In this document: positions 1-64,000 of the stretch, piece after piece
How the letters are laid out: the number at the start of each line of letters is the position of its first letter
How positions within the stretch are numbered: position 1 is the first letter of the stretch
Made by a program: the position numbers and the translations under genes
DNA from: Panagrolaimus kolymaensis
Taxonomy: Eukaryota; Nematoda; Chromadorea; Rhabditida; Panagrolaimidae
DNA length: 64,000 bases
Reading direction: 5' to 3'
Assembly: GCA_028622995.1 (NCBI GenBank)
Contig: JAJQJQ010000025.1
Span: forward strand, 2,728,001 to 2,792,000
The notes under the pieces: model-generated
What the model was told of the DNA's origin: nothing
Databases searched by the model: none
The model's input: the letters and a program-made list of their open reading frames with translations, nothing else

Positions 1-1972
1 TGGAAATGTGACATTAGAATTTAAATCTGATGGAAGCATTAACCAAGGAGGCTTTACTGTTAGCAATGAAAAGCCTTGTAAGCTTTCTTTTTACCAAATT
101 TCATAAACCCAACGATCCATAATAATAAAAATTTAATGATTTTTTTTAGCTTGCAAATGTTTGAAAAATGAATTATTCTCAGCCTGTCAAATGGAAAGTT
201 TTTATTATGATACAGTGAACATTATGGAAAATTCTATTAATTCAGAATACTGTAGTAATATGAAATGTATGAACAAAGTAACCTACTTCTCTTCTTTGGC
301 ATAATTAAAAAAAATTGATAAAGCTTCTTTTTAGATATCTTACGATAAAGATTGTTCTCATCATACTATAATTTTAATTCCACGTCTTCGACTTAGATAT
401 TCTTCAAATGATTCGGTAAAAATATTAAAAAATGATAAAATTCTCGCTCAAATAAACCCGCAAACTCAACTTATTGATGATTATTTTTATAAGCAAACGG
501 ACAAAATTACCATAGATTTTCAATCTGATTCATCGACAGCTGGAATCTATCCAGCCCCTCAAGCTAAATTCGATATTTACTTACTCAAAAGTTTATTTTT
601 TTCTCATGCTTGTTGAAATAGATTTTATCGTTTTTTTTTCAGATTTAAAACCCAAAGTCATTTATTTGACTGAAACCAAGTTTACGCATACAATCGAATT
701 AACTTGGCTTAATTACGATATGATAACGGTAAATGCTCCAGTGAACTATACACTCGATATGTTTTTGATAGAAAAGGAAAAAGAATTCGAAACATTAGAT
801 ATGTCATATGTTTATGATTCAAACTCAACTTCAAATATGATTTCGAGGTTCCCTTCATTTTTTCACCTAATTTAAACGCTTCTTTTTTTATAGTTAATTT
901 ATTTTTTTAGACTTGATGAAATGCCATCGCATCCATTGTATAAACAACTTAAATATTATTCTTCTATTTCCGGTTCAATCACTTTGTTATTATTTTTTTT
1001 ATATCAAGCACAAGCTACAGTTTTCTTTCGTTTACGTGAGAGTATGTATTTAATTTTACAAAAAAAACTTAATATTTTAATTAATTCTATTTCTCTTTAG
1101 TTCATACAAAAAATTGTGCATCTACTAATAACGTGATAACACCTTTTGATTCTCCAGTTACATTTAATGCTTTATCAACAGGTTCCTGTTATTTGACAAT
1201 TATATATTGTTTCGATGTTGAATATTCAAATTTTTTAACAAATGCCAAAGAAAATATTTCATTTGTGAATGAAGTAGATCCTACACATGTAATATTTGAA
1301 TTCAAGTAAAAAATTTGTCGAAACTTTGAAAAATCATTTTGTTAATGATTTTCAGCTCTGAAACTGCGAACAAATGGCAAAAATTATATTTAAATGCCAT
1401 TGCTTATTCTTTTATTATTCCGCCAAATTCGACATTAAGTTTCGCATTAGCTCCAGTTAAATCTGGTAGGTTAAACAAATTTTTTCTTATTGTTTTTATA
1501 GTTTTTTTCTAAAAATCGATAAAATTGATTAATTTATAGAAGGAGAATTTTATTACTCTGCTGAGAAAGGAATCCTTACATCATACTTAGGTTTAGATCC
1601 TACTGATCACACAATATTCAGTTACACTCCAAAAATAGAGGTTCCACCCTATAAAAGTTGTAAATTAACAGCAAAATTTATTGATATTTCCCCGAATATT
1701 TCTATCACAGTTTGGACTAACAATGATAAAGTCATGTAAGAAATTTAAACTAAAATATCTGTAGAATATTTACTTTCAGCATCCCAGATCTTAATATTCC
1801 GTTAACAATGAAAAATTCTGCAAATAATACTATCTTCGTTGAAATAGAATATTCTGAATATAACCTTAGTCGACGGGGATATGTTATTGAATATGAAATT
1901 TTTACAGCAAATGCAAATAGACTTTTTTACTTGCCATTGCTTTATGTTTTCCTATTCTTATTACTTCTGTAA
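1..1972 (+). CDS. Secreted CUB-like-domain surface protein, 5' end missing
   Basis: The 3' part of a multi-exon gene that begins outside the window. Nine exons close in phase: 1-77, 150-277, 335-590, 643-847, 911-1041, 1101-1305, 1356-1465, 1540-1735, 1780-1972. The reading frame opens with a typical CUB-like end (VTLEFKSDGS, then GGF), and exon 3 has the same pattern again (ITIDFQSDSS), so at least two CUB-like modules are likely. There are many N-glycosylation sequons and a Cys-rich linker in exon 2. The last 16 or so residues are almost entirely hydrophobic and end at the stop, which fits a GPI-anchor signal or a tail membrane segment. Nematode CUB-like proteins are often secreted and pathogen-responsive; that role is inference here. 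The CUB assignment rests on short motifs and hydrophobic pattern, so it is moderate. Confidence 0.65.
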
Positions 1973-2455
1973 ATTGTAAACGTTACTTTGGACAAAATAC
2001 GTCTTTGTTAATTCATTCTTATGTAAGACAGCCTTCATTTCATCCAAATTCATTTCTTCCAAAATTATGAAATAACAAAAATAATGGGTCTACACTTTTT
2101 TGTGAACAGAGAATAATACAAAAAATTGATCATTTATTGTTGCATATCCCAAAATTTTCTCATTCAAAAAAGGGTTAAAAAAACATTAATCCATTGGGTT
2201 TTTTTGGTTGATGAAAAAAAGATATTCAAAAAATATCTTTTTCTTTTACTTTTTTGTTTTCCTAAACCAAAAAAGCAAAGCTTTTATATTTTATTTTTTC
2301 AAATCAACATTTATCAAGTTTATAATTAATCATTTATATGTGCACAGTGTAATATTGGCAAACATTTTCTAGATTCGATTGAAAAAGTTTAGTTTATTTC
2401 AGCGATTTTCATATAAATATTTTTATTCAAAAATTAAAAGAACAAAAACTAAAAG
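1973..2455. other. Intergenic, convergent 3' ends
   Basis: AT-rich spacer between the ends of the CUB-like gene and the CHK-kinase-like gene. A polyadenylation-type AATAAA for the minus-strand gene lies at about 2418-2429. The short plus-strand ORF at 2126-2329 is Lys/Phe-rich low complexity and is not supported. Confidence 0.5.
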
Positions 2456-2977
2456 TTAAACACCATATTTTTCGAAAACTTCTTTCATATCTCCATCAAG
2501 CAGTTTTGCAGCATCTTCAAATCCATGCAAGGCTTTGAGGACACCATAATCAAGGTACGCATCTTTGATAGCTTGATTTGGAATTTGTTTTTCAATAGCT
2601 TTTAATAAAAATGTTACACCGCATGTAAGCATATAAACTTGAGTTAAAAACATAATTTTATATTCTTTTTTTAATTTTTTAACTGTGAATGGAACTTTAC
2701 TGACATTTCCACCAAATTCTTTGGTTAAGCATTCCATATAATAATCAATTGCAAATTCTTCTGCTTGTCGACGAACTACTCCATCTGCGCACATGACTAA
2801 GAATCTCGCTAAATAGGCCATTGGTGAACCCTCAATAAATGTTTGCCAATCCACAAAAGCAGCAATGTCATTTTTAACGTCTCCGTTTACATCAATAGCC
2901 CACATAAAATTTCCTCCATGCATATCTCCATGGACTATAATAGGAGCCAAGTTTTGGTCTTTGTAAGATTGTGACAT
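2456..2977 (-). pseudogene. Truncated CHK-kinase-like (aminoglycoside-phosphotransferase fold) gene
   Basis: A 173-codon open frame that matches only the C-terminal half of the nematode CHK/ecdysteroid-kinase-like family (about 400 aa when complete). The catalytic loop HGDMHGGNF (HxDxxxxN type) and the metal-binding FVDWQ follow each other with normal spacing, and the helical C-lobe is intact to the stop. The ATP-binding N-lobe is missing: upstream there is only a short open stretch (about 3010-3110) and its frame does not join the ATG at 2977 through any good intron. I therefore call it a truncated gene or pseudogene. Transcription as a short protein cannot be excluded. Confidence 0.6.
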
Positions 2978-3449
2978 CTATGTATACAAAAAAGATATAA
3001 ATAAACCTTCACGTCCGCTTGTTTTATTAATATCGGCATGTGCGATTCCAGAAACATTTGAAGTTGCTTTATCGATTATGACATCTTGAGTTTTGCTCTT
3101 CCTAGTTTGCCAACCAGTTTATCAGTTTACGAACTTATTGAACAACAGAATATTTATTTATTTTTCATGAAAAATTTGTGAAACATTGTTTATCAAAGAT
3201 GTGTTTTTTAAAGCTTCTTTTAAAACCCGCCATATTTCACCTGAAATAATTTTTTTTGTGAGGAACTCTATTTTATAATTGGTTTTTTATCTTTGCTTCT
3301 TCAAAGCAGAAGGCGAAAGACAGATGTAAATTTTAATTAAAGAAAAGATTTTAAAAAGCAACTGTACACTTTTTTCTTAATACCAAAAACACATTTATGG
3401 GTTTTTGACACATTAAAAAAAATTTTGGCTCTCTAATCTTTTTAAAAAA
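2978..3449. other. Intergenic with possible N-terminal kinase remnant
   Basis: On the minus strand, 3110-3010 reads about 30 residues (including DINKTSGRE) that could be a relic of the missing N-lobe of the adjacent CHK-like gene, but it is out of phase with it. The rest is AT-rich with no coding signal. Confidence 0.3.
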
Positions 3450-4523
3450 ATGGAGGCACCAATTAATTCAACAAATTTTTTACCATCTCCAATAATGATA
3501 AATATTTATTTTTATTATTCATGTTTAATGTTATTTTTATCATGGCTCATTACACCTTTGTTATTTTATATAATTTTAACCCAATCAAAAAATATGAAAA
3601 GTTTCAAATGGTTAATTCTAAATCATTCATTTTGGTGTTTAACATTTGAAACATTTTTATCAACCATTAAACCAGTTTTTTTGGCTCCTGCAATTGCTGG
3701 ATTCCCATTGGGAGTATTTCAAAATATTGGAAATTATCATATTACTGCTATTTTTGTTTTTATTGTTAGTGTATTATTTGGCCATACAGGGGTATCATTA
3801 GTTGTATCTTTGCTATGTCGATATATGTTTATATTTCCAAGCTTTTTAAATCGAATATTAAATACAAAAAAAGTTGTGATCATATTTATTTTTGTAATTA
3901 TTAGTTTGTATGGAATGAGCGCATTTTTCATTTATTATATGTTTTCTATTAATCAAAATAATATGTGCCATATGACAATTTCTGAGGAACCATCATTAGA
4001 TTATTTTATTCTTAGTGAACCTGCTCTAGTTTTTGTACCATATTCATTTTCAAAAATGCCCCTTTATATTATTATGCAATGTTGGAGGATTATTTAATAA
4101 AATTTGCTTTTTTTTAAGTTTTTTCATTTTCTTTTAAAGTCATTCAAAACTCTGTCAGCCACAGCTAAGCTAAGGCGATCTTTACTTTTAAGTGCCGTGG
4201 TGCAAATTTTACTTTCAAGTATACTTTTATTTTTTCCATGGATATGCCTGGTTGCTTGCCTATATTTTCGAATTCAAAATTCTTCAAACTTTATATGTTT
4301 GTGTCTTTGTTTAATTGTTACTCATTCTTTCGCCGAATCTTTATCAAGTTTAATATTAATTGCGCCTTATAGAAAATATGTAATAAGTTTATGCCCCAAA
4401 TTCTTTTTCAAATCAAAACCTAAAAATTCAAATATGGCAAATACTCCATCACGAATAACCTTTAACGAACTTTCCACTTTTCACGAAATAAATTTAAAAA
4501 TTTTGCCATTTAGTAAATTGTAG
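3450..4523 (+). pseudogene. SRH-type serpentine chemoreceptor with disrupted TM5
   Basis: Two same-frame open segments (3450-4097 and about 4104-4523) together make a nematode SRH-like seven-helix receptor. Typical SRH features are visible: ILTQSKNMKSFKW after TM1, a Pro-rich segment LAPAIAGFPLG, and PYRKYVI after TM7. Between the segments the frame reads stops. Comparison with the inverted copy at 6838-7345 explains this: relative to that copy, this gene lacks about 5 nt near 4070 and 1 nt near 4115, so the frame is lost inside TM5 and then regained. No intron removes the stops. It is most likely a recently disabled receptor; an assembly error is possible but would need two independent errors. 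Confidence 0.7.
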
Positions 4524-5416
4524 TGGGAGCTACTTAAAAAAACAAAATTTACTAGAGAATAAAAACTCAAACGGAGCATTCTTTTTTTTCTTGCTATCTT
4601 GATGTTGTTGAAAAGGAAAAAAAATAAACAACGATTTTTATGGGGGAAGAAATTATATTTTTTGCTTTTTATATTCCTTTATAAAAAAATTATTTCTTTG
4701 TTTTTCTATTCATAAGCAAGGGTTGATCAATAAATTCATGGTTGATATTAAAAAAAAAACAGATGCTGCACAAACCACATCAGGCTTTAGCGCTTTTTTC
4801 AGGAGACCTAACATTAATTTTTTTTACAACTAAAACGGAATAAATTTTAATTTTCGTGAATAGTAAAATAAAAAGTTAAAGGAAATTTTTTTGTGCGTTT
4901 CTTGACATATTTATGGAAAGGCAAAAAAAAAAGCAACCAACTTTTTTCAGTAAAGGTTGTGATGTTTTCAAAATATGGATAAAGCTGTCATAGAGAGAAA
5001 GGTGTCAAAGAAAAAAGATTATGAAATGAAAGAAATGAAAGAACCATCTGCTATGTTTGACCTTTTGCTTCTTTCCTTTTTTCACACTCACTTTCAACGA
5101 ACTTTTATTCAATGCAAAAAAAAGAAAGGAAATAAAATAACAAAATATCATTGTTTTCAATTTTTGATTTCCGCTGACAACTTTTTGGTAGAAAAGTTTT
5201 TTATCTTTTATTTTTTTGAATATTTCAAAGGCGCATTTTTATTTTATTTTTCTTTAAAATTGTATTAAATCGATAAATAAAAATTTGTTAAAAGTTGCAA
5301 AAAAGAATTTTTCATAAAGAATACTTTATTTTTTTCCAGTAGCAAAACATCAATTTTTAGAAAATTAACTTTTTTCTAGATTGTTTAGTAATTACTTGTT
5401 TTTTTTAAATTAAAGT
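4524..5416. other. Intergenic
   Basis: AT-rich, poly-A/T-rich spacer between two SRH genes. The ORF at 4975-5268 is Lys/Phe-rich low complexity with no recognisable family. No other signal seen. Confidence 0.5.
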
Positions 5417-6497
5417 ATGGCAGAAGCGGAAAATATTAATTCTACTGAAATTTTCAATCAAAGTTTAATTTCAAGTATTTTATATATTTTTGAAGCAATT
5501 TCAATCATTTCCATTTTGTTTAGTATAATTTTAATTATAATTATAATAACAAAAACTCCAAAATCAATGAAAAGTTTTAAAATATTTTTACTTCTATATG
5601 CATTCGTATCATTATTATTTGAAATTACTTTTGCATTATATTTTCCAATTGCCCTTCATCCCTTTGCTTTTCTCTATCCTGCTGGAATAGCAAATCAATG
5701 GTCGCCAAATGCTGCATTAACATTATTATTATTTCTTGCTTATATTGCGATGACCTTAATGGATTGTTGCTTAGGAATGGTAACGGAACGCTTTTTTGCA
5801 ATGCATTCAAGCGTTCATTCAAAAAAAACCATTGATTATTTTTGGAATTTTTGCTTTTAGTAGTTTTTGCTTTTTTTCTATTTCTTTGACATTTATTTAT
5901 AATGAATCTTGGAAATACAAAATTTTTTTACATTCATATGAAATTGAAAATATTCTTGTTAAACATTTTATTAAAGTTCCTATCAATATTAATAATGTTA
6001 TTGGAATTGGTGGAACAATCCATACATTTCCATTACCTATATTATGTGTTGGAATCTTTGGTAGTGCTCGAATTGTTATTATAGTTATACTTTTAATACT
6101 TAATGCAGTGAAATCAAAAAATCTTGGATCTACGATGTCACAACGTCTTCAATTAAAAAACAAGATGCTTCTTCGAGTCACGTATACCCAATTTTTTGGG
6201 TTCGGTTTTCTCTTAAGTGGCCCGATGTTTGTCATGGTTATAATTTATGTTTTAGTTAAAGAACCAAGTAGTCAAACTTTTTTCTTCTGCGTTGGAATTA
6301 TAAATTGTTTTGGCTTATATGATTCTATTGCAACCGTAATCTTTATTAAACCTTATTATGATTTTTTTACGAGATGTATTAAATTTGTTTATAACTATAG
6401 GAATTTACAAATTGTTTCACCTATTTTAAGTGTAACAACTAGAAGAGCATCGTCAATAAATCTTAATTTCATAAACTATCGACTAGCGAGAACTTAA
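5417..6497 (+). pseudogene. SRH-type chemoreceptor with one-base frameshift in an A8 run
   Basis: A single-exon SRH-like receptor of about 360 codons. The first part (5417-5860) contains TM1, the TKTPKSMKSFK signature loop, TM2 and TM3 ending in ERFFAMH. The rest (to 6497) is in the next frame and carries TM4 to TM7, a long third loop with SQRLQLKNKMLLR, and IKPYYDFF near TM7, where SRH proteins have PYR. The switch falls on eight consecutive A at 5821-5828; seven A would give one uninterrupted receptor. The length is right for the family, and the rest of both halves looks selectively maintained, so this may be a very young null allele or a homopolymer error in the assembly. Confidence 0.75.
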
Positions 6498-6837
6498 TTT
6501 AAATTATAAAACTTATCAAAGCTTCGTCGCACTTCTTGTCTCGATTGATTTCCTCAAAAGTTTCATAAAATTGTTAATAAACGTTTCTTTTGTTGTTTCA
6601 ATAAATTTATTATTTGTCTCTTTGTTTACATAATCTTAAAATTATTGCAAAAGAAAAAGCACATTATGGAATAAATTTTTTATAAAATATTGAACGACCA
6701 TTTTCTAGAATAACTTTCAAATCAATATTATGTAAAAATGGAAATGATATTAAAAAATTATTATTATGCAAACAAAAAATACAATTAAAGAATTAAAAAT
6801 TGTTGCTGTATTTAAAAAACAATGAAAAAAGTTAACT
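6498..6837. other. Intergenic
   Basis: Spacer with AATAAATTT polyadenylation-like sequence near 6600. Nothing else recognised. Confidence 0.4.
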
Positions 6838-7345
6838 CTACAATTTACTGAATGACAAAAGTTTCAAATTAATTTGTGTAAAACTTGAAAGTTCATTAAA
6901 AGTTGTTTGAGATGGAGTATTTGCCAGTGTTGAATTTTTTATTGACTTTGGGGGTAAAAAATATTAGGGGCATAAACTTATCACATATTTTCTATAAGGC
7001 ACAATTAAAATTAAACTTGACAATGATTCGGCGAAAGAAAGAGTAACAATTAAACAAAGACACAAACATATAAAGTTTGAAGAACTTTGAATGGCAAGTT
7101 ACGAGGCATAACCATGGAAAAAATAAAAGTATACTTGAAGGAAAAATTTGCACCACGGCACTTAAAAGTAAAGATAGCTTTAGCTTAGTTGTGGTTGACA
7201 TAGTTTTGAATGACTTTAAAAGAAAATGAAAAAACGTTAAAAAAAAAGCAAATTCCATTAAATAATCCTCCAACATTAAATAATAATATAATTAAAAGGG
7301 GCATTTTTGAAAATGAATATGGTACAAAAACTAATACGGGTTCAA
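6838..7345 (-). pseudogene. Inverted 3' fragment of an SRH chemoreceptor gene
   Basis: Read on the minus strand this is a close copy of 4023-4525, covering TM5 to the stop codon of the SRH gene at 3450. TM5 is intact here (FSKMPLLIILLF, then NVGGLFNG), unlike in the other copy. Downstream an 11-nt deletion (around 7094) breaks the frame before TM7. No upstream TM1-TM4 sequence exists; the homology stops within the end of the Tyr-rich gene at about 7345. This is a partial inverted duplication and not a functional receptor. Confidence 0.75.
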
Positions 7346-7903
7346 GGAAGCATTTGTTTCCAAAAATGGCGTGTCGCCGCTTTCACTACTGCCCTCATAA
7401 ATGACAGATCCACATTTAACTGTACAAGATCCAGCAATACATATTTTAGTTTTTGGGGCACATATTGTAGTTTGACCATCATGATAACTATAGCCCTGAG
7501 AGGTTTGTCCAGCGAATTGATTTACTCCCCGATTATAATTTTGATACCAATTGTTATAAGCGCTATTGGGATAATAATTACCATCGGAAGCTCGATAATA
7601 CCCACTATAACTTGTTGATGGTTGTTGATAGTTGTAATTGTAATTATTATTATTACTATAGGCATTGTTCGGATAATAATATCCATTTGAGGCTAGATAA
7701 TATCCATTGTTGTAGCTGGATGGCTGCTGATAGTTATATCCATTATAGCCTTGTGTTTGGGTACCATAAGTGCTAGGCTGTTGATATTGTTGGCCATAAT
7801 TTCGATAATAATAATTATTATTATAAGAGTATTGAGAATTGACTGCTAAAATTAAAAACAATAAAAAGCACAAACTAATAATTTGCACTTTTGGGTACAT
7901 CAT
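7331..7903 (-). CDS. Secreted Tyr/Asn-rich repeat protein
   Basis: A single-exon gene for 190 aa. It starts with a clear signal peptide (hydrophobic core IISLCFLLFLILAV, likely cut before Q24). The mature part is very rich in Tyr, Asn, Gln and Ser with two degenerate units of about 37 residues, each containing NYQQPS, then GYY.AS.G.YYPN.AY. A short tail with four Cys (TTICAPKTKICIAGSCTVKC) follows. The composition resembles cuticle, eggshell or silk-like matrix proteins; that function is inference. The last dozen codons and the stop fall in the SRH fragment that abuts it, so the original C-terminus has probably been replaced. A TATAAATA box lies 45 nt before the ATG. Confidence 0.75.
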   Translation of the reverse strand: MMYPKVQIISLCFLLFLILAVNSQYSYNNNYYYRNYGQQYQQPSTYGTQTQGYNGYNYQQPSSYNNGYYLASNGYYYPNNAYSNNNNYNYNYQQPSTSYSGYYRASDGNYYPNSAYNNWYQNYNRGVNQFAGQTSQGYSYHDGQTTICAPKTKICIAGSCTVKCGSVIYEGSSESGDTPFLETNASLNPY

Positions 7904-8253
7904 TTTTTTTAGTTTGGTTCGATAAAGATTGTAGTCTCATTGCTGAGTATTTATAGGTGCAAATCAAACCACATTTAAAAGTTTAAACGTCTTGTTGGCT
8001 GCTCCTTTGGCGAATCATAAACTCCAGTCTTCGCGCAAGAAATAAAAATCGCAGTAAACAAAAGTGTAAAAAATTGTAAAGATACCCAAAAAGAGAGAAA
8101 GTTGGTTATCGAACAGCGTTGATTGTGATTTGCTGAATGAAAAAAATATGTGTTGTTAACTACATAAACAATTTTTTACAATATCATGAACTCTATTTCC
8201 GCATTTTTTTGACTATTTGCTACATTATTTGTTTTTATTTTTTTAATATATTT
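7904..8253. other. Upstream region of the Tyr-rich gene
   Basis: Apart from the TATA box, AT-rich with no coding signal. The ORF at 8137-8397 runs into the left arm of the neighbouring MITE-like element and is not a gene. Confidence 0.4.
7948..7955 (-). promoter_or_regulatory. TATA box of the Tyr-rich gene
   Basis: TATAAATA on the minus strand, 45 nt upstream of the ATG at 7903, a typical core-promoter position for a short non-trans-spliced leader. Confidence 0.45.
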
Positions 8254-8884
8254 CAAATTTGGGCACTTTTGCTGTTTTCCCACCCCATTTTTCGGATTTT
8301 TCAATTTTCAAATTTTTTCATTCTTTCGAAGGAAAATGCAAGAGAAAGTGAAATTTGCATAAGTTTTTCTTGGCTAACTTTACTCATCAAAGTCTAAAGA
8401 ATTTTAAAATCTTGGGAATATTATAGTTTATCAGGATTCTCATTGGAAATGGGATCCTCAATCTTGTATTTGGTATATCTGACTCAGAGCGAGATTTATT
8501 ACTAGTTTCGTCTATTCGACTGTGAAACAAATATAAAACATTTATGAGTAAATATCGAGAATTAGAATCCTATTAATTAAGAAGAGTCGTTAGTTTCTTC
8601 AACTTAAAAAAAAAAAGATATTTTGGGGTGGGAAAACAGCAAAAGAAGGCTATAGCGACCTATTGCTGTTTTCCCACCCCACTTTTGGAATACGAAAAAT
8701 ATGCAAAATTTCCTCATTTCAATATCATTCAATTTGAAAGCTAGTGATTTGTTGCTTCTGTAGTCGAGTGGTTAGCGCGCGAGACTTCAGAAAGCAGGGA
8801 AAATTTCGAATTCTTCGAGTGAAAACTTGGAAATTGAAAAATCCGAAAAATGGGGTGGGAAAACAGCAAAAGTACCCAAATTTG
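8254..8884. mobile_element. MITE-like element with about 66-bp terminal inverted repeats
   Basis: The left end (8255 onward) and the right end (8883 backward) are near-identical inverted repeats of about 66 bp beginning AAATTTGGG(C/T)ACTTTTG. The 18-mer TTGCTGTTTTCCCACCCC occurs four times in alternating orientation: 8269-8286 (+), 8625-8642 (-), 8663-8680 (+), 8852-8869 (-). The two inner copies form their own hairpin, so the structure looks like two nested or head-to-head elements. There is no transposase frame, so it would be non-autonomous. Target-site duplication was not clear. Confidence 0.7.
8757..8822 (+). other. tRNA-like (pol III A/B box) remnant inside the element
   Basis: TAGTCGAGTGG fits the internal A box of eukaryotic tRNAs and TTTCGAATTC about 45 nt later resembles the B box. 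Acceptor and anticodon stems do not pair properly, so it is not a functional tRNA; a tRNA-derived piece of a SINE or of the MITE is the best reading. Confidence 0.35.
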
Positions 8885-9871
8885 GTAAACTAACGAAAAA
8901 GTTATCTAATTTTATTAAAGAAAATACTGAATAAATTCTAGCAAAATTTTTTTAACCTTCTAGTTTATTTCATTTTTTATAGTTAACCTTGGTTTCATCG
9001 ATGATTACAACGGCTTTAATCAAAAAACAACATAAAAATGGAAACTTTCGAGTTAACTGGGTGGACGCGAACTATGAAGAACATAAAATTTTTTGTCCCA
9101 ACTGCAATTTAAAACCTAATTCAAAATGTAAAAATTTTAGAAGCTAGAAAAGGGGCATTGTTATTGTCAAAGTATTTAGAAATTTCAAGTTCCTTAACAT
9201 ATTCACGGTAACCATCCAATATGTTCGTTATTACATATAATGACATACTTTTCTTGTTAATCATTTCAAGATTTGAATAAAAAAATTTGGTTTACTTTTG
9301 TTATAATAAAAATAATTTTATTAAATCTATAACTACAATTCGAAAATTCCTAATTTTTGTTTTATTACAATTTTTTTTGATATCAACAGGACTGTTATTT
9401 TGTTTAAAAATTGTTTTTTTGCTATCAAGAAAAAACAGATTTTTAAACACAAAAAGCGTGTGAAAAAAAAAATGAATCAATAATTTTGGAATAATTTATT
9501 GTTTCTTGTTTTAAAAATGCTAAATTAAAAGTCATGGAACAAAGTCAAAAAATTTTAACAGACAACAAAAAGAGTGATGGTCTTAATGAAACATAATTCT
9601 ATGTAAATCTCCAGCTTTTGTCTATCATTTTTTTTACATTGACAGAAATGTTTTCAGTTTTGAAACATTTTTTATTTTATGAAAAAAAGAATAAAAAATA
9701 TTTGAGTTTGTGCCTTTATTTGAAATTTATTATTATAAAAAGTTAAAAAGAAACGAGTGAAAGAAGAAAAAAAATAGAAAAGAATTTTAACGGTGTATTT
9801 TTACTTAAGTTTTATTATTTTTATTGAAAGTGGTTAATGGGAATTTTTGTTATAAAATTTTATTTTAAATT
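8885..9871. other. Intergenic, upstream of the P-glycoprotein gene
   Basis: About 1 kb of AT-rich DNA with no coding frame. The promoter of the transporter gene presumably lies here, but no motif stood out. Confidence 0.4.
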
Positions 9872-12800
9872 ATGACTCGGTTATTTCGGAATAAAAAAGT
9901 GTATCCAGATAAAGATGGAGTTGTTAAATCAGTTAATCTCGAATATCAACCTGCAAGCTTTAAACAAATGGTAAACTTTTAAAATAAGAATTTTAATATC
10001 CACAAAAATTTACATATCATTTTATTAATTTTTTTAGCTTCGCTATGCAAAATGTACTGATTATTTACTTTTATGTGGTGGAATAATGGGGAGTATAATC
10101 TCTGGTTGCCTTAACCCTATGGTGCCTTTTATCATGTCTGGAATGAATACAGTCATGATGAAAGCTCATCAAGATATTTTACATGGGAATGCAGATCTCG
10201 AATTATTAACTTCCCAAGTATTTAATACTACCATGAAATTGGCGATTAATGGAATTTTAATGTTTGCTGCCGCATATTTTTCGGTAAAATTTTTCATTTG
10301 AATATCAGCTGCTTTTAGCGAAAGAGTTTTAGATGGTTTGCTTTTATTGCCTTTGTGAACGCCAAATCCATGTAATTCGTAAGCGCTTTTTCTTCGCCGT
10401 TCTCCATCAAGACATGGAATGGTTTGATGTAAATCAAGTTGGAGCATTAACTCAAAAAATGTCGAGTGGGATTGATCGAATTAAAGATGGAATGTCAGAT
10501 AAAATTGGAATTATTTGTCATGCTTGTATTAGTATGATTAGTGGAACCATTATTGCCTTTTATATGAGGTTAGTCGTCTGATTTTCTCTCTCATTTATGT
10601 AAAAAAAATTTAGTTGGAAAATGGCTTTAGTGATGTTTGCTGTGGCCCCATGTGTTTCACTTTCACTTTTCTTCTCTGCTCATGCTATGAAAAAAGCAGT
10701 TAGAGTTGAAATGAATGCATATAGCTTTGCTGGAGCAATTGCAGCTGAAGTTATATCTGGAATTCGAACTGTTATGTCTTTCAATGCTCAACAATTTGAA
10801 ATTAATAGGTATTCCCGTCTTTTCATAGCCTAGATTTTATTTCTAAATCTTTAGATACCATAAATATCTTAAAGATGCTCGAAAACTTGGAATTCGTAAA
10901 GCCACAATCACCGGTTTATTTTCGGGTATTTTTACATTTTTCGTAAATTTGGCCTGCGCCATTGGTTTCTATTTTGGAGCCACATTGGTATTTAAAGGTG
11001 AAATGGAGGGTGGTCAAGTTTTTAGTGTTTTCTGGGCCATAATGCTTGGAGCAATGAGAGTTGGACAATCTGTGCCAAATATGAATGCCATTATCGGAGC
11101 TAGAATGGCTGCTGGAGAAATTTTTAGCATCATTGACAAAGTTAGTGGTAGCCTTTTTATTTAAGAAAGTTAAACATATTGTAATTTTTCCAGAAACCTA
11201 AATTTGATTGTTCAACCAATGCTGGTAGAAAACTTAAAAATGTGAATGGCGATATTTCATTCAATGACATCTATTTTTCTTATCCCACACGACCAACCGT
11301 TCAAGTTCTCAATGGAGTTAGCTTCGATGTAAAATCAGGTCAAAAGGTTGCGTTTGTTGGACATTCGGGTTGTGGAAAATCGACCACAATTGGCTTACTT
11401 ATGCGATTTTATCAAGCTTCAAAAGGCTCGATCACTCTTGATGGAGTTCCATTGGAAGATTTAAATATTGCATGGTTGCGTGAAACTTTTGGAATAGTGT
11501 CTCAAGAACCTGTTTTATTTGTGGCTACGGTTGAAGAGAATTTGAGATTAGGAGAAGAGATTTCATTCCCAGAATTAGAGGAAGCATGCCGAACTGCAAA
11601 TGCAATGGATTTTATTCAAAAATTGCCTCAAGTCTGAAAAATATCAATGAATTCAAATAAATTTGCATAATTTTAGGGTTTTCAAACTATCATTGGTGAA
11701 GGCGGTATAAAACTTTCTGGTGGACAAAAGCAACGTTTAGCAATTGCTCGAGCTTTAGTTAGAAATCCAAAAGTTTTATTACTTGATGAAGCCACTTCGG
11801 GTTAGTTTCCTATACCTTGAAATTTGCATTTTATAGTTCTAAATTTAGCTCTCGACACTGAATCAGAGCGCCTCGTTCAAGATGCATTAGATCGAGCTGC
11901 ACAAGGTCGAACAACCATAACAATTGCACATCGATTATCAACAATTAAAAATGCAGATTTAATCATCGTTTTTGAAAAAGGTGTTATCGTGGAACAAGGA
12001 AGCCATGAAAATTTGATAGAACAAAATGGAATTTATGCTCAACTTGTGTCCTCACAAATCATAAATCAAAAAGAGGGTGATAGTGATGATGAAGATACTT
12101 TTGAAAGTGCGGATGAAGAATTATTTTTAAGAGCTCATAAAAGAACTTCATCGAGTGAAGAAGCAAATGAACAAGCTCGACGAGCACGAGCAAGTGAAAG
12201 ATTAAGCAAATCTATGACTAACGCCGATACGGATATGGCTGAAGTTAAGGAGTAAGTTTCAACATAAAAAGATAAAAAAAAAATTGACAAATATGAAAGT
12301 TTGAACAAAATTTAACTAAAAATTTAAAAAAAGAATGGCTTTTTAAAATGGTGTTAAAAATTTGCATAATTTTTATTTATTTGTTCTGTAATCTACTTCA
12401 ACTTTTTGTCTTTTAGTGTCGAAGAAGAAGTCCATCAAGAAGGAGCTGCAAGATCCACTTTTAAAGATATCTTCCGATATGCCAAACCTGAAATGAGATA
12501 TTTTATAGCTGGTGTAGTTTGTGCATTTTGTACGGGGATGAGGTTTCCACTTTATGCTGTTTTTATGGGACAATATTTCTTGGCCTTATCCAAATCTCAT
12601 ATTGGCGAAGGGTTGAATGATTGTTTTTGGATTTCAATTGGATTCTTAGTGCTTGCTGTTGTTTCTGGGACCTCAAGCTTTTTATCTGGATATTTTTTGG
12701 GTTCATCAGGTGAAAAAATGGCAACTCGATTGAGAATGGCTGTTTTTACTGTAAGTGTTTCCCAAAACTTGTTTTACATACAATTCTTTCCCTTTTTTAG

Positions 12801-14543
12801 AATATTATGCATCAAGATGGTTATTATTTTGATAAGGCAACTCATTCAGTTGGAAAACTTACCACTCGCTTAGCCACCGATGCCCATAATGTCCAAGCTG
12901 CTATTGATCAAAGGCTTAGTGAAGTATTGATTGGTGTTACTTCCCTCGTTGGTGGTATCCTTTTCGCAATGTTTTGTGGGCCTAATTTGGCTCCAATAGT
13001 TCTTGGAATTTCTCTTATTTTTGTTGTGGCTCAACTTTTCATGAGCAGTTATCTCAAAAAACGTGGAATTCAAGATTTACAAATTGCAGATGAAGCATCA
13101 AGAGTAAATTCTAAAGTTTCATTTTGAAACCAAATCATCTTTATTTTTAGATTGCAAATGAAACAATTGAAAATGTTCGAACTGTTCAAGCTTTGGCAAG
13201 GCAAAAAAATCTTTATGCAAATTTTTGCAAAGCTTCTAATAAACCTCACAAGCGTGCAGTAGCGAAAGGATTCTTTCAATCATTCATTTATTCTCTTGCT
13301 ATAAGTTTTAGTTGTTTAAACTTTGCTGCTACATACACTTTTGGAGTGTTGTTTATCAAGGCTGGTTACACAATGCCGCTAACATTATTTCAGTAAGTTA
13401 AGAAACTTTGTTATTTCTCAAAATTTTTAGCGCTTGAAAAAAACTTTATTGCTAAATTAATTGGCTATTTCACTATTTTTTAAAGTTATTTTTAGTTATT
13501 TTTAACAGAAAAAACATTTTTAAAATATTCCAAAAATGTTATAAAAAATTAAGGAAAATTAGCGAAGAAAAATTCAAAAAAGAAATACTTTCAGAGTCAT
13601 CGAAGCTTTGAATATTGCTTCAATTATCATCATTGCAACTTCATCTTACTTCCCAGAATATTTAAAAGCTCGACTTTCTGCGGGTTTAATGTTTCAAATG
13701 ATGCATGAAAATTCGAGAATTGATGCAATGAACGATGGAGGCTTGACTCCCGCAATTGAAGGAAATATTGCATTTAAAAAAGTTTCATTTGCATATCCAA
13801 ATAGTGGCAAAAATTTAGTTTTAAACAATTTATCTTTTACGTGCTTGAAAGGTAAAACAGTTGCTTTAGTTGGACCATCAGGATCAGGAAAATCAACAGT
13901 GGTTCAATTAATTGAAAGATTTTATGATGTTTTTAATGGAAGTGTGAATATGGATAAATTTGATATTCGTCAACTCAATGTTCCATGGCTGAGAGGCGCA
14001 AGCTCCGTGGTTGGGCAAGAACCAACTTTATTTAATTTAGCAATTCGAGATAATATCGCTTATGGATTAAAAAACATTCCTCAAACTAAAATTGTTGAAG
14101 CTGCAAAATTAGCAAATATTCATAGCTTTATTGAATCTTTACCCGAAAAATATTATACAAACATTGGCTCAAAAGGCACTCAACTTTCTGGAGGCCAACG
14201 TCAACGCATTGCCATAGCTCGAGCCATTATTCGAGACCCAAAAATTTTGTTACTCGATGAAGCAACTTCCGGTAACTTTTTTCTCTCTCAAAGTTGCCAA
14301 AAAAATTATCCTTAAATTATAGCTCTTGACACCGAATCAGAAAGAATTGTTCAAGAAGCTTTGGAGCGGGCAAGTGAAGGTCGAACTTGTATTACCATAG
14401 CTCATCGACTTTCAACCATTCAAAATGCAGATATAATTGTAGTGATTCGAGATGGAAAAGTTTTAGAACTTGGAAATCATCAACAATTATTATCCCAAAA
14501 AGGACTATATTATCGCATGGTTCAAAAACAACAAATGTCATAG
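9872..14543 (+). CDS. pgp: P-glycoprotein, ABCB-type full multidrug transporter
   Basis: Thirteen exons close in phase to 1,267 aa, the normal length of the family: 9872-9970, 10038-10283, 10333-10568, 10614-10808, 10855-11140, 11194-11631, 11677-11800, 11849-12251, 12417-12750, 12801-13103, 13151-13392, 13595-14271, 14323-14543. The layout is TMD-NBD-TMD-NBD. NBD1 has Walker [10 protein letters not shown] (near residue 410), Q-loop SQEP, signature LSGGQ, Walker B LLLDEATS and H-loop AHRLST. NBD2 has GPSGSGKST (near 1062), [17 protein letters not shown] and AHRLST. All catalytic residues are present, so both sites should hydrolyse ATP. A charged Ser-rich linker joins the halves. It exports hydrophobic xenobiotics across the plasma membrane. 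The tandem NBDs share identical splice positions at the D-loop (TS^ALD). Confidence 0.95.
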
Positions 14544-14664
14544 TTTTTATTTTTATCCTTTAATAAAAAAATATCGCTTGCTAATTTTACGTATTATTAT
14601 TTGCATATGTTTATTTCTCGGAAATTCATGATTAAAAATAAATTTATGTTACAAGCAAAAGCTT

Positions 14665-16313
14665 TTATCGAACTCTGCATGATTGAGGCTTACGAGTTGT
14701 AGGTAAAGATGGTTCAGGAGGTGAAAGTGTTGGAACATTATCGGGTGGAAGCGTTTCAAATCCAACGTCATGCGGTTTCTTAGTTGTTGTTGTTGGAGAT
14801 TTAGTTGTTGGTTTAGGAGAAGACTTTGTGGTTGGTTTTGTAGTTGGCTTTGGTGTTGGCTTAGGAGTAGATTTTGTTGTGGGTTTGGGTGTTGGCTTGG
14901 GTGTAGTTTTTGGAGTTAATTTTTGCGTAGTTTTAGGAAGCGGTTTGGTTGTTAGCTTTGTAATTGGCTTCGTAGTAGGTTTGGTAGTGGGCTTTATTGT
15001 AGGTTTAACCGTTGGTTTCGTGGTGGGCTTTGTAGTTGCTTTTGTAGTTGCTTTAGTTGTTGGTTTAGTCGTCGGCTTTGGCGTTGTTTTTGTTGTCGTG
15101 GTTGGTAGATCTTTTCTATAACGTCTGCAAACAAAAGGAGATGAATTTGCACAGTTAAAATCATTCCAGTTCCAAAGTTTTGTTTCACATCGATACACTA
15201 TTTGAGTACAATATTCAACTCCATTAAGATTGTTAGGTGCAATGAACCCGACTCCGTCAACATACCACCAATTTGTATAATCTATTTTAGTGTTATCCAC
15301 CCATTTTGGAACACGATTGTTTTCAAAACCTAACCCTATCCAAATTGAATTTACTCCATCTGCATGCATCATATCGGGTCCAGTGTATTTGCAAAACTTA
15401 TATGGATAAGTTTGATAAAGTAAATCTTTAAAGTAATAAATAAAAAATTATGATTCTTTGAATATGCTTTCTTTCTTTTTACTTACCAAAAACAAAATAA
15501 TCTTCTTCCCAACTATGGATCGAAGTCAAACTGCCTCCTTGATTTTTGCAAGTTTGTACTGCATTTTGCCATGGTTGTTTTGGAAAAGCTTTATAACAAT
15601 CTCGAGTTTTATAAAAATAAGTCCAACCAGTAGGGCATAAAGTTGGAATAATTTGAGGTGTGATTTTTACTGTTTTCATAATTGCGCTTATTTGAGCTTC
15701 ATTTTGTTTACATACATATTGTGAAAATTTCGAACACATGTCATCATTCCATTGAGCATAATTAAAATGACATCTTTTTAAAATATGTCCACAATTTTCG
15801 TTATTATTTGTATTACTAGGATTTCCAGGATGCCAATTTTTATAATCCATTGGAGTTCCATCTATCCATCGCGGATTTGCATGATTAGATACATCCAAAC
15901 CAATCCAAATGGTATATTCGCACGAAATCTCATTTTCAGGATACTCTTTCCGTGTTATATCTAAAGAATTTTTAAAAGATTATAAATAATTTTCTAACTT
16001 TAACTTGTAATCAAATTTCGAGTTGCTAGCGTTAAAATTTAAGCATACCAAGAATAAAATTTTGTTCAGCTAAACTATGAATCGATGTTAGAGTAGCTCC
16101 ACTTCTTTGACACATTTTAACAGCATTTGCCCATACTTGAGAAACAAAAGGTTTATAGCAACCCTTTGTAGCAGGAAAATAATACCATGTTGGCAAACAT
16201 GGAGAATTTGCTCCTAAAGCAAAAGATATGATTCCAACAAAAATCCAAACGAGCAACATTTGAAGAAGAAAAAGAAACAATGATTTGCTATTTTCTTTAG
16301 TTCTTTTTTCCAT
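14665..16313 (-). CDS. Two-domain C-type lectin with Thr/Pro/Lys mucin-like tail (copy 1)
   Basis: Three exons (16313-16049, 15960-15487, 15425-14665) give 499 aa. A hydrophobic signal/anchor near residues 14-33 is followed by two C-type lectin-like domains. CTLD1 shows [26 protein letters not shown], and the final VCKQ. CTLD2 shows [23 protein letters not shown]-type GVEYCTQ and FVCRRY. Neither domain has a canonical EPN or QPD sugar motif, although WHPGNPS sits at that place in CTLD1. A tail of [12 protein letters not shown] repeats follows, which should be densely O-glycosylated. The ATG at 16313 precedes 13 polar residues before the hydrophobic stretch; it may act as a signal anchor. It is tandem to a paralogue at 16888 and convergent with the P-glycoprotein gene (121 bp between stops). 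Confidence 0.88.
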
Positions 16314-16887
16314 TTTTTTTCTAAATATTTTTCACATAATAAACAAACTTTTTTTTATAAGACTATGTTGGTAATGCTGAATTTTATCTTTCTTTTTTTA
16401 AAAAAACTTTATTATGTGAATCGCTTTAATGGAACAACACACAAACCGCAACATTATTTTTAGGCTAGAAAAATCTTTACACGGAACTTTTTAAAGGACC
16501 CTTCTCATTTGATCTTTTTTTTATCTTTATCAATCAAAAAACATATAGTTAACTTTTTTCCATAAAATAAACTTTTGAAATAATCTAATTTAGCCATTTT
16601 GACATTTTCGATAAAATCCAAGCAATTAAAAAATTAATGAGCAACAAACTTATTTTAAATTTATTATATTTCAAAATCACGAAAAAAAATTAACCCGTTC
16701 TAAAATTATTAAGAATTTAAACATATTAGTTATCTATCTCATTTATTGAAGTATTTTAAAAATGGAAGAAATGATTTAAAAAATATTTTTCTAAGAATTT
16801 TTAAAACAAGTGTTCAAATTTTGTTGTTTTTAAATATATTTTATTATTCTATTTTAACGGTAATACTTTATTTTTATTTGTAACATT
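16314..16887. other. Spacer between the two lectin genes
   Basis: AT-rich; contains the upstream region of lectin copy 1 and the 3' flank of copy 2. No further gene recognised. Confidence 0.4.
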
Positions 16888-18893
16888 TTATACGGGACAT
16901 CCGTTACATCCAACTTTAGTTGCATGCAAAAAGGCAGGGGAGGTGATTTTTGTTTCAAATCCTTGTGCTGTAGAAATATATTTTGTTGCGGTGGTCGTAC
17001 TAACAAGTTCTCCATCGCTATTAAGCATAACAGCAATAAAACACTTTCCACCGCCGTCACAATATGGATACAATTCAATTAAAGGATCTTGTTTACCTTT
17101 GGGATTTGGTTCGAAACATTCACCTGTGGCATCACAAATACAAAAATCAACACAAGTTGGACCATAATCAACGCCTCTATCCACCGTGCCTACACCGCCC
17201 TCTCCAAACATGATTTCTTCAGGTGAAGGATCAAAATAACTTATCCCACCACAAACTTAAAAAATATTTTAGTATTATCGTAGAAAGTTAAAGAAAACCC
17301 GTTTACCTGTTGCAGGTTTAGATCCATAAAAGCCATCAATGATGGTGACATCATTATTAATAAATATACCAGGCTTATTTGTTGGGCATGCAGACGTTGT
17401 GGTGGTTGTGATTGTTGTAGATGTAGTAGGTGCTGGTGTTGTTGTAGTAGTTGTTGTAGTTGGTTTTGGAGTTGTTGTCGTCGTCGAGGTTTTGGTTGTC
17501 GGTCTTGTTGTTGTGGATGTTGTCGTAGGTTTTGTTGTAGCCTTAGTAGTTGTCGTTGTGGGTTTCGTCGTGGCTTTAGTAGTTGGCTTCGTTGTTGTTT
17601 TAGTGGTGGGTTTAGTTGTAGGTTTAGTTGTTGGTTTGGTTGTTGGCTTCGTGGTGGGCTTTGTTGTAGCCTTTGTTGTGGTTGTAGGTTTGGTGGTTGG
17701 TTTATTCGTCGGCTTTGGTGTTGTTTTTGTAGTCGTGGTAGGGAGATCTTTTCTATAACGCCGGCAAACAAATGGTGAAGGATTTGAACACCGATAATCA
17801 TTCCATTGCCATGAATGAGGTTCACATCGATATAACTGTTGTGTGCAATATTCAACTCCGTCGCGATTATCCGGTTGAGAAGCGTACCAATTTTTATAAT
17901 TCACTACGGTATTATCAACCCATTTTTGAACACCATATTCAGCAATCCATAAACCGATCCAATAAGAATTTATTGAATCGGCATACATCATTTCCGGTCC
18001 TGTATTTGCGCAATACTTAGTTGGATAAGCTTGAGAAACCAAATCTTAAATAAAAAAATTTAACTTTATTACCGTTTAATACAAGCATATATGTGCTTAC
18101 CATAAACAAAATAATCTTCTTCCCAATTATGAATTGAAGTTAAAGTTCCGCCATTAGCAAAGCAAGTTTTGTTTGCATCCAGCCAAGGTTGTTTTGGAAA
18201 AGGTTTATAACAATCACGATTTTTATAATAATAAGTCCATCCAGCAGGACATAAAGTAGGAATGCTAACAGGCGTGATTCCTGCAGCTTTCATAATGGCT
18301 TGAACTTGGGCTTCCGTTTGTCTGCATACAAATGGAGATGAATATCCACATTGCATATCATTCCATTTAGCAAAGTTATCTTGACATCTTTTTAAAATAT
18401 GTCCACACTTTTCATCTCCGCCACTCGGGTTTCCAGGATGCCAATTTTTATAATCCATTGGAGTTCCATCAATCCATTTCGGATTTTGAGGATTATTTAC
18501 ATCCAAACCAATCCAAATATAATCATCACAAGTATGCGTATTTAAAGGAAATGCTTTTTGAGTTATAGCTACAAAAGTTTAGTGTTATTAGAGTTTGAAT
18601 CTTTAAACGTTTTTGAAAATCAACCCCTCCGAAACTTGATGAGAAAGCTTTTTTCTTTTCCCTGACTGACTTTCGTGAAACTTACCAAAAATAAAATTTT
18701 GTTCAGCTAAACTATGGATTGACGTTAAAGATCCTCCACTTGCTTTACAAACACTAACAGCATTAAGCCATATTTGTGAAATAAATGGTTTATAGCAACT
18801 TTTGGTTGCTGCAAAGTATGTCCATGTTGGTAAACACTGTGCATCGCTGAGAGGGAAAGTAACAATGCTTACTAAAATCCAAATGCACAACAT
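16888..18893 (-). CDS. Two-domain C-type lectin with mucin-like tail and extra Cys-rich C-terminal domain (copy 2)
   Basis: Four exons (18893-18686, 18568-18101, 18044-17307, 17255-16888) give 593 aa. A clean signal peptide ends near SDAQC. CTLD1 ([37 protein letters not shown]) and CTLD2 (CYKPFPKQPW, SIHNWEEDYF, WIGLW, DGVEYCTQ, FVCRRY) parallel copy 1 exon by exon. Then comes a long Thr/Pro/Lys repeat. Exon 4 adds about 120 residues absent from copy 1, with ten or so Cys (CVDFCICDATGEC, YCDGGGKC, GCNGCPV at the end). I do not recognise this last domain. Likely a secreted or glycocalyx lectin; nematode family members are often induced by microbes, which is general knowledge and not shown here. 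Confidence 0.88.
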
Positions 18894-19313
18894 TTTGGAA
18901 TAATTAATATTCGTATTAATGGTGTTAGTGTTTTTATACTCTTTTTTTCAACTTATTTCTCATTGTTAAAAGTTTTTTTTGGAGATTTATGATATATGTA
19001 ATTAAATTTTCAAACATTTTTTATGTGAATTTCTTTTGTTCAAATATTATTAGCCGCAAGGCTGGAAGAAATATTTTATGGAATCAAAATAAAAACATTT
19101 TTTATGTATTTAAAAAGAATAAAACGAAATTTTTTTGAGCATGTTATTTTTACATAAATATTTGTCTTTTTTTAATGTAACGTTTTAGTAATAATAAAAA
19201 CTATTCTATATTTACGTGACAAAGTGAAATCTGTGTTTTAAAATTTTTTTATTAGACAATTAAAAAAGGCAACCAGCTTTTAAAATTCAATAAAAGTTCT
19301 ACTAACAAATTTT
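18894..19313. other. Intergenic, divergent/tandem flank
   Basis: Upstream region of lectin copy 2 and 3' flank of the seven-helix gene. AT-rich, no additional feature seen. Confidence 0.4.
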
Positions 19314-20783
19314 TCACTGCCAAACTCGTTGTAAACGTTTAAAATAATCATCATGGGTCATCGAAGTTGGAACTTCATTTGTCATGGTTCTCACAGAAAC
19401 GACGCTCAAAGAAACTGATACTTCATCGGAAGAAAAAATGGAAGTTAAAATTGCGATTCTTCTTGATTTTCTTAAAGTGTTAATTAAACTGAAGAAAATG
19501 AGAATTGATGAAAGTTCAAAAAACTAAAAAATAACTTTTAGATTTGATTTTTTTTACTAACGCAAACTTACTAAATAAAAACAAGGGAAGCCAATAACGA
19601 TGGAAAATCCAAAAAGATAGGTGCCACTGAGTGAAAAAATAATTGCGATGATGCCAATTATGGAGTCGATGGTTACCATAGGAAGATAATTTCTGAGAAG
19701 AATTATATTTTTGCCGCACTGAAAATGTTTACTTTAGTAAATTTCTATGAAAACTTAGAATTCAAATGAGTAATCAAACAATTAACTAAAAATATGTTTT
19801 TCCCTGAAATTACTCGGATACAAAGCATTTTTAGCTGTGATTTATGAAATTTGGATTTTTGCTCTCTTGTTTTTCTTTTTATCTCAAGGGAGGAAGGGCA
19901 AAATAACAAATACTCATGAAAATAGTGGTTTTACCAAGAAAATAATGATGACTTACTTCATGCCTAAGTGAAAGTGACGAAGATGTAAATGATTCTTTGC
20001 GCAAATAATTAATGAAAAAATAAAGAAATATTGATGTCTAAAAACAAAATCATTATTGATAAAAATGATTTCTCGAAGTTAAAACTTACCAAAGTATTGA
20101 GAATCTGTACTGTGGTAATGCATATTTTAAAATAAACATCAAAATTTATACCACTTCCTAAAATTACTGTTAAAAAACGAGTAAAAAAGTGGAACAAATT
20201 TACCTCCGAAAAGCAAAGTAGGCCATGCCATAAAAATGGAAAAACCCAACATCCCCATTAATGCCGCTATGCACATTAAAATTGATATAATATTATTACC
20301 GTAATGTTTATAAAATTTTGCTTTTAGTCCAATATCAATAATAATTAATAAAATTATGAATTTGAGATAAATTGATAAAGCCATAATAACCAAGTTTATT
20401 TTTATTGTGGGGCTATCACTAACAGAAATATTGAAATTTATTAATGCAATGGTTAAAGCAGATGCAATAATGCTTTTGAGGAAACTCACAATTAAAAATG
20501 AAGCCATTAGAATTCTGAAAATCAAAAAATTAAAGGTTTTTTATAAATTTTATTTCCCATATTTTTGAATTTCGAAAAGAATTTTAAAAAAAACTTCAAA
20601 GTATGTATTTAAAAAAAACCCTTTCTAAAAACCCTTATTGAAAACTTACATAGCAGTTGTGTGTTCAATATGTCTTGATTTCCTTTTCAAAACAATAGCA
20701 GTAGTCAAAATTACTGAAACAATTGAAATTAAACTTAAATAATGATAAATATAATATGGAATTATTTCAGCTGAGGAAAGCAT
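19314..20783 (-). CDS. Seven-transmembrane protein of an unassigned nematode family (copy B)
   Basis: Six exons (20783-20650, 20514-20204, 20157-20090, 20037-19957, 19718-19572, 19523-19314) close to 316 aa. Hydrophobicity shows seven helices: TM1 in exon 1, TM2-TM4 in exon 2, TM5 across exons 3-4, TM6 in exon 5, TM7 at the exon 5-6 junction. Motifs shared with copy A at 21413 include KSRHIEHTT after TM1, FLKSIIASAL in TM2, SSLSLRHE before the exon 4-5 junction, CGKN and PMVTIDS-IG leading into TM6. Exons 2, 4, 5 and 6 have exactly the same lengths in both copies (311, 81, 147, 210 nt). A chemosensory GPCR is the natural guess, but I could not place it in a named serpentine family. Confidence 0.8.
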
Positions 20784-21412
20784 TATTTCTTTTTTATAAT
20801 AACAAACTGAAGCAGTCTATGGCGTTTTATTGAAAAAAATAAACGAATTTTAAAGCTTTTTATTTTTTAAACAAAACCTCAAGGGAATTTTTATTATACG
20901 TAAAATTAGATAGTAAGATGCGCCATCATTAGGAAATAACAAAAAGCCAGACAATAAAAAGCAAAAAAATTAAAGTACGTCTGGTCTCTTTTTTTAGAAT
21001 ATCTTAACGTCATAATTTCTATTCAAATACCACCTTCCTAAAGTACCCTCGCTTCGCTTATTGGAAGAGTTTTTTCAATAATACAAATCATGAATATAAA
21101 TAAAGTGTTCCGATAAAGTGTCTGAGAAGCCAATGAAAAAAACCCCTTGATTAAGAATCCGTCAATTTATTTGTGGAAAACCTATCTTAGTTTAAGATTT
21201 TAAAAATGGTAAAAAAAAAGCATTAGTTTTATTTTCGATGGATTTTTTTTATAAGGGTTAAAATATAGGTAAATGTTCTTTAATTAGTATCTTCCTTGTT
21301 TAACATAAATTTTATTTATCGTTAATTTGTATACATTTTTTTCCTTCAAATTTATCAATAACAAGGTTCTAACAAATAAAAAATTTTCTACAACTTTAAA
21401 AACTAAAATTTT
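20784..21412. other. Intergenic between tandem seven-helix genes
   Basis: Promoter region of copy B and 3' flank of copy A. No coding frame; nothing else recognised. Confidence 0.4.
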
Positions 21413-23263
21413 TTATTTCTTCCATGATTTTTGTAAACTTTTAAAATATGCATCATGCGTTTGAGCTGTGGGAACTTTGGATGTCATTGTTTGGATTACT
21501 GTAATTCGAGATGCTTCATTTTCGCAATTCGTGGTCAACCTTTTGAAGATTCCAATTCTTCCAGATTTATGCCAACTCCAAATTAAATGAATGCATGTTA
21601 AAATTGATGTAATTTCAAAATACTAAAAATTTCGATAGTTTTTTATGACTCGAAATGAAAAACCAAAAAGTATCTTACCAAAAAATAATTTGAAAATGAA
21701 ACATTAGTTGGAAACATAAAAACATAAGTTCCCAAAAGTGAGATTGTTAGAGCCCATGTGCCAATTACGGAGTCGATTGTTACCATAGGAAAGTGGCTTT
21801 TAAGCAAAAGAACATTTTTGCCACACTAAAATAATAATTATATGCAAAAAAAATTAAACATTAAAAATTAGATACTTTTAATGATCATTTTTATTTATGA
21901 AAAAAAGCGTAGTCGCAAGGATGTAAATTTTGGTTTTTTTTATAGCTTGACATTTTTAATGATAGCTGCTTCCATGAAAACCTTTAAAAAACGAAAAAGG
22001 TTAACGAGCAGTGGTTAAATGGTACCCAAATGCCAGAAATAAATTATTTTTCCATTTTAAAGGTTTTTTAAAAAACAAAAAATTAATTGCTTTTTTAACG
22101 GATTACTGTATTTTTAATTTCAAGGGATTGTAAAAAATGATGTTTGAAAAGAAATCCAAGGGTTAAGTTAATTTTTTTATGAGAAAAATAATTGTAAAAT
22201 TACGCAATATTATGCATAAAGAGAATTACATTAATTCATTATTTCTCTCTGGCTTTAAATGCAAATATTGTAAAAAAATCATTCAATTTATTTTTGCAAG
22301 CACAAAACTTACTTCGTGTCTAACTGAAAGTGAACTGGAAGTGATAGATTGCTTTCTCAAATATTTAACAAAATAATATAAAAATATTGATGACTAAAAA
22401 TTATTTATTAATTCTATTTTCAAAAAATAAACTTGAGGCTACATACAAAAGTGCTCAGCAGTTGAACAGAAGTAATAACAATTTTAAAATATATAATAAA
22501 CCAATTTCCTATAAACAAATAAATCAAATTTGGCCATAAAAAAATAATAAAATTTTCATACCTTTAAAAACAAAAATTAAAGAACCCATAAAATATGAAA
22601 GTCCCAAAACTGCAGCCAACAAAATCAAGCAGGCGATACTGTAAATTAAACCTTGGCCATAATTTTGACCAAAATGAGCTTTAAAAATTAGGTCCAAAAT
22701 AATTAAGAATACTAAAAACTTTAGATATACGCAAACAATCATAATTCCACAACTATAATAAGCTCGACTAATATTAAATAAATCATAATCCAAGTTAAGC
22801 GCATTTGTGGTCAAAGCTGATGCAATTATACTTTTGATTAGATTTGTTAATAAAAAAGTTATGAACAATATTCTAGAAAAAATTAGATTAAACCAAAGAT
22901 TCAGAAGCTCAAAGAAAATAAGGAAATAATCTTCTGGTATTAAAAGATTTTTTAGATGCTAATTTAAAAAAAAAATTGAAAATTTTTTAAAAACATTATT
23001 GTCAAACTAAGTTTTAGTTAACTTTTTTGTAAATATAAAAAATGGCTATCAAATAAGAAAACTTACTGTTCGGTTGAATGCTCTAAATGCCGGGATTTTC
23101 GAAAAAATGACAAAATAATCGTAACCACAGAAAAAATCACAGCAATAAAAGATAAATATTGATAAATGGTATACGGTATGGAATCGATGAAAGTCAATTT
23201 AAATGGATTAAATTTTATTGTTGTTCCATTTAAAGTTGCAGGAGGTAAAGTATCGTTTTCCAT
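21413..23263 (-). CDS. Seven-transmembrane protein of an unassigned nematode family (copy A)
   Basis: Six exons (23263-23067, 22872-22562, 22508-22447, 22393-22313, 21825-21679, 21622-21413) close to 335 aa. The extracellular N-terminus is short with two N-glycosylation sequons (NDT, NGT). TM1 ends in RKSRHLEHST; TM2 contains NLIKSIIASAL; the loop SSLSVRHECGKN and the PMVTIDSVIG entry to TM6 match copy B. The intron between exons 4 and 5 is the only long one (487 nt). The C-terminal tail is basic and contains MTSKVPTAQTHDAYF, also conserved in copy B. Same interpretation as copy B: a probable serpentine receptor, family not determined. Confidence 0.8.
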
Positions 23264-26200
23264 TTTTTCTTCTAAAATAAAATGTGGAAAGTCAATAGCG
23301 TAATTTTACATGGAGAAAAAATATGAAAGCTTTTTTTTCGCAATTTTTATTTTTCTTTTCACGGATAATAAAAAGCTGTAAAAATTGTTCTTTAATTTTA
23401 TAAAAAAAATGTCTCAGAAAATTATATCACGCTTTTTAAAAAAATATAATAAAACACTCATGTTTTTTTATCAAAAAGCATAAATAAAAGCGAGACAACT
23501 AAACTTAATAAACACTTTTATAATAAATAACGATAATTGAAAGAGTCCAATTTGGTTAAATAGTAAAAAGATTATAATAACTTGTCAAAAGCTTTATTCT
23601 CTGGGGGCATTGTAAATGTCCAACTTCTGTAGCCAAAAATGGTTTTTTGATTTTTTATAACCGAAAAAGGTTTTAATTTCGTAGAAAACTTTCAAACTTG
23701 ATAAAAACAAATTTTTTTAAAATCAAATGTGGGCGCAAAAAAAGAAAGAAAAATACTAACTAAACAATGACTCCCAAAGGAGCATACGTTCCAAAATGCA
23801 TTGAAGTATATTTCCAATTAGTGAAATGGATGATGTTTTTTTTATTTTTTTATTTGTTGAAAAATTAAAAACCAATCAAGCAAAGAAAAACTGGAAAATA
23901 GAAGGAAGAATCGCTATTTTTACATAATACTTTTTTTCATGGTGACGCAACGCAGATTTGTTTGAAACTACAATAAATAAGGGAGTCTTATTTTAACCTT
24001 GTTGTTTGTTTCAAAGTCTAAGACACAAAAAATCATGGGATAGTACATACACAATTAAAAGATGACTGTGTTCCTTTATTTTGAAAATTTTCTTAATTTT
24101 TAATTTTACTAATTGCTCATTGTTTTTTTAAGACTAAAATAAACATAAAGTTTCAAACTACAATTTTTTGGTCGAAAATGGAAAAAATATGTAGGTTCCA
24201 TCCAAAATAAAAACAATAAAATTCTAATTTTGGTAATTGTTTCTTTGTATGTGAAACCTAAATTTAAGGAAGTGTTGTCTTTGAATAATTTTCTTCGAGA
24301 AAAATTTTCTTGAAGCTACTATGTAGGAGTAAAATTATTTTATATTACTGTGGACAAATTTATTATTTTTATTTTAAATCATATATTGTTCCGTTGTCCA
24401 AAAATAACTTAAAGGAATATCGAGAAAAAAAACTAAAAACTATTACAGAAATGGAGCACAACTCTATTTTGGTAGGAGCACATCAAGGTTAAAAGTCGAA
24501 GTAATACCAGGTAGCGAAATAAACGGAAAAAAAACTAAATACATAATTACTGTAATTTTTTCTTACATATTTCATTATTTTTATACATTTTTCCTTGTTT
24601 TAAAAACACAGATATTTTAAAATTGTTACTTTCAATTACTTAAACAACTTTAAGTGTACTTGAAATTTAATTTGTATTTACAACTTTCTTAGTGCTACTT
24701 AAAAAAAGACTTTAAAAATTATATATACACCGGTATTTATTATTATTTATGAAATTAGGAAATAAATTATATTTAGCTTTTATTAAATTTTAATAAAACT
24801 ACAAAAGCAAGCACATTAACGACTTTTGTGTATAAAAAATTTTATTATGCCAAAATGTGAATTGTAAAAGTGATCAAAAAAGTAACCCTTTTTAATTAAA
24901 TGTCTGTAGAGATATAATCTTCAGTTTTTCTTACACATTTATTTGCATCGTGGACTGTCAGGTTGTTTAACATGATTATTGCTTCCTTTACTAACCCCTC
25001 ACCATCGTTTAAAAAAATGTATTTTGTGAAACAACAACCTTTACAAAATTACGAAGAATAAAAGTTTGTAGTTTTTCATAATTTTTCGCTTCACAGTATT
25101 ACCAAACGTTAAAATTCAAAACTTTGACTATTAATAGTTTTTTAAAAATTATTTAATAAATTAACAAAAGTAAATCAAAAATATAAAATATTCTAAAAAA
25201 AAAACAAAGATTCATGTTTATTCATTCATTAAAACACAAATAAAAAAGAACAGCGCCATAGATGATGAAAGATCGATTTTCTTTTTTTCTTTTTTGGTAT
25301 GGCGACAAACTAACTTTTGATAACGCCAAATATCAACAAAAATGTTTTTAAGCGGTACCTTTATAAGAAAAACTATCTTCTTATTTTTTTTTGTTATCAA
25401 ATATATATGAAGATCAAACATTAATTAGTCTTAGGATTTATTTCAAAATACCCAAACTTTTATAATTGTTATTGAAAGACTAATATTTTAAATTTTAAAT
25501 ATACTGTCAACTTTGCTGGTAATACCTTGAACTTCTGATAATTCTAATTTTAATATTTTTTTAATGAGCAATAAATTTTACTAATTTTCGACGGTAAATA
25601 ATAAGGCACATTTTTTCATTTAGGCTTGCTTTTAAATTTAAAACTTAGCTGCTTATTAAATTATTTAAATTATGTTTCCGAAAAAAACTTTGGTAAAAAT
25701 GAAAAAAATAAAAAACAATAAAATATTCAAAGAAAGCTTATTTTCATTTTTTAAGAAGAAGAAAAAAACGCGCAGTGTCAAAACAAATTTCAACAAACAA
25801 GTTTTTTATTTTATTTTTCTTCAAAACATTTTTGATAAGAACAAAAAAATGGCTTTGACCTTTGAAAACACGAAGGTCAATACAAGAAAATCTTTTTATC
25901 AGTGTAGATAAGATTTTTTTTGTTGAACATTATGGATACCTTCTTATCTTGTTTTTAAAAATGTCAGAAGTAAAAAAATTTATTTTGCAGAAAGGTATGT
26001 TGAACTGAAAAAAATATTTGAATGGTACAAATTTTTTTTGCTTTTTTGATTCATTAAAGCACGTATAAGCTAAGTTAATTAACTCTAGAAATGTCTTAAA
26101 AAGCATTGGGTAAACGATTCTTCTATTCACAAACATTTTGGGTCATATTTAATTTAGCATTTATGCATTTTGTTTTTGAAATTATATAAAATGCAAAAAA

Positions 26201-26341
26201 TTGTTTAAATAAAAAAATAAATAGCAAAATGAGGGCATTTGTATGGGGTTTTTTTTACGGAAAAAGTTAAAATAAAGTTAACCGGCACGTTTTTACTTTG
26301 TTACTAATGGCAACATTATTACACTTAAAGCATAAACAACT
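23264..26341. other. Long gene-poor AT-rich region
   Basis: About 3 kb with only short Lys/Phe/Ile-rich frames (for example 24310-24492, 25672-25911) that show no signal peptide, splice partner or family motif. I see no tRNA, no element ends and no tandem repeat. It probably holds regulatory DNA of the flanking genes. Confidence 0.4.
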
Positions 26342-26350
26342 TTTTTTAGG
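26342..26350 (+). promoter_or_regulatory. Possible trans-splice (spliced leader) acceptor
   Basis: A T-run ending in AG (TTTTTTTAG), 28 nt upstream of the ATG at 26378 and without an upstream coding exon. This is the form of a nematode spliced-leader acceptor. Confidence 0.45.
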
Positions 26351-26377
26351 TTGAGCAGTAGCTGGATTTTAATTGTC

Positions 26378-27906
26378 ATGGGTTTGCTGCAATCCGTAAG
26401 CTTTCTTTCTTCTTTTTTCTTTAAAATTTTTGTTAAAATTTATATATTTCAGAAATTCACGTCTATCGTTCCAATTGAAATAAATTGGGAAATTCATGAA
26501 GACGATATAAAGAAAGCTGCTTTTCACACAAATGATGGAATCCTTACAAGCCCATCAGTTCAAGTTTTTAAAGGAATTGAATGCCACCTTAAACTATTTT
26601 TGAAAAGAGAGGGTGTCATCCGCCAGAAAATAACCATTGAAGCTGCATTGATGATTTCAGAACAAATGGAATATAAAATTCGAGCATATGGGGCATTGTT
26701 TATTCATTCAGCAAACTTTATTCATCGTTATGATCCTCAAATTATTAAAACATCTGGTGATAAACAAATGTTAATGGATAATGTGGATTTTTTTAATCCA
26801 TCATTGGATTATATAGTGAATAAAAAGTTGGCCATAAATTTTTGTGGAACTTTTGAAATTGAGAAGTTAGAAAATGCGCCTACTCATCAACCTATGCCAG
26901 ATTTATGGGAATCGGGTCATAAAGATTTTACAATCATTGCAGAGGAAAAAGAAATAAAAGTAAAGTTTTTTAAAAGAATTTTTATGGTAATATTCTAACA
27001 TTTTTAGGTGCATAAATGCGTTCTTGAAACTAAATCACCATATTTTAAAGCTTTATTTGAAACACGTTGGAAAGAGTCGACAGAAAACAAGGTTGAATAT
27101 AATGAATATTCATTTAACGTTGTAAATCATGCAATTAAATTTTGTTATGGGTTTGAAGAAATTTCTTGCAAATTTCCAGAAACTATTGAACTTCTCGAAT
27201 TTGCTGATAGATGTCAAATAGATGGTTTAAAAGTTAGTTTTTTAAAAGATTTCAATCAAAAATGTAATAACAAAAATTTTAGGAAAAAATTGAAAATGAA
27301 TTAATTTCAAACATTTCTGTATCAAATGTTTCACAACTTGTTAATTGTTCGCTCAATGCAAACGCAATGTCTCTTCGTGAACATTGCTCAAAGTTTCTCA
27401 TAGCATGTATTCAACATTCTGAACCTGTTGCAGATATGGATATAGTCGATACGGATTTTATTAAAGAATTATTTCAAAATAGTTTTTATCCCCAATCACC
27501 ATGGTCTGCTTCTTATTATTTAATTCGAGAAGAATTGTACAATGCCTCACCATTTGTTGCTAAACGGCATCAGCGAGATGCACAAAAAAAGTGTTTTTGG
27601 TTTATTCTTACATTAATATTTTTGCTCATGGCTTCCATTTCATCTATCTTGTCTTTTTCGATTTTTCACAAAGATGAAACTTTTGTATTTAATTTTAGCA
27701 AAAATTTCCACCATATTTTTTGCAATGATTTTTGCAAAGCTAATTTTAAAAGTTCTGAAATTGACAAAGATCTTTGCAAAACGAAATTTCAAAACTCTAA
27801 CATTGAAGAAGAAAATGAAATTTCCTCATCATTTTTTGAAAGTATAAATAATTATTTAATAGAAGGTGTTACAAGAATCATAACAATATTTCTACAATTT
27901 GTATAG
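26378..27906 (+). CDS. MATH-BTB protein with C-terminal transmembrane helix
   Basis: Four exons (26378-26395, 26453-26959, 27008-27232, 27283-27906) close to 457 aa. Residues about 10-160 look like a MATH (TRAF-like) domain; residues about 165-290 are a BTB/POZ domain with the core VHKCVLETKSPYFKALFET and the later LLEFADRCQIDGLK. MATH-BTB proteins normally act as soluble substrate adaptors for CUL3 ubiquitin ligases. Here the BTB/BACK-like part is followed by a strongly hydrophobic stretch of about 25 residues (near 354-378, CFWFILTLIFLLMAS) and a Cys- and Ser-containing tail, so the protein should be membrane-tethered. The start is set by the six-codon first exon, which is in phase with a good GTAAG donor and follows the putative trans-splice site. 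Confidence 0.8.
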
Positions 27907-28097
27907 TTTGCTTTTTGTTAATAAATTTATATGACACATATATATATTTATGGTATTTGTGAATTTTTTTAATAAATAAAAACAAATGTTAAAAATCAAA
28001 AAAACATTATAAGGTTAATCAAGACATTATTGTAATGAACAAAAATTTCATCAATTTGGCGAAAATTAAAAAATTTCTTAATTTTTCAAACTAAAGT

Positions 28098-29635
28098 TTA
28101 ATGTTCAAGTTTTGAAGGCAAAGAAGAAATTTTCAGCGCTTGATCAAGGTCTTCGATGAGGTCATCTTTATCCTCGAGTCCAACGGAAAGTCGAATAAGA
28201 TTATTTGTGATCCCAACTTTCACCCGATCTTCTTCTGGAACCTGTTCATGCGTCATCAATGCTGGTATGGCTGCATATGATTCTGTAGCGCCTAGAGAGA
28301 CTGCGAGAGCAATAACCTATAAAATAATCGAATTAAAAGTCATGTTGATAAAAAAAACTTTCTAACCTTTAAATGTTCCACAAAAATTTTGGATTCTTTT
28401 AATCCACCTTTAATGTAAAAAGCAACCATTCCACTCATTCCAGTAGTTTGCTTTTTGTGAATTTCATGTTGTGGATGAGATTCCAAAGCGGGGTATAAAA
28501 TTTTTTCAACGCATTCGTGAGTTTCTAAAAACTTTGCTACAGCCAAAGCATTTTCAAAATGAGTTTTCATTCGAACATGCAAAGTTTTTATTCCTCGAGT
28601 AACTAAATAACAATCAAATGGGGAAGGAACTGCACCAGCAACTTTTTGCATCCGTGTTAGGTGTTCACCGAGAGCTGGATCATTTGTTACAGCAGCTCCC
28701 ATGGTTACATCCGAATGGCCATTAATATATTTGGTGAGTGAATGAATAACGATATCCGCGCCAAGTGAAAGTGGATTCTAAAAAAAAAAAAAAATTTCTT
28801 TTGCAAAAACAAAAGTTATAAAAAAAATTTCCATAAAGTATGCTAAATTTTTAAGAACAAAAAGAAGTCACTTGTTTTTTTTCTTGTTTTCAAGAAAAGT
28901 ATGTTTTTAAATTCAAAAAGCTATCCGCATAAAAAATCTATAACTTACTTGAAAATAAGGTGACATGAATGTGCTATCAGTTACAACAATAATATCTTTA
29001 TTGTAGCGTTTAGCAATTTTAACTGCTTCGGCAATATCGACTAATTTTAGCAATGGATTTGAAGGGGATTCAAACCATATCATTCTTGTTTTAGGCTTCA
29101 TTGCTTTTTTAAGATTTTCAAGGTTTGTAAAATCAATAAAATCAACAGAAAGTCCATGGTGAGAAGCGCTAACAGTTGTTAAATATTCATATGTTCCTGA
29201 AGAAGAAAAAACTTTATTCACGGCAAAACAAGAAAACAAATTAATTCTAACCTCCATAAACATTATCAGCACAGATAACATGATCGCCAGTTTTTAAAAT
29301 ATTGATGGTGGACATAACTGCTGCCATACCACTGCCAAATGTTGAACCTTAAATTGACTCATTCACTTAAATAAAATTTTGTTTCATATTTTGTTTCATA
29401 AAAGCTTACAATATTTTCTACCTTCCAAAGCTGCTAGATTTTCTTGAAGGACATCTCGAGATGGATTCCCACATCTTGAATATTCAAATGATTTGCAAAC
29501 GCCCGGATGAATTTGTTTAAAAGTAGTGGAAAGAGTAATTGGAGGTATAATTTCGTTTGACTTCCATTTTTCTGGATCTTGTCCACTGTGAATGGCTTTG
29601 GTTCCAAATCGAGTATTCATGTTTGGTGGTGACAT
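28098..29635 (-). CDS. cth: Cystathionine gamma-lyase (copy 1)
   Basis: Five exons (29635-29410, 29347-29252, 29196-28949, 28777-28367, 28316-28098) close to 399 aa, the usual length of this PLP enzyme. It starts TKAIHSGQDPEKW as in animal CTH proteins. The PLP-binding lysine is in IHSLTKYINGHSD at the start of exon 4; YSR (active-site Tyr/Arg), VTDSTFMSPYFQ and the C-terminal IRLSVGLED are present. It cleaves cystathionine to cysteine, 2-oxobutyrate and ammonia in transsulfuration and can make hydrogen sulfide. In Y-C-S-T-F-G-S-G the usual small residues after the Cys are changed to S-T, unlike copy 2. Cytosolic; no targeting peptide. Part of a tandem pair in the same orientation. Confidence 0.93.
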
Positions 29636-30391
29636 TGAAAATTTGCGACTAAAAGTAAATTCTTCTTTTATTATTGGGTTATGAAAAAATTGCAGAAAAG
29701 CTAATTAAGATTGGTAAAATCAACAAACGAAAAATTTACCTGAATTCTTGGTTGATTTTTTCCATAAACAATGAAGAATATAAGCGTAAAAGCAAACGGT
29801 GACCATTTGCATTCATTTCGATTGTAAATTTATACACAAAAATTAATGGTTTATCTTATCAACAAAATGGAACAATAAAGATCATACAGATCGAAAAAGA
29901 AAAAGAAAAGACCAATTTGATTGCTCTTTTATTCTTTTAACCTTTTGGCCATTCGTTTTTTCGTCTTTCTTTAATTAATGTGACGATACCCAATAGACGG
30001 AAAAAATTTTTCTAAATGAGAAAAAGGTATATTTTTTATTATTATTAAAGTAAACCATAAAATCAAAGAGAGAAAAAATTTATTAGCATAAAAAAACTTA
30101 GAGTGGAATCAATAAAATTCATACATGAAAAAAGGAAGAAAGAAAAAAATGCGTTTGATTTATTATGTCTTTTTTCATTATTAAAAAAACAAAGCATAAT
30201 AATTTTATATAAAAAAAGTAAAATGAAATATCACAAAAAAGTCCATAAAAGCAACAACAAAAAATGTGTAACGATAAAATTTGGATTTTATGGATATTCT
30301 CGAGAAAAGGGACTCGATGTTGTAAAAAATCAAGTAATTATTTTCTTATTATCTTTTTCTATGAATAAAAAATAATATTAAATTTATGAGT
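29636..30391. other. Spacer between the two CTH genes
   Basis: Promoter of copy 1 and 3' flank of copy 2. The frame at 30103-30375 is Lys-rich low complexity and not a gene. Confidence 0.45.
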
Positions 30392-31842
30392 TTAATGAAA
30401 AGTTTGATTTCCAAATTGGGTAGTAAAAGATGCAATCTTCAAAGCTTTATCAAGATCTTCAATTAAATCTTCTTTATCTTCGAGGCCAACGGATAAACGG
30501 ATGAGATTATCAGTGATTCCAACTTTAAGACGATACTCTTCTGCCACTTGATCGTGAGTCATCAGAGATGGAATTGCAGCATATGATTCTCCAGCTCCAA
30601 GTGAAACTGCGAGGGTAAAAATCTGAAAAATTTATTTTATCATAGTCAATTATTTTAGATTTTACCTTTAAATGTTCCACAAAAATTTTGGATTCTTTTA
30701 ATCCACCTTTAATGTAAAAAGCAACCATTCCACTCATTCCAGTAGTTTGCTTTTTGTGAATTTCATGTTGTGGATGAGATTCCAAAGCGGGGTATAAAAC
30801 TTTTTCAACGCATTCGTGAGTTTCTAAAAACTTTGCTACAGCCAAAGCATTTTCAAAATGAGTTTTCATTCGAACATGCAAAGTTTTTATTCCTCGAGTT
30901 ACGAGATAACAATCAAATGGGGAAGGAACAGCGCCAGCAACTTTTTGCATTCGAACAAAATGCTTTCCAATGATAGGGTTGTTTGTGATTGCGGCACCCA
31001 TACAAACATCAGAGTGTCCATTGATGTATTTGGTAAGTGAATGAATAACAATATCAACGCCAAAAGAGAGGGGATTCTAAAATGCAAAAGTAATAACTAA
31101 ACATTTTTTTTAAATAATAAATTGCTATTTTGAACCAACAACTTTTTTGACGTATGCACTTACTTGAAAATACGGCGACATAAAAGTACTGTCAGTTACA
31201 ACCAAAATATCTTTATTATAATTTTTCACAATTTTAACAGTTTCATCAATGTCGACTAACTTCAAGAGAGGGTTGGAAGGAGATTCAAAATGGACCATTC
31301 TTGTTTCAGGTTTCAAAGCTTTTTTTAAATTTCCGAGATCAGTGAAATCAACGAAATCGACTACTAATCCATGTTGAGGAACACTGATGGTAGTCAAATA
31401 TTCGTATGTTCCTAAAAAGTTTGCATTCATTGTGAAAATGAATTTGTGACAAGTCTAACAAACCTCCATAAACATTATCAGCACAAATAACATGTTCCCC
31501 AGTTTTTAAATAGTTTACAGTTGACATTACTGCTGCCAAACCACTACCAAATGCGCAACCTTAATGGATTCTTATTCCTAACAGATATTTCACGCTTAAC
31601 ACAAAAAAAAACTTACAATACTTTGCTCCTTCCAAAGTAGCTAAGTTTTCTTGCAAAATATCTCGAGATGAATTACTAATTCTTGAATAATTATGAGCTT
31701 TATATTGCCCAGGATGTGTTTGTTTAAAGGTAGTGGAAAGAGTAATTGGAGGTATAATTTCGTTTGACTTCCACTTTTCTGGATCCTGGCCGCTGTGAAT
31801 GGCTTTAGTTCCAAATCTTGTATTCATATTTGGTGGAGACAT
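30392..31842 (-). CDS. cth: Cystathionine gamma-lyase (copy 2)
   Basis: Five exons (31842-31617, 31559-31464, 31411-31164, 31076-30666, 30622-30392) close to 403 aa. The first four exons have exactly the same lengths as in copy 1 (226, 96, 248, 411 nt), so the genes arose by tandem duplication. The active site is complete, including the PLP Lys in the exon 4 segment and the conserved AKYC-C-A-F-G-S-G segment. The C-terminal exon differs (ITDNLIRLSVGLEDKEDL, longer tail). In the YSRxxN region this copy reads YSRISNSSRD where copy 1 has YSRCGNPSRD; the conserved Gly-Asn-Pro is changed, which might alter substrate handling. Exon 4 is almost identical to that of copy 1 over a defined tract (see findings). 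Confidence 0.92.
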
Positions 31843-32796
31843 TGTGCAACTAAATATTATTTTATTAAAAAGTTTTTTTTATTATCTTAAATTATGAGAA
31901 CATTCACGAATTACGAGGTGAATGAATCAAAAGAAATGAGAAAAACTAAAACTTTGAAAGAAAATGATATTTCAACGACACTGTCTCATTAATAAAGAAA
32001 CCAAACACAAAAAAGACGATAATGGTTTGATTGAATGATAGAAAAGAAGAATAACTTGCAAAGAAAAACGATACCACAACTTTTGACTTTTGATTGATGT
32101 GCTTTTTCTTCTTTATTTTTTTTTTTTTTTGCAAAATGAAGGTTTGCGAATATATGTGATTTTTTTTGGTATCGCAAGTAGCTGCAAAAAATTGATAAGT
32201 GCAGAAAAGGCTGTGATAGAAATAAAAATCAACTAAGTTCAGATCCATGAAATTTTTCACAAAATTTATTATTTTCTCGTAAAGGCTCGAGCAACCATCC
32301 ACCGATAATTGAATGTCCATTAACTTTCTGATCACACATGCGCATTGGGTACCTTTGGGTACCTTTTTAGGTAGCCTATAGGCAGCAGGCAGCACCACTT
32401 TTTTGAAATTTTAAAACTCTTTGTCAAAGTTTTATATGGATCAGTTTAAAAAAAGAAAAAAGTGTCCCACAAAGTTGAGAAAAATTTTTTTTGTTTCTTT
32501 GCGGTTGATCTTTTTTGTTTTCACATTTTGCTTTTGCAAAATATATATCTCTAAATGTTAGGCATTAACTTTAAGCAACAACATATAAGTTTTAATAAAA
32601 AAAATTATTAAAAAAAGAGTTAACTTTGAAGAAATTGCTTAAAATAAAATTTTTAAAATCTTATTAAAAAGACCACAAAGTGCTTTACTAATCTATCGTT
32701 TATTTTTATTTTTTATGAGATGAGATGTTTGCCAAAAATAAACTTGATAAAATTTTTATTTATTGAAAGTAATGGAAATGAGTTAGTTATCTTTAA
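31843..32796. other. Upstream region of CTH copy 2
   Basis: AT-rich. Contains a small cluster of short direct repeats around 32344-32390 (GGTACCTTT twice, GCAGCAGGCAGC). The frame at 31946-32398 has no family motif and is rejected. Confidence 0.4.
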
Positions 32797-33025
32797 AGGA
32801 CGACTACACTTTCTGTTTTTTTTAAATTGTTTCAAACGAACCGCGGTTCTGTCCCCAAGTGGTAAAGTGCTTTGAACATCGAAAAACCGTAATGCTACAG
32901 TAATATCTCACTTTCAAATTACTGTAGCATTACGGTTTTTCGATGTTCAAAGCACTTTACCACTTGGGGACAGACGCGCGCGTTGTTTGAAACAATTTGA
33001 AAAATACAGAAAGTATAGTCGTCCT
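32797..33025. mobile_element. Palindromic MITE flanked by TTAA
   Basis: A 229-bp element bounded by TTAA on each side (32793-32796 and 33026-33029). The terminal inverted repeats start AGGACGACTA and extend through TTTCTG. Inside is a perfect inverted repeat of 56 bp (32849-32904 with 32918-32973) around a 13-nt loop. Only the junctions GAACCGCGGTT (left) and ACGCGCGCG (right) break the symmetry. There is no coding capacity. The TTAA target site is typical of piggyBac-type insertion and of the palindromic TTAA repeat families known in Caenorhabditis; exact family not determined. Confidence 0.85.
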
Positions 33026-33029
33026 TTAA

Positions 33030-33698
33030 GTTGAATTGCTTTACAAACAACGTAAAAAAGTACATTTAATTTTTTGGCTTTGCGTTCTTTTATTTTACAT
33101 AAAAAAAATTAATTTAAATAATTTAGCAAAAAAATATGAAATAAACACTTTTTCGTTCAAGAATTTCAACGTTTTTTGAATATTTTGTTTCTAAATTTTT
33201 TTACACATTTTGTAAAAACGAATTATATGATTTTCTATCTATAATTTTAAACACTTAAAATGAATTAAATAGAAGATCAAGACGCAATGAAGCACAAAAA
33301 GTCATAAACAGATTGTTCATGGACAAATGATGTCCGGTCGAAATTTGTATGAACTACATGCACCAGAAACCTTTATGGTTGTCATTTATAAAGGAGGAAT
33401 GAAAGTAGCCCTTGAAGCCATGCTCATTAAAAACAAAGTTGAATTTGAAAATTAAAAATTTTCCAATAACGAATGCTTTTTGGCGTTGTTTTTCTTTTTT
33501 GCCAAAGCGCATTTTTTTTATCAAACTTTTTCCACCTTGAATTTGTGAATCCATTCATTAGCATATATTTCGTTCCATAATTCATTTGTACATATTATCT
33601 TTTCGGCTATTTGAGAATATATTTCGCCCACTTTATTATTTTTTTTGGTCAAAAAATAGTATCAATTGGATATTTCTTTCAGAAAAATTTGATATATC
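33030..33698. other. Intergenic, upstream of the ARM-repeat gene
   Basis: AT-rich, no coding frame. A T-rich stretch ending CTTTCAG at about 33673-33682, 17 nt before the ATG at 33699, could be a spliced-leader acceptor. Confidence 0.4.
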
Positions 33699-35318
33699 AT
33701 GAAGGTTTCTATCCATTTATTTATTTCTTTTGCTGTTGTTGTTAGCTGTATTAATGAAGTTTGTTGCTTTTTAATTAAACTTAGACTTATTTAAATTTAT
33801 TTTTTTTAAGATATCTGCTAGCCATAAAGTTCTTCATAGACAAGATGCTGTTGATATGCCAGATGACTTCAACCCACTTAATTATTACAATGATGATGCT
33901 CGAAAAAAAATAATTACAAAAATTGCGAGTACAAATAATGAAGAAAAATTAAGCGCTATTGAATTGGCAAGAATGTTTCTATCACAACGAGAGAAATCGC
34001 CATATGCAGATTTTGTTGATGATGGAATTATCCCAATTCTCGTTAAAAGCTTAAACTCAACCAAGTAAGTTTACTTTAGTTCGCTCGCTTTATTATTAGT
34101 TTGAATTCCTGGAAAATGAGATATTTATGCAAACTTTTCAAAAAGAAAAATTCAGTTACAAACTTTACATAATTCCCTTAATTTTTCAGTGCAACTATCC
34201 AATGGGCAGCTACTTGGACTTTAGCAAACATCGCAATTCATAAACCCAAATATGCTAAAGAAATTATTGAAGAGAAAGCCATTCCATATTTCCTTAAGCA
34301 AATCCATTCTCATGATGTAAACGTTTCTGTGGAATCCCTTAGAGCTATCGGAAATATAATGACAGGAAGCCATAAAAGAAGAAATGATTTGCTTGAACTT
34401 GGACTCCTTCAAAATGTGGTTATAATTATTAGACCAAGAACCAATGAAGAAATTCTCAAAAAAGCATTATGGGTTATGATGATAATTTGTGAAAATGCTG
34501 TAAAATTTCCATTTTCAAAAACCCAACTTAAAGGAATAAGAGTAGGTTTGGGACCTTTCTTTTATCATCCAAATCCTGAAATTTCCTATTATGAATCTAT
34601 GGCAATGGTTTCTTTAACGGAAGGTGAAAATCAACAATATCAAATCGAATTTCATGAAGAAACTATTGGAGAATATATGGAACTTCTCGATCGTTCTGAT
34701 ATCAAAGTTCAAACTGCAGCTCTTGGAGTTTTAAGCAATATTATTAATGGAACCAATGCTGAAACAAAAATAGCCCTTGAAAAAGGAATTTTGAAAAAAA
34801 TGCCAGAATTATTAATGCATTCTGAAGAAGCCATTATTAAAGATGTGATTTTTATTTTAAGCAAAATTGTTCGAGGATCTCAAAAACAGACTTTTATGGT
34901 TTTCGAAGCCGATCTCATGCCTTTAATTATTTATCACCTCGCTCGAAGTTCTTCTATTGGAGTTCAAAGCTATGCTGCTAGTGCCATTCATTATGCTTCG
35001 TGGAAATGTACCAAAGAACAAATTTCATATATGATTGATATGAATGTTATTTGTCCATTGGGAAAATTTTTACTGAAAGTTGAAAAAACTGATCTTCAAT
35101 TAGTTCAAATTATTTTAACAACCCTCAATAATATTATTTCAAAAGATAAATCTCGAAATGAAGAAGTATATGAAAAATTAACCCAATGTGGATGCCTCGA
35201 AAATATTGTCATGCTTGAATATCATGAAGATGACGATATCCACGTCGGTGCATGGAGTGTTATGGATCCATATTGTAAAGGAAGTCACGGCACTTGTGGT
35301 GCAAGAAAAGGGTTTTGA
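33699..35318 (+). CDS. Secreted importin-alpha-like ARM-repeat protein (copy 1)
   Basis: Three exons (33699-33758, 33811-34064, 34190-35318) close to 480 aa. Exon 1 is a 20-residue signal peptide (MKVSIHL, then a hydrophobic core FAVVVSC). From about residue 50 the protein is an array of armadillo repeats with the importin-alpha register: FVDDGIIPILVKSL, WTLANIA, SHDVNVSVESLRAIGNI, then SNIINGTNAETK and near the end ISYMIDMNVICPLGKFLL and CGCLENI. Importin-alpha is normally a cytosolic/nuclear NLS receptor. Here the N-terminal importin-beta-binding domain is missing, replaced by the signal peptide, and the Trp/Asn ladder that grips NLS peptides is only partly kept. The inferred location is therefore the secretory route. 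A paralogue follows head to tail. Confidence 0.82.
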
Positions 35319-35827
35319 TTGGTTTATCTCTCAGGTTTTTACAATTCAAAAAATGGGTTTTCTGATTATGCTTTATTATTTTATTTATATATATTTGCTT
35401 GAATTTTGTTTTGAAATTGTCTGGTACAAATAAAAAACTTCTTTGTAAACAATGTCGACCGATTAAACAAATTTTTTGATAGTTTTGTTTTTTAAAAACA
35501 TGTTTAATTTTGAAAATTTTTATCAATCTATGATTATTTAATTGTTCCATTATTAAAAAACACTCCGATTAAAATTATTTTTTTGTGTTAAAGGCACAAC
35601 ATTTGGCTATGTTTAACCTTATTGCCAAAAGCATTTTACATAAACACAATTTTTTCAAGAAAAAAATGTTCATTGTCAACCTTTATTTGCCATTGTTACT
35701 AAGTTTTATATGAAAAAGAACTTCTGTGTATTGATTACTGATTTAAACTTCATACACAAACTTGTCTTATAAAAAAATAGGACGAACAAGAGTCTTATAT
35801 CTCAAAAAAATAAGAAGTGAATATACC
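35319..35827. other. Spacer between the two ARM-repeat genes
   Basis: 3' flank of copy 1 with AATAAA at about 35429-35434, then the short promoter of copy 2. No other gene. Confidence 0.5.
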
Positions 35828-37387
35828 ATGAAGGTGTCTCTCCAACTTTTTAAAGCTTTGGTTTTGATTATTTTTTTCTTTATAGAGGTTTGAATTTCTC
35901 AGTCTAGTTTATATCGACTTTAATACATATCAATTTTAAGATTTCTGCTGGCAATAAAATTCTTGAAAGGCAAGATGCTGTTGATGAAGACCACTTTGAT
36001 TCTCTCGATTATTATAATGACGAAGTTCGATATGTAATATTTACAAAGATTCAAAGTAAAAAGATTGAAGAAAAATTAGATGGTCTTCAAATGACACGTC
36101 TAATTTTATCACATGGAAAACATTCGCCATTTGAAGATTTTGTTGATGATGGAATTATTCCTTTACTTGTTAAAAGTTTAAATTCAACCAAGTAAGCGCC
36201 TTAACTAAATTCTTAGCTTTATCTAGAGTTTTCAAACTTTGATATATCTTTCATTTTTTAGCACAACTATTCAATGCGCGGCAACATATTCTTTAGCAAA
36301 TATTGCTTTTCAAAAACCAGAATATGCTAAAGAAATTGTAGATGAAAATATTGTTCCTATTCTTCGCATACAGATGCATTCTCATGATGTTAACGTATCA
36401 GTAGAATCTTTAAGAGCTATTGGCAATATTATCTACAGAAACCCTGAATTGCGTGACTATATGCTTAATCTCGCTATTCTTGAAAATTTACACGCGCTTA
36501 TTGATACTAAAACTCCTCTAGATGTTTTGAAAAAAGTTACGTGGGTAGTTTCAGTTATTTGTACTTCTGAAGCGAAGAAGTCACTTTCACAAGAATCGGT
36601 AAAAATTCTTATGATAGCTTTAAGTAATGTTATCCGCCATCCAAATTCCGATATTTCAAGTGATGCAGCTAATGCAATTGCTTCGATAACTGAAGGACAA
36701 AACAAACAATATGAAATCCAATTTGATTATATCTGGATTAAAGCTTTAATGAAGCTTCTAAATAGTTCTGATATAAATGTTCAAACTCCTGCTATGATGG
36801 TTTTAAGTGATATCATAAATGGCACGAACTCTGAAACAAAGTTTGCACTTGAGATGGGTATTATGAAAAAAATGCCAGAGTTTTTTATGTCATCTGAAGA
36901 ATCAATTATTAGAGATGCCCTTAGAATTTTAACGAGTATTATTGATGGCGAATCTGAATCCCAGACGAAAATGGTTTTTGACTCTGATCTCATTCCTCTT
37001 GTTATCTATCACTTAGCTCAAGGATCAGAAGAAATACAAGTCGAAGCAATGTGGGCAATATTTTTGGTTACAACGGTTGGTACACCTGATCAAATTTCAT
37101 ATTTTATCGATATGAATGTCATTTGCCCATTATGCAAATTACTACTAAAGAGTGAAAAAATGGATCTTACGATTGTTCACTCAATTTTAACAATATTTAA
37201 AAATATTCTATCAAAAGCTCCAAATCGTAATGAAGAAATTTTTGATAAATTAACAAAGTGTGGATGTATCGAAAAAATTAGCGAGTTTGAAAGTCACACT
37301 GATAAAGAAGTTAAAAAAGCTGCATTCGGTATTCTTGATTTTTATTGTAAAGGAACTCAAGATACTTGCCCTCAACATGGTTTTTAA
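35828..37387 (+). CDS. Secreted importin-alpha-like ARM-repeat protein (copy 2)
   Basis: Three exons (35828-35887, 35941-36191, 36262-37387) close to 478 aa. Exon 1 again encodes exactly 20 residues, a signal peptide starting MKVS with core ALVLIIFFF. The ARM array matches importin-alpha repeat by repeat: YSLANIA, SHDVNVSVESLRAIGNI, EAMWAIF, then TPDQISYFIDMNVICPLCKLL and a C-terminal CGCIEKISEFE with KAAFGILDFYC. The first Trp of the usual W-x3-N pair is Tyr here (YSLAN), and other ladder positions are also changed, so classical NLS binding is doubtful. The IBB domain is absent. Both copies share FVDDGIIP and KSLNSTN at the exon 2-3 junction. Role unknown. Confidence 0.82.
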
Positions 37388-37511
37388 TTTTTTTTTTCGA
37401 TCTCAAAAAGTTCAATAAACTATAAAACTCATATTTGTTTAACCCGTGATTCTCTTTGTATTTGGTATTATTCAATTTCTTTTATTTTATTTTTTAAAAT
37501 TAAATTTTTTA

Positions 37512-40500
37512 TTAATTAGTTGCTGCAAGTACTGCATCATAATGAATTTTGTCAATGCACGATAATAATAAAGTTGGTCGAGCCAAATCAAATTGAGTGC
37601 ATTCACTCTCAGATGTAAATATTGATTCATTATATAAAAACCATTTGGCATCTCCTTGATTATTAAATATCATAATATTAACTTGAAATAAATTTGTGGC
37701 AGCATAGATCTCGCATTCTTGGAGGGGTGTTTCCATATCTGAAGCATTCATATTAGAAATTTCTGTTTCATAAGTTGAATCTTAAAATTTTTAGTAAATA
37801 AAGTTTTAGAGGCAAAAAAAAGTTAGACTTACAAAATTTTTGTGGAAGTGTAAAAGCAATAATATAATTATAAATTATCTTTCTGATAATTTCATGGTTT
37901 TCTTCATCACCCGTAAGAAGATAAGCAAGAGCTCGATAACCAGAATTTAAATCATTCTTAATTTTCTTTGTCAATAAGATTGTTTTACCTAGAACAATTT
38001 TTTCATAATAGAGTTCTAATCCACTGTAAACATAGTTTTTTAACTCCATTTCGTGGATAACGCAAAAATTAATTAAAAAATCTTGGGTAGGATAACGATA
38101 TGGCCAATCAACATGATCGAAAGTGGTCATAACATCTTCTTGTCCTTCAATCAAATATTTTAACCATGCAGGATTGTTATCATTTACAAAATCATTTCGA
38201 GGTTTCTTTGAATCAATCTCTTCAAAATTTTCATTATAATTATAAATAATGGCGTCATTACATTTTTTTATCATTTGACTAATACACCTTTTAGAAGGAC
38301 CGACATCAGGTTGATTGCAAAGTCGAGTTCTAACTATAGCTTTCCATTTACCTGCTTGCCATCCAGGTTTAAAAAATAATGTATAAAAATTTTCATCGGT
38401 TTCAGCAAGATCTTCTGCAAAAGAATTCATAATTAAGATCTGCTCAAGTGGTTCACCTAAGTTGTTTGATATTAAGTTGTTTTTCGATTAGAACCGAAAA
38501 CAACCAACATAGAGATATTCAAAAATAAAAAGTTTAAAATTCTCACCTTCTTCAACAACTGATAAAACAAAATCCATCATCATTCGTTGTTTAACCATAA
38601 CAGTATTTTCATTTTTTCCACAAAAAGCGCAACATTTGCAATGAGTTTTCATTTCATCATTGGTTTCTTCAACTTGATTAAATCTATATTCAGGTATTTC
38701 AGCAATTTTACCAGATTTTATTAAAGCTTTTGTGTCTGAAACTAAGACATTCCACATAGTAAGAGAGCCTCCCTAAAAAAAGAAGCCATTTAAATATTTA
38801 AACTTTAATGAGCTTTTAAATATCATTTAGGCATACCTCTCTTACATCTGCAGATGAATAAATTTCATCAGTTGGTTCAGATAAAGCACCTATTGGTGGA
38901 TGAATTCTTTGGGGTAAAAATGTGGTCGTAGTTAATTTAGGATTTTTAGCAACATTAATATCAACTTTATTCATCATAATTTTCGGGCAAATATAATGCA
39001 AATTACAATTCATCACATATAATTCATTCATTCTTCCAGCTAATTTGCAAGGTATCTCGCCTAAATAACTTCCATTTAAATTTAATCTTAAAACCATGGG
39101 TAAGCGATTCCATAATGCTTCATGCAAATCTCCATTTTCAGGTGAAAATTTATTATCTCCTAAATAAAGGCTCATAACATTCTCATTTTCATACATAGGA
39201 TGTTTGATAAATTCAAATCCTTCTGGCAGTCGGGTAAGATAGTTGTGATTTAAATTTAAAATTGTTATTCGTTCTAATTGATTAAATTCAGAAGTAATAG
39301 TTTCAATATGATTATGTTGAAAATGAAATTGAGTCATTTTCTTTAAATGTTTGATTGATCCAACTTCAGTGAGTTCATTGTTAGAAAAATTAATGTAATC
39401 AAGTTGGTCCGGAAGCTTTTCCCATGCAATTTCTTTTAATTTATTATTACTCAAATCCAAGTAGTTTAAAAACCAAAAATTTTTTTGAAAATCACATTTT
39501 TCTATTTGATTATCTGACAAATCAAGCAGCCTAATTTTTAAAGGTATCACTGCATAATTAATTTCCTAAATAATTAAAAATTTAACTCAAAAAATATTGT
39601 ATTTTTTATTTTATTACCTTTAAATCTTTTCCATTCGATGCATACTTGGTCAAACCTTTGCATGTTTTTTCTTCCATCGCGACATTATTGTTCGAGATAT
39701 AAACATTTTTAATTTTATTTGTTATGGCTTCCCAATCTATTTCCTAAATTATTTTTTTATTATTACATCTCTCTTTTTTTAAATAAGTTTGGTTAAAGCC
39801 CACAATTTGATCGAATTATGTAAATTTTTGTACTTACTTGTAATGTTTTAGTTTGAACATCCAACATCTTTAAATTTTGTAAACGTGAAATAGAATTTGG
39901 AACTTTCGTTATTTTGATATTTTTTAGATCCAAAACTTCCAGGCTTGTAGGTAACTTTTCCCATGGAATTCCATCATCTTCTATTTCAATATTTCCTTTT
40001 AAACTTAATTTTCTCAGATTTATAAGCTCTGAAATGCTTCCAGAAATATTGGAAAGGTTGTTGTCATCGAGTATTAAACAATTGATGCTTTTAGGTAAAG
40101 CTTCAAATAAATTGTCCGGGATTTCTTTTAGTCCGCACTTTGTAATCTCCAAAATATGCAACTTCTTAAGTTTCCCGACATTTTCATTAAAAATGCTCCA
40201 TGCATTGTAAGTTTCAAAAACATCCACATTTTTAAATGAAAGCAAAATTAAATTTTCAGCTTCAAACCAACGTTTATTAATTTTGAGGAAGGTAACTACA
40301 AAAATTTTAGATAAATTTTTATTTCATTGAAGACCTTCGCCAACCTGAGTCATATGACAATGAACGACATTCTTTGAAATTTTTGCTTTCTTCGTTTCTA
40401 GAAAAATTTCCTCCGGAATCAGGTTTAACTAAAAAAATTTTTTTCATGAATACTTTATTTAGAAAATTTTAATTAATCCATGTAAAACTCACTTAAAATT

Positions 40501-41465
40501 TCATCTTCGTCATCGAGATCACCGTTATAGCGATCACCTTTTTTAACATTTTTTATGCTTCCTGTTTTTGGATCGCAAAGATCCTTGATAGCTTTAGATA
40601 AATCATTTATCTTTCTTTTCATACCATCGTGCCCACTGGAATTCAGTATAGGGCCCTCGCAATTAAAGGCTTCTTCTTGAAGTTCTGAAAAGAAAGAGAG
40701 ATTGGATTGTGGAGAAGAAAAAAAAAATAGTTAAATGAAAATTTACCAAAATTTCCATTTGAATTTTCGTTAATTTTATTTACATATTCGTTATAAATGG
40801 ATGCTTCTTTAGAAGTAAGTTTACGAGATGATGTGTTTTTAATCTTTAAAAAAAGGTAAAATAATGTTTGAAAATTAAACATTTTAAAAGCCTACCATTC
40901 GAATCGTGATTTTTTCAATTGATTTTAGAGGAAAGTGACGATTAAAGGGAACTGAAATTTTTAGGTTTCAATGGTTAAATAAATGTCCAAGAATATTACC
41001 ATTGACTATCAAATCGATTACAGGTGTTTCAGCCTCTCTTCTTTCGCAAATTGTTACACTTCCTTTCTAAAAGTTAAATTTTTCAAACTTTTTTTATTTT
41101 CAAATTTCTTACTTTCATTTTAATATCCAAATACTTTACATTATTTCGTAATAAAACAAAATAAAATATTTCGTTCCTAAAACCATTTTTAAAACCATGT
41201 ACAATAACATTAAACTTCCAATTTTTTAAAGAAAAAAAATCGCAAACCTTTTACCAATTCGAATTTCGCTAAAAGCATAATAATTTGCATTATTTAATAA
41301 TTTAATAAGAGCATTTTCTTTTGCTAAATCATAAAAAGAATATTGTTCTAAGCTATGATGATAGCTTAAATTTAATAATTCTCCAGTATTTTTTACTTCT
41401 TCATCATCAAATGGATCTGGAGGCGGCGTAGATACTAATAAACTTGAAAGACAATAAATTTTCAT
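37512..41465 (-). CDS. LRR protein with C-terminal OTU-like domain lacking the catalytic Cys
   Basis: Thirteen exons close to 1,069 aa: 41465-41248, 41176-41113, 41066-41000, 40951-40896, 40843-40747, 40684-40493, 40428-40345, 40295-39838, 39743-39618, 39565-38837, 38772-38547, 38456-37833, 37780-37512. Residues about 285-660 are leucine-rich repeats (LHILEITKCGLKEIPDNLF, IRLLDLSDNQIEKC, ITILNLNHNYLTRLP). A Cys cluster HCKCCAFCGKN lies near 735. Residues about 890-1065 resemble an OTU ubiquitin protease: DLNSGYRALAYLLTG at the nucleophile motif and IHYDAV at the His motif. In active OTUs the motif is D-G-N-C; here Asp941 and His1060 remain but the Cys is Ser944. There is no signal peptide. 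A ubiquitin-binding pseudoenzyme scaffold is inferred. Convergent with ARM-repeat copy 2 (124 bp apart). Confidence 0.8.
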
Positions 41466-42062
41466 TTTTTAGAATTATTTAATTAAAAAAATGCAAGCAA
41501 GAAAAAACAAATTTAAAAAAAAAAACGCAATGAAAATTTTTTGCTATTTATATTTGTTTTCAATGCAAAAAACATTACGCGATAAAAAAAAGTAAAGCAA
41601 GCAAACACACAAATAAAAATTGATTTATTTCCTTTTTCTGTCTTAAAAGTTGCAAACAATCCTTTTTTTCTATCAGCGCTCTTTGAACGATCGAGTGCTT
41701 TGTGTTTTGCTATTAACTAAAAAAATTTGGCAATGATTCATATACTTCTATGGTGAAGGTATTGCAAGAAATTTTTATCATTATAAATCCTCTTTTGAGT
41801 ATGATCAAAAGGTTCAAGTTTATTGTAGCATCAAATGCAAAAAGAAAGATGCGTGGCTATGAAAGTTTGCAAAAAACAAAGAAAATAAAGAATTTTTATT
41901 TTTCAATTGTCATCATACTTGTACATCAACAAAAAAATAAGTTTTATACTTAATAACTTAGGCTAATGTATTTTAATTTATGGCAGGTAAAGTATAAATA
42001 TAACTTTATTGATTCGTATAAAAGAACATGAAAAAAAAAAATTTAAAGAAAGAAAAAAAAAA
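41466..42062. other. Intergenic between LRR and carboxylesterase genes
   Basis: AT-rich, A-runs; contains the promoter of the LRR gene. The frame at 41750-41953 has no supporting features. Confidence 0.4.
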
Positions 42063-44194
42063 TCAAGTGTCTAATGGCGAACCATTAATAATTTCATTTT
42101 GGGTTCGTCCACGCAAAATATTAAAATTGAATTTTGTAGTATGTTTTTCCCAAAAATCTCTTCGCTCGCTTGCAAAATTGGAACTTATCGAAGGAATGGG
42201 ATCAATCCAAAGTGATTTTTGAGTAGTAGGATCATAAGGGGGGAAATCAATTGATGCAGTACTAGGGTTTCTGAAAATTTATTAATTAATCTATAATTTT
42301 TTAGCAATGTAAAAACTAACCCGGTGTATGCAAATTGTGTAATCAAATGACAAAAATAATTTTGTATTTCTAATTCCTGTGGTCCATGAACATCGTTAGG
42401 ATAGGCACAGCTATCAAAAAAATAATGTATTTCATTTGAATGCCATGCTCCTAGAAACCCATTTTTTTTAATAAAAATAACCAAAATAAATAATAATAAA
42501 CCTTTAGCAGCTAGCAAAGTCGCTTGAACAGGAGCACTCATATGATTCCATAAATAAAAATACACGGGCCATCCATGTTTAACTTTATTATCAGCTTCAT
42601 TAAAGATTTGTTGCATAAACATTAAATCCGTTTGCAATTCAGTATGCCTTAAAATATAAAAATCTGATGTTGGATTTTTTGGAGCTCCACGAAAGACAAA
42701 AAAGTTAATGATATCATTTTGAATTTCTTGATATTCTGGGCCAACTTTTTGTTCAAGAGCATACTTATTTTTTATTGTATCAATTAAGTTATAGGCGGTA
42801 TAATTTGCCAATTCCTCTTTACTTTTTCCTGCGAGTCCTAAATTCTACTTAGTTAATTTTTTGGTTGCAAAATTTTTGAATTAATTTTTTACCAATAAAT
42901 GTTCCAGCTTCCAAAGTCATAACTCCAACTAACAAAGGCTTGGATGGAGCTTCTTTAGTTAGTTGTTCAATAGTTTTTCCATCAAAAAAATCTTTATCAT
43001 ATCTTGGTCCACATCCCATTAAATGATATGGAAATTTATTTTGTAAAGCCTGAAACAACAGAGTTTTAGAAAAAATTAACCTTTTGTTTTGATTCATACA
43101 ATATCTGTTGAAACTCGCATAATATCTTCCCATTTTTGTTTCTTTAAAAATGCTTTGATTTCTTTTGGATTTTCTGAATTGCATCCTAACTCTGCAGCTA
43201 TCATTTTAGTTAAATGACTTGGGTGTTGACCATTCGCAAATTCACAGCTTGCTACACCACTTCCTTCAATAGCTTTTTGAAAAAGGTCTGAAATAAAAAG
43301 TTTTTATATTGGCAAAAATTCATATGAAAGTTCACCTCTCGAATGCGGCGACAATGACAATAAATCCACTGAAGCTGAACCAGCACTTTGTCCCCAAACT
43401 GTAATATTATTAGAATTTCCACAAAAAAATTCGGCATTATTTTTAATAAACTTTAATGCTGCAATTTGATCCCAATGTGCAAGATTACCAGGATCTTCAT
43501 CAGTTCCAAGAGACATAAATCCTTAAAAAAACAAATTTTTATTTCTATAAAATTTCTCTTTAAAATTTACCATAAATTCCAACTCGATATGGTATAGTAA
43601 TTGTAATGAGTCCACGATGGGCGAAATTTTTTGCAATTTTTTTATAACCAAGTCTTATAACATCTCCGCCAATAAAGCCACCACCATGAACAAAAACTAA
43701 AACTGGATATCCTTCTGGATTGAGTGAAGGCATTGGAGGAGTTATAACATTTAAATAAAGGCAATCTTCAGAGAATGGTAAATTATTTTTTATGCAGCCT
43801 GAAATATGTGGAGTACATGAATCTCGATATTTTGTCGCATCAAGGACTTGAGTCCAATAATCTGGTGGAAGCGGACGCTAAAAAATTTTATATTAAAAAT
43901 TAAATTTTTTGTGAAAATACTCACTTCAAACCGAAGTTCACCAATTGGAGGTTTAGCAAAAGGTATGCCTAAGAAGACATTGGCTTTAGTTCCATTTTCA
44001 TCATCTGTATGTATAAATCCTTTAATTGGACCATATTCAGTTTGAACAACAATCGAGTTTTCACTACTTGTTTTTGAAGCTATTTCATTTTGATTTACAG
44101 CATAGCCATTTGCAATGTTTCCATTGGAATTAGTCATTTTTGAGTTGATGGATGAAAAAGAATCGGTAGGTTTTTTTGCACATGCCTCAGACAT
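42063..44194 (-). CDS. Type-B carboxylesterase (cholinesterase-like family)
   Basis: Eight exons (44194-43925, 43877-43571, 43521-43336, 43287-43100, 43049-42893, 42837-42502, 42450-42321, 42270-42063) close to 593 aa. The start EYGPIKGF and FLGIPFAKPPIGELRF is the family signature, SEDCLYLNV and FVHGGGFIGGD (oxyanion hole) follow, and the nucleophile elbow is GQSAG (Ser about 238). The acidic residue lies in MTLEAG (about Glu364) and the His in GAWHSNEIHYFF (about His485), so the catalytic triad is complete. There is no signal peptide; the N-terminus is polar with Ser/Asn-rich sequence, suggesting a cytosolic hydrolase of xenobiotic or lipid esters. The short 49-nt intron between exons 6 and 7 happens to be open in frame. 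Confidence 0.92.
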
Positions 44195-45389
44195 TTTGAG
44201 ATAATTTTTTCAATTAAAATTATTTTATTTGCTGATAAAATACCACGAAAATTTACGAGTATTAAGTATGATTTGAGACGAGGATATTTTCTTAAAGTAC
44301 ATACAAATAAACTTTATTTTCTTTTTAGACACCCATCATTATATTCTCCTTTTTTGATAAGAAATAGCCAAAATAAAAAAAAACTCCTGCTTCCTTCTTG
44401 TTTTTTTTAAAGAACTTCTAATTTTTGTTTAAAACAAAGTCAACCATGTCATCGTCAACAAAGTCATAAAAAAACTTTTCAGCAATCTGCCATAGTAAAG
44501 CGAACATTTTTTTGAGAAGTTTTATGGCTAGATAAGAGCGCTTTAATTTTTGTTTAAAATTTACTTCCGCTTTCAGAAAAATTTTATTTTGTACTTTCAA
44601 CAAAAAAAGATGTTGGAATTTTTTTTAGGTTTTTTTAGGTTAAGTCTTTTAATTTGAGATACTTTTTTTTAGCTTTTCTTTTAAAAAATTTGGCAGCCGT
44701 TGAATTATTTTTAAAAAATAAATTTTCTTTATTTGCGTTTTTTCCATTCATTTTTTTTCTCTGCTGCACACGCTTGTTTACTTCACAAAAAAATAATGTT
44801 GAAACCTAGCAAGCATAAGAAGAAGAAAAGAACACATCTCTCTTTCACCACAAAAATAGCATTTCACAGAGCATTTGTTGTTTTTATTTTAACTTGTGAT
44901 AAATGGAATCACAAAATTGTGGTAAGTTTATTGAAACGAATTTTTATTAAAAGTATACAAACAAAAAAACGTTTGAAGTAAAATTATTTTGCTATTTGAG
45001 AATTTTAATTAAAAGATGGATATTTTTTTGAAAAAAACCGACATTTTTTAGCGAATAAAATGTGTAAAGATGGTTCAAAAGCTTTGAATGAAATAATAAA
45101 AAATGAAGATGTCAAAAACAAGAATAAAGATATGCTTCATCAGCCAGATATTTCCCAAATAGTGTTCAATCGAAATTTCTTGAATACTAATTTTTGATAG
45201 TTTGCGCTTTTGTTATAAATCATTGGAATCGGTTTTGACTATGTGCTTGCTTTATGTTTTATATTTATGAAACGGTTTTTATGTTTGCTTTATTTTTCTT
45301 AAACTTAAATAATAAAAAATTAATAAAAATTAATAAAAAAGTATATTTCAGTTTTTAGTTTTAAAATTAGGAGGAAAATAGCGAAACTA
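44195..45389. other. Intergenic
   Basis: About 1.2 kb upstream of the esterase gene and downstream of the M16 gene. Frames at 44418-44603 and 44733-44981 are low-complexity and unsupported. AATAAAAAA polyadenylation-type sequence for the M16 gene lies near 45310-45340 on the minus strand (as TTTATT). Confidence 0.4.
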
Positions 45390-48300
45390 TCATTCTTCTT
45401 TGGGCTCTTTGTCATCATCAAAAGATAAACCACTGTGATCAAATCCATCAATGCTTTTAATTTCAACATTTGGAAAATAATTCAATACATTTTTTAAATT
45501 TGGTTTATAAACAACCACAGATCGAATGCATCGTTCATCATCAAAAAGATCAATAAAATCTTGATCCACTGCATCGAAAACATCTTCAGGTTTAGCTTCC
45601 CAAATAACTTTAACTTCATATCTGCAAAAATATATAAAATCAGAGAATGCCAAGTAAATGGAAGCCCAACTTGACTGTATTATCTTCGGGTTTCAAGCCA
45701 CGAAGGTGCTCAACAATAGAAAATTTTCCAACTTTTTTCACGTGGCTCACAGTTTGAACAAGTTGAGAAATAAGGCTTCGTTTAGCAGCTTCAAACATTT
45801 CATGGTCGATTTTTCGTGATTTCAAAACGTTTAGCTAAAAAATTAAAGGATAATAAAAATTTGCAAAAAAACTTGGAATAAAATTTGATTTTTTGCACGT
45901 CAAACATTTTTTTAGCCACACATACCGCCAATTTTTTACTATCATCATAAGCTTTAATAATATCAGACGCTCGATATAAATAAAATCCAAGGCCAGTATT
46001 ATTGCTAACAAAAATATAAACTCCATAACAATATCCTTTGCCGCGAATATAATTCCAAAATGGTCCTTCACATTGAGTGAAATATTGAGCTAATAATTTT
46101 GCATAAACTAATCGAGTATCCATGTATTTAAAGTTACTTCGAGATCGTTGAATAAGGAAAGAAGATTGGGTTCCACCAAAACAAACACAAAATGTTCTTC
46201 CCATGTTTGTGTGGTAATCGAGGAAATATTGGGAAATGTCCTAAAAATGTTTGGTAAAATTAAAATTATATTTAATTTTTCTTCCAAAATGGATTGCGTA
46301 CAATAATTACATACTTTCGGTACAGTGACGCACTTTTTTTTAAATCCTTCCCTGTTTGCGCTTTTCAATACCCCTTTTGAAAAATTATTCTTTTTTAATA
46401 CTAAATTTTCTTTTGCTTCTAGAAAAAAAGGAGACGTTGATACAAATTTTTTTTTATTTATTACAGAAATGGATTGTATCTGGGACATTACGCACGTTTG
46501 TTGTGAAACATGTATGTATTTTTAGCAGCAAACTAACAGATCCCAAAAAAGCAAGCAGCTAAAGTTTGAAAAAAAAGTAAATGAGGTGGAAATAAATTAT
46601 TGCTTACAAAAAAAAGTTACCTTTAAAACCATTCGAGTGTTAGCAGAATTTGTAATAAAACTCCAATCCGTAGTAAGTGCAGATTTCAAAGCTTTTTTAT
46701 TTCCAACGAAATGAACGTTCGCCGGGGAATTACAAATCATTTTAACCAAACTTTGTACAAGTTTTACAATTCTACCATTATTTCTTTCGTCCGAAACATA
46801 ATCCGCGAGTTTATAATGAAAATTTCCACTTGCAACCATGCAATTATAAAATTTTGTTGAACCTAAAAAAATATATTTTTCTTTCAAGAAATTTTCATAA
46901 GAGGCAAACCTTTAGGGGCGATCATGCTGGTCATGAGCGAAGGAGCCACAATATCGCCTTCTTGAAGTTTTTCAGAAATGCTAGCAGCAATGTTTCTTGC
47001 GCAAACACCAATCCTTGAATTTTCATATATCATACATTTAAGAAAGATTTTAATCCATTTTGTAATATTTTTAGATTTTTCTGGTAAAAGAACAAAATTA
47101 AAAACTAAATAATCATCGAATTCATTTTTCACGCCGATATCAATTTTATAAGCAATAAAATCTTTGGATAACCTTTGAGATAATTTTTCATATCGAACCA
47201 TTTTACCATCAATTTCGGCATTGCAAGAAGTAAAAAGTTTTGTTAACAAAAGAATCAAAGATCGATGTTCGCTTGGAATATTATGTAAATCAAATAATAT
47301 CGTTGCCTAAAAATAATTTCAAAAATTTTTCGAAAAAAAAAGTTATTACTTACAAAAAGAAAATTTGTATTAACCTGATGACAAATTGTTGGATAATGGG
47401 TGCCAGAATTTTCGAAATAAAGTCGTCGCTTAATTTCAATAAATTTTATACTTTGAATAGCATTGACATGAAAATTTCTTAAGTTTATTTCTTTTGGAAC
47501 ACTTCTCTAAAAAAAATAATAAATAATTTAAAAGAGTCATTTGAGTAAGAAAAAATTTAAAATAAATTTTGATAAAAATCTTACTTCATTAAATTTAAAT
47601 GCTTTTTTAAGTTTTTCGCCACATTCTTTCAAACCTTTTGGCCCAAGTTTTTCTCTTTGATCTTCTATTCGCTTTTCTTCCTTTTTTGCGAGTTTATCAC
47701 CAAGTGCCTTGTTTGGATGGCAAAAAATTACGATATAATCTGGAGTAAAATATTTTTTTGCGAGTCCTTCCCAATAATCTTTGGAATATTTTAGTAATGC
47801 TCTGGTATTATCAACTTCATTGAGTTGTTTTTCAAGATATGGAATATTATCATTTGTTGCATTCACATTTGGAGCATAGATAGCATAAATAGATAAAAGT
47901 CCATGATAATAAATTGATGAGCTGCCTTCGAACTAAAGAAAAAATAGTTTTTATTAATAAAGTATAAAAAGTATGTATCACAAACCAAAACAGCCATTTG
48001 ATGAATTTCTTGTTCAATGATAACTTTCATTCGCTCAATATCAATCTCAGTCGACGTTAAAATCTCAAGTGGGGTTGTTGAGAACCTGAAAGTAGTTGAA
48101 AAAAACTAAATTTGCTAAATAAAATAGAAAAAAAAATTTAAAAAATAAAGCTTACAAATCCTCTTCATCCAAATATTTATTATAAACCCCTCCAAAACGA
48201 AGGGAAAATTCCAACCATTTTCTTTGACGATATCCTGGATTTATTGTGCTGCAAATTGGATCATTATGTTGAACATATCGTTGTTGAAGAGGGGAATCAG

Positions 48301-49599
48301 TGCCATCACAAAAATATGTAAGCAACAGTGGTAATGAGTAACAATCATTTTCCTAAAAACTCCTTATTTGAATTATATTATCGCATCTAAATATGCTTAC
48401 ATGATGCAAAGGGCCTTGCCAAGTGATAGAAACAACTCCAACATTTTCATTTTCCACCGGGCATTCAACATGCTTAATTTGATGTGTATGGGTTTCAGGA
48501 ACCCAAATATCGTCAAATGGTCGTTTGCTTGAAAGAGGTCGCGAATATCCAAATAGTTCAAAACCCTCTAAAATTTTAATTACTGCATCTTCTTCGATAT
48601 TTCCAACGATGGTTAAAATCATATTTGAATTTGTATAATGCTTTTTATGAAAATCCACCACGTTTTCAAGAGTGCATTCATCTCGAAGTTGTGAAAGCCT
48701 TCCACCACTAATGCTTCGATATGGATGTTCTTCGGGATAGGTTAATTTTCTCAAAGTTAAATCCATAATATTATTTATATCATTTTCGTGGTCTTGCATT
48801 TCCGCGTATATTACTCCATTATTTCTTCCATCTTTAGTAATATGATGCACTTCAGTCATAAATTGTTCTGGAGTTAGCAGAGGATAAAAAAGATGATCCA
48901 AATAAACTGGCAAAGCTTTAAGAAACCCTTCACATCCAACCGTGGTTATGGAATATGCAGTATGATCATCCTCTGTATAACCATTAGTTCCCGAAGCAAA
49001 GCATCGATTTGCGATAACATCCAAAAAACCTTTGTATGGATATTTATGACTTCCCATAAATATCAAATGCTCCAAGGTATGAGGTAAGCCATCATCAGTT
49101 ATTGTTTTGGTGGCTGAAATTAATTTTCTTTTAAATTTACGAAAAATAAATATTAAATGTAAAAGCAGAAAGATTTTAAAAACGCTTTTTATTTTACTTC
49201 AAAAACTAAATTTCTAATTAGTACTTTTTTCTCTTAACAAAAGTCCTCAACCATGCAAAAAAACAAAAAACAAAGGGTGAATAGAAAAATAATCCTCAAC
49301 CTCAAAAAATAAAAAAAAATAGCTCCAAAAAATTACATATGTATGTGCAATTTTTTTTTATTTTTGATGGCTTAAGAATTGCTTTTCCATTATTTTAATT
49401 TTTAGAATATTTTTTTGTAAGTAAAAAAATAAAAAACTATTAAATTTAAAATCAAAAACTCACCAAATGAAAACCATGCATTAACGATTGGACTTTGTTG
49501 TTTAACAAATGCAACACGCATTCCACTTAAATTTGATCGATATAATGTCACCGTAGAACAATTATTTGATTTTAATGAGCAAACTTTAGAAAAAGGCAT
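45390..49599 (-). CDS. M16-family zinc metallopeptidase
   Basis: Eleven exons (49599-49464, 49113-48401, 48352-48156, 48085-47986, 47932-47585, 47506-47375, 47306-46910, 46862-46621, 46240-45926, 45834-45671, 45621-45390) close to 991 aa, right for an M16 peptidase of the presequence-protease/insulysin size class. The inverted zinc motif HxxEH is seen as LPHTLEHLIFMGS, followed by NGYTEDDHTAYS and about 80 residues later AEMQDHEND, which supplies the third zinc ligand. GNI and the SGGRLSQLR segment fit domain 1. The second half is a catalytically inactive repeat domain, as usual. There is no mitochondrial or signal peptide obvious at the start, so a cytosolic peptidase resembling the C. elegans C05D11.1 type is likely. 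Intron 8 (46620-46241, 380 nt) is unusually long. Confidence 0.9.
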
Positions 49600-51481
49600 T
49601 TTTATTTTTTATAATATAAAAGCGACGACATTCATTCACTGCAAAAAAGAATGTTAAATAAACAAACGAATAAGGATAAAATTTTTGATTTACTTTTACT
49701 TCTTTCTTTTTGTATTTTAATTCCATAAGCGTATTTATTTGTTCTGAGCAAAATAAGAATCTTATGGATGGACACGGTAGATTAATAAAGAAATGGGTGT
49801 TGTGCATATTTTGCAATCTTATTTCCATTTAATTTGGAAAATGTAGCCTTTCGCTTTCTTCATCTCCTTCTCTCTCTTTTTCTTTTATTTCGATTGAAAA
49901 AAAGACCTAAGGAAGAAACAGCTTTTATAACTGGAAAAAAGATGTTATTTATTGTAGTAATGATTTTTAAACTTTTCCTTTTTTTAATTTCAAGTATTAA
50001 TATTTACTTAAAAATTTTTTACGCGTTCATTGCGTCATCGATGTGGTTGTTGTTGCTATGGTATAAAATCGCTTTCTGACGTTTTTCTAAGAAGATTAAC
50101 TATATGGAAAACTAAAATAGAATGTTGCCGTGCAAAAATAGTAATAATTATTAAAATATTCCGAGACATAAATAATACCAAAAAAACAAGAAAAATATAT
50201 AATATATTTATTTGCTGGTATTAGGAGGTCTAAAACTATTATGCATAACTTATGCTATGTTGTTAGTTCAAGAAACCATTTTTAAGCTGCTTTTTTATAT
50301 CCCGATTTTTTGTTTATTAATTTTTATTCATAACTAACTAAATTGAATGAAAAAAAGAAAGAATATCGTCAGCAAAATGAATCGAGGGAAAGTCTAAAAA
50401 AGTAATAAATTTATTTTAAAATCACGATTTGGCATGGAAAACTCTTCTTTTTTTGAGCCATAATTATCTTTATAATGCTTAATTAATCCAATGTGTTTCA
50501 AAATTTTTAGATAAATTTTTTCTTTTATGCCTAATTATTTGATTTAATTTTTTTACGTCAAATTTCTTACTTTCAAAAAGAAATTCTTGTTTCAATTTTT
50601 TCATAATACATTTTGAAATAAATGAAAAGCAAAAATTTTGATCTCGTTTCAAAATAAATTTTGTATTTATATTTCAATTTGGTAAAGTAGAGCAAATGAC
50701 TACACCCGTGAATCATGTAAAAAGCCCTTTATAGAAGATTGTCACGATTTCAAAAACACGACTTCAAAAATACACCAAAAAGCAAGTGTTTTTTTTCTTC
50801 TACTTTTTAAGAATGAGAAAAATATAAATTTGATTTCAAAAAAGAATATGAATTTGAGGAATTAATTCTAACTTATTTTTTTAGATTAACAAATTGAATT
50901 TTAAAACGTCATTTTCTTTCTTAATTTTTTTGTTGACAAGAACCACGTTTTTTTCTGACTTTAACCCTCTAAAAGCTACCTGCATTCAAAAATACCTTCG
51001 TGTGTTAAGTAAGCTAAGAACTAAAGTGCTTTTTGTCGAGTATAAAAAAATACATACTTAAATCTCAAATGTAGCCTGTTACAGAAACATTGTTAAGGTT
51101 GTCAAAAAGTAAACATTCACATTTTCGAGTGATTCAACCTTTTATTTTTCTCTTTTTACAGCAACTTTGCGTTTTCCATCTTGCAAATGTAAATAATCAA
51201 GTCAGGAACGCATTAAACAAAATTGTTACTGCTTCAACTTTTCGTTATTTATTTTTGACTTACAGAAAAATGACATGCAAGGGTTGAATGCTGAAATAAA
51301 AAAACAATGGATTCCAGGTTAGATAATAGTGAGATGATATGAAAACATTTTCAAATTACACTTTCTTGCGCTCCTCCCATTTTTTTGTACTATTTAAACC
51401 TTTAAAATTATGTTTACCTCAGGTCATCCTTTGGGATTCAATCGACTCTAAACTTACCCTTCTCAACTTTCTTAGACGACA
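49600..51481. other. Intergenic, 1.9 kb
   Basis: Upstream of the M16 gene and of the six-Cys peptide gene. The segment 50905-51215 is repeated at 52130-52425 (separate entry). Short frames (49586-49828, 49834-50079) lack support. Confidence 0.4.
50905..51215 (+). repeat. Direct repeat, upstream copy
   Basis: Collinear with 52130-52425 at an offset of 1.20-1.23 kb. Matching anchors are GTCATTTTCTTT (50908 and 52136), GTAAACATTCA (51109 and 52314) and AAATGTAAATAATCA (51185 and 52395). It lies about 270 bp upstream of the six-Cys peptide gene. Confidence 0.6.
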
Positions 51482-51730
51482 ATGCGTTTGTCTATTATTC
51501 TTCTCATTGTTGTTCTCATCATTGCTGTTGCATTCCTTGCTGGTAAGGCCATTATTTTTTTTGGAGAAAAATTGAAGAAAAAATTTATCACAATTTTTTT
51601 AGAACCCGCCTTAGCTGGTTGGTACGGTGGATGTAATAGTTATTGCGGACATGGAGTTGGAAGCTGTTGCAAAAAATATGGATATCACAATGGAGGGTAT
51701 TGCAAAAATCGCAGAGCATGGTGCAATTAA
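51482..51730 (+). CDS. Small secreted six-cysteine peptide
   Basis: Two exons (51482-51542, 51603-51730) close to 62 aa. Residues 1-20 form a signal peptide with an Ile/Val/Leu core (LSIILLIVVLIIAVAFLA). The mature peptide is Gly/Tyr-rich and basic with six Cys spaced C-x3-C-x6-CC-x10-C-x6-C (CNSYCGHGVGSCCKK to WCN). The CC pair in the middle suggests a knottin-like or defensin-like disulfide fold. No family is recognised with confidence. Size, charge and secretion fit an antimicrobial or signalling peptide (inference). The signal peptide is in exon 1 and the mature part in exon 2, the same layout as the peptide cluster at 59-63 kb, but Cys spacing differs. Confidence 0.75.
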   Translation: MRLSIILLIVVLIIAVAFLAGKAIIFFGEKLKKKFITIFLEPALAGWYGGCNSYCGHGVGSCCKKYGYHNGGYCKNRRAWCN

Positions 51731-53688
51731 ACGCGAAAAATTATTTTATTCTAAAAAATACATGAAATCGCTTTTGCATCGACTATGCACTGTACAGTTT
51801 TACAACATTTTGTGGTCTTTTTGAAATAAATCATTTTTTGCCATTAACAAACATACAAAAAATACAAAAGTTTGTTATAGTGATTAGAAAAAACAACTAC
51901 ATTACATTTAAAAATTGTTGGTGAAAAGAAGAGCCGTTGAAGATAAAAGCATAGTGCTTTACTTGATTTTGAACAAATTTAGAGATTACAAAACAAAACC
52001 TCCCCAAAAATTATTAAATATGAAAAAAGGTTATGAAACTGCTTCCACTGACATTAATGAAAATTTCATTAAAAACTATTTGGCAAACTCAAATTATTTT
52101 TTCTTGAAGCTTTTAAACATATTTGAATTTATATCGTCATTTTCTTTGTTTGCTTTTTGATTGTTTTAAACTCATAATTTTTTTCTACTTAAATCCTCTA
52201 AAAATTACGCGGCTTTAAAAATTTTCATAAGCTAAAAATCAACGTTTTTTCCTGACATAAAATCCTAGATCTTAAATGTATGTAGTCAGAAACATACTTA
52301 AGATTGACAAATAGTAAACATTCATTTTTCCAACGTTTTACCTTTTTATTTTTAAAACTGTTTTTTTGTTTTGTTTGTTTTTTATCTTACACATAAATGT
52401 AAATAATCATGACAGGAAGGAATGTGTTTGCTAAAACTCTCATATTTTATGTTTTCTTTCTGAACATGAAATAATAACAAAAATGCTTTCGTTTAAAATA
52501 AAGTAAAAAAAGCTGTGCAATCAGTTACATCAAAATTTTCTCCAAACTTTTGTTGAAAAAACTACTCTTTATTTTTGAATTATGCTTTTAACAAGCGTCC
52601 TGTTTACTTTTGGAATTTTAAAGAACTTAATAGAGTGAAATTAAAACTTTACTTATTTATTACAAAAATCAAAAGCAGGGAAAATAAAAAAAAACTATCT
52701 CATGTATTTTTGTTGCCTCATTTTTTGAGCCCTTGTTTCTTTAAGAACGATACCAAAATCTTGGATCCAATTGATTAAAAAATTCTTGTGTTACCCTCAT
52801 AATTATTAGGACTCGTAAAAAGACAAAATTAATTGAAAGAAAAATAATAACAATAATAACAACCTTTTTTAAAGCTAAAAAGCACAACTCTATAAAAAAT
52901 AGGTGGAAAATATTTTTTTGTAGTTTGATGCCAGAAAAAAAATGAAAAAATCTAAAAAATTTCATAATTTTTACTTTTTTTTAATTTCAAGTTATTATGA
53001 AATTTTTCATCATCCAGATTTATTTTATAAATTAACCACAGATATTTTTAAAGACATTTTCTTAAATTTAAAAGAGAAGAAAATATTTAAAAAAATAAAA
53101 CTTCAATAAAACAATTGTCGATAAGCGACGTGTCGTTTCTTTTCTTTCATATGATTCAATAAGGAAGGAAAGAGGTAATTAAAATATATTGCAACTAGTC
53201 GCAGTTGATTTGATAACACACACATTCTCTTTTATTCTATCTTCTTCAATGTTATAAAAAATTGCTCCTATCTCTAAAAAAATCCATACTCCTTTACTTT
53301 TTTATGAACGATTTAATGAATATAAGAGTTTTATTCCCCTCATCTTATTTTTTAAAACAGTTAACAAAATATATTATCTTAGTGATGTTCTTGTCAAGGA
53401 ATCACTTAGTTTTGTTTTAATGCTCTGGTTATTTATGTCGACAATAATACGAGAGTAACAAAAACAATGTAATATTTACATTTTAAGTTACTCTTATCAT
53501 TGACAGTAATAGTAAAATCTTAAATAAAATAATTTGTGTTACTGTCTAAAATAAGAGAAACAAGTGTTTTATTAATTTTTTTTCTGTTACGATTTCTTCT
53601 AAAAACAGTTGGTGAATATTGTGTAATTTATTACACGCCGTTTGATAAATTAATTTTTTAAATAACAAAGTGAAAATACACTATTTAT
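51731..53688. other. Intergenic, 2 kb
   Basis: Contains the second copy of the direct repeat (52130-52425) but no second peptide gene after it. Frames at 51915-52160 and 52575-52778 lack support. Confidence 0.4.
52130..52425 (+). repeat. Direct repeat, downstream copy
   Basis: Diverged copy of 50905-51215 in the same orientation. At the place where a second peptide gene would be expected (about 52.7 kb) no signal peptide or Cys-rich frame is seen, so the duplicated gene was lost or never included. Confidence 0.55.
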
Positions 53689-55140
53689 TTATGAACATGC
53701 GCCATTCTTTTTAAAATTTTCAACAAGAATTTTTACTTTTTCTTCTGCATCAACATACGAAACTGTATTCAGCCATTTGTTATTGCATTGAATAACTATG
53801 ACATCATTATTTGGTATACTTAAACTCATATTATCACATTGATCCGTTCTTTTTACACCATTTGAAACCCAAATGGAATTTTTTCGTGTCCAAAAGAAAA
53901 ATTGATAAATAGAAGACGACGAAGAATTTGTTTTGGGAATAAATTGAATTTGGATTTTTAGCAAATTACTTTCAAGTTTACCGCTCTCTCGAAGTTCATA
54001 ATTTTTCATTTCGTTTGGATTTAGATCCGCCAAGGAAATGGTAAGATTTTTGTGGTTTGTTTTCCAATTTATTGAAGTTATGGTAATTTTGGTTTTATTA
54101 AAATTTGTTGGAATGGGAAAGTCGTCGTGGGTGTTACTTATTTTTTTGGATGATGGCGGCAACAAACTTGGATAAAACATTGGAATTGAAATATGATTAA
54201 GTCCGAAATTATAAATATTATCCACGGCCACCGACGCACCAACCAATATCATTTTCCCTCCGTATGTAATCCACATAATTTTTTGAGTTTGTTCCCAATC
54301 AAAATATCCATAACTTTCATTATTTATGATAATTTCATGCAAATTTTTTTTGGATAAAATATAACTTTTGAGTGTTACATTCAAACATTCACCCGGAATA
54401 GTCATGTTTGACCAAAAATTTTTTTCACTGTGAAATTTTTTCTTATACGTTTTTAATTCTTCAGTTATTGTAGAATCATGCAAATTCAAAATAAGTTTTA
54501 ACCTTTCTGTACTTCCATCATAATTTCGAGTACCAAATTCAATCCAAACTTTTCTTGTATCATTAAAAGTTTGTCCAATAAATTTAAAAGTTTCATAAAT
54601 ATTTAATCCTCCACTCGCAAGCAATAATCTATTTTGCAACTTCATATTCATTTTATTTATTTTTGGTTGCTTCTTTTTATTAATCCTTGTATTTTTTGAA
54701 AGAAGTGAATCATCGAAAGAAGACATTGGATCTTTTTGAATGTAAAATGGATCTCTTATATGGATGGTATCATTATTACAGTATGATTTTGTGCAAACTA
54801 ATAATGACGTAGTTTGAGGTGATTTTTTATAATATTTTCTTGCATCTTTGAATGCGCTGATTACTGTCATACGACTGTTCTCTTCCTGAAAAAAATAATT
54901 ATGCTGGAAAATTCTAATAAAAATAAAAAGCAAGCTTACATAACAAGTGGTTGACCAATAATTACCACAAGGAGCAAGAAATAAAATACATTTCCCAGAA
55001 ACACAATCTCTAGTTTTATTCTTATTAATTTCGCTTCCAGTTAATAATCCTTCACCATGATAACATTTTATGCTAATAATTTGAGAATAAACAAAACTCA
55101 AATTAAATATAAAAAATAGAAATATTGACGTAGTCAACAT
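53689..55140 (-). CDS. Secreted protein with Ly6-like N-terminal domain
   Basis: Two exons (55140-54940, 54885-53689) close to 465 aa. The ATG at 55140 is preferred over the upstream in-frame one at 55206 because it begins a compact signal peptide (IFLFFIFNLSFVYS). The intron is 54 nt and open in frame, so an intron-retained version would also be readable. Residues about 20-110 have a Ly6/three-finger pattern: IKCYHG, then RDCVSGKC, APCG, TTCY and a final VCTKSYCNND. The remaining 350 residues contain many N-glycosylation sequons; one part (FWSNMTIPGECLNVTL to KIMWITYGGKMILVGASV) has the strand rhythm of a galectin-type beta sandwich, but I am not sure of this. There is no C-terminal anchor, so it is probably secreted. 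Confidence 0.65.
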   Translation of the reverse strand: MLTTSIFLFFIFNLSFVYSQIISIKCYHGEGLLTGSEINKNKTRDCVSGKCILFLAPCGNYWSTTCYVSLLFIFIRIFQHNYFFQEENSRMTVISAFKDARKYYKKSPQTTSLLVCTKSYCNNDTIHIRDPFYIQKDPMSSFDDSLLSKNTRINKKKQPKINKMNMKLQNRLLLASGGLNIYETFKFIGQTFNDTRKVWIEFGTRNYDGSTERLKLILNLHDSTITEELKTYKKKFHSEKNFWSNMTIPGECLNVTLKSYILSKKNLHEIIINNESYGYFDWEQTQKIMWITYGGKMILVGASVAVDNIYNFGLNHISIPMFYPSLLPPSSKKISNTHDDFPIPTNFNKTKITITSINWKTNHKNLTISLADLNPNEMKNYELRESGKLESNLLKIQIQFIPKTNSSSSSIYQFFFWTRKNSIWVSNGVKRTDQCDNMSLSIPNNDVIVIQCNNKWLNTVSYVDAEEKVKILVENFKKNGACS

Positions 55141-56342
55141 AATCGTAAATGAAAAAATGAGTAAAATATTTGTTTCATTTATAAAAAAATGCAAAGCATA
55201 ATTCAAATAAAAAAATAATAAAAAGGATTAAAGTTGTTCATTTGTACTTTTTTGATGGTACACTACATTTTTTTATAACTGTACTACAAATATTTTTTTG
55301 AATGATGATCGATGTATGTATAAATGAATAAAAAACTAAATAAAATATTTTTGTTTGCGTCGCATATAGTGACGTTTATTCCATTGCGTAATTAACTTTT
55401 ATATTTAATAATCCGCTTGCGTAACAAATCTTGTAAAAATAACATTAGTACGGATACTGAAGATGTGTTAATACCATTTCAGCAATGGCTATTGCAAAAA
55501 CTTAATATTTTGGTTTACAATATTAAAAAAAATTATAATTAAAATATTCAAAAAATGTTAAAAAAGGATAAGTTTTTTAATCATTTTTTATAAAAACAAA
55601 CTAATCAAATGCGGGAAATAAATTCAATTTTCCTTTTATTTTTTATTTTTTGATAAATTTTTTAGGTTTTTTTGTTTCTTTTAGTTCAAGAAAAGCGAAT
55701 GTTCTTTTCTTATCTTTTTTTTTATCTTAATTGAAACACATGAAAAAGACGCAGTTATTTTGCTTCCAAAAAAATAAAACAAAGAGCGATAAGCATTTCG
55801 TATCATTTGATCCTGAATTTTTTAAACTATGATTTCTTCTTTTTTCTTTGTTTTTCAATTTGGCAATAAAATAGCCTTTTTAAAACGTGTATGTGAGCAT
55901 TCTATGAAATTCAAAATTGATTCTTCGCATATACACAATTATTATGTTGTAAATTTTGATTAAACCAAACTAAAATAAAAGGTAACAAATGAAACACAAA
56001 GAATACTCATATTTTTTTATTTTCATATTTTTTGATCACATTTTTGCATTTTTTTATAATGTCATTGTTTCAAAGCCAAGGAGATCAATTTCGCTTGATA
56101 ACGGGTTCTTTTAGGATGAAACGCATCCTTTTCCCGAGACATAAAAAGGGATAAGAATATTTTCCCTTTGCAAAAAAAAAATAAAGCTTTAATCGAGAGG
56201 CCACAAACGGGTTTTTTACTTTCCATTTTTATCATTAGCCAAAAAATATAAAATTGCTTTCACTTCTTGTTTTTGGTGTCTTCTGGGAAGAGATAAACTT
56301 TAATTTATTCTTATTTATTTAATATTTATTTATTTAAAGAAA
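55141..56342. other. Intergenic, divergent promoters
   Basis: 1.2 kb between the divergent Ly6-like and BPI-like genes. AT-rich, no frame of interest. A T-rich/TTTAAAG site just before 56343 could be a trans-splice acceptor for the BPI-like gene. Confidence 0.4.
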
Positions 56343-59079
56343 ATGATAAAAGGAGTTAGTTTTTCATAAATTCTGTAATGAGACCTTTATTTTAAAATTG
56401 TATAATTTTAGCACTGGCTTTTTCTGGTTTTATCTGTAAATTCATTTTCATTTGGCAATTTTCAATTCGCTGGAAATAAAAACTTCCATCATAGTAGAAA
56501 CTTTAAATCTCAACAAAAAGGTTATGTAATTCAACCATCATTATTGCCACCACCAGGAAATAGACCTCAACAGCCTTTGAAAAATTTGCCACCTTTATTG
56601 TCTCCATATCCAATAAATGCTAATGAAAATTTTGATGATGAAATTCAACCATCTTTATTGCCACCATCATCACCCAGAATTAGACCCCAACTTCCACTTA
56701 GAAACAACTTGCCACCAGCTTTTTTGCCAACCTCTATCAGCACAAATGTCATTCGTACTCCAATTATAATTGCAGCCGACGATGTTGCTGCCCCAAATCT
56801 TCCTACAATAAAAGCTCGAATAAATCAACCAACTTTTGAATATCTTTCTCGATTAATGGTTCCAATCATCGATACTCAAATTAAACAAGCTCGAATTCCT
56901 CCCATTTTTACATGTCCTCCCATTCTTGATGGATGTGTACAAATAACAAATATTTTTGTTTCTCGTTATCGATGCCCTCAAAAAGTTTCCATTTATCCTT
57001 CGCCACCTGATCAACTTGTGGTGGCTGTGGAAAATGTTGATTTTGGAATAACTGGGAATTTGGGAGGTTATATAAAAATTATAAAACGAAAATTATTTGG
57101 TCTTGCTCATGTAAATGTCCAACAAACTTCGATAATTGTAAAAGTTAAAATTAATAAAAGTCCAAATGGTGGACCTTTTATTGAAATGGTTGATTGCAAA
57201 GTTGATGTTGGCTATGTTGATGCAATTATTGAACATGGAGGCCTTTTGGGGATTGTTGCAAATGATTTCCTTCGTGGATTCGTAAATAAACAAGCAAAGG
57301 ATTTAATTCCGGGCAAAGTTTGCGAAACCATTCCTTTGATGATAAATGAAAAAATAAATTCTCGATTGGCTCAACTTCCTCGAGGCATGGCTTTGGCACA
57401 ATTATTGCATGGAATTGGTGGTCCACTGAGCTTCAATGATGATGACATAAGTGATGGTTGTGGAATTGAATATAAATTAAAAGCTGCAGGAAAAACTCCT
57501 AAAGTTCATAACCCATTAAAACTTCCATCAAAACCTAAAAATCAGACGACTGCTCCAAAACCAAAGTTGCAACAAATAAACAGACCATTTGCAAAGCCGC
57601 TTCCTCCTCTTCCATCAACTCATATTGCAAACACTTCACCTAAATTTTATGTACCTCTTCATGGATCAAAAATTAACATTCATCGAAAAAGTCCATTCAC
57701 GGTTTTTTCTGCCAGAGAAGATCAACAAATAAGAAATTCCATGTCATCTCAAGCCAAAGCTTTCGCAGCCAATATTCAATTAATTGAACGTGGTGAAACT
57801 TCTCCGTGCATCGCTTGTTCTGGAGTTGGCCCACTTCCAAGTCCTATATGTCAATTGAAAGAATTTTTGCGATTTTTTGATCCAACCAAACTCAATGATA
57901 TTAATTTGGCCATTCAATTACTTGGAACTTATGCAAGTAATAATGATTTTAGTATCGATTTGGATGGAGAATTTTTCTCTAATTCACCTTCGCAGATAGC
58001 TTCGGAAAGATATTTCATGCATTTTCCTCGAAAAGTTGGAGTTCGCATGGCTGAAGCATTAATTAGTGATTTTTCAATTAATACGCTTTTATATGTTTTA
58101 ACGAAGTAAGTTCGGCTTTAAAATAAATGAGTTTAAAGAATATCCCGTTTGCAATTTGACAAAGTTCTAAAAAAGTTGATAAACTAAATTGTTTTTTTAG
58201 AAAAGGCTTTTTTACATTCAATCTTGGCCCTGAAACTCCAAAAATTGGAAACTTTTTGAGAACCACTTGTTCTTTCGATGATTTGCAAGATTATGGAGTT
58301 GAGGTAAACATTTTTCCCCTTTATTTAGTTTAAAAAACAAAGATAAATTATTTAAATAAAACAATCGATTTATTTTATTCCAGTTTTTATCTTTTTTTAA
58401 ATCATTCACAGTTGCATAATTCCATCAAAAAAAATTTCAGTATGAAAGCGATCAAAGATCTTCTTCATCATCTTTGTTAAATATATTGCGGCAGCGTCGT
58501 CATCCACGACAAACAACAACGAGTTTAACCGATTTTGGAATATGTCTTGGTGATGTTCTTCCTTCTGCGCAACAAAATTATCCAAATCAAGATATCACCA
58601 TTCAAATATATTTGGATCAATATCCTCAATTAACGCTTTCATCCATTAAAGGTGGAACAGCAATTCTCGGACTCGTGGCAAATGCGGATCTTACAACAAA
58701 TTTTGGAGTGAGCCTAGGAAATTTGAGAATTGTCGCGGATGTTGAAGCCCAACTTAAATTTGGAAATAATGAAATTATTGGTCGATGCGATATTACTCGA
58801 TTTATGATTACCAATCCCGATGGCTTGCTAGATATGAGTCAAAGTACCCTCGATAAAATTCGAGACATTGGAGAAGAGATAATTGAAAAAACTATTAATG
58901 AAATTTTACAAAATGGTATTCCACTGGAAATTTCAACAGCCAATACTGAAATTCCAATAGATTTAATTGAACCTCAATTCAAAATTATTGAACATGCAAT
59001 TCATTTTGAAACTGATTTTGTGGTTTCTCCATCATTGTTTAAAGAAGTTGCAAACAACCCCGGCAGTTGTCGACGATGA
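56343..59079 (+). CDS. Secreted LBP/BPI/CETP-family lipid-binding protein
   Basis: Four exons (56343-56354, 56412-58105, 58201-58303, 58441-59079) close to 815 aa. The tiny first exon encodes MIKG and joins in phase to HWLFLVLSVNSFSF, giving a signal peptide. A Pro-rich linker of about 110 residues (LLPPPGN, LLPPSSPRIRPQLPL) follows. The BPI-type barrel 1 is seen at about residues 140-350: VAVENVDFGITGNLGG, VNVQQTSIIVKVKI, and the conserved Cys pair bracketing VDCKVDVGYVDAIIEHGG and GKVCETIP. A second Pro/Lys-rich linker joins it to a C-terminal barrel (DFSIDLDGEF, TDFGICLGDVLP, LQNGIPLEI). Such proteins bind lipids or bacterial lipopolysaccharide in body fluid. The Pro-rich segments and total length (usual about 480) are unusual. 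Confidence 0.85.
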
Positions 59080-59338
59080 TCAAGTATTTAAACGAACGGT
59101 CATTATTTTTTTTTGGTGTTTTCAAAAAGAAATAAATCATTTATAAACAATGTTCGTTTATTGGTAATAAAAAAACAAAAAAGTATAAAAAAGTGTATGT
59201 TTTCGGGTTAAATAAAAATTCATTAGTTATTGTTGTTATAAAGAATGGTTGCTAAAAAAGTTATGAAAATTTTATTTAAATATTAGCTTTCAAAAGAGAA
59301 TAATTATTTTGAAAAAAGCAAGCAATTTGTTATTTTCA
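59080..59338. other. Short convergent spacer
   Basis: 3' flanks of the BPI-like gene and of peptide copy 1. AATAAAT at about 59131 is a probable polyadenylation signal for the BPI-like gene. Confidence 0.5.
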
Positions 59339-59589
59339 TTATTTTCCAAGAGAAAGTTTGCATACTTGTTCACATGGAAAAATAACACCTTCGTTACATT
59401 TAAATGCACATTTGTGAAAACGTGGACACACTTTATCGCATTTGGGTGGATCATGAATCTTAATACAATATATGGTTGATGCATTTTTTTTCTAAAGAAA
59501 AATTCAATAAAACTTACCAATCCATTGACAGTGGTGGAAACAGTCATAAAAGCGACAACGAAGGTGAGGATGAGAGCAAGAAACTTCAT
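59339..59589 (-). CDS. Six-Cys secreted peptide, cluster copy 1
   Basis: Two exons (59589-59518, 59458-59339) give 63 aa. Exon 1 encodes the signal peptide (MKFLALILTFVVAFMT) and exon 2 the mature peptide IHDPPKC onward. Cys spacing is C-x3-C-x5-C-x3-C-x7-C-x3-C, the same as copy 2. Conserved elements across the cluster are CDKVC, a basic residue before Cys3 and a (Q/K)VC ending. The mature part is small, basic and disulfide-rich, so an extracellular effector such as an antimicrobial peptide or protease inhibitor is likely, but no named family is recognised. The intron is 59 nt in phase 0; an internal AG at 26 nt is not used because it would break the Cys frame. Confidence 0.8.
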
Positions 59590-59627
59590 TATTTCAAAGT
59601 GAATGATACTCTGTAATTTTAAAACGT

Positions 59628-59704
59628 CTTTTATAAAAAATTTTAAACAACAAAAATTGTTTTTTGTTATTTAAATTTGCGTTAAAAGCTTTTCGTCATT
59701 ATCA
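59628..59704 (-). promoter_or_regulatory. Promoter module of peptide copy 1 (TATA plus GATA-type site)
   Basis: TATAAAAG at 59635-59628, 39 nt before the ATG, and TGATAA at 59704-59699, preceded in between by the AAAAGC/GCTTTT core found in all copies. Confidence 0.55.
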
Positions 59705-60262
59705 AAAATTGGTTTAAAATTTAAAAAAATTTGTTTCATCCCCAAAAATAATATGTAAGATACCCATTCTGTCATGTCAACGTTGGCATCCGTTTTAGTT
59801 ATAAAGTTGTAAGTTCTTGTTTAGAAAAAATTGTTTACTTAGAAATAAAAAAATGTTTTGTCAAATGGGTTCCAATGAAGGTGGAAAAATTGTTTATTTT
59901 TTTTTATTTACTTTAAAAGTCATTTTACAATATTTCTTTCGGGGAAGCAATAAAATGACAACCATTCAAAAAGATGAAATCAAAAAAGTTTAACATTTTT
60001 TGAGCAATGAGAACTTTTGTGTTTAAAACACCTTTTTTGGCTTTTCCATGGTTTTTGAATATTGATATACTTAGGTATTTTTTATATTTGATTTTTGCTT
60101 CTGGATTATGTACCGGAATTTTAGCAAAAGTATAGTAAGAAAGAGATTCGACTAATAGTTTTAACTAAAGTTTGTTAAAAGAAAGTGCATGCAAATTTTT
60201 ATTTTATTACTTTTAAAACAATCAATCATTTTGTCAAACAACAAGCATCACGTTTTTATTTT
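59705..60262. other. Spacer between peptide copies 1 and 2
   Basis: AT-rich, no coding frame apart from low-complexity ORFs. Nothing else recognised. Confidence 0.4.
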
Positions 60263-60504
60263 TCATTTTGGTCCAAGATTAGGATATCTGCATACTTGCT
60301 TACAGGCCGGTTGAATAAATGTTGGGCAATCCCATTCACAAACTTTTGGACGAAGACATGTTTTATCACAGGGAGGACGATCAATCTAAAATATGATTGT
60401 ATATTTTACTTTTAAAAATATTTTTGAAAACTTACCCATCCATTAACACTGGTGGCAGTCATGAAGACGGCGATGAAAGCAAGGATGAGAGTGAGGAACT
60501 TCAT
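60263..60504 (-). CDS. Six-Cys secreted peptide, cluster copy 2
   Basis: Two exons (60504-60436, 60385-60263) give 63 aa. The signal peptide is MKFLTLILAFIAVFMT, ending VNGW at the phase-0 splice site; the mature peptide starts IDRPPCDKTC. Cys spacing C-x3-C-x5-C-x3-C-x7-C-x3-C is identical to copy 1 although the residues between differ (LRPKV for PRFHK, PTFIQPA for NEGVIFP). That pattern, fixed Cys with divergent loops, is typical of diversifying defence or venom-like peptide families; here role is unknown. Confidence 0.82.
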
Positions 60505-60547
60505 TTTAGTTTTCAATGAAAATGATTTTCACAAAATGTTGAAATTT

Positions 60548-60640
60548 CTTTTATAAGAAATTTATAACAATAAGAGTTTTTAGTATTTTTTATTATTTAA
60601 ATCGTCGCTAAAAGCTTTTTCTCATTATTAAATCAAAAAA
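60548..60640 (-). promoter_or_regulatory. Promoter module of peptide copy 2
   Basis: TATAAAAG at 60555-60548, 44 nt before the ATG. The AAAAAGCTTTTAGC core is present; the GATA-type position reads TAATAA here (60630-60625), so this copy lacks the canonical TGATAA. Confidence 0.5.
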
Positions 60641-61279
60641 TTTTGTAGAAAGAGGCTATTTTCGGATTTATTTTTGCAAAATACTATATAGTTTTTTTTT
60701 GATTGTAAAAGTTTGATAATTAAATCGCGAAAATAAATCGTAAAAATAAGCGTTTAGTAATGCCAATGTTACACACCTTTTTTTATCAGTATGGTAAAAA
60801 CGGTTATTAAAATTTATTTGTTACTTTTCTTCGAGATAAAACTAAAATGCATTGAATAAAATATAAATTATTCCTACGATTCTTAGAAAACTTTGTTTGC
60901 GTAGAAGATAAAATGCGTAATGTAGAATGGGCTCCCACGATTTTAAGAATTTACGCGATGAAATGTTTATTTTATTGTTTATTTTTTTTCTTACTCGTTA
61001 AGATTCTTTAGTAAGAAGCAACAAAAAAATCATCATAAAAATAAGAAATAAAATAGTTAAACAATTTTAGTGGAGGGCGAATTTCGTAGTTTTTATAAGT
61101 TTTGAGATTTTTTATTATTATTTTTATCTTGCATGCAACCTTGTGTCAGGTATTTCCATAAACATGATAAGAAATTAATTATGATTAATTTTGTAACAAA
61201 TATTAGTGTCAAATGCATGCAGAATTTATTTATTATTAACTTTTAAAATATAAGTCGTCATTTTTACAAAGAAAACTTT
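60641..61279. other. Spacer between peptide copies 2 and 3
   Basis: AT-rich, nothing recognised. Confidence 0.4.
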
Positions 61280-61552
61280 TTATTTTCCATCGTCAAACCA
61301 AGGTACGCAAACTTTTTGACATACTGGTAAATGTCCATGAATATGGGGATTTGGAGTAGGTCCAGGGCAATCATACGCGCATTTGTGCATCTTATCACAG
61401 ACTTTATCACAACCAGGTCTTTCGACGATCTAAAAATATTAGATTAATTTCTTCACAGGTAAGAAAAGTTATTAAAAACTTACCCATCCATTGATAGTGG
61501 TGGCAGTCATGAAGACGACGATGAAAGCAAGGATGTGAGCGAGAAACTTCAT
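61280..61552 (-). CDS. Six-Cys secreted peptide, cluster copy 3 (long loop)
   Basis: Two exons (61552-61484, 61429-61280) give 72 aa. Signal peptide as in the other copies (MKFLAHILAFIVVFMT, INGW). The mature peptide contains CDKVC, DKMHKC, AYDC, then a loop of 16 residues with several Pro, Asn and His (PTPNPHIHGH) before CQKVC. Spacing is C-x3-C-x5-C-x3-C-x16-C-x3-C. The expanded His-rich loop sets it apart. The upstream region is nearly identical to that of copy 4. Confidence 0.82.
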
Positions 61553-61598
61553 ATTTGTTTTCCAAAAAAGAACATGATTCTCAAAAATTGTATAATTG

Positions 61599-61740
61599 CT
61601 TTTATATTAAATTTTAAACACCATAAATTTTAAGAGTCTTTATTATTTAAATGAACGCTAAAAGCTTTTTCTCATTATCAAATCAAAATTTTTTTGCAGA
61701 TAAATGCTATTTTTGGATTTATTTTTGCAAACTATTGTAA
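61599..61740 (-). promoter_or_regulatory. Promoter module of peptide copy 3, duplicated at copy 4
   Basis: TATAAAAG at 61606-61599 (47 nt before the ATG) and TGATAA at 61680-61675, with AAAAAGCTTTTAGC between. The block 61610-61740 is almost identical to 63530-63660, far more similar than the coding parts are. Confidence 0.6.
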
Positions 61741-62081
61741 AGTTTTTTGCTTGAATGGAGAATGTCTAAAAATCGGTTTGGGTAAATTGAGAGTGAGGAA
61801 GCTTACATGTGCCTGAATCACACAACACAAGCTTTTTTTAATGACTTAACAAATTATCAAATAAATGCTTTTTTTACTATTTGTAAAAGCAAAACTTTCC
61901 ATCCAGAAATTGTTGAGTTAAAAAATTTGTGTTTTGCTGTAAAGCAAAACTCTCCAAAAATTATTCTTCCCACACTTAAATAGTGGGGATTCTTGCTGGA
62001 TATTGGTTTACCAAATATACAATTTGATAGTAAGCCCTCTAACCACGTCAAGGTTTCCAGCTTCTAGAGGGTTTGATTTTT

Positions 62082-62283
62082 GTTTATGGGGAACAATACT
62101 CTTGAAAGAGTAAACAAAAACCCCAGCTACCGACAACAACCATTTCGCGACAACACTACAACTATTGCAACTTACTAAACTTGGTCCAATGACAAAATTA
62201 AAAGAAGAAATGAAGAAAATTTATCACTTAAAATGAAAGCGAAGAAAAATGATTTGAAATTGAGAGATAGACAACGAAAGAAA
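62082..62283 (+). repeat. Direct repeat unit, first copy
   Basis: Matches 62583-62732 starting GTTTATGGGGAACAATACTC and continuing through ACAAAATTAAA and ATTTATCACTTAAAA. A marker of past unequal exchange in the peptide cluster. Confidence 0.6.
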
Positions 62284-62517
62284 TTTGCATAACCATGTGA
62301 AATTTTAACGCTAAAATGGATGTACATATTTTTTTTATTATTTACGAACATTGATTTTAGCCTTCTAATTGCTGTCATGATTTTGGATATGTCGCTTACA
62401 AAATCAATTTTAGTTCAACGTAATGCTGTTAAACAAAACGTTTGCACCTTTTTATTTATTAACTATTAAAGATAATTAATCATTAAGACAAAGCAACCGT
62501 TTGTGTTTATTTTGTGC

Positions 62518-62585
62518 AGTAAAAGGGTACTTGCATACTTTCTTACATAAGTCAAAATAATCAACATCTTCGGGGCATTCCCGTT
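62518..62585 (-). pseudogene. Relic of a six-Cys peptide gene
   Basis: On the minus strand this reads ECPEDVDYFDLCKKVCKYPF, which is the end of a cluster peptide (CKKVC matches CQKVC/CRKVC). The first three Cys, the signal peptide exon and the promoter are missing; the upstream side is the repeat unit at 62583. A dead fifth copy. Confidence 0.55.
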
Positions 62586-62732
62586 TATGGGGAACAATAC
62601 TCTTGAAAGAGCAAACAAACCCCTTGGAAAATAAGTTGGTGACAAAATTAAAGATGAGAGGAAAAAAATTTATCACTTAAAACAAAAACTAAGAAAAATG
62701 ACATGAACGCGTGCGGCAGACAATTAAAGAAA
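62583..62732 (+). repeat. Direct repeat unit, second copy
   Basis: Diverged copy of 62082-62283. Its left edge coincides with the break in the dead peptide copy, suggesting the duplication event destroyed that gene. Confidence 0.55.
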
Positions 62733-63231
62733 CATACATACTTCATCAAGTGGAATTTTCTTTTCTACAGAAAATGTTTGAACGTTTACTTTTATTTTGC
62801 ACAACTTACTTTATCTTTAATTATTCTTTTAATATATTTGACTTTTTCATTTCTCTCTGATTTACTTCATTAACATGGTAAAAAAAATTTATAAGAGTTG
62901 CTGCCTTAGTATGAATTCCTTAAATTTTCTGGAAGGTGTAAGCTCGCTTCTGCTGGTTGCTAACTTCATTAGTAAAAATAAAAACATATTCATTTGTGAA
63001 AGGGTCGAAGGACTCGGGTTATTACTATTGTTTATTAAAAATGGATTTATTTAGTTTTTATTTATAAATAATATTAACCTTCTAATTGTAATCAAGATTT
63101 TGCACAAATCACCTACTAAATCAAATTTAGTTAAACAAAATTGTTGTAAAAAAAAATGCATGCAAATTTTTATTTCTTAACTTTTAAAAACAATCATTGA
63201 TTTTGACAAAACAAACAATTTTTATTTTCCA

Positions 63232-63468
63232 TTATGGTCCAGTATTAAAATGTGTGCAAACTTTTCGACATGGTAATAAAACGCCTGGATGGCATTTCTC
63301 TTCACATTTTTCGAATGGAGGACAGTCTTTATCTTCTCTACAATGGTCAATCTAAAATTATCGAATGCTTCTTTTTATAAAAAAGCGATAAAAACTTACC
63401 CATCCATTAACAGTGGAGGCAGTCATGAAGACAACGATAAAAGCAAGGATGAGAGCGAGGAACTTCAT
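63232..63468 (-). CDS. Six-Cys secreted peptide, cluster copy 4
   Basis: Two exons (63468-63400, 63351-63232) give 62 aa. Signal peptide MKFLALILAFIVVFMT ending VNGW, then mature IDHCREDKDC. Cys spacing is C-x5-C-x5-C-x3-C-x7-C-x3-C, with the first loop two residues longer than in copies 1-3. The peptide is both acidic and basic in patches (REDKD, CEEKC, CRKVC). Same gene structure and promoter as copy 3. Confidence 0.82.
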
Positions 63469-63518
63469 TTTTCTTTTCAAACTTAAAAAGAGTATGATTT
63501 CCAAAAAATTGGAAATTG

Positions 63519-63660
63519 CTTTTATATTAAATTTTAAACTCCATAAATTTTAAGAGTCTTTATTATTTAAATGAACGCTAAAAGCTTTTTCTCATTATCA
63601 AATCAAAATTTTTTTGCAGATAAATGCTATTTTTGGATTTATTTTTGCAAAATATTGTAT
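63519..63660 (-). promoter_or_regulatory. Promoter module of peptide copy 4
   Basis: TATAAAAG at 63526-63519, 51 nt before the ATG, and TGATAA at 63600-63595, with the shared AAAAAGCTTTTAGC core. Near-identical to the module of copy 3. Confidence 0.6.
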
Positions 63661-64000
63661 TTTTTTTGTGGTATTCATTTTCGAGAATTTTAAGTAAAAT
63701 AAAAGCTGTATTATTTTTAAATTATTTTTTCATACACAAAACATAAAATCTATAATTCTGAAAAAAAAACTTCGAATTTTTGACATTTTTTAAAAATTAT
63801 TTTTTGTTTTTAGTATTCCAAGGCTTATAAAATATTTTGTAACTACTTTCTTCAAAGATCAAACAAGTTTCCTATTGTTCAAAACTTTGAAACGAAAATA
63901 ATCGAATCCCATCAAAAATTAAATTTGAATGTTTTTCTGTTTATTGTTTACTTGTTTGCCCTTTTTTTCTTAATGCACAATAAAAAAGAAAAAAGTGTTT
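63661..64000. other. Intergenic to window end
   Basis: AT-rich, no feature recognised. Confidence 0.4.

Follow-up and report, generated by a model that had tools for sequence, protein, structure and literature searches.

The window analysed here, a stretch of 64,000 nucleotides from Panagrolaimus kolymaensis, contains at 33699-37387 a tandem pair of genes (copy 1 and copy 2), both on the plus strand and placed as an earlier note on this DNA had placed them. In our splice models, copy 1 consists of a short exon 1 (33699..33758) encoding MKVSIHLFISFAVVVSCINE, which reads as the h-region of a signal peptide by splice model, hydropathy, and shuffle control; exon 2 (33811..34064), which encodes a probable cleavage site (ISA/SHK) followed by the first armadillo (ARM) repeat, with the importin-beta-binding (IBB) domain absent; and exon 3 (34190..35318), which carries the remaining ARM array and the stop codon. 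Copy 2 has the same arrangement, with exon 1 (35828..35887, MKVSLQLFKALVLIIFFFIE, a signal-peptide h-region on the same three grounds), exon 2 (35941..36191, probable cleavage site ISA/GNK, then the first ARM repeat, again with no IBB), and exon 3 (36262..37387, remaining ARM array and stop). The exon lengths, 60/254/1129 nt in copy 1 and 60/251/1126 nt in copy 2, bear out the approximate layout given earlier, and the motifs quoted with it (TPDQISYFIDMNVICPLCKLL, CGCIEKI, YSLAN, and RAIGN) were all found. Reading frames are intact and splice sites are good in both genes: all four introns are GT..AG, with intron 1 in phase 0 and intron 2 in phase 2 in each gene, and the spliced models predict proteins of 480 aa (copy 1) and 478 aa (copy 2), which are 51% identical over the aligned ARM region. 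The sequence TTTCTTTCAG at 33673..33682 (plus strand), just 5' of the copy 1 ATG, may by its sequence be a spliced-leader trans-splicing acceptor; TTTTTTACAG occupies the matching position in the C27 homeolog of copy 1, and a counterpart is not obvious 5' of copy 2. Among the neighbours, a minus-strand gene at 37512-38772 adjoins copy 2 and gave no Pfam match in the two frames scanned; a related frame adjoins the C31 homeolog of copy 1. Two tandem minus-strand genes at 28343-29704 and 30528-31878 resemble, by eye, enzymes of the cystathionine gamma-lyase type.

The importin-alpha origin claimed earlier for these genes was confirmed by phmmer searches of exon 3 against PDB sequences, in which importin alpha-3 was the top match for copy 1 (E = 7.5e-55; Pfam Arm 8.8e-20) and for copy 2 (E = 3.7e-56); sequence and structure comparison shows the ARM array of the window proteins to be homologous to that of importin-alpha and folded alike. 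The genome also has a canonical importin-alpha-3 gene (KPNA4 type) at C1:4959825, whose first exon encodes the IBB. Its ARM array is collinear with those of the window copies (33-36% identity over the ARM region), and its intron 1 has the same site and phase (phase 2) as intron 2 of nine models of the wider gene family to which the window copies belong and as intron 3 of a tenth (C5). None of its later introns is present in the ARM arrays of those ten models. The canonical protein has an IBB, 14 of 14 residues of the Trp/Asn ladder and no leader; in the family a leader is present, the IBB is missing, and few of the ladder residues remain. In a tree built without the N-terminus, a branch with support 90/92 has 14 family rows to one side; that support is below the starred threshold of the tool, and two long branches meet there. 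The tree built with the N-terminus gave the same split, with support 94/99. A protein database search returned three distant matches, each starting with an IBB-like stretch in the alignment. On these sequence comparisons, the family is taken to have arisen from an importin-alpha-3 gene: it retains the ARM solenoid and one of the introns of that gene, and the IBB-encoding 5' part is gone, with a leader exon standing in its place.

The loss of the IBB, also claimed earlier, was examined with the PF01749 profile, which gave 11 matches genome-wide at E values up to 0.01 and none at family loci. The erosion of the NLS-binding ladder holds as well, since only 5 of 14 positions (copy 1) and 4 of 14 (copy 2) remain in the alignment; in family branches outside the copy 1 group, 0-2 of the 14 remain. 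In both window copies and in the two homeologs of copy 1, Arg replaces the ARM3 Trp, which we take to be W184 of mouse importin-alpha; the ARM4 Trp, presumably W231 of the mouse protein, is retained in copies 1 and 2. According to PMC4548243, the double mutation W184R/W231R takes the dissociation constant of the major NLS motif from 2.1 uM to 690 uM. The role of carrier for basic peptides, once suggested for the window proteins, is unlikely, because the NLS pocket is what they have lost.

A search of the genome (265.84 Mb, 807 contigs) with copy 2 gave 55 exon matches, of which 30 were excised for a census comprising 27 family loci and 3 canonical genes, the remaining 25 lying outside it. Close copies of copy 1 occur on C24, C27, and C31, the nearest relatives being C27:2613489 (94%) and C31:1731117 (91% identity, ARM region), and copy 2 is on C24 only, with no counterpart among the matches on C27 or C31. 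The assembly is described in PMC10374039 as 266 Mb in 856 contigs, 49 of them mitochondrial, with three pseudohaplotypes, and the distribution of the copy 1 relatives over three contigs fits these pseudohaplotypes. The diverged branches of the family are C27:1389642/C24:1733259/C73/C143/C332; C24:1654078; C2:2463201; C31:2152351/C27:1900513/C24:2494935; the pair C73:354349 and 352937, with copies on C143, C746, C177, and C27; C5:5850383/C11; and C112/C357. Proteins of the C73:354349 type, at 256 aa, are shorter and lack the beginning of the ARM array. All these branches are located beyond the window. Searches with two other members returned mostly the same loci; the additions were an incomplete C5-type copy on C3 and further, distantly related ARM genes. 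A diverged ARM-like gene at 2319-3984 of C16:355000-359000, with the leader-like start MWRRLVCACITLISVASVTASS in the unspliced frame, adjoins another ARM gene and may be a further family branch. Arrays of TTAGGC are abundant in the genome (28,088 forward and 19,331 reverse matches); Meloidogyne is stated to have none in PMC10844300.

The first exon was described in the earlier note as signal-peptide-like, and four lines of evidence agree with that description: its hydropathy, the small residue where cleavage is expected, the shuffle control, and its recurrence among paralogs. In both window proteins an h-region stands at the N-terminus, and the putative cleavage site has a small residue (by eye, ISA before S or G). 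The most hydrophobic stretch of 8 residues scores 2.56-3.74 in 12 family models and 0.29 in the canonical protein; two of the 12 (C31:2152351 and C5) fall short of a 19-residue hydropathy mean of 1.6. Among 12 models for which the intron was measured, 11 have an exon 1 ending in phase 0; the exception is C5, with phase 1. A short hydrophobic exon 1 was found at 19 of the 27 family loci. The other eight are C24:1654078, which has an in-frame TGA ahead of the ARM exon; the second genes of four C73-type pairs (inspection covered C73 and C27); C11, with ATA at the position of the C5 ATG; and C112 and C357, where the loci are broken. That the two window copies have the same layout had been put forward as a sign of selection on the signal exon; by itself this argument is weak, because the copies are closely related, but the point gains from the same exon type in paralogs only 21-31% identical and from KDEL-like tails in several branches. 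N-glycosylation sequons were considered as a sign of secretion and rejected, as the canonical protein has equally many. Exon 1 of copy 1 (33699-33758) differs from that of the C31 homeolog at 20 of 60 bases, far above the rest of the gene, and intron 1 is alike by eye.

The main competing explanation is that these are cytosolic or nuclear importin-alpha variants and that the hydrophobic exon is an artefact of the gene models, translation starting in exon 2 or in some other upstream exon. Hydrophobic frames are common in AT-rich DNA, and dinucleotide shuffles of the upstream DNA yielded a signal-like exon 1 in 1-12% per locus; the real loci gave 11 of 11, a set picked for having models, in which homeologs are not independent and which represents six lineages when copies 1 and 2 are counted separately. 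A simulation of neutral drift counts against the leader: the 62% of runs that gained a stop were excluded, and of the stop-free runs 11-19% kept hydrophobicity at least as well as the real exon 1 of copy 1, which is not significant. At 7.70-7.71 Mb of C5 (C5:7700000-7709900) lie another two importin-like genes, in which no IBB was matched and no leader was seen by eye, so that loss of the IBB without gain of a leader does occur in this genome; the 3' parts of this pair are rich in basic residues, and it is probably a separate expansion of nuclear type. Against an artefact stand the recurrence of the leader in the six separate lineages and at the majority of loci, the lack of any IBB close to family loci, and the C-terminal tails described below, and we regard it as improbable. 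Secretory targeting of the family is, from its sequence features, very likely.

Tails ending in EL were found at 15 of the 27 family loci (KNEL at 3, HVEL at 5, REEL at 6, and HEEL at 1), and leader and tail occur together at 9 of 27; as background, such endings were seen in 4 of the 598 stop-to-stop frames of at least 40 aa in the window. On the tree built without the N-terminus, the EL tail requires at least two changes. KNEL, REEL, and HEEL also function as ER-retention tails. PMC5818367 reports that carboxylesterases with a tail of the form HXEL, HVEL included, stay in the ER, and that those lacking the tail are secreted. The window proteins have no KDEL-like tail and end in RKGF and QHGF. 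Their C-termini (copy 1, 35274..35315, plus strand, CKGSHGTCGARKGF; copy 2, 37346..37384, plus strand, CKGTQDTCPQHGF) each contain two cysteines, in alignment with a canonical protein that has no cysteines there, and the pair may form a disulfide. In two members of another branch (C27:1389642 and C24:1733259), the ARM array is followed by a strongly hydrophobic segment, with 19-residue means of 2.69 and 2.64. The region past this segment in C27:1389642 gave no trusted Pfam or PDB match; it lies at about 4801-5958 and 6365-6733 of C27:1386000-1395900, has 61 matches in the genome, its own copies included, which makes it a much expanded domain, and looks by eye like an Hsp70-type ATPase domain. 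The EL-tailed C5 member has eight cysteines between the leader and the ARM repeats (2829-3040 of C5:5847000-5854000), a stretch that matched no Pfam family and for which the best PDB match, at E 0.13, is not trusted.

The window genes could also be decaying duplicates with no present function. There are family loci that are broken or atypical (C112, C357, C9, and C24:1654078, the last with its in-frame stop), and copy 2 was seen on only one of three homeologous contigs; set against this, both window genes have open frames and sound splice sites, and dN/dS, calculated without exon 1, is 0.13-0.27 between homeologs generally, with copy 1 and its pair of homeologs at 0.19-0.27, and copies 1 and 2 compared with each other give 0.40. 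Decay is a distinctly improbable reading of this pair. Secreted effectors directed at another organism, an effector being one of the roles named as possible in the earlier note, and a parasite setting are not supported, since Panagrolaimus kolymaensis is a free-living bacterial feeder and the ER-retention tails on several relatives point to a role within the worm's own cells. For the XopN-type HEAT/ARM-repeat effectors, which are bacterial and rely on type III delivery, we know of no descent from importin-alpha. The window copies do appear secreted, and effectors such as XopN of plant-pathogenic bacteria offer a parallel as exported ARM-like repeat scaffolds (PMC4617103), but an effector role is highly improbable.

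The explanation we prefer is that a duplicate of importin-alpha-3 lost its IBB, gained a signal exon, and lost NLS binding, and that its descendants diversified into ER-retained, membrane-anchored, and secreted ARM branches. Sequence strongly suggests that the family proteins would enter the ER and that the branches with KDEL-like tails would remain in its lumen. One branch would be anchored in the membrane through the predicted transmembrane segment 3' of the ARM array. The window proteins are predicted to leave the ER and be secreted, because they have neither a KDEL-like tail nor a transmembrane segment. The ARM groove, released from importin-beta and from NLS cargo, would then act as a scaffold to which secretory-pathway proteins bind. 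Worded in this way, with secretion and the scaffold groove as its inferred parts, the explanation is in our judgement likely. The broader statement, that a lineage of nuclear transport receptors moved wholesale into the secretory pathway, exchanging its IBB for a signal peptide, forming the three branch types, and turning its groove to new clients, is one towards which we lean somewhat less firmly.

The nearest functional parallel is SIL1/Sls1p, the nucleotide exchange factor of BiP, with which the family has in common ARM-like repeats within the ER; we do not claim membership. SIL1 has four ARM-like repeats, there is no sign of common descent with the family, and SIL1 did not appear among the 50 structural matches listed or the 60 sequences listed. 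By analogy with SIL1, described in PMC7913895 as an ARM-like protein of the ER lumen that partners the chaperone BiP, the ER branch might have a similar role, but this is doubtful, and the ER branch bears on the window copies only through kinship, as they have no retention tail. For sorting, the parallel is with the carboxylesterases, unrelated enzymes in which one family is divided by its C-terminal tetrapeptide, HVEL included, into ER-retained and secreted members (PMC5818367). A literature search, mostly confined to papers outside subscription, found nothing on importin-alpha with a signal peptide in nematodes. Importin-alpha is a highly conserved adaptor of cytosol and nucleus, and the explanation given here, if true, would mean that a peptide-binding solenoid can be relocated to a new compartment. 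It would also be a natural experiment for telling the ARM residues needed for NLS binding from those that maintain the fold, and the evolutionary steps should be traceable, since the family has several paralog branches and its homeologs lie on three contigs.
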